Positions 1 through 64,000 of a stretch of DNA of 64,000 nucleotides are shown piece after piece. Under the pieces are notes generated by a model that saw only the letters and a program-made list of their open reading frames with translations, had not been told where the DNA came from and did not search any database. A program made the translations under genes and the position numbers. This stretch comes from Thozetella sp. PMI_491. Its lineage: Eukaryota; Ascomycota; Sordariomycetes; Chaetosphaeriales; Chaetosphaeriaceae. The stretch covers positions 730,420 through 794,419 of the forward strand of contig MU270028.1 of the NCBI GenBank assembly GCA_021432635.1, written 5' to 3'. The stretch's first letter is position 1, and every line of letters begins with the position of its first letter.

Positions 1-308
1 GCCTTGTAATCGGCCCTTTTTCAGCCTTGTGCCTAAACAGTTTCTTGATTTTCAATCGCGGTTGCATTAAATCCTATTAAAGATATAGTCACTGGCCCTG
101 AGACTACCTAAGGTATACAATAGCTATGATAGATGTATGTACACTAACAAGCACCTTTTGTACATCGGGCTTGGGAAAGTATACTTCGGTATTAGTAGCG
201 TTGCTTCTACCTAGTCTAAGATGTCGTAACTACTAGGTAGGTAACTGAAGCTTAAACTCAAAGACACGTCTCTGAGAACTTTGGCCCCTGCAACGCATTG
301 GGTATGGG
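1..308. other. intergenic, window edge
   Basis: I see no gene, RNA or repeat structure in this stretch. It is the downstream flank of the minus-strand GTPase fusion gene. Confidence 0.5.
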
Positions 309-2530
309 CTACGGGGCATTGCTACCAGCCTGATTCTTCATATTCTTGAACGCCTTGCTGATCGAGTACCAAACCGATGACATGCGTCGGGATTTTCTAT
401 ACCGCAGTGCCACGCTCCCTACGGCTTCGAACAGTTCGTGAATCCCTTCACGAGTCACGTTAGAGCATTCAAAGTAGCCAGCTGCCCCGATTCGGCGTGA
501 CATAGCTAGTCCCTAGGCATAGTGTAAGAAGACAGTAGCCGGACTGGAAGGAAAACTTCACAAGGAATGTCACCTACCTCCGCTGTGGTCACTGGTTGTT
601 GACCGACCCTTTTCAGGTCCTCGATGGTTCTCTCGTTTACTCGTAGCTCCTTCTTCATACCCACTAGCACATATGGAGCGCCTTTTGCAAAGTGCTGCAC
701 CTCAGGTACCCACTATGTCGTGTGAGCGGGACATGAAAGATATATAATTAGGGGTCAGTCTCTTACCTTTTCAAATACGTTGTCAAGTGAATCAGGGCTG
801 TCAATGGCGTAGGTTATGATATAAACATCCGTTTTGCGGTAATAGATTGGCCGAGCTCGATCGTAGTCTTCCTGTCCACGCGTATCGTAGAGCATGAATT
901 GAATAGTCTGATCATCAACCTGAGTTACGGGAGTATAGATCTCCCATGAGTTGAGGAACAGCTCCTATAGCGATCCACCTTGTTAGAAGCGTCTTGCTTG
1001 GAAAACAGATGAAACAAGATAGCCCTACCCAAGATTTGGTTAACCAATCAGTCTCCTTGTCAGTATCGGAATAAGCACTATTTGTGTAAGCAAACTGGCA
1101 GCCAAATCCCTGTCTTTATGCCAACCATGTTGCGCTTACTTGAGCATAGTTGTCTTGCCACTGCACCCGTCCCCAACCAAGACCACTTTAATTTGGGCGT
1201 CTGCCGCCCAATGCAGTTCCCGTGGCCGCGCCATGATTTCCATCAGTTCATCATAGACAGTTCTCCGCTGTTTCGGACGCTCATCTTCTGAAGTCTCCTC
1301 CTTGCTCACAGTTTCCTCATAGACGGGTGGTGGTGGTTCATTGAAGACTAGGTCTCGCTGGGATCCAACCACTGAATTGCTCGGTGGAGACTCAGGTTCC
1401 CATGCTAACTCAATCTTCGTCTCTTTTGGTATCGGCTCATCCACAGTCGCCGTGCCATAAGTCACCGAGGACATAACATCGAATACCGCAGACCATGCTA
1501 CTGACGAACTGGTCTGGGGTTCTTCATTGTTGTTGAGGAGCGGGCCGGTCGTGTTGGCTGCATCCGTGCGAGATTTGCCCTCTCCTGACGGATTTGGTTT
1601 GACATCATTCGACTCGATCGCCCTTGCCGATGACAGGCGAGGACCTATTGGTTTCCGGAGAATAGAATTTACAGAGATGTGTGTCTCGGCTAGTTCAGGA
1701 GTCTGAAGCGCTGTGATTTGTGAGTCGATTTGTTCCTGCAAATGTTGAGGCTGGGGTAGGTCCTCGGGCTTATTATGGCCAGAAGCAGCAGCTTCGTCCT
1801 TTGGCTCCTGGCTCTGGTCAGCAACGGGAATCTCGAGACTCGGCCGTCCTGATACAGCGTGAATACTGCCCCCATCAGAGCTCCAGTCGACATCATTGAC
1901 CACTGTCTCTGCGTACGAAGTCAGGCTGTCAAGCCACTTCTCCAGGACGGAGGCCTGTCCCGGCACAGCCGCACTCATGCCGCCCCCGGACACGATTGCC
2001 CGCAACCGCGCCAGCTCCTCGAGTATTTGGGTCGTGTCCAGCTTGATGTCCACCACACCCTCGCGGATGGCGCTTGTGTCCTCCTTGGTGCTCTTGGCCA
2101 GCGATATGGAAACGAGCTCCAGGGCCAGCTCCAGCGATCCCCGGTGCGCCTCCAGCGACATGCGCAGTCCCGCGGCCTCGGCCTTGCCAAAGGCCACCCA
2201 CTTCACCGAAGTGACGGCGCCTCCGATCGCCTTCCCGGCCTCGACATTGTACCTCTCGAGCAGGTCGTCGATCTTGTCGACGACAGCCGTGCAGTTGGCG
2301 ATGATGGAAAGGATCTGGCGCTGGAGGGTGTCGGGGATGACGGCGGCACCGTGGTCCTCGTGGAGCAGCTCGAGCACGATGCGCAGCTCCGACAGCTGGA
2401 GGTTGACGGCCGTCAAGTCGGCACGCGCATCGCGGCAACCGCGGATAAAGCTGGCGACGCTGACGGTCGTCTTAGCCACGGCCGAGATGAGCGAGAGACA
2501 GCCTGTGGTAATGCTCAGCGGGTCCGCCAT
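309..2530 (-). CDS. HeLo-like N-domain fused to Rho-type small GTPase
   Basis: The first exon (2530-1140) opens with MADPLSITTGCLSLISAVAK, the typical start of the HeLo-like N-terminal domain of fungal STAND/NLR proteins (about residues 1-200). A Ser/Pro/Glu-rich linker follows, and the same uninterrupted exon reaches a GTPase P-loop, VGDGCSGKTTML. Four further exons (1077-1029, 964-767, 713-574, 505-309) supply the rest of a Rho-family GTPase: switch-II DTRGQEDYDRARP (family DTAGQED), AIDSPDSLDNV, a G4-like VGMKKELR and a G5-like YFECSN. The protein ends in QAGSNAP, with no CaaX prenylation box. Oddities are Ala-to-Arg in switch II, Asp-to-Glu in the G4 motif, a short effector loop and the missing lipid anchor. 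By family knowledge the HeLo-like part could act in membrane-targeting or cell death; coupling to the GTPase is inference. The last donor is read as GTAG|GTGAC because this restores the conserved frame. Confidence 0.85.
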
Positions 2531-3300
2531 GTTGTTAGCTATTTCTTGGCGGGTCGTGGGTGTTGTCTTGCGGTGCGCGTGGCATGGTAGCTTGTGCGAA
2601 AGAGCAGCGAAGTTCTTGTCACGGTCCCCACGCGCCAGCTGAGGCTGGATCGCGGCTTTGTTCAGCTCACGTGCGAACAGGGCGGCGCGCTAGCTCGTCG
2701 TCGCCGTCGCGGGGAAACATTCAGCTGAACCCTAACCCGGAGAGATAAGGCAGGCACCCTTTGATCCCTCCTTGCTAGGTATAGTCCTTGGGAATGACGA
2801 TTCTTCTGTAGGATGATTATACGGATGGCAACCCGCTCTCCTCACTCTCCTCTCGTGAAGTCCGTCACTTCGGGGACCATGACACCCCGCATCTCGGCAC
2901 GAGTAGAAATTCTGTAGCTAAACCTAAGGACATAATACACCCTGTAGAACGAAACTCGGGGTAGAGGAATGAACTAGCAAGCTCAAAAGAAGCTCTATCT
3001 TTACCATAGACTAAAGGCTACTAGGGTTTTGTATATTGTCTGCCTCCTATCCACTTGTTAACGGCATGCGTCAGACGCCGGCTTGGCTGTCCTTCTACCC
3101 GGCCATAAGCCCCGCATAGAACATGAACGCACAGCCAGTCATGACCCCAGTCACTCGATATGTCTGGCACTTATCTCTAGCCCCACTCAAGCCGAAGCCG
3201 AAGCCGAAGCCGACGCGGAAACCGAAAGGCGAGATAACATCGCCGTGCCTGCGCACTCTCCTACACGGACTCGAGAACGCTCAACATCGTAGGCTTAAAC
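2531..3300. other. intergenic region
   Basis: This is a divergent intergenic region between the GTPase fusion gene and the Zn2Cys6 regulator. It must hold both promoters. There is a short GAAGCC repeat (AAGCCGAAGCCGAAGCCGA, near 3192-3215) but no recognised site or gene. Confidence 0.4.
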
Positions 3301-5804
3301 ATGGCCAGTGCGACCAGTGGAAACATGGACGAACGCCCGCTCCGCCGTCGCAATGGCCGCTTACAGGCTTGTGATCCTTGCAGGAGCAGAAAGGCACGCC
3401 GTCCGGCTAAGCCGTGAATATACTGGGTGAATGCCGAAGCTGATCTTTTACAGGTCGCCTGCGATCACTCCCGGCCAGTGTGTCTCAGGTGCCAGAAAAG
3501 TAAGACACGCTGTGTGTATACGCTCTCTGGGTATTTGCAGTCGGCATCTCGGTCGGCGCTCGCCTCCCCTCCAGAGTCTGTGACAACCCCGCCACCACGC
3601 CCTGGGCCGCCAGCGCCAAGCGCTGCGCAGCCACAAAACCCTTCGATAGGAAGCGCGCCGGCAAGCCTCGTAGGTCGCCGGCTGACGAACTGGGCCGCAA
3701 CTGGATACCTCGGCTATACTAGCTACTCTACCGTCATCGAAGAGACTCTATCCATCTTAGATGACAGGCCGGATAAGGAGATGGCGTCTGCCCCTGCTGA
3801 CGACGACGACGATGGGGGCGGCGGCGTCACCATCTCCCGCAATGCTATCCAGCTTGGAGTCACCGTTTTGACCCATGTTCCGGAGCCCGAGCAAGGCTAT
3901 GCGCTGCTCCGGGAACCCAAGCCGATGGACACCTGGATCCACATCATAGCCAGACGCATCTTAGGCTCCTTATACCGGGAGTTTGGCGCGGTCTTCGGAA
4001 AGAACCGAAGCCAAGCTCAGCTCGAATGGTTAGCTCACAAGATTTGTATGAACTGTACGCGGTGTGTTTCCGACAACACGAATGGCCCAGACGAATGGCT
4101 TGCGCAGTTTGAAGGTCCTAATCTGAGGTGGGAGTCGCTAGGTAATCCATCTAAACATTTATACATTGTCAAAGCCAAAAGGCCATTGCACTTACTCCCC
4201 CACTCGTAGGTCTTCTCTTCAACTTCTGGAATATTTCCGCCGACCCAGCGGACCCGGAACGCAAACTACCCGACATTCGACCACTCTACGACTACTACTT
4301 TCCAGCCGCCCACGAGTGCTTAGTCCGCTGCATAGAGCTAAGCCAGGAGTTTTGCGATTCAAACGTCATTCTGTTATATCTGCACTACCGACAGACCAAT
4401 CTGGAGTCTCTGGTATCAGGGGAAGCTGGTAAGGAAACCCGAAGTGGATGCGGAATGGGCCCAAGTTACAGCTATACAAGACTGACTCTTCGCATTTCCC
4501 ACTAGGCCGTCAAGTTTGGCGGTCTCATGCGACAACAGTATCAGCTGTCACCTTTTTTGGACTGCATGCCGAGACCGATGGCAGCGATTACCGGCCAACA
4601 TTGCAGTCCGAGGCCAAGAGGAGGGTTTTGGCGGCTGTCATTGATGTTGACAAAGAGTATGTTGCGGCACCGTCTTCTTCTTGAAGTCCTAGAGGTTGCA
4701 TTTGTCCGTTTGGTATTCAAGTTGTACTTTCTGTTAATGTTGATGGTAATCACGTCCTGACCATGGCTTCTCAGACTTGCTGCCTTCACCGGCCGGATGC
4801 CTCTCTTGAGCCATGCATTCACGACAAAACCCTTGCCCTTGGACCTTAAAGACGAATACTTGTTCATGGATGAAGAGACGCTCTTCGCGAAAGCACAAGA
4901 AACGCTTGACAGCCGGGGCTGGAACACCGAGGGCGGCATATATTCGGCGACATACTTGCGCGGTGGCGTTATTCTCTCACGGCTCCGCGAACAAGTCATC
5001 GAGATTGCTCTAGGCCATGCAGCTACGTCATCCATTCAAGATATCCTGTAGGTGACATGTAGCCACCTCCGGTCAAGGAAAAGCTAATATTGCTTAATAG
5101 GAAACTTAAGGCCCTCCAGGAGGAAACGATTGCCGAGTTCCCGGGCCAACTGGTCTACAGCCCTGCTGATCTTCTCGACCCAGCCGTGGGAGATATCGAG
5201 ATTCAAGCAAGACTTTCTGTGAGGTTCGAAAAACTGCAGAATGAGTTCTACATGGACCGCCTGCTCCTTCGAAAAGGCCATGTCGACGACGGGACCTTAC
5301 TTAACACCAGCTTTGAGCTCATATCAGCGGTCATCACCCTCTGGACCAACGCACATCGGTTCGTGCGAAACAGGGCCAACCTAGGCTGGACTGTGAGATT
5401 CGCGTCCTTTACAGACCAAGTTTTTGTACAGACCGACTAACATGCAGAATCAATAGTCCATATGCTACGGTGCTCCTGCCGGGGCGATTCTATGCAAAGA
5501 GCTGCTCCGGCCCACACTATCAGGCCTGCACCCGAAGAATCCGGCGATCACGAGGTCCTCAATCATCCAAAAGCTCTCCTTGTTTGTGGGCTGCCTAGAA
5601 TGGGTGACTATGTGGGGTTCGAATCGGGAACTGTGCCGAGAGTGCAAGTCGGTGATCCAGCGCGTGTTAGATCATGCCCTGAACGCCACGGGTGCCGAGC
5701 AGCAGATGACCGGCCTGACTGACTGGGACCTTGACGTGCCACTTGACTTCAACTTTGACCTTCTCGAAGCCTTCGATTATCTCCGGCCTGATACCCAAGC
5801 ATAA
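3301..5804 (+). CDS. Zn2Cys6 transcription factor with fungal-specific TF domain
   Basis: Seven exons are proposed: 3301-3393, 3454-4141, 4210-4428, 4506-4656, 4775-5047, 5101-5392 and 5457-5804. The DNA-binding zinc cluster spans the first intron: ACDPCRSRK joins VACDHSRPVCLRCQKSKTRC, giving exact CX2CX6CX6CX2CX6C spacing. This works only if the intron is GC-AG (AAG|GCACGC ... CAG). The middle region has the fungal-specific TF domain landmarks, including DKELAAFTGRMPLLSHAF and a Leu-rich LPLDLKDEYLFMDEETLF. The C-terminus ends in LDFNFDLLEAFDYL, an acidic-hydrophobic segment that could activate transcription. The gene sits about 90 bp from the dehydratase-like gene (convergent) and near the dehydrogenase and permease, so it is a candidate pathway regulator of that group. 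An alternative start is the in-frame ATG at 3325. Confidence 0.88.
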
Positions 5805-5895
5805 GAAAGGTGTGAAAAGTTGGGACATAATTACTACATACATCAAGGTGCCGTTGCGCTGTCGCCTCGTCCAAAAAAGAAGAGTAGCCAACATC

Positions 5896-6933
5896 TCATT
5901 TGGATAATGATGGAACCACGCCTAGCCGGTTACACAACTCGACTACGGAAGTCCTCGCCCTAGCACCCATCACCTCTGGGTTGTTCTTTTCCTCCTCCGT
6001 CTCTTTCAGGAAACCTTCTAGCGACACCCAGCCAGTCCACCCATAATCCAACAGCCATGCCTGCGCAATCTCCGCCACGGGGAAATATCCCGGCTTCTCG
6101 AGCGGAAACGGCCTCGCGCTTCGGGACCATGCCAACCGGGAATCCTTGACTTCCAGGCCGTCAAACAGCGGCGAATCTTCGGTCAGTGGCGGTTCGAAGC
6201 GCGACGCGTCCGATAGCTGGAGGTAGAAGACCTTGTCCCTGGGACATGTCGCCAGGAATTCCTTCATGGATTCCTCAAGGGCTTCCGCTCCACCGGGTAG
6301 CGTCCCCGTGGGGCTGAATGCGCTGCCCCAGATGCGTGAGTGGATGTGGAACGAGTCAAGGCATAAGCCAAAGTTGGGACGATCAACCGCCTGCACCACG
6401 CGCACCGAGTCTTGCCACAAAGGGTTCCACGCCGCGAACGCGACCGCCTCGTAGGCGATGCTGATGCCGCTCTCTGCTGCCATGTCCGCGAGGGCTTGCA
6501 GCTCGGGGATTATGATGTCGAAATCGCCCGTCGAGCGGGTGCCGGCGGCCAAGAACTGCGACGGCATCTGGACGTAGCGAGTCCCGAGCGCCACCGCGAG
6601 ATCAACCCATTCTCGCGCCGCGCTCAGCCGGTCTTCGAGGGAGGACTCGAGGTTCCCTTCGAAGTTTTTGAGCGGGTTTAATGACAGAATCTCCACCGAG
6701 TGCTTGGCGCAGAGGGCCTTGATCTGCGCGGCGGATGCGACGGGGGACTGGTCGTGTTGACTGGCATGTGCAAGCAGCTCTGCATGCACGAGCTCGATGC
6801 CATGGAAGCCATTCTCGCGCACAGCGGCTATCTTATGCTCGAGTGTGTGCGATGCATGCTTGCCCAGGGACACGGTGGCTACCGCCCACTTGTTCTTGAG
6901 ATTGGTCGCCATGCTGCGGTGGGCATGCACCAT
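5896..6933 (-). CDS. 3-dehydroshikimate dehydratase-like TIM-barrel protein
   Basis: This is a single-exon gene of 345 residues, close to the length of Neurospora QA-4/Aspergillus QutC. It belongs to the xylose isomerase-like/AP endonuclease 2 TIM-barrel superfamily. Family landmarks include the opening WAVATVSLG, HGIELVHAELL, a glutamate in AYEAVAFAAW, FGLCLDSFHI and WVSLEGF, which carry the metal ligands and active-site acids of the family. In the quinate pathway these enzymes convert 3-dehydroshikimate to protocatechuate with loss of water. The match to the fungal enzymes is clear in pattern but not close, so the exact substrate could differ. A second in-frame Met (6912, MATNLKNKW) matches the usual start better. 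The gene is convergent with the regulator and head-to-tail with the SDR. Confidence 0.78.
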   Translation of the reverse strand: MVHAHRSMATNLKNKWAVATVSLGKHASHTLEHKIAAVRENGFHGIELVHAELLAHASQHDQSPVASAAQIKALCAKHSVEILSLNPLKNFEGNLESSLEDRLSAAREWVDLAVALGTRYVQMPSQFLAAGTRSTGDFDIIIPELQALADMAAESGISIAYEAVAFAAWNPLWQDSVRVVQAVDRPNFGLCLDSFHIHSRIWGSAFSPTGTLPGGAEALEESMKEFLATCPRDKVFYLQLSDASRFEPPLTEDSPLFDGLEVKDSRLAWSRSARPFPLEKPGYFPVAEIAQAWLLDYGWTGWVSLEGFLKETEEEKNNPEVMGARARTSVVELCNRLGVVPSLSK

Positions 6934-7281
6934 GGATCAGAAGGATTCTCTTAGTCCCGGGTTATAGTCCAATCTATCCCGATTTGCCGGTTGCTCCACT
7001 GTAGCATCTGCTGCACATGACCTCCCGGTGTCGCAGGAGGGGAAGAGTGTTCTTCCCTCCAGCCCTGCCCAGAGGCGAGCTAGGTTTAGCGTAGCCCGCA
7101 TCAAGATCCGTCCCGAGTCTCTGTCAGGGGGGGGGGGGGGGGGGTTCTAAGCCTAAGCGTAGTGGGTTCAACGCGGGATTCTCTCCCATTTTCATGCGCT
7201 AATTACTGTAATTAGTGTACATGCGAACGAACAAGCGGCCGCCCTGCTTGGGCGCCCTGGGGGCCAACTCCCGAGGCTAGA
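6934..7281. other. intergenic with 18-bp G homopolymer
   Basis: This is the upstream region of the dehydratase-like gene. It contains an uninterrupted run of 18 G at 7127-7144. No gene was seen. The run may be a sequencing or assembly weak point. Confidence 0.6.
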
Positions 7282-8156
7282 CTAAAAGCTGACGCAACCA
7301 CCATCAACCTTCAGGAAACCGCCCGTCATGAACTTGGAGTCGTCGCTCGCGAGGAAGCTGACGACCCCGGCTACATCGCTCGTCTCGGCGAACCGACCGA
7401 GCGGCACGCCCTTCCTCAGCTCCTCGATCTTCTCGGGGCTCCAGGCTTGCCGGAACATGGGCGTGTTGACGCCGCTGGGATGGATAGTATTGACGCGGAT
7501 GCCGTGCTCTCCAAGCTCGGAGGCGGCCGTCAGAGCGAGGCCGCGCAGCGCAAACTTGGACCCCGAGTACAAGATCAAGCCGGGCGTCCCGCGCAGGCCG
7601 GCAATCGACGAAGTCAGGATGATGCTTCCGCCGCTGCCCAGGTCACGCATGGCCTTAGCTCCGTGCTTCAAGCCTAAGAATGCTGTTCACCACGGATTAG
7701 CCACGGTGTGCGTTGCCGGCCAAGATGGGAACTGCGGTTACCTGATTTGACATTGACCCGCATGACCCTCTCGTAGCTCTCTTCTGTCGTGTCAAAGATG
7801 CTCGTTGAGTTGTAGCTGATACCCGCGTTGAGAAAGACGCAGTCGAGCCGGCCGTACTTTTCCACCGTCTTCTTGGTGTAGGCCTCAACCTCGCTCTCTG
7901 CCGTCACATCGGCACGATGCGTCACGATGCGTGTATCCACCGCCTGCCCGGCCAGGAAGGGCGAGAGTTTTGTAACCGCTGCCTCCAGGGCCTCGGCGCT
8001 GATGTCCACGAGGCTGAGGTTTGCGCCTTCTTGCAAGAGCCTACCCGCCGTCTCCAGGCCGATCGCACCGCCCGCACCGGTGATCAACACGGCCTTGCCC
8101 AGTAACCGCTGGGCGGGAAGAGGGGCTGGAACGGATGCAGCAGTCGTTTCGGACAT
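7282..8156 (-). CDS. short-chain dehydrogenase/reductase (classical SDR)
   Basis: Two exons (8156-7742 and 7673-7282) are joined across a 68-bp intron with a GTAACC donor and a TTCTTAG acceptor. The protein has about 267 residues, normal for a classical SDR. The Rossmann motif is VLITGAGGAIG, followed by the acidic residue of LVDIS that suggests NAD use. Further landmarks are FLNAGIS (NAG motif), the catalytic serine in LTSSIAG and the catalytic pair in YSGSK. The C-terminal FLASDDSKFMTGGFLKVDGG is the usual SDR ending. It lies between the dehydratase-like gene and the permease, so it could oxidise a hydroaromatic substrate such as quinate or shikimate. That role is inference from context, since fungal quinate dehydrogenase belongs to another family. 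Confidence 0.9.
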
Positions 8157-8720
8157 GTTTCCGGGGGTGGATTTAATCTAGAAGTTGGGTGACTCGGCGC
8201 ATTGCATCTCTCTCTTGCGTCGCGATACCGCTAATATCTATAGCCAAAATGCAAACTTTTAGATCCGCGTGAGCGTGCGGCATCGGAGCCGGTGCCGAGT
8301 GGAACCTCCCCAAGTGGGCTCTCTATTATTTCCCCCGTGTGTCCGTAATTAGCGGCCTTCCGACCCGACGAGATGCACGTCGCTATCAAGACCAGGTTGG
8401 CTGGAGCCCATCCCCACTGCCCTATCCGGGAATGACTACCAATCAACCGCCCCATGAGGTCAGCATCCGGGGCCCCAGAGCCAGCCAGATCATCCCCGCA
8501 AGCCCGCCCCCTTCCCAAGCTACACTGACTCGTGTCGCCCATATTTCCAGGGGAAGAGTTTTCTTCCAATTGTGCCAACGGCGTCTACCCCGTTTTAGCC
8601 TCTTGCATTTGGCCACCCGTGGTTATAAAATTACCTGCCAGCTTGTGTCGACTTGACCACAGCTTGTTCCTTTCTCTCCGTCACCGTCCAGCAATAGTCT
8701 TGGGGCAATCTCGAAGCATA
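8157..8720. promoter_or_regulatory. divergent promoter region between SDR and permease
   Basis: The 564-bp gap separates two divergent genes and probably serves both. On the plus strand a TATA-box-like TATAAAA lies at 8624-8630, about 90 bases before the permease ATG. Shared promoters of this kind are common in co-regulated fungal gene groups. I could not define a binding site for the neighbouring Zn2Cys6 regulator. Confidence 0.5.
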
Positions 8721-10531
8721 ATGAAGAACGTTTTCAAGCTGGAGCAGGAGCCTGGCTCCAAAATCCCCAAGGAGGTGTATGGCTACCGTCCATATCTCCT
8801 CGCCTTCTCGGCGGCATGGGTGAGAGCATCCGCTACATGCGTCGCGTCGCGTGCTGCTGGGGCTAACTTTCTCACCAGGCCTCCGCCATGTATGGATACG
8901 ATTCTGCCTTCATTGGAGGCACAATCGGTCTCCCGTCCTTCCAGCGCGCGTACGGGCTCGTGGGCAAGTCGGCCACCGAGACGGCAGCGCTGTCATCCAA
9001 CATTGTGTCCACTTTCCAGGCCGGTGCCTTCTTCGGCTGCATCATTGGCTTCTTCTCCGCTGAGAGGTTTGGGCGCAAGCCTGTCATCATGGGCTCCGCC
9101 GTCGTGTTCTGCATTGGTGTCATCATGCAGATGATTGGGCAAATCGGCCTCCTGTGTAAGCCCTCTGGCCACGGTGCCACCGGAAGCGCGCGCGCCGAGC
9201 AAGCAAGCTAACGAGGGCTCGAACAGACGGTGGTCGCGCCTTAACCGGCCTCGGCATTGGTGCCTCCTCGACCATGATTCCGATTTTCATCGCCGAGTGC
9301 AGCCCGGCCCTGATCCGCGGGCGGCTTGTAGGTATCTTCGAGATCATGCTGCAGATCGCGCTCGTTTTCGGCTTCTGGGTGAACTACGGCGTCAACGCCG
9401 ACATCCCTTCCACCGATGACAAGCAGTGGCGCATCCCGGTCGCCGTACAGTTCATTCCCGCTGGCTTCCTTCTGATTAGCATGCCCTTCATCGTGGAGTC
9501 GCCGCGCTGGCTAGTGTCCAAGAACCGCATCGAGAAGGCTAGAAAGGCCCTATCGTGGGTCCGCCACCTGCCAGTCGACCACGAGTACATCGAGCTCGAG
9601 ATGGCCGACATCCAGCAGAGCATCACCCACGAGCTCGAGCTGAGTGGCGGCAAGCGGTCGACGGTGCAGATCTTCCGGGAGCTCGGTGCCAAGGGCGTCC
9701 GGTGGCGGGTGTCGATGGGCGTCCTCCTCATGCTGCTACAGAACCTGACGGGAATTAATGCGATTAACTACTATTCCCCGACCATTCTCAAGTCAATTGG
9801 CTACACGGGCACCAGCGTTGGCCTCTTAGCCACCGGCGTTTATGGTATCGTGAAAATGTTGACCACGGTCATCTTCAGTATGCCCCCCGCCCCCCCTTGT
9901 ATGATGCACACTTCGCCGTTCTCACACTGCTCCAGTGGTTTTCTTTGTCGACCGTTTCGGTCGTCGTCCGGCCCTCCTAGTCGGTGCGGCTGGTGCCATG
10001 GTCGCCATGTTTTACCTCGCAGGTTACTCTGCCCTGTCTGGCTCCTTCGTGCAGACACCTCCCTCGGACAGCGGCTCGCGCGCCGCCCTGGCTATGATCT
10101 ATATCTACGCCATCTTCTACGGATTTAGCTGGAACGGCATTCCCTGGATCTTCGCGTCCGAGGTGCTGCCGAACCGGGTGCGCACACTTGGCATGATGTG
10201 CGCTGTTTGCATGCAGTGGCTGGCGCAGTTCATCGTCGTGTACAGCCTGCCGTACATGATCACGCGCATCACCTACGGCGCCTTCATCTTCTTTGGCAGC
10301 TGCACTGTCATCGCCTTCTTCTTTGCCTACTTCTTTGTCCCCGAGACGAAGGGCGTCCCTTTGGAAGATATGGATCTCTTGATGGGCCCCGACGCGCCCC
10401 TCTTTGCCGTAAACGCCAGGAAGCGATACGACGAGGCTAAGCGGAATGGACTGACTGCCAACATGGTTCATAAGGTAGAAAATAAGGGAAATGTGTCGGA
10501 ACACCTCGAGGGCGCTACAGAAAAGCTGTAA
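8721..10531 (+). CDS. quinate permease-like MFS sugar transporter
   Basis: Four exons (8721-8819, 8879-9155, 9227-9877, 9936-10531) encode about 540 residues with the 12-helix layout of the MFS sugar-porter family. Landmarks in order: MYGYDSAFIGGTIGLPSF in helix 1, GRKPVIMG in the first cytoplasmic loop, GGRALTGLGIG, ECSPALIRGRLVG, the PESPR-like VESPRWL, NLTGINAINYYSPTILKSIG in helix 7, DRFGRRPALL, and the final PETKGVPLEDMD. The helix-1 and helix-7 wording is closest, among families I know, to Neurospora QA-Y and Aspergillus QutD (quinate permeases). It should sit in the plasma membrane and import a hydroaromatic acid or a sugar. It is divergent from the SDR and next to the dehydratase-like gene, which supports the hydroaromatic option. 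Confidence 0.9.
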
Positions 10532-11204
10532 AGGACGAGAGATGCTGACCTGAGATGTTTCAGTACAACGCCAAAGATGATACCCATGGTCCTGAGAGGG
10601 CAATATAGATCATATAATGTAGATTTTTCTGTCGATTGCCGGGGTGCCTCTCTAGATGTAGCCGAGGGCCTCGAGGATAACAAATACAGTTACAAGCGTC
10701 CGCAGTGTTGCGCCGCTAGCCTGAGTACCTAAGTTAGGTTCTTCGCGATAGACTAAGTGCTTGCTTTTCCCGCCCTCCGGTAACTAGCCCTGCGCCAGGC
10801 AGCCCATTTGGTTATATTACCGCATTTTCCGTTTCTGGTCTAGAGCTTCAGAGTAGATAAAGGACGGTGAAGGTTTTGTTGTATAAACTGGCCAGAGGCC
10901 CAATAAGCCTCATTTGGAATGTGAGAGGAACTTCCTGCTAGCGCGTTTGAGTTGGTGTTACAGAACGAACAGTGAGGCCCTATACCTGAGAGTCAGGCCA
11001 ATCACAGACTTGACAGTTGGTTCCCGGGTTGTCACCAGCCCAACTCCATCGCAAACGTCTCTACAGATCTTGGTCATGCCGTGGGTCGCCTAAGAAGTAG
11101 GGCAACCAGAGCTTCCGGCAGGGATTTGTGAATATGCTGCTTACTCAAAGCTTATTCTCCCCTTCTTCTAGCTCATTATATTCCTCTTAGTGTCTAGGCA
11201 ACAT
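10532..11204. other. intergenic region
   Basis: This holds the 3' flank of the permease and the 5' flank of the Cys-rich gene. I see no gene or repeat structure. Confidence 0.4.
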
Positions 11205-11860
11205 ATGAGACTCGACGGCACGATGCGGGCTTTCGCCGTGCTCCCATTCGGCGTGTCGGCTGCGCTGGCACAGAACCAGACCTGCTATTGGCCGAATGGG
11301 AACATAGCTGAAGGTTTGATCCCTTGCACTTCAGGAAAAACCACGCACTGCTGTGCGAGCACGAGCGTCTCCCTGTCGAACGGGTATTGCTTAAGAGCGA
11401 CCAGCCCTTTGTTCTCTCACGCGGCGGTTGCACAGACGCAGACTGGGGCATAACTGCAATCCAAGATGCATCGGATGTAAGTCTATGAGGCGACTGGTTA
11501 TTTGGCAAAAAGCTAATGGCTCGCTCAAGCGGCGAACAATCCCGACGGTGGAAGCAGCATTGTTCATTATGGCATCAAGAACGGAGGATCACTGTACTGC
11601 TGTGGAGACTTAGTAGTCAACGGATCTACGACCGCTTGCCCAAATAACGAGAGCCCTTTCAGCCTTCCAGATGGCCAGATCCTCTTTAGGGTCGCAGCAC
11701 TGGCGACAGTCAGCCAGAACCAGACGACATCAAGCCAGGGACAGGCCACAACATCCCGACGGGGTCGCGGTTGGAAATTGTTTTGTATGTACACTCACAC
11801 CAGCGCTGCTTCGCATTTTCCCCGCGTTAAATATCCCTTTCAACCGCTCCGCTCCCGAAC
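11205..11860 (+). pseudogene. disrupted Cys-rich secreted/membrane protein gene
   Basis: From 11223 a good signal peptide (MRAFAVLPFGVSAALA) leads into QNQTCYWPNGN and a cysteine pattern with TTHCCAS and NGYCL. This resembles a common fungal family of Cys-rich extracellular proteins that usually carry a C-terminal transmembrane helix. The conserved RGGCTDADWG continuation is present but in another frame, reached near 11416 with no plausible intron. Past a likely intron (donor GTAAGT at 11478) the segment GSLYCCGDLVVNGSTTACP continues the family pattern. A tail with NQTTSSQGQ follows, but no transmembrane helix in that frame. I read this as a damaged gene, though a sequencing error near 11416 is possible. 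Confidence 0.5.
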
Positions 11861-12041
11861 CAGATGAACCTCTGAGGAACAAACACAACCTGACTCTCTC
11901 AAAATTTCTGCATGCTCTCGAACCCATTGGTCTAACAGCCAATACATAGTATCCCCGATCACCATCAGGTTCACTCTTCTCCCTCTCAACAATAACACAC
12001 CGAAGCGTTTGCAGGGTCTGTGCTCCCTGCCCCGTCATATT

Positions 12042-12840
12042 TCAACATCCATTTTCCACCAACCTCCTGTTCGATGCTGCAATTCTTGTGGAGCGTCTCA
12101 CTTGTGTCTTCAATGCGCAGCCGCAGTCGCTCAATTCGACACCAAGACGCCATTCAACTTTGCTAGATTCAATCTCCACATATTCGATCGGCCCATCGTA
12201 TGCCATCCAAGACCAGGATGGCACCCTCCGGTATAAAATCTGCTTCACCCCTGTAGATCCGAGTCGCCGCCATAGGAGGCCTCTATCGGAATAGCGTGAA
12301 AAGACGCCATGCCTTCTTTTCGTATTCAACGTCCTTGCTAGCCGCTGCTCCAGCCCAGATATCGCAACAGGCCTGTCCGTAGGTTGTGTAAGGCGGAGCC
12401 GTGAGTACTTCATGAAATGATACTGATAGAGTTGGATCCTGGCTTGATCGGGGAAGATTTGGAGGAAGTCCGGGAATGTCGGGTCTCCTAGAAATGACCC
12501 TTCCAAGCCGGGGTCAAGAGGTTAGAGTGAAACTAATAACGTGCGGCAGCGTGAAAATCATGATATACCAAGAGAGAGAACGGTATGGAAGCTTGCAGGT
12601 CCTAAGGAATTGAACGTTTGGGATCAGACTCACCTACGCAGGCGATTAAGCGTTTCACATCGTACCCCAACACCATATTGCCAGTATGACTGGTTTCCTG
12701 TGAAATGAATCGTTCCCCGCGACAAGGCCCATTCCTACAATACCCACGCTCGCTGATTCAAGAGACCGTCCTCCACGTCGCCAACAAAACCATCGACTGT
12801 TGCGCAAATGTATACTGGATCATGCGAGGAACTTTGCACC
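12042..12840 (-). pseudogene. broken HET-domain (heterokaryon incompatibility) gene remnant
   Basis: On the minus strand, the stretch from about 12840 down to 12630 carries the HET-domain pattern DVEDGLLNQRAWVL and TIHFTGNQSYWQYG. The stretch 12506-12042 carries the usual downstream region, with AISGLEQRLA and RRVPSWSWMAYDGPIEY. The amino-terminal part of the domain is absent and a dispersed repeat lies exactly where it should be. The gene looks broken, with at least two or three lesions plus the missing front end. HET proteins act in non-self recognition between fungal strains. Confidence 0.7.
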
Positions 12841-12844
12841 TTGA

Positions 12845-13165
12845 CGTAAGTCTAGTGGTACGTGGGAGAGGGCATGCCTATGCGAGGACCAATTAGTGCT
12901 GGGCTCTGACCAGAGCAAGATGAACACGTAGGAATGGGGCGAGGCCCCGTAATGGTCGTACGAAGTGGTCTTGTGGTTGGTCTGGTCTAAGGAAAACGAA
13001 TGTATGAAGTTGATTGCTAGATTAATGGATGGATAGAGGGATGATGGTCCTCCCTGAGGTAGGACGGCATCCCTTAGCTACTTATACAAATCAGGCTGTA
13101 TGGTCTGGTCAGACTAGGGTCTAGATCCACCACGCAGCCCATCCAGTACCAGCGCCACGCTGGGC
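12845..13165. repeat. 320-bp dispersed repeat, copy 1
   Basis: This copy is about 90% identical by eye to 21099-21417 in the same orientation. Both start with CGTAAGT(C/T)TAGTGGTACG and end with AGTACCAGCGCCACGCTGGGC. Differences are mostly single transitions and small indels. No open reading frame is shared, and no clear terminal inverted repeat or target duplication is seen. It could be a small non-autonomous element. It abuts the broken HET gene. Confidence 0.8.
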
Positions 13166-13639
13166 AAAAAAAAAATCCACTGGCTACCCCCAGCTCAATA
13201 GTCTGGTATGGGTCGTTATTATATATATTTATAAGCGTTTTAGGACACCTATATATGGTAATATATTTAAGCTTTTGAGTCAAGTCATCCTTATTATTAT
13301 TATTATCGAATATATACTGTTCTTTGGTTTTATGCAAGGTAATTTATCTTCAGCGAGCCTCAAAAGTTGGGTTGTTCTTTGGTTTTATAAAGACTTATTT
13401 AAATTATAAGTCGGTATATTTACTACCCGCTCTAATTAAATATTTATAGTTACCCTCCTTAATTACCTACCCTTTAGAGATAACGATGATCTAGTTTATA
13501 TTTATAACTGTCGATTAATAATAGTTATATTTTTCTTTAGCCTCACAGTCTTTTATTAGGCTTATTTGAGTATTCATGCCACAGTGAAGGTTATGCGGCC
13601 GGTATATAGACTTTTAAGGGCTCTTAGATCTTCTACTCG
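13166..13639. other. AT-rich stretch
   Basis: This region is strongly AT-rich, with TA-rich runs and ATT/TTA repeats near 13292-13307. It has no readable gene. The composition matches the RIP-like decay of the neighbouring ABC fragment. Confidence 0.5.
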
Positions 13640-13990
13640 GTCTCGGTATTGATAATATTAGTCGCCTCGTCTAGGAGTATGATAGACGGCTTCTTGAGGA
13701 TAGCGCGGGCGACAGTTACGTGTTATAGCTCGCCGCCCGATAGCTTGATACCTTGCTCGCCGACGCGAGTCTCGTAGCCTGAAAGTACGAGTTAGAGTGG
13801 GCTCGTATCTCCATAGCGGAAGTAACATACCGTCGGTGAAGGTTAATATCTGCTCGTAGATGCTTCCTGCCTTACACGCCTCGAATACCTCGTTGTCTGT
13901 GGCGCTAAGCCTCGCGTAGCGGACGTTATTCATGATTGTATCGTCAAAGAGAATAGGGTTCTGCGGCACGATTCCAATGTGCGCGCGCAG
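13640..13990 (-). pseudogene. HMT1/ATM1-type ABC transporter fragment, RIP-like decay
   Basis: The minus strand reads HIGIVPQNPILFDDTIMNNV, RYARLSATDNEVFEACKAGS and LTFTDG, then an apparently intact intron (GTATGT...TTTCAG), then YETRVGEQGIKLSGGEL. That is the Q-loop to ABC-signature region of a half-size heavy-metal tolerance/ATM1-like transporter. Right after the LSGGE signature the expected glutamine (CAA) is TAA, followed by HVTVARAILKKPSIILLDEA (Walker B). A further Q-to-stop follows INTETE. CAA/CAG-to-TAA/TAG changes and the AT-rich flanks fit repeat-induced point mutation. The membrane domain and the amino-terminal half are missing, so this is a non-functional piece. Confidence 0.8.
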
Positions 13991-14349
13991 GCTGTGCCAT
14001 CAGAGAAATTTCCTCTAGCCACTGGGTCGGTAACCGAGGAGCAACTGATTGATTAGCCTCGTTGCTACGGACCACACAGCGAAACAAAACTACAGCGTGA
14101 TGATAAGAAGCACTTGCATATAATATATAGAAAGGCTACCTAAGTTACAAGACTTCTGGTCCTTTTAATTATCTTCACTCAGGTAAACAGGAAGGATTAT
14201 CCCGACGAGGCCCAGGATATAGCTAAGCTTCCGGATCACGTGATCTTACTACCGAAAGTCTAGTAAGGCTTAGGCTTCGCCGAAACAAGCTCTTCGCTCG
14301 CAACGTTTTCTACTACCCAGAATATGTAACATTCCTCAACTGTGTGCCC
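13991..14349. other. intergenic region
   Basis: This lies upstream of the protein kinase gene. The first part is still moderately AT-rich. No gene was seen. Confidence 0.4.
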
Positions 14350-16012
14350 ATGGCTCTACGCGCTCGACTGCGCAGCGCACTGGTCCCAAATCCAGTTGAT
14401 AGATATAGGCAGTTCATTCCATGCGGCGTGTTTGGCGATATCGTCCACGAAACAAGCGTCTTTGCTGAGCTGGAGCCGTTCCAGGACCTTGTCGCCCACG
14501 AACGATCCCGGCTCGCAAGGGAAATCTGCCACGGTAAAGCGGGCTGTCTGGAACCGTTTTCAAGAGTATTCGCAGCCCTGGTCTTGTCAGGGCTGCCGGA
14601 AAAGATCGTCTCATTTCTTGAGATTGATATCAGCGACAGTTCGCTCCCATTCCTCTGGCAGTCAGAGTTGGCCGACGGAGATCCCGCACCCCCACTCTCG
14701 GCCACAGAAACCGACAAACTTGTCACCAAAGTCGCCGATGGATACAAGACGTGTGGCTTCATGGACTCCTGGCCTAGGACTTGGCTGGAGGCCTTCTTTG
14801 CCGAGCAGTGGGCCTTCATAGCGCCCAGCTTCCCGGACACGGCCGGGCAAGTACAGTGCATGCATCTCACGGCCCATCATGTTCTCCCCATCGTCGCGGA
14901 CCTCGGTCGTGTTGACCTGGATCCACTGAGCGCCTCATTTGATGAAGTTGACTCCATACAACGATTTCCAAATCGTACGAATGTTAGGGCAGTCCGCCTA
15001 CACCGCCAGCACTACGAAGTTGGCGCTCCATCCGTAAGCCCCCCCCTTGAACACCCTGTTGCCAGCGCTAACACGGAGGAAATAGTTAAATGTTCCAGGC
15101 CAGCCGTTCGCTTTCAAGTGGGTCTCGACCACGGAGAGGCAGCGTTTTGTCCAAGAGCTGAAGCTATTGAATGTCATGAGGCAGCTAAATGACAAACACA
15201 TCATTCGGTTAATTTCGGCCCTCGAGGTGCAGCGTGACGGCTTCTATTTCATTTTTCACTGCGCTACGGGGACCCTCAATACCCTCTGGCGTACTCGCCC
15301 GGACCTCGTTCGACAGCCTACAATGCAGGCTTGGATGGCCCGACAATGCCACGCTCTAGTCGGCGCTCTGGCCAAAGTCCATGGAAGCTACCAGCAGGCC
15401 CACAAGCAGCGTGCAATCCGACACGGCGACCTGAAACCGGCCAACATCCTCTGGTTCGCTGCGGGTCAGGATGTCGAGAAGTCGGAGCTCGTCATCACCG
15501 ACTTTAGTCATGCAGAATTTGTTGATGAACTGCAGTCTGGAGATGCAGCTTACATCAACAAAAATGCGCTCCATCCTCGCCCGAGTTACCAGGCCCCGGA
15601 GGACGAGGCCAGAACAGTTCCTGTCGCCGGCACGGCAGCAGATATCTGGACTCTCGGGTGTACATTTCTGGAGTTTGTAACTTTCTATCTTGCAGGCTGG
15701 CAAGGCGTCGACGCAGAGTTTCCACGGGCACGAATGACTGCCGAGGGGGCGGCGCGGGTCACATCTGATGCCTTTTACTCCTTTGCGGATGGGAAAGCCA
15801 CTGTGAAGCCCCAGGTTGAGCGATGGGTTGCCAAATTGCGTATCCAGCAGGGCTCCTCGAGATATCTGCGCGAGCTCTTGACTATAACCTCAGAAAAGAT
15901 GCTACAGGCCGATCCTAATCGGCGTGCTCGGTCGGAAGTTTTAGCTCGGGAGTTGCAGAGCCTACGCCATCGATGCGACGACGACGACACATATTATGAT
16001 GCACAGGTGTAA
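14350..16012 (+). CDS. divergent protein kinase with fungal N-terminal extension
   Basis: Two exons (14350-15033 and 15086-16012) encode about 536 residues. Residues 1-190 form a helical region (for example DLVAHERSRLAREICHGKAG and SGLPEKIVSFLEIDI) found in a fungal-expanded kinase family. The kinase domain follows: the ATP-binding lysine in FAFKWVSTTERQRF, the catalytic loop RHGDLKPANILWF, and an APE motif in YQAPEDE with DIWTLGCTFLEF. The usual DFG is DFS (ITDFSHAEF), and the catalytic loop has HGD in place of HRD. The Asp residues for catalysis and metal binding remain, so activity is possible. The intron joins GAPS to LNVPGQPFAF in phase 0. Substrate is unknown. Such kinases are often found near HET/NLR genes. 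Confidence 0.82.
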
Positions 16013-16348
16013 GCTATTTCACTCGGACTGGTTCGATACAGTATATTTCCTAGCTGCATGATGCATAGCTATAGACTTCACCAGAGATGTATCATACCAT
16101 CCTGCCCGCGGAATGGCATCCATGAATGGGTACACCCTCTTCAAATCGACAGTGCCATGACAAAGACAAGAAGTGCAGATAATGAGGGGTTATCCCGGCT
16201 GTAATATGGTGCAAACAAGTCTCTATGTCCCAGAGTGATCATTTAAATATGCATCACTCCCAAGCCCTGTTCCGCCCCGGCCTCCGGACAGCGCGGTGCC
16301 CAGGTTCATCCACTTAACCCGAGCGCCTGCGTTGTCGAAGATGCTGGT
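16013..16348. other. intergenic region
   Basis: This is the 3' flank of the kinase gene. Nothing recognised. Confidence 0.4.
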
Positions 16349-16631
16349 TCAGCTTTGCCACCTCATCCTGCGTCTCATGTTAGAATGCCGACATAGTGGT
16401 ATTTTCACTGGGATCTGACGCACGTCTCTGATCTTGCGCGGCACTGTAATCACAAACTGGCCTCGCTGGGACTGGTCGGAGTAAGTACTGGCATTTTCGT
16501 CAAAGTGGTACGTTCAAAAGACCACTAACCGATACGGAGATCTGATGCTCCGGGATTTTGCAGGTTTCCACAAGATATTCTATTATCTCATCCTCGTCAT
16601 TGTACCGACCGTCGACGACGAGGATCGGCAT
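16349..16631 (-). CDS. small hypothetical protein (possible gene fragment)
   Basis: Two short exons are possible: 16631-16530 and 16471-16349, joined by a 58-bp intron with a GTTAGT donor and a CGACCAG acceptor. The product would be about 74 residues, starting MPILVVDGRYNDEDEIIEYL and continuing SQRGQFVITVPRKIRDVRQI. The amino-acid choice looks coding and the splice sites are reasonable, but I recognise no family. The last 20 residues are basic and look random, so this may be a truncated gene. Confidence 0.3.
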
Positions 16632-17777
16632 GCTTCGGGGTAGATAGGCGTGCCGAGAGCCAGACCCTGCGCAAGTGGCCGAGAGGCTTAAAGAAACTGC
16701 CTTGGGCTAGGGCAGAGACGATGAAAAAGTACGGGCACGGCTGGCATAGAGTGCGGCGATGAGCGAGGGTGGTTCTAGAAGGAATCAGGTCACAGTCGCC
16801 ATGAGTTTTGACGTATCTTTTGGTCGCTGACTGGGTTTTTTTTCTGTTGCCTCCACGGGAGGGGGATCGGGCAGCCGAGGCGCCTGATGACGACTTGCCG
16901 CCTGGGACCGTGGCTCGATGTTTGCCGCCCTCATTGGCTGCCAAATGCGCCACTTTTCTCCCGCATGTGACGCGGGATATTATTAGGCATCCATGCTAGC
17001 CATATCTGGAAAGATAGCGCTGCAGCCAATTTGATGTTGGTGTCTAAATTACCCATTGAACAGATGTTGAAGGCTACAAATGATCATCTTAGAGGCGACT
17101 TTGCGTCACTGCGTTGTTGATAACAGGTAATTAACTCTCTTTATTAGCTGGCTATATAGTAAACTAGTGTTTGTAGTTCGACTAGATTTTACAGAAAGAA
17201 ATTCCCTGCTCACCGCCTTGCTGCTATGGAATTATTAGCTTCCTAGAGTGTTGGTGCCTCGAAATGCTAACAGAAGGGAGAGAAACAACATTTCTTTGGC
17301 TTTGTTGGTGAATCAGTCGTCCGAAAATCTAGCAAATCCTTTGTCATTGGCAGAACTGAGACTGCTCTGTAATGAGCGCGGTGAGCAAAAACGCCAGTCC
17401 CTCGGGACGCGAAGGCATGTTGAAAGGGGACATTTTTGCAGCCAAACTAGCCCAGTTTGATGCATGTCAAGCCACCCCCTATTTGACGTGATAGGTCTGC
17501 CCCAATCTAGCAAGTATGCAGTACGATCACCCTCTCGCAGTCTCCATGTTGTATTGTTCAATGAGCCAGCTCTGTGCGTCATGGATGGGTAAATCTGCCC
17601 TGGACAATTTGGAATTCCGCACGCAGATATCGGCACTAATACTAAACTGTCCACCCCTGAGCCGAGTGTCGCGCATATTTTGCAGACTGGCAGGATGCAC
17701 GGCTGCAGGGGTTGGCAAATGAATGGCGCGGAAGAAACCAATAGGGGCCGCCTGCCGCCAACCCCTTCGCAATCGCC
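16632..17777. other. intergenic region
   Basis: This is more than 1 kb without a gene I can support. A minus-strand open frame runs through 17313-18131, but its composition and lack of motifs argue against coding. Confidence 0.4.
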
Positions 17778-19955
17778 ATGTCTCGGGTGCTTCAGCTGGA
17801 TGAAGGTAACGAGGCTGCGCCGTGACTTTTCTTTCGCAAGCTCACCATCCCCCGCTCTCGACCGGTCCTGCTCCCAACCGCAATTCCTTTCCGATAATCC
17901 TGACTGCAGTGACCCGTCTGTCCGTTCGGTCAATACTCGAAAAGGATGGAGTGGATTGCCGAAACAAACCCTCACCTCCATGACGCCCAGAACAAGCAGG
18001 TGTTGAGAACGTTCAGACCTGGCTCGAAATTCTCCAGAAGCACGACAAAATGCCTCGCAATACACCAGACAACGGTCGGAGTATGTGATCTTAACCAGCC
18101 GATAATTCTGAGAACTACATGTCTCACGCATTCCCCTTTATCAACAGGGGATAGAGCGCCACGAACTCAGGGACAACGCAAGCTGGTCGACCTGGCTCGA
18201 GGCAAGTAGAGTGCAATTCGCTCTCGGCCAGAGTTCGTAGCCATAGCTAACGCGTTAGGCCGGGCCAGACACCCAGCGCTATAAATGCTTTCTCTAGACC
18301 CGGCTTCTCGCTTCTGTATAGTGTAACCGCCAAGGCCCAATAGGATGCTTGGGGCTAATCTGAATGTCAGACTTTCAGGCAAGTCGTCAAGGACGGCTGG
18401 GGGCGAACCACAGAAACTGCAGCATCTTCCATTCGAAGAACTACATCTAAGTGTGCTGCTTTCCCGTTTTCTGACTCACAAGCGCATCTGTCGTGTGATC
18501 GAGTCCGATAACACATACATGGCTGCGACAGATCCAGAAAGGCTAGCCACAGATAATCAAATAAGCCACCTTCTGCCTTCAGATAATGGTAAGGAGACCG
18601 GAAGCAATTTGTTGCTACTCCCGTTTCTAGCGAGTCTAGAAACTAATGTTCGCATGCCCTTCAGAGATCGTTTACGTAGGAATGTTCCAGAGTGGTCTAG
18701 AAAACTACCCCAGTAGCATCGCATTTACTTCAACGTACTTTGTTGATACCAAATCGAGCTGTGGTATCATCTTTGGCTGCAATGATGAGTTTAATGAGCC
18801 CACCAGACAGCGAGAAGGGACCGAAGACGACATGACCAACCTCGAGGGAATGCTCCGAGTCTGTGAGTCCGCATGGGATCACCCACTTCTCCTGCCATAT
18901 CTGTTCGTCGAACTCCAAACCCGACGGTTGCGAAATGCAGCCCGCCTCCATATCGGCAGCGCGCTCGGGGCGCACAACAGGTTCGAAGAGCTCCGAAAGA
19001 AGGGCGGCAATCTCCAGCCGCTGGAACTAGTCAACGACTTGAAGCAAGCCCGCAGCACAAGCGTTATCTTGCAAGAGGACCTCGCTGCTGCGGGACGGCA
19101 GCTTTCCAGCTTAATAGCTCACTGCGAGAGCCTGCTTAAAAGTAAAAAAGCGAACCTGAAAGCCGGCATCCGTGACACTCGTCGGTTCCTGGCACGATTC
19201 AAGGAAGTGAGACATGAATACGAGGGTCTCCTCTCACAGTGTCGAATTAACGTTGCTGACGTGGTCCTGTCCGCTGATATGGTAAGCGGGCTTAATGATC
19301 GTATCGGCGGCCCTTTGACCTAGCCAGGAGCTAAGCAGAATTGTCTTAGTATGCGAACGAGATTGCAAAGCGGGAGCAGAAAGCAAGCACCGTCCTTGCG
19401 TTTGTGGCCATGGTGTATTTGCCAATCACTACCATGGCGGTATGCAAAGCGCGCTCCCACACCTCTAGAATATGCACTCTAGGCTAACACCGTCAATCAT
19501 ATAATCAGACAATCTTCGCTATACCGGCGTTAGATTTCAAAGCCGACTGGAAGGATTATCTCGGCCGTGATGTGCCCTCGGAGTCTGACGCTGCTGAATC
19601 AGCGCCATCCATGGTCTTGCCAATTACGACGGCACCACCGACTGCACCTTCCTCCGCAGCTGCAGCATCGAACACTCCTAACCACGTGGTGGTCTCATAC
19701 TATATATGGCTATACATTGGGTTGTCTCTTGCGCTTACATACTTAACACTTGAGGCCTGGTGGATATTTACTGCTGATTCCTCGAAGAGGTTGTGGCGGA
19801 GGTCTTTGACGCTCTTCTTGGTCGGACGCCTTATCCTCCTACCACGCGATATATCTCAATTCGTGATGGAGACTGCTTGGCCAGCAGTCAAGCAAGCATG
19901 GACGGCATGGAGTGCAAAGAACCAAAGATTGGCCAAATTCTTAGCCTGTTGCTAA
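17778..19955 (+). CDS. CorA-like two-helix membrane protein
   Basis: The well-supported core runs from about 18345 to 19955: exons ending 18598, then 18665-19281, 19350-19439 and 19509-19955. The soluble part has HLPFEELHLSVLLSRFLTH, a long helical region typical of the CorA cytoplasmic funnel (DLAAAGRQLSSLIAHCESLL) and an FKEVRHEYEGLL segment. The membrane part is VLAFVAMVYLPITTMATIFA (helix 1), then a Ser/Ala/Pro-rich loop, then SYYIWLYIGLSLALTYLTL (helix 2). The Gly-Met-Asn signature of true CorA magnesium channels is replaced by ATIFAIP, so transport of Mg2+ is doubtful. The front end is unresolved; candidate coding pieces include MSRVLQLDEG at 17778, VQTWLEILQKHDK near 18011 and RDNASWSTWLEAS near 18167. 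Confidence 0.7.
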
Positions 19956-20046
19956 GCTACTATAAGTACTCTGTCAGAACGACCGAAGGGATTCGAAGAT
20001 GGTAGAATATAGTACTATAGAGCGTAGTATAATAATATATGGAATC

Positions 20047-20675
20047 CAACCTGGCACTTATTGGCAAGGCCCTGCGACACCCTGCGATAGGCGAGATCCT
20101 CCAGTAGTATGTCCAGGACATAGTTAGATATACACAGAACATTTAAAGAGACGTCGCTATCATTAAGAAATCAGTAGGGCTGAGCATAAAGGCGCTGAAT
20201 ATAGCCAATTTTCACCGGACAAAGAACGTAGCCCCGTCCTAGGTATAGGTAGCAGCGTAGGCAAAAGGCCGCCCACCTATGAGTGTTTCTATATTAAGGA
20301 GCTAGTCTGCCGTTATAATATATAAAGACCATGTGTTAATAGTTAAGCTTAAGGATTATAGCATCGTATAATAATATTAGGTATTAGGTATAGTCAGTAA
20401 TATAGACAAGACAATAAGTAGAGACTGTAGTACACGGTAATCCAGCTACGAATATAGTTAAGGTAATCGCAGTATATTAACTTAAGAGCGGCGATATTTA
20501 GATCTCCACTAATACGATAACTGAGGCTATATGACTGAAATAATATAAAGGATGGCTCAGAGGCTTGGGGGAGTATATAGAAGTGATCGTCCTAATATAT
20601 GGAGTGATCATCTATGATATCTCTACCAGCTCTATTAATATGAAGGACTAGAAGGTAACGACCCAATAGATACTT
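20047..20675 (+). mobile_element. non-LTR (LINE, Tad-like) ORF1 remnant, RIP-degraded
   Basis: On the plus strand this AT-rich region still reads pieces such as LIGKALRHPAIGEILQ, LKSGDI, TNTITEAI and YGVIIYDISTSSINMKD, separated by many TAA/TAG/TGA codons. The order matches the nucleic-acid-binding ORF1 of fungal LINEs. Most stops sit where CAA or CAG glutamines would be expected, which is the RIP pattern. No endonuclease or reverse transcriptase region was found. Confidence 0.6.
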
Positions 20676-20677
20676 GA

Positions 20678-20906
20678 TGTGATGGCCCAGGGCCATCCCC
20701 ACGCGTTACACCACGCGTTACACCACGCTCGTTCGTTTGCAACCACTCGTTTGCATCCACGTGATATAGTGGCCCAGTTGACCACTATATCCATCCATCT
20801 TGATCTGTAGCTTCCGTTTACCTTCTTCCTCTCTTTAGCTTAGTATTCTGTGCGTTTTTAATACACACGGCTACAGATCCAGTTCATCGCCGCCAGCGCC
20901 GTGACA
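20678..20906. mobile_element. possible LTR fragment
   Basis: The segment starts TGTGATGGCCCAGGGCCAT and ends CAGCGCCGTGACA, that is TG...CA ends like an LTR, and it has an unusually GC-balanced composition inside AT-rich DNA. A short direct repeat (ACGCGTTACACC twice) lies near its start. No target duplication or partner copy was found, so the call is weak. Confidence 0.35.
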
Positions 20907-21098
20907 CTCGTAGATAATTATACTGTAATCCCCCGAGTAGAGATTTCGTATATAGTGAGAACGGGGAGCAGGAAGCAGAGCACGTGCGGAACAACCCACA
21001 CACAACACCACCACCATACACTCCGTAGCCTAGTAGCCACAGCGCGGAACCAATACCGCGACCTTAGGTCCAGTTCGTAGGTACGGCCATTGAAGCAG

Positions 21099-21417
21099 CG
21101 TAAGTTTAGTGGTACGTGGGAGAGGGCATGCCTATGCGAGGACCAACGAGTGCTGGGCTCTGACCAGAGCAAGATGAACACGTAGGAATGGGGCGAGGCC
21201 CCGTAATGGTCGTACGAAGTTGCTTTTTGGTTGGTCTTGTTTAAGGAAAACGAACGTGTAAAGTTGATTGCTAGATAGATGGATGATGCTCCGTGATGGT
21301 CCTCCCCGAGGTAGGACGGCATCCCTTAGCTACTTATACAAATCAGGCTGTATGGTCTGATCAGACTAGGGTCTAGATCCACCACGTAGCTCATCTAGTA
21401 CCAGCGCCACGCTGGGC
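21099..21417. repeat. 320-bp dispersed repeat, copy 2
   Basis: This is the second copy of the repeat at 12845-13165, same orientation, 8.25 kb away. The best-kept parts are AGAGGGCATGCCTATGCGAG, GGGCTCTGACCAGAGCAAG and the TATAAGTAGC-like block on the minus strand (TAGCTACTTATACAAATCAG on plus). The flanks of the two copies are unrelated, which fixes the ends of the unit. Confidence 0.8.
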
Positions 21418-21909
21418 GAAAGTTCTCTCTGTGAAATGAGTGTACTATTGACCTCTAGATACTTGGTTATTCATATATAGGGCATCTGAGCTACTAAGAT
21501 ACAGAATGGCGAGAAACTTATAATAGCATTTGCCTAGTATAGAAATATTATTATCTTTTTCTCAACCAACAGATCAAAGGCATTCTAGGTGTTTATAAGT
21601 CAATTCCACAGTTCTTAGGACACAAGACACGTTATATCCAACAACTGCTATATACATCTATGCCGCCAGTATATATACTTATGCTAACATATCACATATT
21701 TTTATTAGATACAAATACCAACTGCTCTATCACCCGATACACCTAGTCTGAAGTAGTTACGCAGAATACACTGGAATATAACGCCGCCATTGCATATTGA
21801 ATGGTTAAGCACGACGGAAGTCGGCTTCTAGTGGATTAGCCACATCAAAAAACCTGTTCAACGAGGACCGGCCGGTCCTTGTCAGCCGAGACTACTAAGA
21901 GGTTAAGGA
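21418..21909. other. AT-rich intergenic DNA
   Basis: There is no gene. The sequence is AT-rich with no recognised element. Confidence 0.4.
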
Positions 21910-22251
21910 TCAAGTGTAAGGCCCCAGAGCATACAGCCTTACAACAGGTCACGCAGCCTAAAGCAGAACCTAGAAGGTTCACGAGCAAGGGAGAATAGCC
22001 AGTATGACTCCAGTACATACTGCAACCGGCTTAGGAGTCAGGCAGGAAACGCAGGGGGTTAGGAGCCGAGTCAGGACCGAACCCAGGAGGAAAATCCTTC
22101 ACCTGTATAAGTAGGAACCCTAAGGGCCTCAAACTTAAGGAACTTAAGGATCAGTCTCTGTTACAGCCTTAGTGCTCTCAACCGAATACATACCCCTTCT
22201 CGTGGCCGAGCTGTTCCACCACCTGATACCTGCCTAGGGCATTACATCAAG
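21910..22251. mobile_element. solo LTR with 5-bp target duplication
   Basis: A 332-bp unit at 21915-22246 starts TGTAAGGCCC and ends GGGCATTACA, giving inverted TGTAA/TTACA ends. It is bounded on both sides by TCAAG (21910-21914 and 22247-22251), a perfect 5-bp target site duplication. No internal retrotransposon region is attached, so it is a solo LTR left after recombination. The intact duplication suggests a moderate age. The family cannot be decided from the LTR alone. Confidence 0.85.
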
Positions 22252-23400
22252 CTAGTCGTAAGCTCTTTCACGAACCACTCTAAGAGAGCGGCGCCACTTG
22301 GTTTTTAAGACGGTTTTAGACAGCTTTTTTTACCTAGTACTAATATTTTTTAACAAAAGGGCGAGTAACAATTATGCCCTAAGACTTTAAACACTTAACA
22401 AACTAAGACACTAATCTATAACCAACTCTAAGAGAAGTTTTTAAATATCTTCCTTACTTATTATAATGTCTTCTGCTAGCTCTTATACTAATATTCCAGA
22501 TATCTAGCGGTTTAGACTCAATATACTGTTATTATTTATAAATTTAGTAAAGCCTAGAGTCAACTGTTCCTTAAACCTAGTATGAAACGCATATAAAAAG
22601 ACAGTTAAGTTGGGCATCGTGTATAATCTAGCTAGGTTGTTTCGCATATTTTTATCCCTTGATAACGTTTTCGGCTTGACATATGATTATACGTACAGAA
22701 TCTCTTTTTAAGTAAAAGACTTCTATTTAAGATTAAGCCTGCTAGTAAGTATTTAACATGCTGTGCTGTATAAGATAGCACTAGGTAAAAGACACAAACT
22801 GTTTAAATCTTAAGATGACAAAACTAGCAGTGTAGGGATCTAGGCCAATATTAAATTGGTTCTTGAAGAGAAGTATCAATGGGTTAAATATGTCCTTGGG
22901 CTGTGGTCAGTAATTTCCAGTGGGCTGGGAGGAGATGAGTCTAAAAACCTACCGCCTGGAGATAACAGTGCATTTTAAAGGCCATGCCCTTTTAAATAAG
23001 GCGTTATATCAATCCAAAGGAGGCTCTGCCTAGGAATAGCATATGTTGGATAGACTTTATTATGTCATAAAGCAGACTAAGGGAGAGGTTGTAGAGCAAG
23101 TGCCTCCTGGACTTAGTTATTGTCTCGACTGTTTTAATGTATCAATAGTACCAAGCTCTACTCCGCTAGACTCTTTAGTTGTATCTTATAGTTATAATAT
23201 TATAATATATAACTAGCTCTTCCTAATCGTGTGCCACTAGCTCTTTATAGAAGTGTACTTTAAGGTTTACCGGGCTTTGGATCCTTTCTAAGGCATTAAT
23301 GTCTAAGAGGACTTTGACGGGCTTGCTTGACCAGCTGCTAAGGCAGTTTAGAAAATCTAGAGCGAGGAGGTGCCTATGTAGAATTTCGTCTACCTTTGAG
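22252..23400. other. AT-rich, probably degraded repeat DNA
   Basis: This is strongly AT-rich. The minus strand keeps a short readable stretch (about 23400-23223: SSKVDEILHRHLLALDFLNC, then KPVKVLLDINALERIQ) followed by many stops. It looks like a decayed coding sequence of a transposon or gene, but I do not recognise the family. Confidence 0.4.
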
Positions 23401-24480
23401 CTATAGGGAGCGTTGATCGCCAGGCTGAGGTACAACGCTGTATAAGATATATGAATGAAATGGGCTTTTGAGGCGCCTCACCAAGTCGTGCTCACTTTCC
23501 GGCAGATCTTCGATGCCATCTAGATCATCCTTCTGGAGTGTGCCGCGGAGAAAGTATTTGTGTGGGCTAGCGTGATTTTCTGAACATCTTCGGCTAGATG
23601 GCTGAGACGCGGTTCGATCGCCAACAGTTTGTGCGCTTCCGAGCGGAACAGGCGACGGTACAGCGGGGCTGTCAGATAGTATAGCAAAGTCCCCAATCCG
23701 CACCATGCGGCAAATCGAACCCCATGCCACGATGCCGACACGAATGATCCTTTCAGTAAGGGGCGGACGTGCTCGGGAAGACATAGGGGTGATCCCTGTA
23801 CTCCGATCCTCTGCACTCTGTTGGGTATGGCAAGACGACCCGCCATGACGACAGAGCTTCCGCCCTCCGGCATTTGCCTCCGCCGCCTCTGGCGGATCTA
23901 TCTCTCCTCGCCCGACACGGACTTGCTCGCCCAAAGCCCTTATACAGTAACAACCAGCCAGACCTCCGCATAACCTTCAGATTACCGGCCGGGGTAAAAC
24001 TCCAGGTCTCGCCGACGCATTGTATTGCTCTCTCATACATATAGATGGGACCACCCTGTTTTCCATGACCCTATATATATGGCCCTTCGCTGAGGAGATC
24101 AATACATACATCCAGTCGGAGCACCCCCCCCCCCCCCCCCCCTCTCCCCCCGGGCTCCACCCTCCCAGGCCCTTTAACCACCATCAGATGCCGCCCCGGC
24201 CCTGCCAGACTTCCTGAGGACCTCCGAAGGACACCAGGATGCCCAGCACGCTGAGAGGAGCGCTGATTCAGGGGTATTTACTTCAGCACAAGAGAGACCG
24301 CGAAAGGCGGCAAGGAAAGCTTGCGTGATAGAAGTGAAGTTCGCCAAGCTGTGGGTGAGAACTCTTAAGGTTGAAGTGATAATATGGCTGCCAAGAGAAA
24401 GGGTATTGCCAAATGGATGAGATCTCTCAAAAGTAGAGTGAAAAGATGGCTGCTAGGAGATTGAAACGCAAGAATCTCAG
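23401..24480. other. intergenic with 19-bp C homopolymer
   Basis: This stretch has higher GC content than the flanks. A run of 19 C lies at 24124-24142. Minus-strand open frames cross 23400-24040, but none shows a recognisable domain. Confidence 0.4.
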
Positions 24481-24890
24481 CTGGACCAAATGGATTATAA
24501 TATTAGTTATAGTATATTAATAAAGATATAATAAATATAAAAAATTAAAATATCAAATTCTATAATAAAAGCAATATTAAGATTAAAACTAAAAAGTAGA
24601 AACTTCTAAAAGTAAAAAGAGAAATAAAGACAAAGGGATTGACTTAGGTAGACAGAGGTAGCTAAGGGTTAGTAAAAGAATAAGTAAGGGTAAGAGGGAA
24701 GAAAAGTAAATTAGAAAAAAATAAGAAATAATAATAATAATTAGATAGTATAATATAATAAAAAAGAAAAGGAAAAAAGAGAAAGACAAGAAAATATTAG
24801 AGCAAAGGGAAGGGGCAGATATATAGGCTGTAGTTAAATGATTGTTATATAGACTGCTAAAACAGGAATAAAGTTGCGATAGATCAGTAA
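24481..24890. repeat. AT-rich low-complexity tract
   Basis: This consists almost only of A, T and G in A-rich purine runs (for example AATAATAATAATAATTAG near 24728). No gene is possible here. It is compositionally extreme compared with both sides. Confidence 0.6.
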
Positions 24891-25346
24891 ATCAGGTTAA
24901 TTGGAAATAGACCGCTCTATATAATCTAAGCGATTAAGAATCGGCAGCCCCGACCACGACACATTTCTTCCAACCACCAACATGGCACACCCACGAGCTT
25001 TTATAGTTCTAGCGAGAAACTCGCCGAGCACAGCTAAACTTATGCTGCAGCCTACGCCGCTGTGTATCAAACCCCTCCTCCAGTCCAACATCCTAGACAA
25101 GCTCCACTCAGAACGATTTCTCATGCTCAGGGGAGAGGTGCGTGGGAGCTTGCAATAAATCCGGAGCCGGTAGAGACGATGGGTAGTGTATATCACAAGT
25201 ATTAGGCCCCTCGGAAGGGAATAATCTCTGTCTGCGAGAACTAAAACGAGCCTTACTGGGACAGCATTATAGACATAGGTCTAGGGCGCAGACACAATAG
25301 ATCGATCCTTAGAGCTATTGTACATCTTTGGGGATTCTATCTCTTA
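24891..25346. other. intergenic region
   Basis: This is the 3' flank of the minus-strand regulator. I see no supported gene. Confidence 0.4.
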
Positions 25347-26914
25347 TCATCTTGCTGGTAAGTATGTAGTAGATGCGCTACCGTACGTTCCCGGCGAGAT
25401 CGTCTCAGATATCGTTTCTAACCACAGGCCGACCGACGAGTTTGTATCTCCTATCGCCACGGAGGCCATTCGCAAAGGGAATAGAAGAAACGAACGGTCG
25501 GACCTTTCCAGGACTTGGTTCGTGTGATAGTCAATTGTACGGCAAATGACAATGCCTGCGCTCTGCACCCTCTCTTGTAACGTTTCGTGATCGCTTTGTC
25601 CGCCGGTTGCAGATGTGATACCCAGAATGAACCGAAGCACCAAGACCAGCGTGCTATAGTATAAAGTCGTGGTCTTAGCCTGATGATTCGAATTGAACTG
25701 GATGACTGTCGGCCATAGAGGCGTAGCCTGGCCATTCGAGTCTAGGATCATCGGTGCTGTGTGTGGAGACGGTATTTGCGTACAGCAAGATGGGGAGGTA
25801 GGGGAGTGAGCTTCCTCCCATCGCTCTAGATCATGTAGAATTCTGTAAGCTGTATTTAGTATGTTGCATGTGGATGTGAGCTCGATATCTTCAGTGATGT
25901 TCGATCTGGCTCCATCCCGCAGGACGAACAGCTCGGCGCAATCGGCCATGATGTCGACCAGGAACGCCATCGAGTCTTTTCGCTCTGGATGCGCGAGCCA
26001 GGGGAGCTCTTTCCACTCAGGCTTCGATAAGATTGTTCGCCGGTGCGAGAGGAGGGCGGCGAGGACGATGGGACGTCGGCTTCTCTCCAGGATCAGTAGA
26101 CACGACGGGGACGTGGCCGCCTCGGGCCCGCGCAACTCGAGCAGTCGTTCCAGACCGCGCGAGTGCGTTATCCAGCCGCCCTCATTTTCCGCAAATAAGA
26201 ACTACCAGTAAAGAACGTCAGGTTAAGGGATTCGGTAGGGAGACAGTACTGCCCACCTCGAAGAATGCCATAATTCCCACCGCCTCCAAAATGTCGAAGG
26301 ACGGCGAGACTTGAGGGCCGTCTAGGATCTGATTCAGCTCGGTCAGGGCGCGGCTATATCTCCGGAATCCCTGCAGGGCGATGGAGCGGTCCATATTCTG
26401 GATACCGAAATAGGTAGTTGATAGCGCAGCGAAGCATTTTCCTGTTAGCGACTGGGGAACCCCGGCGTAGACGGCGCCGACAGTGCCAGTAGCTAGGAGT
26501 CGGGAGAGTGTGTACATGGCGAAGACGGTGTCATAGTCCACGGAAAGTTTGATGTTATCCAGAAGCAGGGGTCCACAGTGCACAATAGATGCTTCATATG
26601 CAGCTGGCCGGTTCTCGTCGGTGGGGCGGAGCCCAGATGCCGCCGAGGGAACGGATGAGGACTCGTGCCTCTGTGGTCCATCGTACCGAACGATAGTGAT
26701 GTCACGGCGCCCCCCACATAGTAATCCTCTTTTGATGCATCTTTTGCACTGCGGAGTAGAAAGATCTGAAGATGAGGAAAAGGTCAGGGCCAGATGCTCT
26801 GGAGGGAAGGGCTACATGCCACGAAACACCGGCACCAGGATTGATCTTACCGCACTTCACCCGTCGCTGTCGACAATTCCCGCATGCTTTAGACCTGCCC
26901 CCGACCCCGACCAT
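25347..26914 (-). CDS. Zn2Cys6 transcription factor
   Basis: Three exons are proposed (26914-26851, 26765-26257, 26201-25347), giving about 475 residues. The zinc cluster is split by the first intron: SKACGNCRQRRVKC joins DLSTPQCKRCIKRGLLC, an exact CX2CX6CX6CX2CX6C cluster. The rest matches the short class of fungal regulators with a helical effector domain: AMYTLSRLLATGTVGAVYAG, DILEAVGIMAFFEF, ITHSRGLERLLELRGPEAAT and LHDLERWEEAHSP. The second intron uses a GTGGGC donor and keeps phase 0. The stop after STTYLPAR may be replaced by a further small exon, since GTAGCG lies just before it. The target genes are unknown and no neighbour points to a pathway. Confidence 0.85.
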
Positions 26915-27510
26915 TCTGGAGTGTGAAAGGAATCTCTGGCGGCAGAGCCCACGTGGTTCGATTGCCTGAGGTTACTTCGTTGATATGCCTAGGCCCAAGA
27001 GGCAGCGGCTGAAGGAGCCGGGAGGGAGAATTGCCTGAGCTACAATAGTCGACCTGCGCCCCACTACCCCCCGTTCGTCATCCATTGTCGTCAGCCCGGA
27101 GTCTTGGGCGGCACAGCTAGGGGAGCCACCACTTGATGGGCTGGGCTTTGTGGACCTTCGCGGAATCAACCAAAAAGGGTAAGCGCGTAATGCGGGCGAT
27201 AAATGCTGTACAACGCTAACGGAGAGGGTTTGAGCCTCACAGCTGAGCAGTGCATGCTCTAGAGCCATCGTTGTATCTGCCACCATCATATACAGCGCTA
27301 CCTTCCGTGGCGCAGAGGGTTCGCGGATTGCGCCCGATCTAGAAAAGTATGATAGCAATTGGTACCTAGTAGAAAGGGCGCGTGTATAGGTCTGCCCGAG
27401 GTATAAAATAGACCTAGACGTCACCCATCCTCCGTAAAGCGACCATCGCTCTCGGGATTTAGAGATCTATCGGGCCTTATCTGTGCCTCTCAGGTTCCAT
27501 CCAGCGCAAA
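26915..27510. other. divergent intergenic region
   Basis: This separates the minus-strand regulator from the plus-strand gene at 27511. A minus-strand open frame (27424-26972) begins with GTG and has no motif, so I do not call it. Confidence 0.4.
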
Positions 27511-28831
27511 ATGAGTCTTCCACAGTACGGCCTCGCACCGACTCAGGCGGAGATTGACCAGTATTCCGACATGGAGTATGGCATCACGGCGCAGGAAGAA
27601 ACGGCACTGATGGCGGAAGCACTTCGGTGGGTCCCCAAAAGGCCGGCGATTGGACAGCGGCCTGCGTATACGCTACAGGTGAGCCACTTTCCCTCCCGCT
27701 CTCGACAGGACAAAGGCCGACGTTAGGAGAAACCTGTTGTCATCCCGAGGATAGATACCGTCGGCAAGCTACAGGCCCAGCTGCCATTTATGCGAGCCTA
27801 CAGCCCAAGTCTTGCTGCGTATGGCATAGGGCCCCAAGACTTTGTTGCATTTATCGACAATCTAGCTCTTGCCCAGGCTCCTCCACCGGCGCTCAAGGCA
27901 CTAAATCTTGCCAGCACCGGTCTCCGGTTTGTGTAAGCATTGCGGTCGATGTGCACCTCCAACATGGGTTCTCGACGCGAAACTTCGGTTAACACACTCT
28001 ACCCAGACCACTTCATACGGTACAGCTCGTCGCCGCCGGGGTATCGGTCGCCACTGGTGTGGGCACAGCAGTAGCAACAAAAGCACGGACCAAGAAGTTC
28101 ATGGAGACAGTCAACCGGGAATTCTTCGAGCCCAGGGGCTTGAAAGCCACCATGTACAAGAACTCTGAACTCATTGCACGTCTCGGTCTTAATACATCCA
28201 TGCCACCACTCACGTAAGTATGCTCTACGGTCTAAGATAGCCCATGCATTACACTGCTTACACAATGCACCAGGCCGTTAGATAGGTCCTCGAAGTACAC
28301 CAGCGTACGAGATCGCCGCATGCAGGCACTTGCGCCATATGTGTCCCCCCTATCGCTGGATGTTCCACCCCCAGCACCACAAAGAAGCGTCCTGGATAGG
28401 ATAAGCGCAAAACAGATCCAACATACAATCGACAAGAAGGAGAAGAAGGAGCGGAAGAAGCAAAGGTGAGACGGCAGCATCAAGCAGAAGAGGGGCGTCT
28501 CGGGCTGACTAGGAACAGCGCCAGCCAAAGCGATAGCGAGAGCGACAGTGACAACAGCTTGGATGAGAAGCTACGCAAACTAGATGAGCGAGTGCGCAAG
28601 ATCGACATGAAAGCGGAGAAGGACCTCGCGTCAAAAGGCCCTAGCAAGGCATACAAGGTAGAGGAGAAAAGACGTGAAGAGCTGCAGAAGGTAGAAGAAG
28701 ATCGCCAGAAGGTAGAAGGAAAGGGTGAAAGGCGACCGAGAAAGGTCGACAAGAAGAAAGACAAGAAGGTGAACAAGGAGCTGAAGCAAGTCGAGAAGAT
28801 GGAGTATCTCGTGATAGAGTCGTTATGGTGA
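27511..28831 (+). CDS. conserved fungal protein with Gly-rich segment and charged tail
   Basis: Five exons (27511-27678, 27727-27932, 28007-28213, 28274-28465, 28513-28831) give about 363 residues. The order of parts matches a fungal family of unknown function that I recognise by pattern: VVIPRID, FMRAYSPSLAAYGIGPQDFV, FIDNLALAQAPPPALKALNL, FVPLHTVQLVAAG, VGTAVATKARTKKFMETVNR, EFFEPRGLKATMYKNSELI and LAPYVSPLSLDVPP. The middle VSVATGVGTAVAT is glycine-rich and hydrophobic and may insert in or lie on a membrane. The C-terminal 100 residues are Lys/Glu-rich and probably a coiled coil (KLRKLDERVRKIDMKAEKDL). All four introns are GT-AG and keep frame with the family pattern. Function is unknown. 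Confidence 0.8.
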
Positions 28832-29032
28832 AAAACGCGAGCCGGTCTGCGGTTGGTCGTTAGCAGCTGCACTCTGGTCATGTTACGTGCTGTGCTTTCC
28901 AAACGGTAAGACAGTGAGTCCAGATTTTGAGGGACCACCACCACCACCAACGCGAAAAAAGCGTCGAGAGATCTCGAGATAGATATCTGTAGCCATAGAA
29001 CAACTTAATAAAGCTATATATACGAGCTATAT

Positions 29033-29290
29033 TTGCTATACGATCTATACTATATAAGCTGCATTGGCTATAGTTGCTATACTAGCTTCCTGTTGCGCGC
29101 GGGCTATGATGACCATATTGACGGTGCTTGCTATACTGACCACGAGGGCCAATTGATCCACGCGATCTATACGATCCACGTGAGATATACTGACTACGCT
29201 GGCTACACTGGCGGTGCCGGCTATACGATCCTCAAGGGCCAGTGGACCTATGCTAGCTATATGGGCCGTGAGATCTATACTGACCGTATA
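29033..29290. repeat. degenerate short-period repeat inside the MITE
   Basis: The phrase GCTATACTGACCAC and close variants (GATCTATACGATCCACG, GAGATATACTGACTACGC, GAGATCTATACTGACC) recur at irregular 15-35 base spacing. This forms a degenerate tandem structure in the left-central part of the element. Confidence 0.5.
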
Positions 29291-29486
29291 CTGCGGTGTA
29301 ATTTATAAGGGTTACCTGAACTATATAGTGTATACATGTCAGGAAAAGGATAGAGAGAGATATATATATAGTATAGCTCGATAGCTGTCAATTAAGAGAT
29401 TAAAGATCTGTAGCCATTGTAATTATAATGATAAATGCGCATTTATCAAGCGATAAAATGCTTTTCAACAAATTTTATCTTGTGCT

Positions 29487-29610
29487 TGGTGGTGGTGCTG
29501 CTGCTGGTGGTAGTGGTGCTGATGGTGGTAGTGGTGCTGATGGTGGTGGTGCCGATGGTGGTGCTGGTGGTGGTGCTGGTGGTGGTGCTGGTGGTGCTGG
29601 CGGTGGTCAC
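29487..29610. repeat. GGTGGTGCT/GGT-rich microsatellite
   Basis: The plus strand consists of GGTGGT, GGTGCT and GATGGTGGTAGTGGTGCT units over about 120 bases, next to the right arm of the MITE-like element. A Gly/Ala-rich open frame through it is a by-product of the repeat. Confidence 0.8.
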
Positions 29611-29835
29611 TCAAAATCTGGACCCACTAGCAATTAAGTGGATTTAAACTACTTTATATGGGGTTCAAATATCTGAATATTCCTAGCTAGGACTACCTCG
29701 GCAGCAAATTGGGTTCGAGCCTGTCTTTCATCAACTGTATGGACAATCCTATCAACCCCTCTGGTAATTAAGTTGAGCAATTTACCAGCCCCATACTGCT
29801 TGAATGGTCCCTCTGTCACGTTGTCCATGGACATA

Positions 29836-32675
29836 TTACCAATCTAGGGGGTAATCCTCCGGGGCCAATCCAAAGTACCCAACATCGGGAATCGGGAGCA
29901 GCGTGGAATTCTGCTTATACGACTGGAAGTCAACGCCGGCCGTGCTGACGGTGTTGCCCCACCAGTTAATTGCCACACTCGCGCCGAAGGCGAAGGCAAA
30001 GGTCTGGATAATACCCGAGATGGCCACCCCGACGTTGAAGCCTGCCTCGAGGATGTAGTTGTACTTCTCCCACCAGGCGTTGTACCGTCGCTTGATCCAG
30101 TACATGAAGATGAAGGAAAGGTACATGCCGTTGGTGGCATATGACAGGTTGTTGCCGCCCGTCCAGTTCAGCGCGCCCGCCCACGTCACAGCGGGGTCGA
30201 TGCGGCCGACGTAGCTCAGGGGCCGGAAGACGAAGCGGTTCCAGGTCGCGAAGCGCGCCTCGGACCACTTCCGGCGCGCGGCGTCGCTGATCTTAGGGCC
30301 GTAGCGCTGTGCGAGACCCCATGAGGTGCCGATCAGCGTCCCCATGAGGAAGCACCAGGGCAGGATGGGATAGAGCTTGAACATGTTCTTGACGCCGAAT
30401 GCGCCGTATTCGACGGCGCTAGCGAACACTAGCACGGCGTCCGTGCACACAAAGTGCTGGGCGTTTTCCCACGTGCAGAGCGTGCCGGTGTTGAAGTTGT
30501 CAATCATCCAGTTCAGCATGCCGATGAAGATGAAGGTGTTGATAAACGCAGCCAACATCTGCGCTCGGAACACAGCACGAGGCGGTAGCTTCGAGTAGTG
30601 TGCAAGCTTTTGATCGGCGATATATGTATCGGCCTGGGCGTTGAAGTTGGATCCGAACGCTGTCACGATGATCTGAGCCTCGGCGTTGCCGGCGAACCAC
30701 ACACCAGCCAGCAACTGGAAGAGCACGTTGAAGCCCATCGACACGTTCGCACCGGCGTAAAGAATTGCAGAAGGGATCAAAAACACTCCGCTGAGCACAA
30801 TCACTGTAATTACAACCCACCAAGGCGTATGTGTGGGCCAGTTCTGGAGCGCGGCGATGCCGAAGCCCATGGAGACGAGGAGCACCAGGAAGAACCACCA
30901 GTCCGGCACTTCCTTATAGGCCATCATCATACGCGTGTGGGCGTCCGTGTTTCCTTCCCAAATCGACGTGCGGTGCCGGATGGATTTCCACATCTCCTTG
31001 CCGGACTTCTTGAGCGAGTCCCAGTATTTGATGGTGACGTAGGTCAGGGTCAGGGGGTACCAGGCGAACCAGGCGCCCTGGCCAAAGACGTTGGCACCCG
31101 AGAAATACGGTGGACCGTATTGCTTGTAGGCCTCAATGTTAACACCACCGTTTCCGTCCGAGATGATGGTGGCGTTGTAAATGCCGCCCTGGTTGTTAAA
31201 GGCCTCGTTGCTGTTGATCGGCGTGTAGGCGGCCCAGGCGTAGTTGGTCCAGTACATGCCGATGATGATCAGCCCGGAGAGCACCCGGGCGCTGTACTGC
31301 TGGATTGCGCTCCACCACGGGGTCACCAAGTGCCCGGTGCCGGACACGTTCCAGTCGAAGGTCGCGATCGGGTTGAAGCCCATGCCGCCGTAGAATCCCG
31401 TGATCATACCGAGGCTGAAGTTGTCGGGCGCGATCCACGTCATCCAGTTGAAAGCGTGCAGGGCGGTGAAGAGGGTGTTGGGGATCCAGTACCAGAGGAA
31501 CATGGCCAGGAAGGCGAGCATGAAGAAGCGGTACCGCGTCATGGTCCAGCCGTTGGCGACCTCGCCCTTCTTTTCCGGCACAACGAGGGCGCGGTTAAGG
31601 GCGACAATGGGCAGTACCTTGGGCCAGATGGCCGTGACAGGGAAGATGACGAAGCGCCGCAGCAAGCCGGCGAAGCCGAAGCCGAAGAACTGCACGGCAA
31701 GGGCCAGCACGATCTCGTAGCCGAACGACACCCACGTCTGGCCGAGATACTGCGGGAGCCGCTGCACGATGAACATGTAGTACGTGCTAGAGATGTTATT
31801 CGCGATGGTGAACATGATGGTGGCGAACATCTGCTCCTTGTGAGACCACGGCCCGGGGTTGAGCGAGATGCGGGAGCCGCGGACGGTGAAGCCCCAGTCG
31901 GGCAAGGCCTTCGCTAGGAAGAGGCCGCAAGGGGCCAGCAGCAGCTGCATGACGTTGGCGCTGAGCGAGATGGCTGGCTGGCGCGGGCTGAAGAAGGTGT
32001 TGAGCGCCGTGGAGCCCGACATGAAGACCAAGCCGAGGAAGTAGGATCGGATAGTCTCGACGGGCAGCGTCGGATCGTCGAAGGGATCCGTGACGGAGCG
32101 GACCTCTGGATAGGGTGAGTGGTACTTGATCATAGCAGCCTCGGTGCGCGCCTCCAAGGACCAGTCGGACTCTTCCATCTCGGTCACTTTGGCGCCCTGG
32201 ACGAGGCTCCGGATCTTGGTCATGGTCCAGTCTGGGAAGTTGGGGTCATCCTAGGGTAGCGTGAGAAAGGGCTGCAAAGTCACGCGCCACGGGCGCAGAT
32301 GGAGGCGCCCGTGGGCTGGGGAAGCAGTCTGCTCACCTTGTGGAACTCGATAGCTTCCAGCAGGATTTCGACTGCCTCCTCATCGGTCATGACGATGATA
32401 CGCTCGAGGATGGCCGTCACGTCAGCCCGAGGGGCGATCTGGTCGTCCTCAGCGATGCGGCCATAGTGCTCGGCGACCTTCTGCCGCATCTCAGGCGAGA
32501 TGGTCCGTCCCTCCCGGACAGCGGCGACGATGTCGTCGACCTCCTCGGCGGCGGCGATTTCATCGTGGCCGGCCTTTTCGTTCCGCACCTCAGCCTTCTC
32601 GTCGTCAGCGGCGGGAGAGGGCACAGCCTCGTTGCTGGCCACCTGCTGGATATCGGGGTCGTTTTCCTTGGCCAT
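29836..32675 (-). CDS. oligopeptide transporter (OPT family) 1
   Basis: Two exons (32675-32337 and 32250-29836) are joined by an 86-bp GT-AG intron, HK|DDPNFPDW, for about 917 residues. The cytoplasmic N-terminus is acidic. The family signature SPYPEVRSVTDPFDDPTLPV precedes the first membrane segment. Many hydrophobic segments follow, with OPT landmarks such as WYWIPNTLFTALHAFNWMTW, GFYGGMGFNPIATFDWN, YKEVPDWWFFLVLLVSMGFG and LAGVWFAGNAEAQIIVTAFG. The end is APEDYPLDW. Members import oligopeptides, glutathione or metal-ligand conjugates by proton symport at the plasma membrane or vacuole; the substrate here is unknown. The start at 32675 (MAKENDPD) is preferred over an upstream in-frame Met at 32708. 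A TATATA box lies about 90 bases upstream. Confidence 0.93.
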
Positions 32676-32763
32676 GATGCCTACCAATGCCTGGATACAC
32701 AACCGCACATCTGGGGAGCAGCCGGGTTCACGAAGCGCCGGGGCCGCATCGGACCCTCCCGAC

Positions 32764-32770
32764 TATATAT
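32764..32770 (-). promoter_or_regulatory. TATA-box-like site of OPT gene 1
   Basis: TATATAT lies about 90 bases before the proposed OPT start at 32675, a normal TATA distance for a fungal promoter. No experimental support is possible from sequence alone. Confidence 0.4.
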
Positions 32771-34873
32771 CCACGAGACCCCTGGCGCGTAACCATGCTG
32801 TCGTCGGCACTACCACGTTCCATTGTGCGGGGAGAGGGATGATAGCTAAGACATTTTAGGGCCACGAGAGGCGGGCTCCCACGTCTAAACCGCCGAGCCT
32901 ATAGCTACCAAGCGCGCCTTCCGCTTCAGGTGGGGATCGTCGGCCGGGGGCGATGGCGAGTTCGACCACTGGGGCGGCCGTCTGTCGCCGGACCCTCGCA
33001 TGTGACGCAGATCGGCGAGACTTAGACCCGAGCATCTGTGTTGGCCAACAAAGATTTGACCAGGGTACAGAAGTCTCCCCCGCAGGTTGACTGCGATATT
33101 CGGGCGTAACGTACGAGCTCACCTGGGCGGTATAGCGCGCGAACGCTACGTCAGGCTCCTACTGGTAGAGTGCACAGATCACGGCGGGCTACCATGCCAT
33201 GCAATGGAACCCAAATGCAACTAGGCCCTGGATGAGCAGCACAAAATGCGAAGTACTGGACCTTTGTCATCACAAGGACCCTGTCGCACAAGATTTCTCC
33301 CCGCGCCGCGGCTTTGCAGTTCAAAAGCATGGAGGATAAGCACCCTAAACAGATGGACAGTCGTCGGGCATCGCGCATGCTTACCCCGGCCTACATATAA
33401 CTATCGTTTCTCCCGAGTCTCAACCCTCGTCTGGTATATAGTCAACGGGCAAGGAGGCATGCCCTATGGCCCACCTTCCCCAACCTACCCCGCATTCCAT
33501 TGCCCTTCGCTCCTCGCTTCTTCTGCGGGAGGGAGGGAGTTAGCCCAAGTCGGTACTAGGCGGTAGAAGGATCAAATCCCCGGGCTACGCCCGCCCGCGT
33601 CGGGGGCTCCCGGCGGTATTTCCGCGGGCCGTAGAGCGGATTAACACCCGATCAAGAGGCTTGTATGGCAACCGGGCTCACCCATTCTGCTTCCGGACAA
33701 TGGTACATACTAGTGCGTAGCGATATGGGCAGGGGTTGAGTACCCAAATGGAAATAAAAAGAGCTAAATGTCGCTGCCTGGTTCCCTCCTAGCAGCACGA
33801 CGTTGTCACCACACCTAATTGCTACGTCTTAAAAAATAGATTTATGACTACTAGATCTCCTCGGCCATCCCTTCCAAGGCTTGCCGCTTCTATTCTGTTC
33901 GAACTAACCTAGCAATGGAATAGGCTATTCATGTTGCGCTGGTCATCTTACTGAGGTGTCACGGCCGGCTCTCCGACGCAGTCGTTTAACTAGCAGGTCC
34001 CACAGTAGGAGGCAAGGCAGTGATGAGATTAGCCTGTGAAGCCAATGTAGCAACCTGAGGCTCAGATGGCTTGCAGATTGGGTGTGTCACATCGCGGCAG
34101 TACCATAAGGCACCGTACTTCGGGGACGCGGGTCACGTATTGGACGGGTCGAGACCCGACAATTTTCGGACGATCCGGTCGCACAAAGTAGTACTCGGGG
34201 ACATCTCCGCGAAAAGTACTGAATCTCGGAATATACCACAATAATCATTGTGTAAGGCCTTAATCACCCCACTTTTCAGTTCAGCCCCAACGGTCGCCTT
34301 AATAGGGTACGATTCAAGTTATTCCGAAGAATTAGTATTGAGGCTTTTCAGATCTCGGCTACGGCATGTTCTTTGGGGGCGAATCAGTACCTATATAAAG
34401 AGCAGGTCGTCGACGTCTCGAGGGGTGGGGCAAACAGACTATAAAATGACATCGCCAGATTAGGTGCGCTAAATTGCCCTTTGAATTGTTCTTTGAGGTT
34501 CTAGAGAACAAAGGAAAAACCAAGAGCCTAGGCCTAGTGGATCCAACTTTAATCTTTAAAACATAAAGCGACGAACGATTGTGTGCTCCGCATTTATGAG
34601 GCATAATTAAGTGTGTAGAGTGGCGATATCTCTATCGTGGATATTCAAAGCTGACGTGAATGTACGGCCTGCATTGCTTCTTAAAGGCGGAAGAAATATA
34701 TATATGTATAGTTATACCTGATCACACAGCTCTGTTTATGACTTTTTTCTGCCCTCGTGTTCATCTACACGACTTCTACGAGCGCCTCGATTTCACGACA
34801 TTCGCTCGCAACACTCCGCCTTCCCTCGCAGAAAGAGCTCGAAGCGCAAAGCTACACGTCCCCCCTTCTCACA
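32771..34873. other. 2.1-kb intergenic region
   Basis: This lies between divergent genes (OPT1 and the HsbA-like gene). A GC-rich palindromic patch lies near 33580-33640 (CCCGGGCTACGCCCGCCCGC). I see no protein gene, tRNA or transposon. Confidence 0.4.
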
Positions 34874-35600
34874 ATGAAGTTTAGCCATCTGCTCGCTATG
34901 GCTACTACAGCTATGGCTGCGTCAAAAGGCATATTGTCACGGGAGGTTTTTCCGAGCCTGGCCCTGAGCAGACGGGACGCCGTGTCAGACGTCAACGACA
35001 TGGTTAGGACGCTCAATACCACACTACAGGCTCAAATATACTTGATACGTATGTTTTTAGCGTATTCTCTGCACATTCACGTCGAGAGCTAACTCTCCTT
35101 CGTTAGATGCGAGAATAATCGATATCCAGATGGCAGACACCGCTCAGACAATCGCCACCTTTCAGGGCAAAATCAACCGAAACCTAGACGAAATTTCCCA
35201 GGCAGTTATAACCGCGTATATGCGCTTTTACCTGGGCAAGGATGGCTCCATAGACGTGGGAGCAGAACTCGCAGAAATAACAACCCTCTCTCAGTCCCAG
35301 GCCGACGACATGATCAAATGCATTGCCGATATTGCCAACATTATGCGCGATATAAGCGACGTAATTGCTCTATTAATATCGCGTCTCAGCTCCAGTGTCA
35401 CAGCCGCATTTCTTGACCAAATATCCGACATCAAGTCACAGGTTGTTGTTCTCATTATGCCAATCAGCTCGTTGGTTGTTTCGATTCAAGTTGCCGCCGC
35501 TCACGGAGTAAATACTACCGCCGCCATACCGGCAGTTGGGGACTTTGTTGTTCAAGCACAGGATCTTTTGGGTTCACATTTCTATCTTGGCATTCAATAG
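34874..35600 (+). CDS. small secreted HsbA/cell-wall-mannoprotein-like protein
   Basis: Two exons (34874-35048, 35107-35600) encode about 222 residues. The N-terminus MKFSHLLAMATTAMAASKG is a signal peptide. The mature part is helical and Ala/Ile/Ser-rich, with repeated amphipathic stretches (DVNDMVRTLNTTLQAQI, DMIKCIADIANIMRDISDVI, PISSLVVSIQVAAAHGVNTT). Length, signal peptide and helical content fit the hydrophobic-surface-binding protein A family, which coats hydrophobic surfaces and recruits enzymes. The match is by overall pattern, not by a hard motif. Only one cysteine is present, so it is not a hydrophobin. Confidence 0.6.
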
Positions 35601-36337
35601 CAATGGAGCGATAGTGATAATTCTGCAAATCGATGTTATATGCAGTATTTATGTAATCAAGGATTTATAGACACTCGGCTGGGCCAGCGCAAAGCAAATA
35701 AGCAGATATAGTAATTACAAAACCGCGATCCCCAATTATAAAAAAGATGCCGCGCGAGTTGTTGTCGCTAGCTCTCCCTCCACCAAAGTGGTAGCTCCAG
35801 CCAGTCGGCTATTGTATGCGCTAAATTGGCCGAGAGGCTGGGCGGCGACCAGGGTCATAACAGATCGGCTTTTGACAGAAGTGGGTACTGGATTGCCGGA
35901 TGCGCCAAGGAAGGCTGAGAACCTCCATGGCTTGTCGCCTGGCCCGACGCAGCTGTCAAACAGTACCTGAAGGCGAGCCAGCACACGCATATCGTATGCT
36001 CGGACGAACCAAGTTACGGGAGAAATCAGTCGAATTCCCTTACGAATGTCTTCTGTAGCTCATGTGAACCGAAGACCTTGGCAGGCGAGGCTGCCGAGCA
36101 GTGCACGAGTACCCACTTGCGAGGCTCGAACTAACCACGGTCGTCCAGAGCAGATGCCGTTATCGGCTATTTACTTGCCATGGCCGCTTGAAAGAATCTC
36201 TTTCGCAGCTCCAAGGGGGTATTGATCCTGTCCACGCTTTCGTAGTATCGGAATTGTCGAGAAGTCGCAATTCGTAGCCCGCTTCGGCATCGGAAAGGTC
36301 AATCGCAGCAGATCAGAGACGATCCAGGGTCTCTGCA
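35601..36337. other. intergenic region
   Basis: This lies between the HsbA-like gene and the lactate dehydrogenase gene. No gene or element was recognised. Confidence 0.4.
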
Positions 36338-38711
36338 ATGAGGGCAGCACGCTACCTACCCTCGCCATCTGGCCTCCGAGCTATGCTGCCGCTAGCTCTC
36401 TCCCAGACGGTGAGGACGCCGGCTCGATGCACGCGCATAGCCAATGGACCTCTCTTCGTGGCCGCCATGAGATCCGCCGGGACACTGTCACGCCGCCCCA
36501 GGGTAGAACCAGTATCGCCGAATCACCGGCTGAAGTCTCTCTATGCGCTCACAGCGGGACTGGTAGGTTATTTATATCCGGGAATCTTGATCCCAATGCG
36601 TTCAAGAGCCGCCTGATTGACAAAGGGTCGCAGGTAGCGGCATTGTACTTCGCGTGTGAAGCGCCAAAGCTCCGACTCGACGATGGCCATGCCTCGGAAG
36701 ATGCTAAACACGACATGATCTCATACGAGGAAGTCCAGAGGCATGCTACGGTGGGCAACTGTTGGGTCATTATCAAGGCATGCCAAAGTCATTCGGCACA
36801 CAATCGATATCATGGGTCAATCTAACGAAACATTCCGCTAGGGGTTTGTGTACGATGTGTCGGACTTCCTCGAGTTGCACCCTGGCGGCCGCCAGGCCAT
36901 TCTCTCACATGCAGGAAAGGACGTGAGGTGCGTGCCATAGCCTCCAGGAGTCACGTTTCTCTCTTGTTGTGTTCGCCACTGACGATGCAGTGAGCTATTT
37001 ACCATGCTTCACCCGCCTGATGCGCTTGAGAATCTCATGCCAGAGGCTTGTCTCGGGCCCGTAGACCCTTCTACTCTGCCTCCGCCAGGGGAGGCTGTCA
37101 CAGAGGATGAGTCGGAAGATGGCGCGACGCACACGCTGCCTCAAGTCGAGGATATGCTTCTAATACAGGACTTCGAGACCTGGGCGGAACGAGTACTCAG
37201 CCGTACGGCTTGGGCGTATTACCGGAGCGCAACAGATGAGGAAATGAGTAAGTGCTTCGCAATATCATGACACCGCTCTCGTCTACCTGTATGAGCCGGT
37301 CACTATGTATCTTATAACTGCTGACTTTAGTAGCGTTTCACGAGAACAGGAAGGCTTTCCAGAGATATTTCTTCCGCCCCCGGGTGTTATCAGGCGAGGC
37401 ATCGACGGGCGCTACCGACACGGCCTTTGTGGGGATTCCCACGACCCTGCCTGTGTTCATATCGCCCGCCGCTCTCGCTAAACTAGGACACCCTCTCGGA
37501 GAGATCAACCTGACCAAGGCCGCCGGCGACTACGGCATCGTCCAAGCTGTACGTGTTGATTCCGAGCCACTCGGCCGCGTTCTTCACCATCCTGACTTTC
37601 TGGAAACAGATTTCCGCAAATGCCAGCTGCAGCGTGGACGAGCTGTTTGCAGCGAGAATGGAAGGACAGCACCTGATTTACCAAGTTCGTTCGCTCCAGG
37701 TAGAAGGATAGCATCCTCGCCCTTAGTATCGGCGACTAACAGACCCCGCCCAGCTCTACCTCAACAAGAACCGCTCTGCATCGGAGAAGTTGATACGCAA
37801 AGTGGAGCAGCTTGGGGCCAAGGCCATCATCTTTACAGTCGACATTAGCGGGGACTCGAAAAGGACATTAGACGAACGCTCCAAGTCTCATAGTCGTCCG
37901 CCTATCGAAACTTCCAACGGCACGTCTGCACCCTCTCCGGCGACACCAGTGGCTGTGGGACAATCCATAGCTGGCTACCAGGAACGTAACCTGACTTGGA
38001 AAGACATTCCGTTTATCCGGGTATGTGGTCGGTGGGTGGGAAGCGCGCCAGAGACGCGCGGCCATTCTCCACTTGAAGCTAACTCGTAACCAGCGGAACA
38101 CCAAGCTCCCCATAATCGTCAAAGGGGTGCAGTGTCTTGAAGATGTGCAGCTGTGCGCCGAGCACGGTGTGAACGGGGTCATCATTGTGAGTCCGATCTG
38201 CACCTAGACCTGCGTTTTCTGAAACAGCCATCTCGTTCGACAATAACTAACCACTGTTGCTACCACAGTCAAACCACGGCGGTCGCCAGGCAGACTACGC
38301 GCCAGCGCCTATTGATGTCCTGTACGAGATTCGGTGCCTGAGGCCCGACCTGTTCGACAAAATCGATATCATGATCGACGGCGGTGTGCGCTCCGGGGCC
38401 GACGTGGTGAAAGCCCTCGCGCTGGGCGCCAAGGCGGTCGGCCTCGGGCGGCCGTTCCTCTACGCGAACGGAACGCATGGCCAAGACGGGGTCCGGCGCG
38501 TGCTCGAGAGTAAGCATCCCGAGCGGATTACCATGCATCTGCAAAGCGCTCCTGACTAACTTCCCTTATAGTCCTCCATGAAGAGATTGTCAATACCATG
38601 CGGAATATCGGCGCAGCGAAGATCGACGAGCTCCGGCCTGAGATGGTTGGCCCTGCTGGACCGTGGGTTGGGACCAACAGACCGCCATACATGACCGTGC
38701 CGCGCATGTGA
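36338..38711 (+). CDS. L-lactate dehydrogenase (flavocytochrome b2)
   Basis: Ten exons are proposed: 36338-36562, 36634-36777, 36842-36927, 36991-37247, 37331-37548, 37610-37684, 37754-38020, 38094-38186, 38269-38509 and 38572-38711. The protein starts with a basic mitochondrial presequence (MRAARYLPSPSGLRAM) and, after splicing, a transmembrane sorting helix SLYALTAGLVAALYFAC. The cytochrome b5 domain has both heme histidines (LELHPGGRQ and TMLHPPDAL). The FMN-dependent alpha-hydroxy-acid dehydrogenase domain has KAFQRYFFRPRV, FISPAALAKLGHPLGE, NASCSVDEL, the lysine of IIVKGVQ, the catalytic SNHGGRQ and the FMN phosphate site IDGGVRSGADV. It should oxidise L-lactate to pyruvate in the intermembrane space, passing electrons to cytochrome c. 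The second intron needs a GC donor (AAG|GCATGC). Confidence 0.93.
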
Positions 38712-39335
38712 TGTGACGCTGTCCCAACAAGCGTCCAGCGTACCTGATTTCCTTCATGTTTGTTCTAGAGATAACGGCGATGCCGACGCAGGTAGAAAAC
38801 TAGACTAGACGGCGGCCGCAAGATAGAGGGATGGGGAATGGATTGTCTTTGTTCAGACGCACCAGCTGCTTGACACGGGCGGCGGCAGATTCGGACGCTG
38901 TCAGCCTCAAAATGGGTGGTCAGCAGGGCACGGGAGGGTATCTCGCGTTTGTTGGTCCACGGAACAGCACGACGGCAGCGGATACTAGTGGCGGTTGCAT
39001 ATGCCGGTGGCATGAATAGACAACCAACACTCACTTGGTGGCGTATTGCATATGTCGATGGGCCGTAGCTGCCGGCTTAGGGGCTTTCTGTCTAATGTGC
39101 GCCTGGCCTTATACTCTGGCCTCGTATGACGCTCCGGTCTCGCATAATGCAAGGATCGTGAGGCAAACGTACGATGCCCATGGGACGATGGGACGGCTTC
39201 AGCGACCTAAAATCCTTTCCTTGTTTTTGCGGTGTCAGGAGAGCAAAGGGCTGCGGCCGTCGTGTCACTGAGTTACTAGGTTTTGGAAACGTAGATGAAC
39301 TGAGAACGGGCCTATAGGCCTTGAATTAAAACTAC
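38712..39335. other. intergenic region
   Basis: This is a convergent gap between the lactate dehydrogenase and OPT gene 2. Nothing was recognised beyond 3' flanks. Confidence 0.4.
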
Positions 39336-41837
39336 CTATGATTTACAGTAATCTGGATTGACACCGGATGGATTCCCCCACCATGTTGGGAATGGTGTCT
39401 CCTGCCCGCTCGCACCAAAAACAGCAAATGACAGGATGAAAATGATGATCTGCGCGCCTCCGTCCAGCGCCGCGCCGATCAGGTAGTTGTACTTGTTGTA
39501 GATGCCGGGCATACGCCGCCGCAGATACACCTGCGAAAAAACGCCCACGGCGATGGACGACCAGATCCACGACGTGTTCCCGTAGTATACGGTGCCCGCG
39601 TACGAGCAGATGATGGCCGTGTTGATGGGCCACTTGCGCAGCGAGGGGAACGCCTTGACGATGCCCCAGTGGATCATGGGGATGAAGATGCCGAACACGA
39701 TGCCGAGCGGCACGAGCAGGTAGCGCTCGGTAGAGCCGTACATCTGCTTTGCCAGGGCCCACGAGATGGCCTGCGAGTTCAAGCTCTGCATCAGCGAGCC
39801 GCTCCAGACGTTGGTTCCCTGCGAGTCTAGGAGAATGTCACGCTGGCTGGTCACGATGGAGGTCATGACAATGTAGTTCAGGCCAGCGCCGAGGAGGGTA
39901 CCGTAAATCTGGGTAGCGAACATGACGCGGTGGGGCACCTTGGTGTACTGGCCGACCTTCAGCCAGCAGCCCAGGTTCACGGCGAGGAGGATGACCTGGT
40001 GTGACCAGCTGGCGAAGTAGAGGTTGGCCAGCGGGCGACCGGGGTGGAGAGCACCCGCCATCATCTTGGAGATGGCCGTGGTAGAGACACCGTTTCCATA
40101 CATGCCGAAGAGGATGCAGGAGAAGGGGGCGATGATGGCACCCAGGATGAGGGCGATGATGTAGCCCCAGACGGGCAGCGTCGTCTCGCCCTTGATGTTG
40201 ACGACCAGGCCGGCGATGAAGCAAAGGCCGAACAGGACCAAGTACCACCAGGTCGGCACCTCCTTGTACTTGAGCATGGCCCGATAGTGCGGGTCTGGCT
40301 GGGTCCGCGCTCGGGCCTGCTTCCAAGCGAGAACCATGTCCTTGCCGTAGAAGAGTATGATGTGGCTGATCAAGGCGCCCATGGCCAGGTTCATGGTGAA
40401 GTAGCCCCAGATGGCACTGGCCGTCATGTAGGGCAGGCCAACGGCGCTCAGCTTAGCGTTGTCGATGCTGCCCTCGCTGTTCATGATCGACTTGGGCGTG
40501 AACTTTGTGCCGTTGGCCAAGAACATAGAGGTCGACATGAAGGGGAAGCTCTTGGCATTCCAGGCGTTGCTGTAATACAGGCCAAGCACAGCGATGTACC
40601 AAATGCCGTAGCCGATCCACGAGTTCATCTGCTGCTTGAGCGGCAGCGACATGTACGTGCTCTGGATGTACTGCCAGTCGAGCGAGAAGTTGAGCAGGCC
40701 CAGGCCCTCGTTGGACGAGGCACCGCCAAAGATCTTGGTGAAGACGCTGCGTGTAGCAGACGGAGCGTTCATGGACGCTAGGCAGAAGACGGAGATGCCG
40801 CCCAGCCAGGGGAATGCGTAGGCAGGAAAGATCTCCCAGACGGCGGCAATGACCAGCGCCCAGCCGAACTTGATCAGGCGGCTGCGGTTCTTGCGCCGGT
40901 CAAAGTGCAGGTTCTGGTAGAGCACGATCTGCGGGAGGGTGGACCAGTATACCATCTCGGAGGGGTACACGATGAGCGGCCGAAGCAGGCCGGCGAACAC
41001 GAAGCCGCATAGCGAGATGGAGAAGGTGCCCAGGACGGCCGTGGTGGCCGAAACGGTGGTGTTGTAGAATAGACGCTCTACGGCGTAGATCTCAACACCT
41101 GAGAGGCCGTTGTTGCCAGATGAGGCAATGAGCGAGGCCACAACGTGCTCCTTGATACCGAAAGGCTGGCCAAAGTTGAGGAATCGCAGCGTGGCCTGCA
41201 GCCACTTGCCCGGTACACGCTCCGGCTTGGGCGTCAAAAGGGCCCATGCTTCGCCCAGGATGAACACCAGGACTGCCAGATATGTGAGCCAAGAGAAAAA
41301 CGAGGGTTAAAAGGCTTGCAGGGGAGGGTAGGACGCACGCTGGATGAAGATCAGCGAGACCTGCATCTGTGTGGGCTTAAAAACGTAAAGCATCGTCACC
41401 ACGCTGGCAAAAGCGGTGAGAATGGTGCCCAGGAAGATGGACCGGAAGGTCAAGGCGGGGTCCCCGTCGTCCCGGGTCGACACCAGGAAGCGGGACACGT
41501 CGACTCCTGTGTAACATGTCAGCAAGGTCCGGCGCGGACAGCAGACGCATCGGCATCGGCCGTGGCGGCGACGGCGGCGGGCGTACCATTCCGGATGACG
41601 GCGTGGCCTTTGACGTATTCGGCATCATCCTCGGGCTGGGAGTCCCCGAGACTGGCCTTTTCCGACGCTCGGACCGAGCTGCTCGTCGTGGTGTCGGTAA
41701 CGGCCGTGTTGGGCGAGCCGGGTGCCTCGGTCACCACGACGGCCGTGTGGCGAGCGTCCTTCTCGTTGACATCGTCCTTGATGTCCCTCGGGCCCGACCC
41801 CGACGATCCTTCGACAGAGCCGACAGAGAGTGCCATT
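39336..41837 (-). CDS. oligopeptide transporter (OPT family) 2
   Basis: Three exons (41837-41587, 41506-41339, 41272-39336) encode about 785 residues. The start MALSVGSVEGSSGSG is chosen because the longer frame upstream begins with TTG. An acidic, Ser/Thr-rich N-terminus leads to DGDPALTFRSIFLGTILTAF, the OPT entry motif and first helix. Later landmarks are FILGEAWALLTP, WLQATLRFLNFGQPFGIKEH, FVFAGLLRPLIVYPSEMVYW, NEGLGLLNFSLDWQYI, YKEVPTWWYLVLFGLCFIAG and a C-terminal TPFPTWWGNPSGVNPDYC. It is only a distant paralogue of OPT gene 1, belonging to a different OPT branch. Substrate is unknown; peptides or glutathione-like compounds are typical. It is convergent with the lactate dehydrogenase. 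Confidence 0.92.
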
Positions 41838-43777
41838 ACGAAGGTGACACGCGGAGTGGAAAGGAGCGACAAAAGGGCGAAGAACAGAGCATGCTAATCC
41901 ATGCTGTGTTAAGGATGGGGGAGCGGCTGGCAGAAAAAGGGGACCGCGGGTCAGGCTGACCTTATTTTTTTTTTTTCGTCCTCTCTGGCTCCTCCCACTT
42001 CTCTGGGCTGCGCTTACCCACAATTGACGGCGTAGGTACGCAAACGTGCGGTGGAAATGGGCCACGCAAAATGGTTGTATGGGGCTCGGATGCTACGCTG
42101 GAGCCAATTGGCCGGATCTGGGGCTCCCCTGGGCTCCCCTGCTTGGCCTTGCCTGGGAAGGATCAGCCAGTGGCGCTAGCTGAGCCCATGGGTGCAGGGA
42201 AGCGCAGAGAAGGTGCAGGGAAGCGCAGGGATGACTCATGCATGCTCCTGGCTCCTTGTGGACGAGACGGTCGGGGCTTGAGCAGGATATTACAGGAGGA
42301 TATTACGCCTCTTCCAGCACCTGCAGCCCCAGGCGTCCAGCACACGCCAGCTCACGCCGGCACCCACCGGCACCGGCACACACCAACAGCCCCAAAAGCC
42401 GCCTCTCAGCTGCTTTAGGAGCACGCTCTTAGCCCTTTTGGACATCCATGCCCGTGAGGCCCATGGAAGCAAACTTGCACATTTGCGATGCCGCTGCAGC
42501 TTTGGGACTAGGTGGCGGTCCTCCCCCCCCTTCGGCGTGCATAGATATTTACATATTCCAAGCCATATCGATTCGCACTAACCAAGCTGGCGAAAAATAG
42601 GCGAGATAGGCGAGGAGAGGAATAATTATTGCTATCTGGTCCCCTTCTCCCCCTACCCCCCCTGTTTGGCGGTATTGGCTCAATTGGCTTTGCCGACGCG
42701 TCCCGACTTCGACTAGTAATCTGTAAGTATTATTTTTAATCCCCTCCCCCCCCCTTCCCAAGCTTTTTAACCCCTCCACAGGCCCTAAAAGCTCCAAGGG
42801 GGCGTCGGCCCTGAAGCACTAGTCGCCGGAGGCTTGGGAGATACGATTGGTGGGAGATGGAAGGAGAGCCGGACCGGCGACGCTTTCCCCAGCTCCGACG
42901 CACAATTGCGCACTTTGGGGGGCACCAGCCCGACCTTCATGTCGTCTAGAGCTGGGCGGTCCCCACAGCTCCCGCAAAGCCACGCTGAGTGGAACCTCGC
43001 CAATGGCGGGACAACCGTTGGCCGTTGGCGCCAAGGTGATTCCAAAATCGCCCAGCCAAGTCAAGTCAGTGATCCTTTGTATGCATCGTCCCGCCCGCCA
43101 ACCACTCCTTCTTGAATTATTTTTTCCCCCCCCTCCCCCGCTCCTTTCCTGTCAGTGCCTGGTGGGGAGGAGATCGCCCGTCAGTGGTACCCGACCGGAT
43201 GGTTCTAATGGGGTCACACTGGGAGCCTCCACGGAAAACGAGGAGGGGGACAAGGTTTCCCTGGACTCCGCACTCGCGTACGCTCGGCCGCAGCTAAGGC
43301 GAAAGCAGGCAGCGCTTGGGTGCTAAAAGCATGAAGACGCAATTTGCTAGAGGGGGCACGAGGGGCTCGCCTGCTGGGTGGCACTAGCTCCCGAGCGAGT
43401 GCACAAAACTCCCCCTGGTCTGCCCGGCTGACTGTGCCGCACAAATTGGAGGGGCGCGCAGGTGTAAGCCCAATAGTGAACTCCTCCATGGGGCCACCGG
43501 TTCGGACGAAGAGGGTGTGGGGAGCCGCTCGCACCGCTGTCCAATCGAGACGCCACGGCGGTGAATACGCCGGGCTGGGGAGGATCGGAAGCACGGGGCG
43601 GCCTAGGCGAGGCCAGCTTCGGCGGTGATTGGCGTGGAAAAGCAAACAATGGCACCGCGAACTGCATCTCGTTCCTTTTTATTGTGCGACCTGTGGCGCC
43701 CATCACACGTCGGTTCCATTGGCGGCCGAGACACACCCACCACCTAACCTGCCTATCACGAATCGCCAAAGTTCGTC
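41838..43777. other. 1.9-kb divergent intergenic region
   Basis: This lies between OPT gene 2 (minus) and the P450 (plus). It contains several polypyrimidine runs (for example near 42515, 42747 and 43123) and GCAGGGAAGCGCAG, repeated twice at 42195-42231. I see no gene. Confidence 0.45.
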
Positions 43778-45650
43778 ATGGCGTCGTCGAGGCTGTCCGA
43801 TCTCGTCGGGCTGGCGACGGAACATGCCGCCGTGCTGCTGCCGCTAGGACTGCTATCGGCCATCCTTCTGTTGGTCGTCTCGGGCCGGCCAGGCCGCGAC
43901 GAGCCGCCGGCCTTGAAGGAGGCTGTTCCGTTCTTTAGCAACGTCTACCAGTACACGACGGATCTCCAGTCCTTCACTACGCGAGCGAGGCAAGTCGAGA
44001 CCCACCCCGGAGCACACCCACCCCCCAAGCAAGGCCCGCAACGCCGACTAACCTAACCCACCCCCCGTGCCAGGCGGCAGATCCAGGCGTCCAGCCACGA
44101 CATCCTGCAGTTCTTTCTCGGGCCCGTGCGCGTATACTTCGTGAGGGGCGGCAAGAATGTCGAGGCCATGTTCCGCAAGTCGGCCGCCATCAACGGCGAC
44201 CGCTTCACGTTGATGGCCTTTGAGAAGCTGGACGGCTGCGCCGCTGCTGACGTCAAGAAGATCCGCGACGACAAGTCCGGCCGGCTGCCCAAGCCGGCCC
44301 CGGGCTGGGAGGATGTGCCGGTGCACCGGCGCTTCTGGGCCCCCATGCACGAGATCAACCACAGCACCCTGATCCGCACGGAGGCCTCGGTGCATCTGGC
44401 CAAGGTCTACGACAAGCAGTTCACCGCCGCCCTCGACGCCCAGCCGCTCGGGGACTGGACCACACTGGGGCTGTACGCGTTCCTCAAGAACGACATGGGC
44501 AGGAGCGCATGCGTCACCATGGTGGGCTCGCGGTGCCTCGAGCTCGAGCCCGGGTACCTCGAAAAGTTCTGGGAGTTCGACAATATCGCCTTCCAGTGCG
44601 TCTTCGGCAAGCCCAGCTGGCTGGACCCGCGCCCCACACGGATCCGCGACGAGTTCAACCGCATGGGCCAGGGTATCCTAAACCAGACGCTGAAAGATTA
44701 CGACTGGGACGGGCCCGCCATGCAATTGGAGTGGGAGCCGACTCTCGGATCCCGTTACATTCGCTCGCTACTGAAGCTTTCCCGTGACCACGGCTTCTCT
44801 GTGCAGTCGATGGCCGGCATGTATGGAGGGGTGGTGTTCGGGTGAGTCTGCCTCACAGCCACGCCCCCCCCGGCGCCCGTCAAGTTGGCTAACCCACAAT
44901 GCTAATGCCAGTGTGAATTCCAACGCCATCCCCATCACTGCCTGGGCCATGTATGAAATAATCAGAGACCCGAGTCTTTACCGAGCCGTGCGCGCCGAGG
45001 CCCAGAGCGCCATGCACATCGATCCCGAGACCGGCAAGAAGGCCTTTCAGCTCGAGAAGCTGATGGCCATGCCGCTCCTACAGTCCATCTACACCGAGGC
45101 CCTGCGCCTGAACGTCTGCGTCAACGTCACGCGCGAGGTGGTCGAGCCGACCGAGCTGAACGGCTACAAGCTGAGGAAGGGCGCGCTCCTGCAGGCCCCG
45201 ACCGTGCTGCCCCACTTCGACGACCAGATTTGGGGCAAGGAGGGCCACAAGGCGTCCGAGTTCTGGGCCGAGAGACACGTCAAGGAGGTGAATAAGGTGG
45301 ACGAGGCGACCGGCAAGACCACCACGGTGAAAGAGTTTGCCCTCGCGGCCCGGCCCAGCGAATTCTTCCCCTACGGTACGCTGCGCGAATCCTCATAAAG
45401 TTGTTCTCGAATGCTGACGCAAATACCAGGAGGCGGTCTTTCCATCTGCGCAGGGCGCTTCTTCGCCAAGCGCGAGATCCTCTTGACCATTGCCATGCTG
45501 GTGACACGCTTCGACATGGAGTTTGTCGAGTGGACGAAGCATGATGGCTCATCGTCCGATAGAGCCCCGCTCCCCGACCCGAAGTACTTTGGCGCTGCCG
45601 CGGTGCCTCCAGACCGGGACATGAAGGTCCGGTGGAAGCGGATTTGGTAA
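43778..45650 (+). CDS. cytochrome P450 (CYP7/CYP8-like architecture)
   Basis: Four exons (43778-43989, 44074-44841, 44912-45375, 45430-45650) give about 554 residues. An N-terminal membrane anchor (AAVLLPLGLLSAILLLVV) targets the ER. Conserved P450 parts are the K-helix TEALRL (ExxR), the PERF-like region FWAERHV and the heme loop FFPYGGGLSICAGRFFAK (FxxGxxxCxG) with the axial cysteine. The I-helix reads YGGVVFGVNSNAIPITAW: the normal acid/Thr pair (A/G-G-x-D/E-T) is replaced by Asn-Ser-Asn. That is typical of the CYP7/CYP8 type and of rearranging or sterol-acting P450s, so simple mono-oxygenation is not assured. The first intron requires a GC donor with a perfect consensus (GAG|GCAAGT). The substrate is unknown. 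Confidence 0.92.
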
Positions 45651-47627
45651 CCTGCCATGGGTAGAGTCACTGTACCAGGGCGAGATAAAGCTCCTAGAGA
45701 ACCCCTAGGTTCCTGCGGCGGCAAATTTTAGCCCGGAATAGGCCAAAGTAGCTGAGCGAGAGTTCTCGTTGGGCCTCTTTGGAAGACTTAACCCGCGCTG
45801 GAAGAAGCTTGTGCGCTTAGGCAGGATACACGGGTTTCGGGTAAGGGATAGAGGTATGTTCGTAGTTGGTTTCACTACATCAGGCTAAAGGCGACCTGCA
45901 CAAAGTATAGAAGCGTAATAGTTGCTGCAAGTGTTCAAGCCACACTTGCTCTGTATATTTTGCTCAGCAAGAGTTCGAACGGGCTGTACATCACCAGGCG
46001 CTCGATCTATAAAAGAGAATACGAGGCCCAAAGCACCTTGAAATACGCAACGGCAGGGATACGTGAGAGAGTCTTAAATAGAAGCGTGGCAAAGGTTACG
46101 AAGTTTTAGCTACAAAGAATAGGTTAGAGGTCTGACAAAAAAATGTAATTATTACAACCAGGACTGCATCTTTTACATCCGTTGCTTCTTGCTATTTCCT
46201 TATTACTAAGCACGGAAACCTATCGAACCGTAGGATAGCCTACGGACCGTTACGAATCTGGAGGTTTTATGGGACTGCGACAGTACACATCTATTGCAAA
46301 TCGTGGTTTTGACTGATCTGTTATTGTGATTGAAGATACGGGATATATTCTCTAATGTACATAAACACTGGTTTACCCCTCTTTGCTGGGCTTCGCTTTG
46401 ACCTGAGACTGTTGTATTATTGTCTTCCATCCCTAAGGGGCATACAAGAGAAAGAGATACTTGTAATATCCCACCTAGAATATAAGGGGTTTCCAGACAA
46501 ACCCCGGAAATTCGGACCAAAAGCTCTTGCAAGCTACTAAGTACTAGCACCTTGAATAGTCTAGGACTTAGCTTTTTCAGCAGAGAGAGAGTCTCCCTTC
46601 TATAAGAGATCCTGTTCTCTATTTTGTATGACTATTAGCTACCATTTCAAACTTCTAGACTACTACCCGGCCTCTCTTCTCTCCATTTGTGTACCAATTG
46701 GGCAAAGAAAAGGAGGAAAGAGCTTATAAGCAACGCCAGTGTTTAATCCTCAAATAGATCGCCTTCTGTGTTGTTGTAATACCAGGACGGTCCATCCTAG
46801 AGACCACGTAGTTGCGGATATAGTAAGACGCGGAGACCACAATGACGGGAACTAATATCTCTGCTACAGTCCAGGACATCGGTTTTATTTTGTCTCGCAG
46901 CAGCAGCAACACCGCGAGGTGTACTTGTCAAAGATAGCCGAATTTGATCCCGCGTCTCCCTTTGCGGGCTAGTAAGGTGAAATTACTAATTTTTTTTGGC
47001 TTTCTTTCTTTCAATTATCTCGAGCTTTATTTTTGTATAGCTAGCATTAGCTTCGTTTGAAGGTATAATTATAGCTAGTTATAAATATACAATAATTTTA
47101 TTAATAAACACACGCTACAGTTAAAAATATACCACTCACTTATATACTGAGACCGGGATGGCTGCGTTGTTTTCTTTTACCCCTGAGCTGATCGGGGCAA
47201 AAAGGGGGGGGGGGGGGAGGGGGATTTGGTACTGAAAATATTGACAATGTCCTAGTTTTGCTTATTTTTCAAGTCTTGGTGAATGTGAATCCTATAACTC
47301 CTCAGTGTTTTACTGAGGTATTCCCGGCAGTCATTTACCTGCCTCGTAACAAGCTCACAAGCTTTCCAGTCCTGGATTGTACATGATCGATGGCAGGTTG
47401 CCAATCTTGGGAGTTCGCAGGCCAAATATCCCTGCATGCTGCGACGGTCCCTGTTTGCCGAGTTTTCGGCGAGTCGGGCAAGGGCCGAGTTGCCGACCAG
47501 ACCCACAGAGTTCTCATCCCATCGGCTTTTAGGAAGCCATACTGATGCCTCGCACATGGCGATGGCACGCCGTGGGCAACAATGCAATTTCTGAAAAAGG
47601 CGACCCGGAACTTTTGCACGAAGCAAC
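45651..47627. other. 2-kb gene-free region with G tract
   Basis: The first part is plain intergenic DNA; 46960-47150 is strongly AT-rich. A run of 14 G lies at 47204-47217. No gene could be supported on either strand. Confidence 0.5.
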
Positions 47628-48904
47628 ATGTCTAAGCCATCAGCTTGTGGCACCGACAGCCTTGATGGACAAGTATCGGCCGAACGCCGAGAGATCTGTG
47701 AAGGATGCAACAAATACAAGTTGGAGGTGAGCAATGCGACGAAGCACATGCCGAAGTTGTCTGACATTGAATACAGTGTTATAGGCGTCAGAGGTGGTGC
47801 GATCAGTGCGTCTCGCACAGGGCTTCCCGCACCCGTCAAGCGGCAGTACCCGCGTCGAGGCAGCCCCTAGGCGGGGCGGCTCCCGTTATTGCGCCGACTG
47901 TGGAGGCCATATCCGCTGTTGAACCGCTTTCGCAGTTGGTGCAGGGCATGCAGGTCCCTCCCTGTCTTGATTCGCCCATATACCGCGGGCAAAGCTTGGA
48001 GCCGAATGGGCGGATGATGGAGAAAGCGCTCTTCTCTTGTTATACGCACCGCATCGAAAACCCCGACGTTTGGGCGAACGAGCTACCCAAGCGCTACTTC
48101 AATGCAGCATTGCCGCTTGGACACGAGTATCCATATCTGATGGAAGCGGTAATTGGCTTGGGAGCAATATATCGGGCACAGGAGCACACCCGGGACGCTA
48201 GCACCATGGCCACTATACACAACTATGCCAGCCGCTGTATTACCGGCCAGCTTGAAACGTTAAAGTCCGGTGTAACTCACAGCAACTTTGAGGTGTTGTT
48301 CACTTGCGCCAGCCTGATTGCTGTTCAGACAGTGCTGCACCGAATGTTACTACCCGCGCATCCCAGCAGTCTTGCGGGCTTGTCCGACTGGTACCGCGCC
48401 TGGAACGGAGTCCAAAGCCTCATCAAAGGTGCTCCAACCGAGTTCTCTACTAGCGCCTACGCATTTTACCCTGCCTTTTGCATGGGGCAATGGCCTAGCA
48501 CGGGCCGAGACTCGCCGAGCAGCGGACCGGTCTTCAGCTTTCTCCTACAAAGACTTCCACGCATGAGCACGCCACACAAGGTATACGCGGCATACAAGAC
48601 AGTGGTCGTCTCCCTAAGCTCTATATATACCCGGCCTCTGAGACACCTCCACTGCCAACTTCTCGTCGACCGCCCGCGAGAGTTCTTGAAGGGGATCGAG
48701 CGTTGCGAACCGACTGCGATGCTTCTCGTGGGCACGCACTGCGCGCTGACCAGAATACTGGACAAACCATTCATCTGTGACGAAAGCTCTGAGGCCGATT
48801 TGCAGCTAATCATGGCCAATCTTCCCAGGACGCACAAGGCTCTCTTGCAGCGAGCTATCGATCTGATTGGGCACAAGACAACAAGAACATTGCAACAATA
48901 CTGA
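47628..48904 (+). CDS. fungal transcription factor with degenerate Zn2Cys6 cluster
   Basis: Two exons (47628-47726 and 47777-48904) encode about 408 residues. At the N-terminus EICEGCNKYKLE joins CYRRQRWCDQCVSHRASRTR. This reproduces a zinc cluster with CX2CX6CX6CX2C spacing, but the sixth cysteine is absent: the expected place is Arg (CGC). The rest resembles the Upc2-like/short fungal-specific class: FSCYTHRIENPDVWANELPK, YLMEAVIGLGAIYRA, FEVLFTCASLIAVQTVL and LSDWYRAWNGVQSLIKGAP. The intron (GTGAGC...ATACAG, 50 bp) keeps phase 0. The loss may weaken DNA binding; alternatively a downstream residue could take over. The gene is otherwise open to its end. Confidence 0.8.
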
Positions 48905-49869
48905 CGAAGTAGCAGCCAGAAACAGGCGCTTATACCGCTTTCGGTTCATAGAAACTGCTTTAATCGATAGAGACTGATAATAGTTTAGTAAAATATCGCG
49001 CTTGGCACAGAAATGAAACTTATCCCAGCTGCATCCCCTACGTATTTCCAGTAGTGTGACACAAGTCCAGCTCTTACAGGATCATATGTGCTCTTCGGTC
49101 ATTGTGAGAGTTTGGAGTCGAGTATTGTTTAGGGGAATGTTGAAGCTGGAGTTGTCCACTGCCTTGGAAGTGGTATCGATAATGTTGTTAAAGGGAGGCT
49201 TGAGATTGCTGATCAGGTAGAAGTGGTATTTTGAAGATAGATACCAAACGGGACCTTTATGGCAGTTATAGACGCAGTCTTGTATTGTGTGTTATCGTGC
49301 GTAGGCTTAGAGTGTTAGGTACTTCATCTCGCGCCTCTTAGGTCTGTTTTTGGTGTTGTCGGCCGACCTTATGATGTCTACCAAGGCCGTAGATACCATC
49401 TTGACGGATGCAAAAGCTAGAAGACGGATGTGACGGCACCAGCCGCTTCAGGGTAAAGTTTCGGTAAGTTCGGAGCCTAGCCGATCGCCGTACTTCGCTG
49501 TAGGCCACCCTAAAACCTATGCAGGAGCCGCATGTACATACTTACAGATATTAGGTGCGGCCGAGTACCGAGCTGTGAATAGAGCCACTGTGGAGTAGCC
49601 GGTGTTCGCTGCCAGTAAGGGTCTGAATTTTTATCCATTTTCCCGAGGACTGCTCCGTGGGCACTATTTTTTTTAATAGAGGGATGCGCCTTTCCCTGGA
49701 AGCTGTTGACCCCGCATTCTTAACCGAACCGCTCACGCTTGTCTCTCGGGATTGCATCATCAATTCTTGACCGATTTCCCTCTCATATCCTTTCTCTGCG
49801 AATATCTAAGAAAAGCGTACCATCAATCGCCAACTTGTAGACTGTGTTTCTCAAACAGTTCATTCAAAA
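48905..49869. other. intergenic region
   Basis: This lies between the regulator and the glutathione S-transferase. No gene or element was recognised. Confidence 0.4.
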
Positions 49870-50505
49870 ATGGCGCTCCCAACATTATACGCCTGGAAAT
49901 GGTCCGGCAACTGCTACAAAGCACGTTTGCTGGCGAGCCTTTTAGACATCGAGTTGGACCTCGCCAACGTGGACTACCCCAAGGAGGAGCATCATTCACC
50001 CGAGTTTCTGGCAATCAATCCCCGTGGCCAAATTCCCGTTTTGGTTCACGGAGACGAAACATTGTGCGACTCTGCCGCCATACTGGTTTATCTCGCAGGG
50101 TCGTACCCGGATCCTGGGATGGCCAAGACACCTTCGTCATTTTGGTCTGACAGGATCTCTGAACAGGCCGCGATAGTTGACTGGCTTGCTTTTGCCGGGA
50201 CCTGGATTCAGTCAGGCGTCGCTAGTGCACGTGCGATCACGAAATTTGGACGTGCTTCGGCGACTTCCGAGTCGATACTGGAAGCGGCAAGGGCCAGAGG
50301 GCACAAGTCTCTCGAGATTTTGGAGGCAAGACTCCGTGAAAATGACTGGTTGGCACTAGGAAGGCCAACTGTTGCCGATGTTTCAGTTTACGTTTATGTG
50401 TCGCTTGCCCACGAGGGAAACATCATGTTAGATTCTTATTCAGCCGTGCAGAGCTGGATCTCACGGGTTCGTGGTTTGCCTGGGTTTATCCCCATCGATG
50501 CGTGA
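49870..50505 (+). CDS. glutathione S-transferase-like protein
   Basis: This is an intronless gene of 211 residues, the normal length of a cytosolic GST. The N-terminal thioredoxin-fold domain has LYAWKWSGNCYKARLLASLL, the cis-Pro glutathione site INPRGQIPVLVHGD and the Glu/Asp-Ser pair of LCDSAAILVYLA. The C-terminal helical domain shows WLALGRPTVADVSVYVYVSL with the N-capping/ADV motif. It probably conjugates glutathione to electrophiles in the cytosol; a bacterial-type GST without introns could have been acquired by transfer, but that is only a possibility. Confidence 0.92.
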   Translation: MALPTLYAWKWSGNCYKARLLASLLDIELDLANVDYPKEEHHSPEFLAINPRGQIPVLVHGDETLCDSAAILVYLAGSYPDPGMAKTPSSFWSDRISEQAAIVDWLAFAGTWIQSGVASARAITKFGRASATSESILEAARARGHKSLEILEARLRENDWLALGRPTVADVSVYVYVSLAHEGNIMLDSYSAVQSWISRVRGLPGFIPIDA

Positions 50506-51519
50506 GATTGCTCCAATATGTCAAATCATTTATGAGATCGACTATAATGATTACTACTTGGCTCCTTCCACCCTGCATCCTAAATCATTCCTAAGCCCAC
50601 CTCGAAGGTCGGCGAAGAGATCAAATTAATACTCATGGGCATACAGGGCGGATTTACTAGCTATTGATATCCGGAATCAGGAGATTGTAAGAAGAAACAA
50701 GACGAATAGCTCTAGTATTTACTACAGGGTTGAACTATATACATTGGGAAAGATGAAGCGGTAAGGTAATTAAGCACGCTTTAGAGGCGTATAAAATTTT
50801 GCAACATGTGGTCCTACGCGAGCAATCCATATGCTACTCACTATGATTGCGATAAAGTTAGGTGCAGATATAGTTACTGCAACTTTGGACAATGATGTTA
50901 CATGCGGAACAAAATATTATAGATTGAAACTCTGTCGATGAAGTCGATGACGTCGTCGAAGAGAGAAATAGTCTTGAGATGAATCTACATTTATCATGAT
51001 TTCTTGCATCGGTCTAAGGGACGATCGGGCGGTACAATAGATATTACTCGCTTAAGCGTTTAAACAATGCGAAAGAATACCTAAAGGTGAGACTCCCCAA
51101 GGCATATATCACGGCAGGCTGATAACTGGCGACCCCACGGTTCCCCCGACACGATAAATGCCAAGTGAAGCCGATGAGACTTCACATGAAAGAACTAGTA
51201 ACTCAAATCCCGATTTAATGCCTTCTCTTGATGATGACTGAGTGTATAAGTGCTTCGTATTCCCGTTTTGGCTCGGATACTCGGGTACCCGGTATTCGGT
51301 TTTTGATCTGGATTCTCGGTCGCCCGAGTAATTGTAATCGGGTATCTGTATCGAACCAGACGGGCTTGAAAATAAGCATGATCAGTAATATGGGCCAAAA
51401 AGATACTTTCTATAAATTTACTTGCCACCTCTGTCGACCTACTAACCATTGCACCTTCTTCCGACATCACAATTACCAAATATATTGCTTCAAAGGGGTA
51501 CCCCAGATAGTGACATCCC
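50506..51519. other. intergenic region
   Basis: No supported gene. The region is moderately AT-rich. Confidence 0.4.
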
Positions 51520-51933
51520 ATGGCGCAGATGTATACATTGGCAACTACACCAGAGGGTATCGTTCCCGCCTTACTTTCGCATCTGAATTCTCTCGACGTC
51601 GATATTATGCTCGGCTTTTACGATCCGGAAGGAATAATTATCGACCACGCCGGCAAGGAGCATCGAGGTCGCGGAGCAATTGGCACTGAACTAGAGAAAT
51701 ATTTTCGGCTTGGGCTACAGATGTCGATCACGCAACGGCATATATTTGTAAATGGCGATACTGCGTTGCTTATCCTGGACTGGTCCTATATCGGGACAGC
51801 TCGCGATGGCACGCAGGTCAACATGGTGGCAACTGCAACGGACGTTGCGCGCCGAGGACGGGATGGCTTCTGGCGATACCTTATTGACAATCCTTTTGGT
51901 TCCCAGCGAAGGGATATAAACGATAAACCATAA
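51520..51933 (+). CDS. SnoaL/NTF2-like domain protein
   Basis: This is an intronless gene of 137 residues with the cone-shaped NTF2-like fold pattern of SnoaL/DUF4440 proteins: an N-terminal helix pair (PEGIVPALLSHLNSLDVDIM), FYDPEGIIIDHAGKEHRGRG, then strands such as MSITQRHIFVNGDTALLILD and the final WRYLIDNPFG. Such proteins act as isomerases, cyclases or unknown-function enzymes on small molecules. No catalytic role can be assigned. Its placement between a GST and a broken enoyl-CoA hydratase gene does not define a pathway. Confidence 0.8.
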   Translation: MAQMYTLATTPEGIVPALLSHLNSLDVDIMLGFYDPEGIIIDHAGKEHRGRGAIGTELEKYFRLGLQMSITQRHIFVNGDTALLILDWSYIGTARDGTQVNMVATATDVARRGRDGFWRYLIDNPFGSQRRDINDKP

Positions 51934-52499
51934 AAATGCCGAACTGGGAGTTCTGGGGTTCGTTGGGTTGTTTATGTACTAGGAGCTGTGTCTCCTGTGG
52001 TGAGCCCAGGGATCTCGGCAGTGATAGATATACATACACGTCGATGAATCGCTGTAATGAGGATCGTTTGAGACCTAGTAGGCGCTACAGAGCTCTAAAT
52101 AATGGAAAAAAATGGTTTTAGACAATAACTGCTACTAGCACGAGAGTTATGAAGCCGGCCAGTTGGCCATTCAAAGGCTAAACATGCAGTACCCTTATAA
52201 TAAGGGTTGCGCGTGACCCATGCACAAGCGACGTGGGGAGATCGCCTACCATGCCGATGAATAACAGCTAAACCCCAATGTCTTAAACGGCTTGGCCATC
52301 TCGTTACGGGTCCCTCTTGCCGGGAAACCGGGGGGGCAAGGTGCCGCGCCTTGACTGTTGCGAGGGTTATGATGAGCAGCAGCAACAGGATAAGGAAGGC
52401 AGAGATGCGTATACCAGCGTCTCTGAGTAGTGCTTTGGTAGTCTCTACAGCACTAGCCTCTCCCAGTCCGATAGGATATAGTACCATCTATTTCCACAC
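51934..52499. other. intergenic region
   Basis: Nothing recognised in this stretch. Confidence 0.35.
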
Positions 52500-53416
52500 A
52501 AAGAGCAGCATGACAAAACAACCATCTCTAACCCACCCATCAACCCCTTCCACTACGAGCTAGCAACCAAAATTTACAACTTCCTGGTGTCTCTCATCCT
52601 AGGGAATTCAGGCACTACCCCTCTCAAAGTCGTCATATTCAACAGCACAGATCCCAATTTCTACATCGCACACTTAGACAAGACCATCTTTGCGGGCATG
52701 GAGCCGGACGACTTTTCAGATGGACACCGCTTGCACAGAGCTGCTCTGGAATATCACATCGACCATCTTCATTAGCGAAGTAAACGGCCAGGGGTTCGAC
52801 GCAGGAAACGAGCTCCTAGTGTAGATGGACATGCGCTTTGCCGGGCCGAAAGCCCGTGTGGGCGCGACCGAGGTCGCGTCCGGCATCACCCACGCCGTCG
52901 GGGCCCTCCAGTTTATGAACTGGTTGGTCAACCGCGGCACGGCGTTCGGGTACGTTCTAGCGGTTGGGCGAACCATTACTACTACAATACTAAAGACTTA
53001 GCGCCCCTTCCATACACTGGCACAGCGGACCGCCGTGTTCCCCGTTTCTGGCCTCAACACGACTCAGATCGGATTAAACGCAAACAATCCCAGCACGGCT
53101 ATCCTTGCAGAGGACAGGGCAATATCGAAGGCTCCGGCAACGCTGCCCGAAAACAAATCGCGCAAGGCCAAGTTTTACGAGCTGTCGCTTAACCAGACGA
53201 GGAGTCCCTTTGAGCTAGGGGTGGATAAAGTCCTTGTAGATCTAAGGATGATTTGGACTAGCATTTCACGATCGCCCAGACAAGAGGCTTGTTGTCAGAT
53301 ACCGAATGGATTGGTTTCAGAGAGAACTGATAGCTCACGAGTATTCGGCCAGAAACAAGTTCGAGAAGAATGTCTCAATGATCGAGACGCCGTTACCATC
53401 AATCCAAGTTTACTAG
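52500..53416 (+). pseudogene. broken enoyl-CoA hydratase/isomerase (crotonase) gene
   Basis: Scattered frames match the crotonase fold in order: NPPINPFHYELATKIYNFLV, VVIFNSTDPNFYIAHLDKTI, then FISEVNGQGFDAGNELLV, MDMRFAGPKARVGATEVASG, ITHAVGALQFMNWLVNRG and a tail FPVSGLNTTQIGLNANNPST with YELSLNQTRSPFELGVD. The catalytic-loop glycines are kept in part. A TAG interrupts LLV|MDMRF where CAG is expected, a frame change separates the first and second blocks near 52755, and another precedes RLVVRYRMDWFQREL at about 53290. I read this as a recently broken gene, with at least one RIP-like C-to-T stop. The final tail (to IQVY, 53413) may belong to another gene. Confidence 0.65.
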
Positions 53417-54704
53417 CATAGGATTATCGTCTAGCAGTAATGGTTCAAGTGCCGGCCGGTGCGTTGAGGCGCTTCGGCGCCGGGAAGCACAGGATGCAAC
53501 AAGTGGCTCGACTAGGTCGTGTCGACGGCGATGTTTATCTACACGTGTGGTGTCTATTCTATGACTGCAGGGTCAGAGGCAAGCGGCCTGACCGACTTCA
53601 TATTCTTCGAAGCTGGAGGAGACGTTTTATGACCGACTAGGCGGATACGACGTGACATATCGTTGGATAATTTGTCGTTGGATGGTGTGCCATATAGTCA
53701 GCACACGTGCTGCAGTATGTAAGACGAATCTGGCAGGTGGCGGCTGATCGCTGCAGGGACAGCCTCGGGGCGCACCAGATCCATGCATGCAAAGGCAGTG
53801 TGTGAGCCTACCAAAGCAGTAGAAATACAGCTTCGAATCACGGTAAGCATTGGCTCAGCAATTGGTTCCTACGTCTATCAGAGGCCGCCCAAGAAAAGGG
53901 AGCGGGAATCAAGCGCGTGCAATAGTGACTCGCCGCGGCGTCTCGCAGAGAGGCTGATCTGGTTTGTCGCCTGGGGGTCTCTTCTACACTAACTAGGTCT
54001 AGCAATGTGCGTTCGAAGGGAGTATTGATATACAACAGAGAATACCCGCAAGGGTTAGTGGCTTGCGGGACTACGGATGCAATCGTTATGTGAGGACTTT
54101 GTGTTTTGTGGTTAAACTTCTTGGTTAGTAGAGGAGTGCATGGGGGTACATAGGGGGTGCTTAGGCATGAATGATGTATTCTTAATAAGACCTTCCCAGG
54201 CGATAAAAAACGTGGCCATCTGCAGAAAGTTTATCGCATCGGCGGGACCGATGTCAAGCGAAGGGCGTGTGGGTTGACATGTGTCAAAATGCAATGAATC
54301 GCGCAGCGCCCTACTGTCCACGGCTGAGATGCCGCGTAACTGGCCCGCTTCCCCTTAGCCCCGCTTCCCCTCAGGCCCGCTAAAATAGTTTCCCTTCTAG
54401 GACATTCTAGATGCGCGCTGCGGTGTACGCGATTGACTATGAGCCCACCGCTAAGGTACATGTGTTCTTTTTGCGACGCCAACGTTGAACCGAGCCAGAG
54501 ATTAGTAGCAGGATGAATCCACGAGGCAAAAAGTACTTAAGTCGGCGCATCTCGGCCGGCCTAGAACATGTGAACACCATATCTCATATTGTAGCGCCCA
54601 TCTCAAAGCATCACTTCCAATTGCTCCTGTGAACATTATTATTCTGCTATACTTCAACTCCTCCAAATCCACCCATTGCCCGAACCCGTCCATCGCCACC
54701 CAAT
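53417..54704. other. intergenic region
   Basis: No supported gene. Several short open frames lack motifs. Confidence 0.4.
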
Positions 54705-55271
54705 ATGGCTAGCACCAAGCTCGAGTTCAGAGTCGCGATGCCGGAGGATGCAGCCCTCATCCAGCCGCTCGTTCGCTCCGCCTACCGCGGCGAAGAAAGC
54801 AGAAAGGGCTGGACAACAGAGGCCGATCTCGTGACCGGCGAACGCATCGACGTGGCTGGCATACGCGCCAAGATCGAAGATCCCAACGGTCGAATCCTCA
54901 TGACGACAAACGAGGACGGCGTCTTGGTCGCGTGCTGCGAGATCCTCCGACTCAACGATGATATTGCCTATTTCGGTCTGTTCGCCGTGGACCCCCAGCG
55001 CCAAGGCGGCGGCCTCGGGCGGCAGGTCTTGAAGTACGCTGAGGACTATTGCTTCCGCGAGTGGGAGGTGCAGAAGCTGGAAATGATGGTGATTGGCACC
55101 CGCGATGAGCTCATCTCGTGGTACGTGCGACGCGGCTACCAAAAAACGGGTGAGACCAGGCCGTTCCCATACGAACACCTCGTCAACGACACTGCCTTGA
55201 GGGACGACCTCTACATGACGGTTCTAGAGAAGGAGCTCGGCGCTATCTTGAGCACTGCGGTGGCTGCATAA
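54705..55271 (+). CDS. GNAT-family N-acetyltransferase
   Basis: This is a single-exon gene of 188 residues. The N-terminal strand-helix FRVAMPEDAALIQPLVRSAY and the central beta strands (DIAYFGLFAVDPQRQ) lead into the acetyl-CoA pyrophosphate loop QRQGGGLGRQVLKYAEDYC, matching the Q/RxxGxG/A motif A of GNAT enzymes. The end (WYVRRGYQKTGETRPFPYEH) is motif B with its usual Tyr/Gly pattern. The substrate may be an amine, an amino acid or a xenobiotic; none can be chosen. No localisation signal is visible, so it is probably cytosolic. Confidence 0.9.
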   Translation: MASTKLEFRVAMPEDAALIQPLVRSAYRGEESRKGWTTEADLVTGERIDVAGIRAKIEDPNGRILMTTNEDGVLVACCEILRLNDDIAYFGLFAVDPQRQGGGLGRQVLKYAEDYCFREWEVQKLEMMVIGTRDELISWYVRRGYQKTGETRPFPYEHLVNDTALRDDLYMTVLEKELGAILSTAVAA

Positions 55272-55659
55272 TTCACGGATGCGTGGCACGGTCGGGTCGG
55301 GCTTGCGGAGCAGAGAGGGAAATGGCTGCGGTTGCGATGATCATTATAAAAGGGTTTATGGAGTTTTCTTACCACCTTGACGTACGATAGAGATACTAGG
55401 GATGTGAGATATCAACGAGCGAAAATCTATCATTTTAGGTCTGCATTGCTTTCGACTCATGATGCCTACAAACGCGATCTGAGCCTTAACTATATCAGTT
55501 CCCAACGTTGCATTATTGGCGATAAGTATATGTCACTATCGACTACTGTAAACGACTAGTTTTAGAGAATTGTCCCCTGAAACGATAAGATAGTCTTGGC
55601 CGCATCCACGAGTTACAGTAAGACAACACGGTGAACAATAGCAGTGTTGATGGATGAAA
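55272..55659. other. convergent intergenic region
   Basis: This lies between the GNAT gene and the minus-strand bZIP gene. Nothing further was recognised. Confidence 0.4.
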
Positions 55660-57434
55660 TCAACCCAAGTTTACGGGTTGACCTCTCAGCTCGTAGACAT
55701 CTCGAACATCAAGCTCTTCGTCGCGCATAGCATGCCACCATCTCGCGGCAGTCCACATCTCGTCGTCCCAGCCGCCTACCAAGAACCAGTACTTCTTCAG
55801 AAACCAAAGCGAGGGCTCCCAGCTGCGCGCGTCCCAGGGCACGGCGGCACTCATCCCGCCGCGCTCTTCGCTACCTCGAGAACCCCAGCAGATGAGAGCT
55901 TCTTTGAACAGGTCATCGCACATCTCCCATTCGTCTATCATGGGTGGTGTTGACGAAATCGCGGCCATGCAACGCTCGCGGAACGTCTTGAATGGAATTA
56001 TATCCTGTGAACGGGCATCAGCATACCGAGGTAGTTTGCGATAATATCTAATACAGCAGGAGAAAGAAAAAAAATCGGAAAATATATCCATAACTAGCAG
56101 GTAGCCACAGGGATGGTTAGTAGAAAGAAACGTATACTTACCACCCAAGGATGGTGCACCGCCGTGAGCTGAGCGTCGACAGGGCGGAGGTCTTTTTGAA
56201 GCTTGCAAAACTGCTGCTGCGCTCGCGCGAGACGCTCTGGGTCGTCTTTCGGAGTTGGTATTTGGTTCTGGGTATAAGGGCTGCAGCCTTCATCGTTGAA
56301 GACCTCGGCATTCTGGCTCAGGCCGATCACACCTGCGTTCTCGATTGCGGCAGCCAAGAAGTCGAGCTGGGCGACATAGAGCCGGCTGCGCTTCACATCG
56401 GGGAGGCGTGCTACGCGGACCAAATCCATTGCCGCGGATAGGCGGTCACGCGTCTGAGAGGGTCGTGGCGACGCCTCCTTCATCCGCCAAGCGCTGGCAG
56501 CGGCGTAGTACCCCTGACCCCGCCCTTCTGGCGTTGATGCAAGTGACGAGCTAAGAGCGCTCATGATCCTCTGCTGCTGTGGAGCTGAGAGATTTCTGAT
56601 GTAGTCTATGACACGCTCAAGGGGTATTGGATCGGAGACCTTGGATGTAGTGGACGCCGTCGCGTCTGGGATGGCTTCCTCCGCTTCCCAAGCTGGTGCT
56701 GGTGGTCGACTAGAGCTGCTACTCCCAGGCATGTTGACTGCCGCCGTGCCTCCGGGGGCATGCAGAAGTCGTAAGAGCCCTAGATCAGTTGCCACCTGAG
56801 GGTCTCTAGACGCGGTGCCCATGACGCTCTGTCTTGAGTGTGCAGGAGAATGGAGGGTGGATACAGGGGAAGCATTCAAGAAGGAATAATCTGGGAGGAG
56901 TATATTTGGGGAGGACGGTGCCCCAGAGCCGATAAGTGATCCGCCCAAGCCCAAGTCCTGCTGGAGGCCGTGATCAATCCATGGTTGATTAAGATTCAGA
57001 TCGGGGAAGGGCGTAGCCACTAGCGAGGTGCTAGCTTGGTGGGAATGAGGGAGGCGACGCCCGTAGGGAACTGGTGATGACTCCGATGATTGTTCGCTGA
57101 CGCCGGCAGGTTGTCCACCAAGCCAGCTGATGCTCAAATCGGCAGATGATTGAGGGGAGCCACTGTATGTCGGAGCTGGATCGGGCTGCTGGTCCGGCCC
57201 GGCCAGCCTCTGTTTCTTCCGTTGCCCTGAGGTGGCATCAGCATACACACTTATGTGCCCCGCACGACTGGTGTTATCCACCAGGACTGGTGGACCTACG
57301 GTAGTTTCGTGCCGCTATGCGATTCTGCTCCTTGCGTGCCTCGCTGTTGGCAGGGTTGCCTTTTCTTCCGGGGTCGCTATCGCCCGGCGCCCCTGGCTCT
57401 CGCGGCGGTGAGGCTGGTTCTCGAGGATCCATGA
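55660..57434 (-). CDS. bZIP transcription factor with DUF3425-like C-terminal domain
   Basis: Three exons (57434-57300, 57226-56142, 56004-55660) encode about 521 residues. The basic region EARKEQNRIAARNYR joins QRKKQRLA across the first intron, matching the NxxAAxxYR core of fungal bZIP proteins; the leucine zipper that follows is very short. A long Ser/Pro/Gln-rich region comes next, then a helical part (RLSAAMDLVRVARLP). The C-terminal domain, split by the second intron, reads HPWVDIIPFKTFRERCMAAI and WDARSWEPSLWFLKKYWFLV, the pattern of DUF3425, common in fungal bZIP regulators. The start MDPREPASPPRE (57434) is used since the longer frame begins with GTG. Target genes are unknown. Confidence 0.85.
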
Positions 57435-58351
57435 GAATGGGCACCCCGCAGTATCCTGGCGTTTTGCCGCGCCTTCCCACCTTCTGATCTCGCTCCCTGT
57501 TTCCGACAAACTCGGATGAGCGAGCCTCCGCCCTAGCCTACACCCTAGTCCTGGAAAGATTGTTAGCTTAGCAAAGTTGCGGCTCCGCTGGCACGGCCGA
57601 TTGGTGAAGTCGCCAATCAAGTTTAGAAATGGCTCCGTCGTTTGTTCTGTCCACGACTTCAGAAAGAGTCTAGTATTGTATTGCTTACTCATCTGGCACT
57701 AAACCAATACATTTGTTCTTTGGTGACAGGATCAGAGTGTACATCGGGAGAAACACCCTGTCCGTGGCGACCCACAAAGCCGATTTTTTACCGCCGAATC
57801 TCGTCTCCTAGTGCATCCCCTCGTCAAAGGCTCCAAGAAGGGTTATAGACGCCACAGACTCGATTGAAAGGGGCTAAGTGCATGTTTCGTCAGAAGCGAA
57901 GGGTCACCCAAATTTGAATTGACCAATAGCATTTACGACTCTGTCTCCACTGCATCAGCATCAGCATCAGCATCATCATCATCATTCGCATCATTAGTAT
58001 TCCGTATCAATAGAAGCTGCAGTAGCTTTGTGGCAATAGGCGTTTGCGAAAAGCCATCAGGCCTTGGCCGGCAGGAGCGCGTGCGGAGATACTCAATCCT
58101 CCGTCTCAGAATGGAGGAGATAATACAGGCGTATATCCGAGGGCGTGAAGTATAAATCAATCCGAAAGCCGTCGAGAAAATATCGTGTTGCGCAACCAAC
58201 CCTCAAGGCTTTTTTCTCTTTTCATACCATCTTCTCTACCAGAACACTTCCTTGAAGCAACCAATCGACGTTGACTGAGTTTTTATAAGCACAACATTAG
58301 ATCGACCCAAGGACACGACCTTTCTGCATTTCCGATCGCCAGTCCGTCAAA
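57435..58351. other. divergent intergenic region
   Basis: This is a 0.9-kb gap between the bZIP gene and SDR gene 2. A short ATC/CAT triplet run (GCATCAGCATCAGCATCATC) lies near 57955-57985. No gene was seen. Confidence 0.45.
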
Positions 58352-59524
58352 ATGTCTGCCGCACAGCAAATTATAGCAAACTCTGCCGCTGGGAGCAACA
58401 AGGCGCCCTCTTTCGAGGCGGATGATATTGCTAAAAAGTTCCACGATCAAATGGTCGGCAAGACAGGTTAGGGTTGCCCCAGTCCGGTGACAGCGAGCAT
58501 CTCTGACAAAATATTCCCTAAGTTGTCATAACCGGTGTCTCCCCCAATAGTCTCGGTGCCGAGTTTGCCAGAGTGGTGGCTGGGCACAACCCGAAGCTCC
58601 TGGTGCTCGCCTCGCGCAGCTTGGGAAGCATTACCCAGGTGATCAATGCCATCCGACCTACGGCCTCGCCTGACGCAAACATCCAAGCTCTAGAGCTCGA
58701 CCTAGCCAGCCAGGAGTCCGTACGTTCAGCCGCTGCCAAGCTCCAGAGTCTAACTCCGGTGATCGATGTACTTGTCAACAATGCCGGAGTCATGATGCTT
58801 CCTGAGTACAAGACTACGCCCGAGGGCATCGAGATGCATCTGGGTATCAACCACATCGGCCACTTCCTATTCACGAACCTCCTAGTGCCTACGCTTCTGG
58901 CCTCAACTGCCGGACCTCGGGTTTTGAACGTCACTTCTGCCGGTGGTCGGACTGCTGGAGTGCGGTTCGATGATTGGAACTTCAGTGACGGCAAGACTTA
59001 CGAGCCCTTCCCTGCTTACGCACAGTCCAAAACGGCCAACCTTCTGTTCACATCCGAGTTGGCCAAGAGGCTGGGGCCCAAAGGGTTGTTGTCTTTTGGA
59101 GTTGATCCTGGCCGTAAGCGAAATAAACTCTCTTGACTTGCGCCCGATTCACTACGCTAACAAATTTGGTTGAAGTGGTTATAACGACCTCAATCGCCCG
59201 AGAAGTTCCGTTCGAGGTCGCCGTTGCACAGGGCTTCCTGCTTCCTGACGGCTCTGCGAACCCTGACCTCCCAGTGAACACTCAGTCTCAGGCTGGTGCT
59301 AGCTACGTCGAAGCTGCCTACGACCCCGCCCTCAAAGGTATGGGATAGCCCTCCTGTTACGATCAGAAAAGTGCTAACGTGGTTTTGCACCAGACCATAA
59401 TGGCGGGACCATCACTTCCTGCGTTGTCGACACTACCTTGCAGGGCCATGCGACAGATGCAGAGAGCGCGAAGAAGCTCTGGGACTTGAGCGAGGAACTC
59501 GTCAAACAAAAGTTCCAGCATTGA
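58352..59524 (+). CDS. short-chain dehydrogenase/reductase (extended NAD-binding type)
   Basis: Four exons (58352-58466, 58523-59113, 59176-59337, 59394-59524) encode about 332 residues. The Rossmann start is VVITGVSPNSLGAEFARVVA. Further landmarks are DVLVNNAGVMMLP (NNAG), NVTSAGGRTAGVRF and the catalytic YAQSK. The C-terminal half (DPGLVITTSIAREVPFEVAV) is typical of the retinol dehydrogenase/WW-oxidoreductase-like branch, which is about 320 residues long, so the length fits. The third exon follows a GTAAGC donor and a TTGAAG acceptor, which restores DPGLVITTS. It probably reduces or oxidises a small alcohol or ketone with NADP(H). The function is not tied to a neighbour. Confidence 0.9.
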
Positions 59525-59708
59525 GTTACGATATTGTGAGAAAGGATAGGTCATCCATTAAATCTATATTATACATCAATAACCGATATCCCCTGTGATT
59601 CAGATGACCGTGTCTGAGGTAGTTGAAGGTCTGCAACATGTTGACGGTAAGGCCGACTAGAGAAGGCCCCGATAGCATTGAATACACCGACATAAGTCCT
59701 ATGCCCGC
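59525..59708. other. convergent intergenic gap
   Basis: This short gap lies between SDR gene 2 and the secreted protein gene. Nothing recognised. Confidence 0.4.
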
Positions 59709-62183
59709 TCATATATCGGGAAGCGTATCGAGGTAATCATACCACAGGTCCAGGCCTTGTTCGTCCGCTACTGAAAACAGGCTGGGTGAGAAGTAGCCCT
59801 TTCGCGTGACCGCTCCGACTACCACTGCATTAGACGACTCCGTGACGACGTCTGTAGCAATCTTCTGAATTGCAATCTGTTTGGTAGCTGCAATACCTTG
59901 CCTGACCCTGGCAACCGCCGCTAACCGGTAGTTCTCCCACCGAGCGTCGATGTCCTTGAAGTAATGAGGGACCCATTTATCGTAGGCATCGGCGAACTTG
60001 ATGCCGGCAGCGGCCCCTATCTGTCCTTGCGCCGTAGCAGAGGCGATCGCGGCATCTAGCTCCACGTAGAAACTCCTCATGCGGTTGGATACCCTGTGAA
60101 AAATGGCGACGATGTCTGCGTGGCGCAGGTACTGATATAAGTTGGATGAGATAGCCAACTCTCTCAACTCATCTTGCCACAAGGGATAGTTGCTGACGCG
60201 ATTGTAAGCCGCCCACTGGGCCTTCTTGGAATTGATGTCCGTTTGCAGGTACACCATCTCGTCTGCCGCCCAGCCGCCCGAGAACTGTGCCATCAGATAT
60301 TCCACTGCTGCTCGTTGGGCAAACTTAATAGTCGACGGCCACTTGTTCGTGTCTTGGAATACCGGCTTGAAAATCCGACTACAGAACAGGCTATAATCCG
60401 GCTGGGCGGCTCCTTTAGCCGTACTCGCTGCCCTTATCACGGGGTCGTTTTCGACTGCCCACTGGAGAAAGATGTCTGCAAGCTGCAGCTCGTAAACATG
60501 CTCAGTAGCGAACGTGTCCGTGGCTCGGAGATTTGCCTTGTTGGTTATCACTTCGAGCTGGAGATTCATGGGCTTGCAGGTCTTCTCCGGGCTTTTCCAC
60601 TGAAATGTGAAGTATGCGCTGTAGGGATTGACCGGATTGGGATTCGTGACGGTCTTCGCGTGCCACGACTCGTAGTCCGGCGCGTCGAAGGGCAGGTTGC
60701 AAATGTTGACCGTTCTGTCAGCCCGTGCTTGGATACGGTTTTCGGGATGCTGCTGAGCGCGGGCGAATGCAGCCGCTGTTGCTGTGGCGTGGCGCTTTTC
60801 CGCCTCCTGACACACCTGGCACGGTGTACAGGTAGCGCTGGAGGAGGTGCTTTGGGATGTAGTGGTGCTAGACGTGGTGGAGGTGGAGGTGGTCGTCCGC
60901 TTTGCCGTTGTGGTCTTCTTGCTTCGTTCTTTCTTTACCTTTTCTTGGGACGCTGGTTTGACGCGTTAGTCGCGGGCCTCCGGATTACTTGTCGGGAATC
61001 CCCGGTTTGAGTAACTCACAGCTTACAGATTCCATTGCCGCGGTTACTGCCGCGGTAGTCGCTGCAGTCACCGCAGCCGCAGCAGCAGCCACAGCAACAG
61101 CCGCTTCGGTGAGAGACTGAACAAGTTCGGTCGTAGCAGCCTTGATCGATTCATCGACCGCCTGGTCGAGGGCGGATTTGGCACCTAGGAAAAGGATTAT
61201 TCAGTCAGTCTTCTTTAAGCTTTACTCTGTCGCTCGCCGTGGCTGAATACACTAGGGGCGAATGCGACAACTAAAGGATTGGTGTTTGAGGGTCGAGGGG
61301 GATGTAGAAGAACCATACTCTTAATAGCCTCATTGAGGAGGTCTTCTAGTACCCCTGCCAGGCCAGTGGATGGACTGCTCTCAAACTTCTTCCCAGCATC
61401 TTCTGCGCTCTGCACATCACGATCGGATTTATCTTCCGCCGAGGAACCGTCGTCCGGAGGAGGATTGGGTGGAGCCGTGGTGGTCGACAATGTGCTGGTA
61501 GTCTTTTTACTTGTAGTAGATGTAGTAGAGGTGATGGTTTTTGTGCTGGTGGTCGAGGTAGTGGTAAGTTTCGTGCTGCTAGTTTTTGTGCTAGTAGTTG
61601 AAGTAGTGGTAGGTTTCGGGCTGGTGGTTGAGGTCTTCGTAGATTTCGAGCTCGAGCTCGTTTTGGTGCTCTGGATAGTAGTATATGGAGCACCGCTATT
61701 CCCATTGATTCCGTCGTTTTGGACGGCGAGAATGCGAACCCAGCAGTTGTCGTTTAACGAATGAGTGCCGCAATATGAGCACTTGTCATACACTGACTGT
61801 AGCCTGCAGGTTACTGCCCATCAGCGTCTCGTAATATTCGGAGAGTTTCCATGGATACCGGCTATCCAGATGGCCGGCTAAGAATGCAAGAATGAAACAT
61901 ACCCCTTCTGGATCTCGATGCCCTGAATATCAAGAAACGTGCCGGCAGAATTACAGTTGAACTGTGCGTGACACTCGACGTTCCCGTCCACCACCTCATA
62001 GGTTGCTGCGCTCTTGTAGCGTCCCAAATCGACAAAGTTGTTCAGTGCTTTCTGGCACGCTGCTTTCGCGCTCGCACCACTACAATCTGGCATTTCCAGG
62101 CAGTCCGTGGCGCCGCTTGGATTCCATGTTTGCGCCGAGATTAGAACGACCTGCGTCGTCAACGCGAGAGATAGAGCTCGCAT
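59709..62183 (-). CDS. large secreted Thr/Ser-rich modular protein, unknown function
   Basis: Four exons are proposed (62183-61903, 61803-61253, 61184-61020, 60952-59709), giving about 745 residues. MRALSLALTTQVVLISAQTW is a signal peptide. A Cys-bearing globular head follows: ATDCLEMPDCSGASAKAACQ, then GLQSVYDKCSYCGTHSLNDN, CWVRIL. Two low-complexity Ser/Thr/Lys linkers (SSSKSTKTSTTSPKPTTTST and TTTSTSTTSSTTTSQSTSSS) flank an Ala-rich helix (EAAVAVAAAAAVTAATTAAV). The linkers should be heavily O-glycosylated. The last exon starts with a CTPCQVCQ motif and then encodes a 370-residue globular region (LQLADIFLQWAVENDPVIRA, YLMAQFSGGWAADEMVYLQ) that I do not recognise. It is likely a cell-wall or extracellular protein. 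No catalytic motif is visible. Confidence 0.72.
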
Positions 62184-63460
62184 GCTTGTGGTTGGGAAAA
62201 TAGACTAGGAAAGTTGAAGGTGAGTAAGGTACGCTGTCTCGGCCTGGCAGAGATATTAGGAAGGAACAAAGCAAATATATCTGATGATATGCGCATTAAA
62301 GGGGTCTGAAGATCTTGGGCTTATTCATTAGTATTCTGCCTTTGGTCTGGAATCTGACAAGACGCTAGGTGTGGCTGCGATGTGGTCATGCCGGGGCAAG
62401 TACGAATGGGTTATTAGCGAGTTAAAAAAGAGATCCTGTATAGGATTGTGCTGACACGCTTGAACATGTAGTTGCCTGATTGGCTTCCAAAATAGAGGTT
62501 GGTATCCATTGGGACTCATTTCTGATCTGTATAATAACGTTGTTGTTCCATGTAATTGACCCAGTTTAGCGAATACGATTGTTGTCTTCGCCATTTGGGG
62601 AACATAAATGCCGTGAATTACCGAATCGGATTTTGGCTGGCCACTAGGCAAAGATGACGTGCCTAGCAAAAATTCTCTCGGTTACTTGCGCCCCGCCAGT
62701 TAGCGAGTGGCTTAGTGTGGCGGATGTGTTGCAATTACTAAGGTGTCCTAAACCGGGCATATTTCTGCGAGTACGGAGGATTCAGCTGTATCACATGTTG
62801 GACAATATAGATTGTGCCTTCTACGTTTTATCCATGGGGCGAAAGTTTCAAGGCTTGACGAGCGAAAGATGTGTAGAAGGCACAAGGTTCCAGCGTAGCA
62901 TGTCGCCGCAGCTAAGGCTGTTGCAAGGGCAAGTCGGTCCGAAGGGAGCAACCCAGACGACACAGTCTTATTACCTAACTTGTTGCTATCAAAAAGAATT
63001 TCTAGCTTTAGCTCCAACTGTAATTTTTATCGCTTGATCGTCTACTCCTTGCCTGTCTTTGGCACAATCAAGGCTGTCACGCCTGCTGTCGGTGAAACCA
63101 CTGAAGTCGTTTTCAGTGTTGCTTGAGAGCCAATGCTCGAGATTTTTGTTGAAGGGTTTTTTGTCAAGAAGCTTTCTAGTGTTTTATTTCAGAATAGCGA
63201 GGCTGCGAATACTGTCAACGACAACATAGACAACGGCCAGTGAATAGTTGTTTATGACTTCAGCTGCAATGAGATGCCCGGTTTACGGAACAACTCGACG
63301 GTATCTCTAGGACCCTAATCAAGCTGCATAGTATTTCTATCATAAGGCGAATCACGGATCAGAGAGGACTAGTTAAAAGAATATACTGAGAAGGCCATTC
63401 TATTTATCAATGTGGCCCTCGACCATGTCAAATCGACCATTGTTTCGACATCCGCGGGGG
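62184..63460. other. intergenic region
   Basis: No gene with a recognisable product. The region is moderately AT-rich. Confidence 0.4.
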
Positions 63461-63660
63461 TTTAAATATTGCAGTGAAGGAGCACAATCAAGCATGGAAC
63501 TTGTGCTGGCTCCCCATTCCGTAGAGTGGAAAGATTTGGGAGTGGAGGGACCGGGAGGGGTTAAATATTGCAGTGAAGGTAGGGAACTTGTGCGCTCCGC
63601 CTCCAATAGGGTAGGAAGATTTGGGAGGGGGTTAGAGGCGGGACTCACTCCTAGTTGGAA
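63461..63660. repeat. two-copy imperfect tandem repeat (about 99-bp period)
   Basis: TTAAATATTGCAGTGAAGG appears at 63462 and again at 63561. GGAACTTGTGC and GGAAGATTTGGGAG-like blocks repeat in the same order in both units. The two units differ by small indels. No coding role is likely. Confidence 0.65.
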
Positions 63661-64000
63661 GGTCGACGCTATCGACGAGTCGCTTGCACGAGCCGAGGCA
63701 TTTAAATGGACTGTAGGTGAAGAGAAGACCAGCGACGCATGTAGCACTTTATAACCTCGTGGATTGGGTTTTATTATAAAAGCATGCTAATTTATCCTCC
63801 AACGGCCATGAGGCAGCCCCTACCAATTCAGGTTATTCAGCTCGCCGTGTGCTATTCTCTAGCTCACTACTGGCAGTATAGATGCCTGGGCTGCACCCGA
63901 ACCCGAGTGCGATAAGGACGACCGTCAGAATGTCAAAGAGGTGGTACATTCATGCCGTGAATAACAGCGGCGACAGGAGCGCTAAGCCAAGGATAATAAG
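63661..64000. other. window edge, no gene seen
   Basis: Short open frames are present but without motifs. Nothing is called. Confidence 0.4.

What the first reader, a model, noticed from the sequence alone, without database searches (positions are those of the whole stretch)
309..2530. HeLo-like cell-death-type domain fused to a Rho GTPase
One long uninterrupted exon carries both the HeLo-like N-domain (normally found in front of NACHT/STAND modules) and a GTPase P-loop; later exons complete a Rho-type GTPase. The GTPase part has no CaaX box, a changed switch II (DTRGQED) and a weak G4 (KKEL), so the HeLo-like part may supply membrane contact while the GTPase acts as switch, replacing the NACHT module. 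The fusion is seen in the sequence; the signalling idea is inference.
Basis: partly seen in the sequence, partly recalled or inferred. Interest (0 to 1): 0.8.

Follow-up and report, generated by a model that had tools for sequence, protein, structure and literature searches.

The report
HeLo-like domain fused to Rho-like GTPase
A fungal gene joins a helical domain of the kind that helps fungal proteins kill cells to an altered Rho-type molecular switch, a pairing that may put membrane attack under the control of a small GTPase instead of the usual immune receptor.

Summary
On the minus strand, five exons (2530-309, four GT-AG introns) encode 658 residues. Residues 2-168 match Pfam PF17111 (Helo_like_N): E 2.4e-6, but only 0.3 bits above cutoff when trimmed and below it in longer frames. 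Residues 448-623 are a clear Rho-type G domain (Ras E 9.1e-29; RhoA E 4.2e-47; 82 of 182 aligned residues identical). Exon 1 holds the whole N-domain, a 260-residue acidic linker and the P-loop, so the fusion does not rest on splice prediction. GC3 falls from 0.86 to 0.52 at codon 203, a probable seam. The G domain keeps G1 and DxxGQ, but G4 Asp is Glu, G5 SAK is SNV and switch I is remodelled; no CaaX, but a basic amphipathic tail. I infer an MLKL-like design: a helical-bundle effector restrained by a nucleotide-binding, probably non-cycling Rho-like domain. That mechanism is untested: no confident fold of the N-domain was obtained, no fungal sequence collection could be searched, and three searches pairing HeLo and GTPase terms returned no paper. 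Verdict: real fusion, new combination of known parts.

The parts
309..2530 (-). Whole gene, ATG to stop, five exons, 658 aa
   Evidence: Spliced translation; Pfam on the product
1140..2530 (-). Exon 1: HeLo-like domain, linker, P-loop (residues 1-463 plus two bases of codon 464)
   Evidence: Continuous ORF
2027..2530 (-). HeLo-like N-domain, PF17111 match (residues 2-168)
   Evidence: E 2.4e-6, 27.5 bits vs cutoff 27.2 for residues 1-181, 23.7 bits for the full protein; 0 of 6 controls hit it
1205..1984 (-). Acidic linker, residues 183-442, net charge -22
   Evidence: no Pfam hit here
1319..1330 (-). PPVY (PPxY-type short motif, name recalled), residues 401-404
   Evidence: Pattern match; short motif, may be chance
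1151..1174 (-). G1 P-loop GDGCSGKT, residues 453-460, form GxxxxGKT
1078..1139 (-). Intron 1, GTAAGC...TAG, CTTAC branch-like site by reading
1029..1077 (-). Exon 2, 49 nt, part of switch I region
965..1028 (-). Intron 2, GTAGGG...TAG, CTAAC branch-like site by reading; rival acceptor GAG with intron end at 941
767..964 (-). Exon 3
866..886 (-). G3/switch II DTRGQED, residues 507-513; DxxG and Gln kept, Ala to Arg
713..766 (-). Intron 3, GTAAGA...TAG
578..712 (-). Exon 4, with the Rho insert region (name recalled)
   Evidence: gapless alignment to Rho1 and RhoA chains
644..664 (-). G4 VGMKKEL, residues 563-569, Asp to Glu
513..577 (-). Intron 4, GTAGGT...TAG
309..512 (-). Exon 5 and stop
453..470 (-). 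G5 ECSNVT, residues 606-611, SAK to SNV
339..392 (-). Basic amphipathic tail, residues 632-649, in place of CaaX
   Evidence: Moment 0.57, net +4; 9 of 2000 shuffles of the tail reach it, but other windows of the protein reach 0.58-0.63

Best explanation
The gene encodes one fusion protein: an N-terminal HeLo-like domain, an acidic linker that looks disordered, and a divergent Rho-type G domain with a basic amphipathic tail. Shown: the two families and their joining in one exon. Inferred: the HeLo-like part is a membrane-directed helical-bundle effector, and the Rho-like part is a nucleotide-binding regulatory module that no longer cycles like normal Rho (altered G4, G5 and switch I; intact P-loop and DxxGQ). 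A change in nucleotide state, or a partner binding to the G domain, would release or cluster the HeLo-like part at a membrane. This is the design of MLKL, where a pseudokinase holds a 4-helix bundle, with a pseudoGTPase-like domain instead of the pseudokinase, and it takes the place that NACHT has in HeLo-like NLRs.
For: PF17111 match from residue 2 and profile position 1, with no such hit in 6 controls; Ras E 5.6e-30 for the G domain, RhoA E 4.2e-47, 82 of 182 aligned residues identical; P-loop in the same exon as the HeLo-like domain; stop-free linker; GC3 step at codon 203; most hydrophobic 19-residue stretch of the protein is residues 11-29 (Kyte-Doolittle 1.65), near the N-terminal end that in HET-S holds a membrane-targeting helix (PMC12881547 and PMC7885112, passages). 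HELLP, a HeLo-like protein, moves to the plasma-membrane region with death of the fusion cells when it meets the PNT1(1-31) prion (PMC7885112, passages). In P. anserina 18 of 20 non-NLR HeLo-like genes are listed as up-regulated during incompatibility (PMC4835503, Table 4 as shown). In NLRs, HeLo-like is almost invariably with NACHT and swaps of N-domains are documented (PMC4986451, passages). MLKL is classed with nucleotide-binding, non-catalytic pseudoenzymes (PMC5593906, passages).
Against: PF17111 score is borderline and below the cutoff in longer proteins. Structure models of the N-domain are low confidence (mean pLDDT 55.8 and 62.9) and no PDB fold matched at E<=0.001, so the 4-helix bundle is not shown. 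No NLR, HET or second HeLo-like hit in the 30 ORFs scanned, though the downstream neighbour lies outside the window. G1 and DxxGQ are intact, so normal cycling is not excluded. No homologue or expression evidence.
Confidence: 0.4

Rival explanations
1. The HeLo-like domain is only a membrane or scaffold adaptor, and the protein is an unusual Rho signalling protein (cell wall, polarity) that uses protein domains instead of prenylation to reach the membrane; no cell death is involved.
For: No CaaX and a basic amphipathic tail; intact P-loop and DxxGQ; strong Rho similarity including the insert region. The fungal survey finds CaaX in 99 of 111 Rho proteins, so it is absent in some (PMC8146680, passages).
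Against: G4, G5 and switch I changes argue against ordinary cycling and effector binding; HeLo-like proteins tested experimentally act in cell death (PMC7885112, passages).
Confidence: 0.33
2. Integrated decoy: the Rho-like domain is bait for factors that attack or modify Rho GTPases, and its modification triggers the HeLo-like domain.
For: Eroded but recognisable Rho copy fused to an immune-type domain; precedent of decoy domains in immune receptors (recalled, not searched).
Against: No direct evidence; the switch I region, a usual target in Rho (recalled), is the least conserved part.
Confidence: 0.12
3. Decaying gene or chance fusion: the HeLo-like part was placed in front of a degenerating Rho paralogue and the product has no selected function.
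For: GC3 step at codon 203; eroded G motifs.
Against: 658 codons with no frameshift or stop and four GT-AG introns, stop-free linker, conserved Rho core.
Confidence: 0.1

Closest known systems
HeLo-like (PF17111) NLRs: HeLo-like + NACHT or NB-ARC + repeats
   Same: HeLo-like N-domain in front of a P-loop nucleotide-binding module in one chain
   Different: The module is a Rho-type small GTPase, not NACHT or NB-ARC, and there are no C-terminal repeats
HELLP / HELLF (HeLo-like effectors with C-terminal amyloid motifs; PMC7885112, passages)
   Same: N-terminal HeLo-like domain as possible executioner
   Different: C-terminus is a GTPase instead of an amyloid motif; no NLR among the ORFs scanned on the side inside the window
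MLKL (4-helix bundle + pseudokinase)
   Same: Design analogy: helical-bundle effector with a C-terminal nucleotide-binding pseudoenzyme
   Different: Regulator fold is a GTPase; bundle fold not confirmed here
Rho1 / RhoA
   Same: G domain and insert region; 82 of 182 aligned residues identical with RhoA
   Different: 447 residues before the G domain, no CaaX, altered switch I, G4 and G5
Trichoderma Rho6 and Big Ras GTPases (BRG, TBRG-1; PMC8146680, passages)
   Same: Fungal GTPases with long extra regions; BRG also has a poor G4
   Different: Rho6 extension is about 130 residues with the G1 Lys replaced; BRG has G5 Ala to Trp and was found by BLAST with TBRG-1; neither is described with a HeLo-like domain in the passages seen
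Multidomain or eroded Rho-like proteins: RhoBTB (listing), Miro (PMC8146680, passages), p190RhoGAP pG1/pG2 and Rnd (PMC5593906, passages)
   Same: Rho-like domains with extra domains, or with altered G motifs
   Different: Other partner domains

Membership tests
PF17111 (HeLo-like; named PigL_N in this Pfam copy) | Profile score above the gathering cutoff | tested here: inconclusive
   27.5 vs 27.2 for residues 1-181; 23.7 for the full protein; 24.5 for exon 1
PF17111 (HeLo-like; named PigL_N in this Pfam copy) | MLKL/HeLo-type four-helix bundle | tested here: inconclusive
   Helical but low-confidence single-sequence models; no PDB match at E<=0.001
PF17111 (HeLo-like; named PigL_N in this Pfam copy) | Membrane targeting and cell-death activity | not testable with these tools
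   Needs experiment
Rho GTPase family | Ras-superfamily G domain closest to Rho | tested here: met
   PF00071 E 5.6e-30; the 60 PDB matches shown of 756 are Rho or Rac chains, some fused to other proteins
Rho GTPase family | Rho insert region between G4 and G5 | tested here: met
   Gapless over this region in the 5 alignments shown to Rho1 and RhoA chains
Rho GTPase family | G1 and G3 key residues | tested here: met
   GDGCSGKT and DTRGQE
Rho GTPase family | G4 (xKxD) and G5 (SAK) | tested here: not met
   MKKE and SNV
Rho GTPase family | Switch I effector loop with Thr37 (RhoA numbering, recalled) | tested here: inconclusive
   7 to 8-residue insertion in the alignments; Thr placement depends on alignment and on the intron 2 acceptor
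Rho GTPase family | C-terminal CaaX | tested here: not met
   Ends NQAGSNAP
Fungal NLR | NACHT or NB-ARC plus repeats | tested here: not met
   No such Pfam family listed up to E 10 for the full protein (HMMER filters drop most above 0.1)
HELLP/HELLF amyloid-controlled effectors | C-terminal amyloid motif | tested here: inconclusive
   C-terminus is a G domain and no HET-s motif family listed; other amyloid motifs not screened
PseudoGTPase | One or more G motifs lost | tested here: met
   G4 and G5 altered; definition from PMC5593906 (passages)
PseudoGTPase | Loss of nucleotide binding or of hydrolysis | not testable with these tools
   Needs biochemistry
BRG (TBRG-1) | BLAST similarity to TBRG-1 | not tested
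   No TBRG-1 sequence was compared
Trichoderma Rho6 | About 130-residue extension and replaced G1 Lys | tested here: not met
   447 residues before the G domain; G1 Lys kept (GDGCSGKT)

The most novel reading that the evidence does not exclude
An MLKL-like executioner in which a HeLo-like four-helix bundle is gated by a covalently attached Rho pseudoGTPase: a direct wire from Rho (cell-wall or polarity) status to regulated cell death in a fungus, without an NLR or amyloid step.
Probability: 0.25. Interest if true: 0.85.

Novelty: new variant of a known kind. Interest (0 to 1): 0.52.

Why it matters
HeLo-like domains are among the most frequent effector domains of fungal NLRs and in NLRs are described as almost invariably joined to NACHT (PMC4986451, passages). 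One wired to a Rho-type GTPase would show that such an effector can be controlled by a small-GTPase module, linking fungal cell death to the Rho pathway, and would be a GTPase counterpart of MLKL's pseudokinase control. It gives a compact single-gene system in which that control could be tested.

Tried and rejected
Single-sequence AlphaFold of residues 1-231 and 1-167 gave low confidence (mean pLDDT 55.8 and 62.9). Foldseek against the PDB found nothing at E<=0.001 for either (0 of 288 and 0 of 620 matches with E<=10; best E 0.17 and 0.13). The 50 rows shown for each are mostly assorted helical proteins; I draw nothing from them. The pdb_via library was not available.

phmmer of residues 1-181 against PDB sequences gave 10 hits at chance level (best E 0.44).

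Relatives: one viral-contig scan with the G domain and one genome contigs (prokaryote) scan with the N-domain confirmed none (2 and 93 pattern stretches, 0 confirmed). No fungal protein or genome collection was on hand, so homologues with this architecture could not be counted.

RIP as cause of the GC3 step: the indices of the low-GC3 part (TA/AT 0.64; CA+TG over AC+GT 1.20) resemble those of three other genes of the window (0.51-0.59; 1.17-1.37), so it is not favoured.

Splice enumeration scored by RhoA similarity (pruned search): the top chain (428) used a 48-nt intron with an AAG acceptor and a 40-nt intron and was rejected on splice signals; the second (417; GAG acceptor, intron end 941) shortens switch I to near RhoA length and is kept as a rival to my TAG acceptor at 965. 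My model was not among the 12 chains printed; scored apart it gives 413. I keep it for its CTAAC branch-like site and TAG acceptor (splice preferences recalled). Introns 1, 3 and 4 are the same in all 12 printed chains.

Amphipathic tail: 9 of 2000 shuffles of the tail reach its moment, but windows elsewhere in the protein reach 0.58-0.63, so it is a lead only.

Big Ras GTPases and Rho6 were considered as known homes and set aside on the features given in PMC8146680 (passages only).

Literature: all 10 searches used. HeLo-like + small GTPase + fungal, HeLo domain + Rho GTPase, and Helo_like_N (read by the tool as 'heloliken') + GTPase returned 0 papers. One paper that holds both HeLo and GTPase, PMC4835503, uses them apart (all 9 passages). 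PMC9815663, PMC4986451 and PMC12881547 hold no word beginning with GTPase. Papers seen as passages: PMC9815663 (also abstract and outline), PMC8146680, PMC12881547, PMC4986451, PMC7885112, PMC5593906, PMC4835503; the rest only as listings. The library is open-licence PMC only, and databases of domain architectures were not seen.

Full report
Gene model. The gene is on the minus strand of what looks like a filamentous-fungus sequence (short GT-AG introns; Fungal_trans_2 and a borderline Zn_clus hit nearby); the species is not known. Five exons, 2530-1140, 1077-1029, 964-767, 712-578 and 512-309, give 658 residues and a stop. Introns are 62, 64, 54 and 65 nt, all GT...TAG, and by my reading each carries a CTNAC-type branch-like site near the 3' end. 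Introns 1, 3 and 4 are the same in all 12 chains printed from a pruned enumeration of 297 candidate GT-AG introns scored against RhoA. Intron 2 is less certain: the TAG acceptor (intron end 965) gives a switch I 7 to 8 residues longer than RhoA and a score of 413, while a GAG acceptor (intron end 941) gives near-RhoA length and 417. I prefer TAG on splice signals. The fusion itself does not depend on this, since the N-domain, linker and P-loop are all in exon 1.

N-domain. Residues 2-168 match PF17111 over profile positions 1-164 of 209 with E 2.4e-6. This is the family that PMC9815663 calls Helo_like_N (passages). The bit score is 27.5 against a cutoff of 27.2 for residues 1-181, 24.5 for exon 1 and 23.7 for the full protein, so membership is likely but borderline by score. 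None of 6 controls (one reversed, five shuffled) hit the family; the reversed one hit other families at E 0.038 or weaker. SesA appears at E 0.084; PMC4986451 merges SesA with HeLo-like (passages). Structure models are helical but of low confidence and match no PDB fold significantly, so the bundle fold is not shown here. The most hydrophobic 19-residue stretch of the protein is residues 11-29; in HET-S an N-terminal helix targets the membrane (PMC12881547, PMC7885112; passages).

G domain. Residues 448-623 match Ras PF00071 (E 9.1e-29 in the full protein, 5.6e-30 alone; Roc and Arf score less). The best PDB sequence match is RhoA (E 4.2e-47), with 82 of 182 aligned residues identical. With the G4-G5 segment as query, Rho1 (3a58_B, yeast by recall) ranks first. 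G1 (GDGCSGKT) and G3 (DTRGQE; Ala to Arg) keep their key residues. G4 is MKKE. The four Rho1 chains aligned have CKxD there, so the notable change is Asp to Glu. G5 is SNV for SAK. Switch I is remodelled, and whether the RhoA Thr37 counterpart survives depends on splice model and alignment. These changes meet the sequence definition of a pseudoGTPase in PMC5593906 (one or more G motifs lacking; passages), but binding and hydrolysis are unknown. The C-terminus has no CaaX; residues 632-649 form a basic amphipathic stretch (moment 0.57, net +4; 9 of 2000 tail shuffles reach it; other windows of the protein reach 0.58-0.63), a possible lipid-independent membrane contact.

Linker and fusion seam. 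The 260-codon linker is stop-free in the coding frame (0 of 5000 Markov shuffles are), has 6-17 stops in the other five frames, and carries net charge -22. GC3 is 0.86 up to codon 203 and 0.52 after it; the log-likelihood gain is 37.9, reached by 0 of 500 permutations. Ten comparison ORFs of the window gave gains of 2.0-17.8; 5 of these 10 also had a step reached by at most 1 of 200 permutations, but they are stop-to-stop frames that can include introns or non-coding ends. The step falls after the HeLo-like domain, and the G domain shares the low GC3 of the linker (0.54 and 0.53), so order versus disorder does not explain it. I read it as a seam between parts of different history.

Surroundings. 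Of the 33 stop-to-stop ORFs of at least 200 aa, one is this gene, two are antisense to its exon 1 and were not scanned, and the other 30 were scanned against Pfam at E<=0.01: transporters (sugar, two OPT), a TIM-barrel protein, a protein kinase, GST, GNAT, SDR, P450 and transcription-factor pieces, but no NACHT, NB-ARC, HET or second HeLo-like hit. Shorter ORFs were not scanned. tblastn of the protein against the window gave no second copy (other hits E 0.65 and 0.76). The gene ends at 309, so its downstream neighbour is outside the window.

Mechanism. Most likely (0.4): a HeLo-like effector restrained by a Rho-like nucleotide-binding module, as MLKL's bundle is held by a pseudokinase. Shown: the two domains, their fusion, the altered motifs. 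Inferred: bundle fold, membrane attack, restraint, trigger. Rivals: an unusual membrane-placed Rho signalling protein (0.33), an integrated decoy (0.12), a decaying fusion (0.1).

Comparison with the known. In NLRs HeLo-like is almost invariably with NACHT (PMC4986451, passages), but in P. anserina 20 HeLo-like domains are outside NLRs against 4 inside, and 18 of the 20 are listed as up-regulated in incompatibility (PMC4835503, Table 4 as shown); so a HeLo-like domain outside an NLR is not rare in itself, and it is the Rho partner that is unusual. HELLP and HELLF pair the domain with amyloid motifs (PMC7885112, passages). The fungal small-GTPase review reports 111 Rho proteins of 151-338 residues, Rho6 with an extension of about 130 residues, and Big Ras GTPases with a poor G4 (PMC8146680, passages). 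None of the passages seen describes a HeLo-like/Rho fusion, and three searches pairing HeLo terms with GTPase terms returned no paper. The architecture may still sit unremarked in sequence databases, which could not be searched. I therefore file it as a new variant of a known kind.

Noticed in passing
window 1922-2530: Sharp GC3 step inside the gene at codon 203 (0.86 to 0.52), larger than in ten comparison ORFs of the window.
   Followed up: yes
window 1319-1330: PPVY motif in the linker, of the PPxY type that binds WW domains (recalled); could link the protein to a NEDD4/Rsp5-type ligase, or be chance.
   Followed up: no
window 1853-2642, + strand: Two long open frames (245 and 259 codons, stop to stop) antisense to exon 1, probably a by-product of high GC3.
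   Followed up: no
window 3301-4206, + strand: Probable Zn2Cys6 transcription factor gene transcribed divergently from the finding (ATG at 3301 by reading; Zn_clus 20.9 bits, just under its cutoff of 21).
   Followed up: no
window 20001-24000: AT-rich stretch (GC 0.44) with TA/AT 1.24-1.33 and CA+TG over AC+GT 0.91-0.96, a mild RIP-like signature.
   Followed up: no
window 29839-32250 and 39339-41306, - strand: Two OPT oligopeptide transporter ORFs within 12 kb.
   Followed up: no
window 14227-16012, + strand: Protein-kinase ORF (15086-16012) overlapping a 321-codon ORF without a Pfam match that may be its N-terminal part.
   Followed up: no
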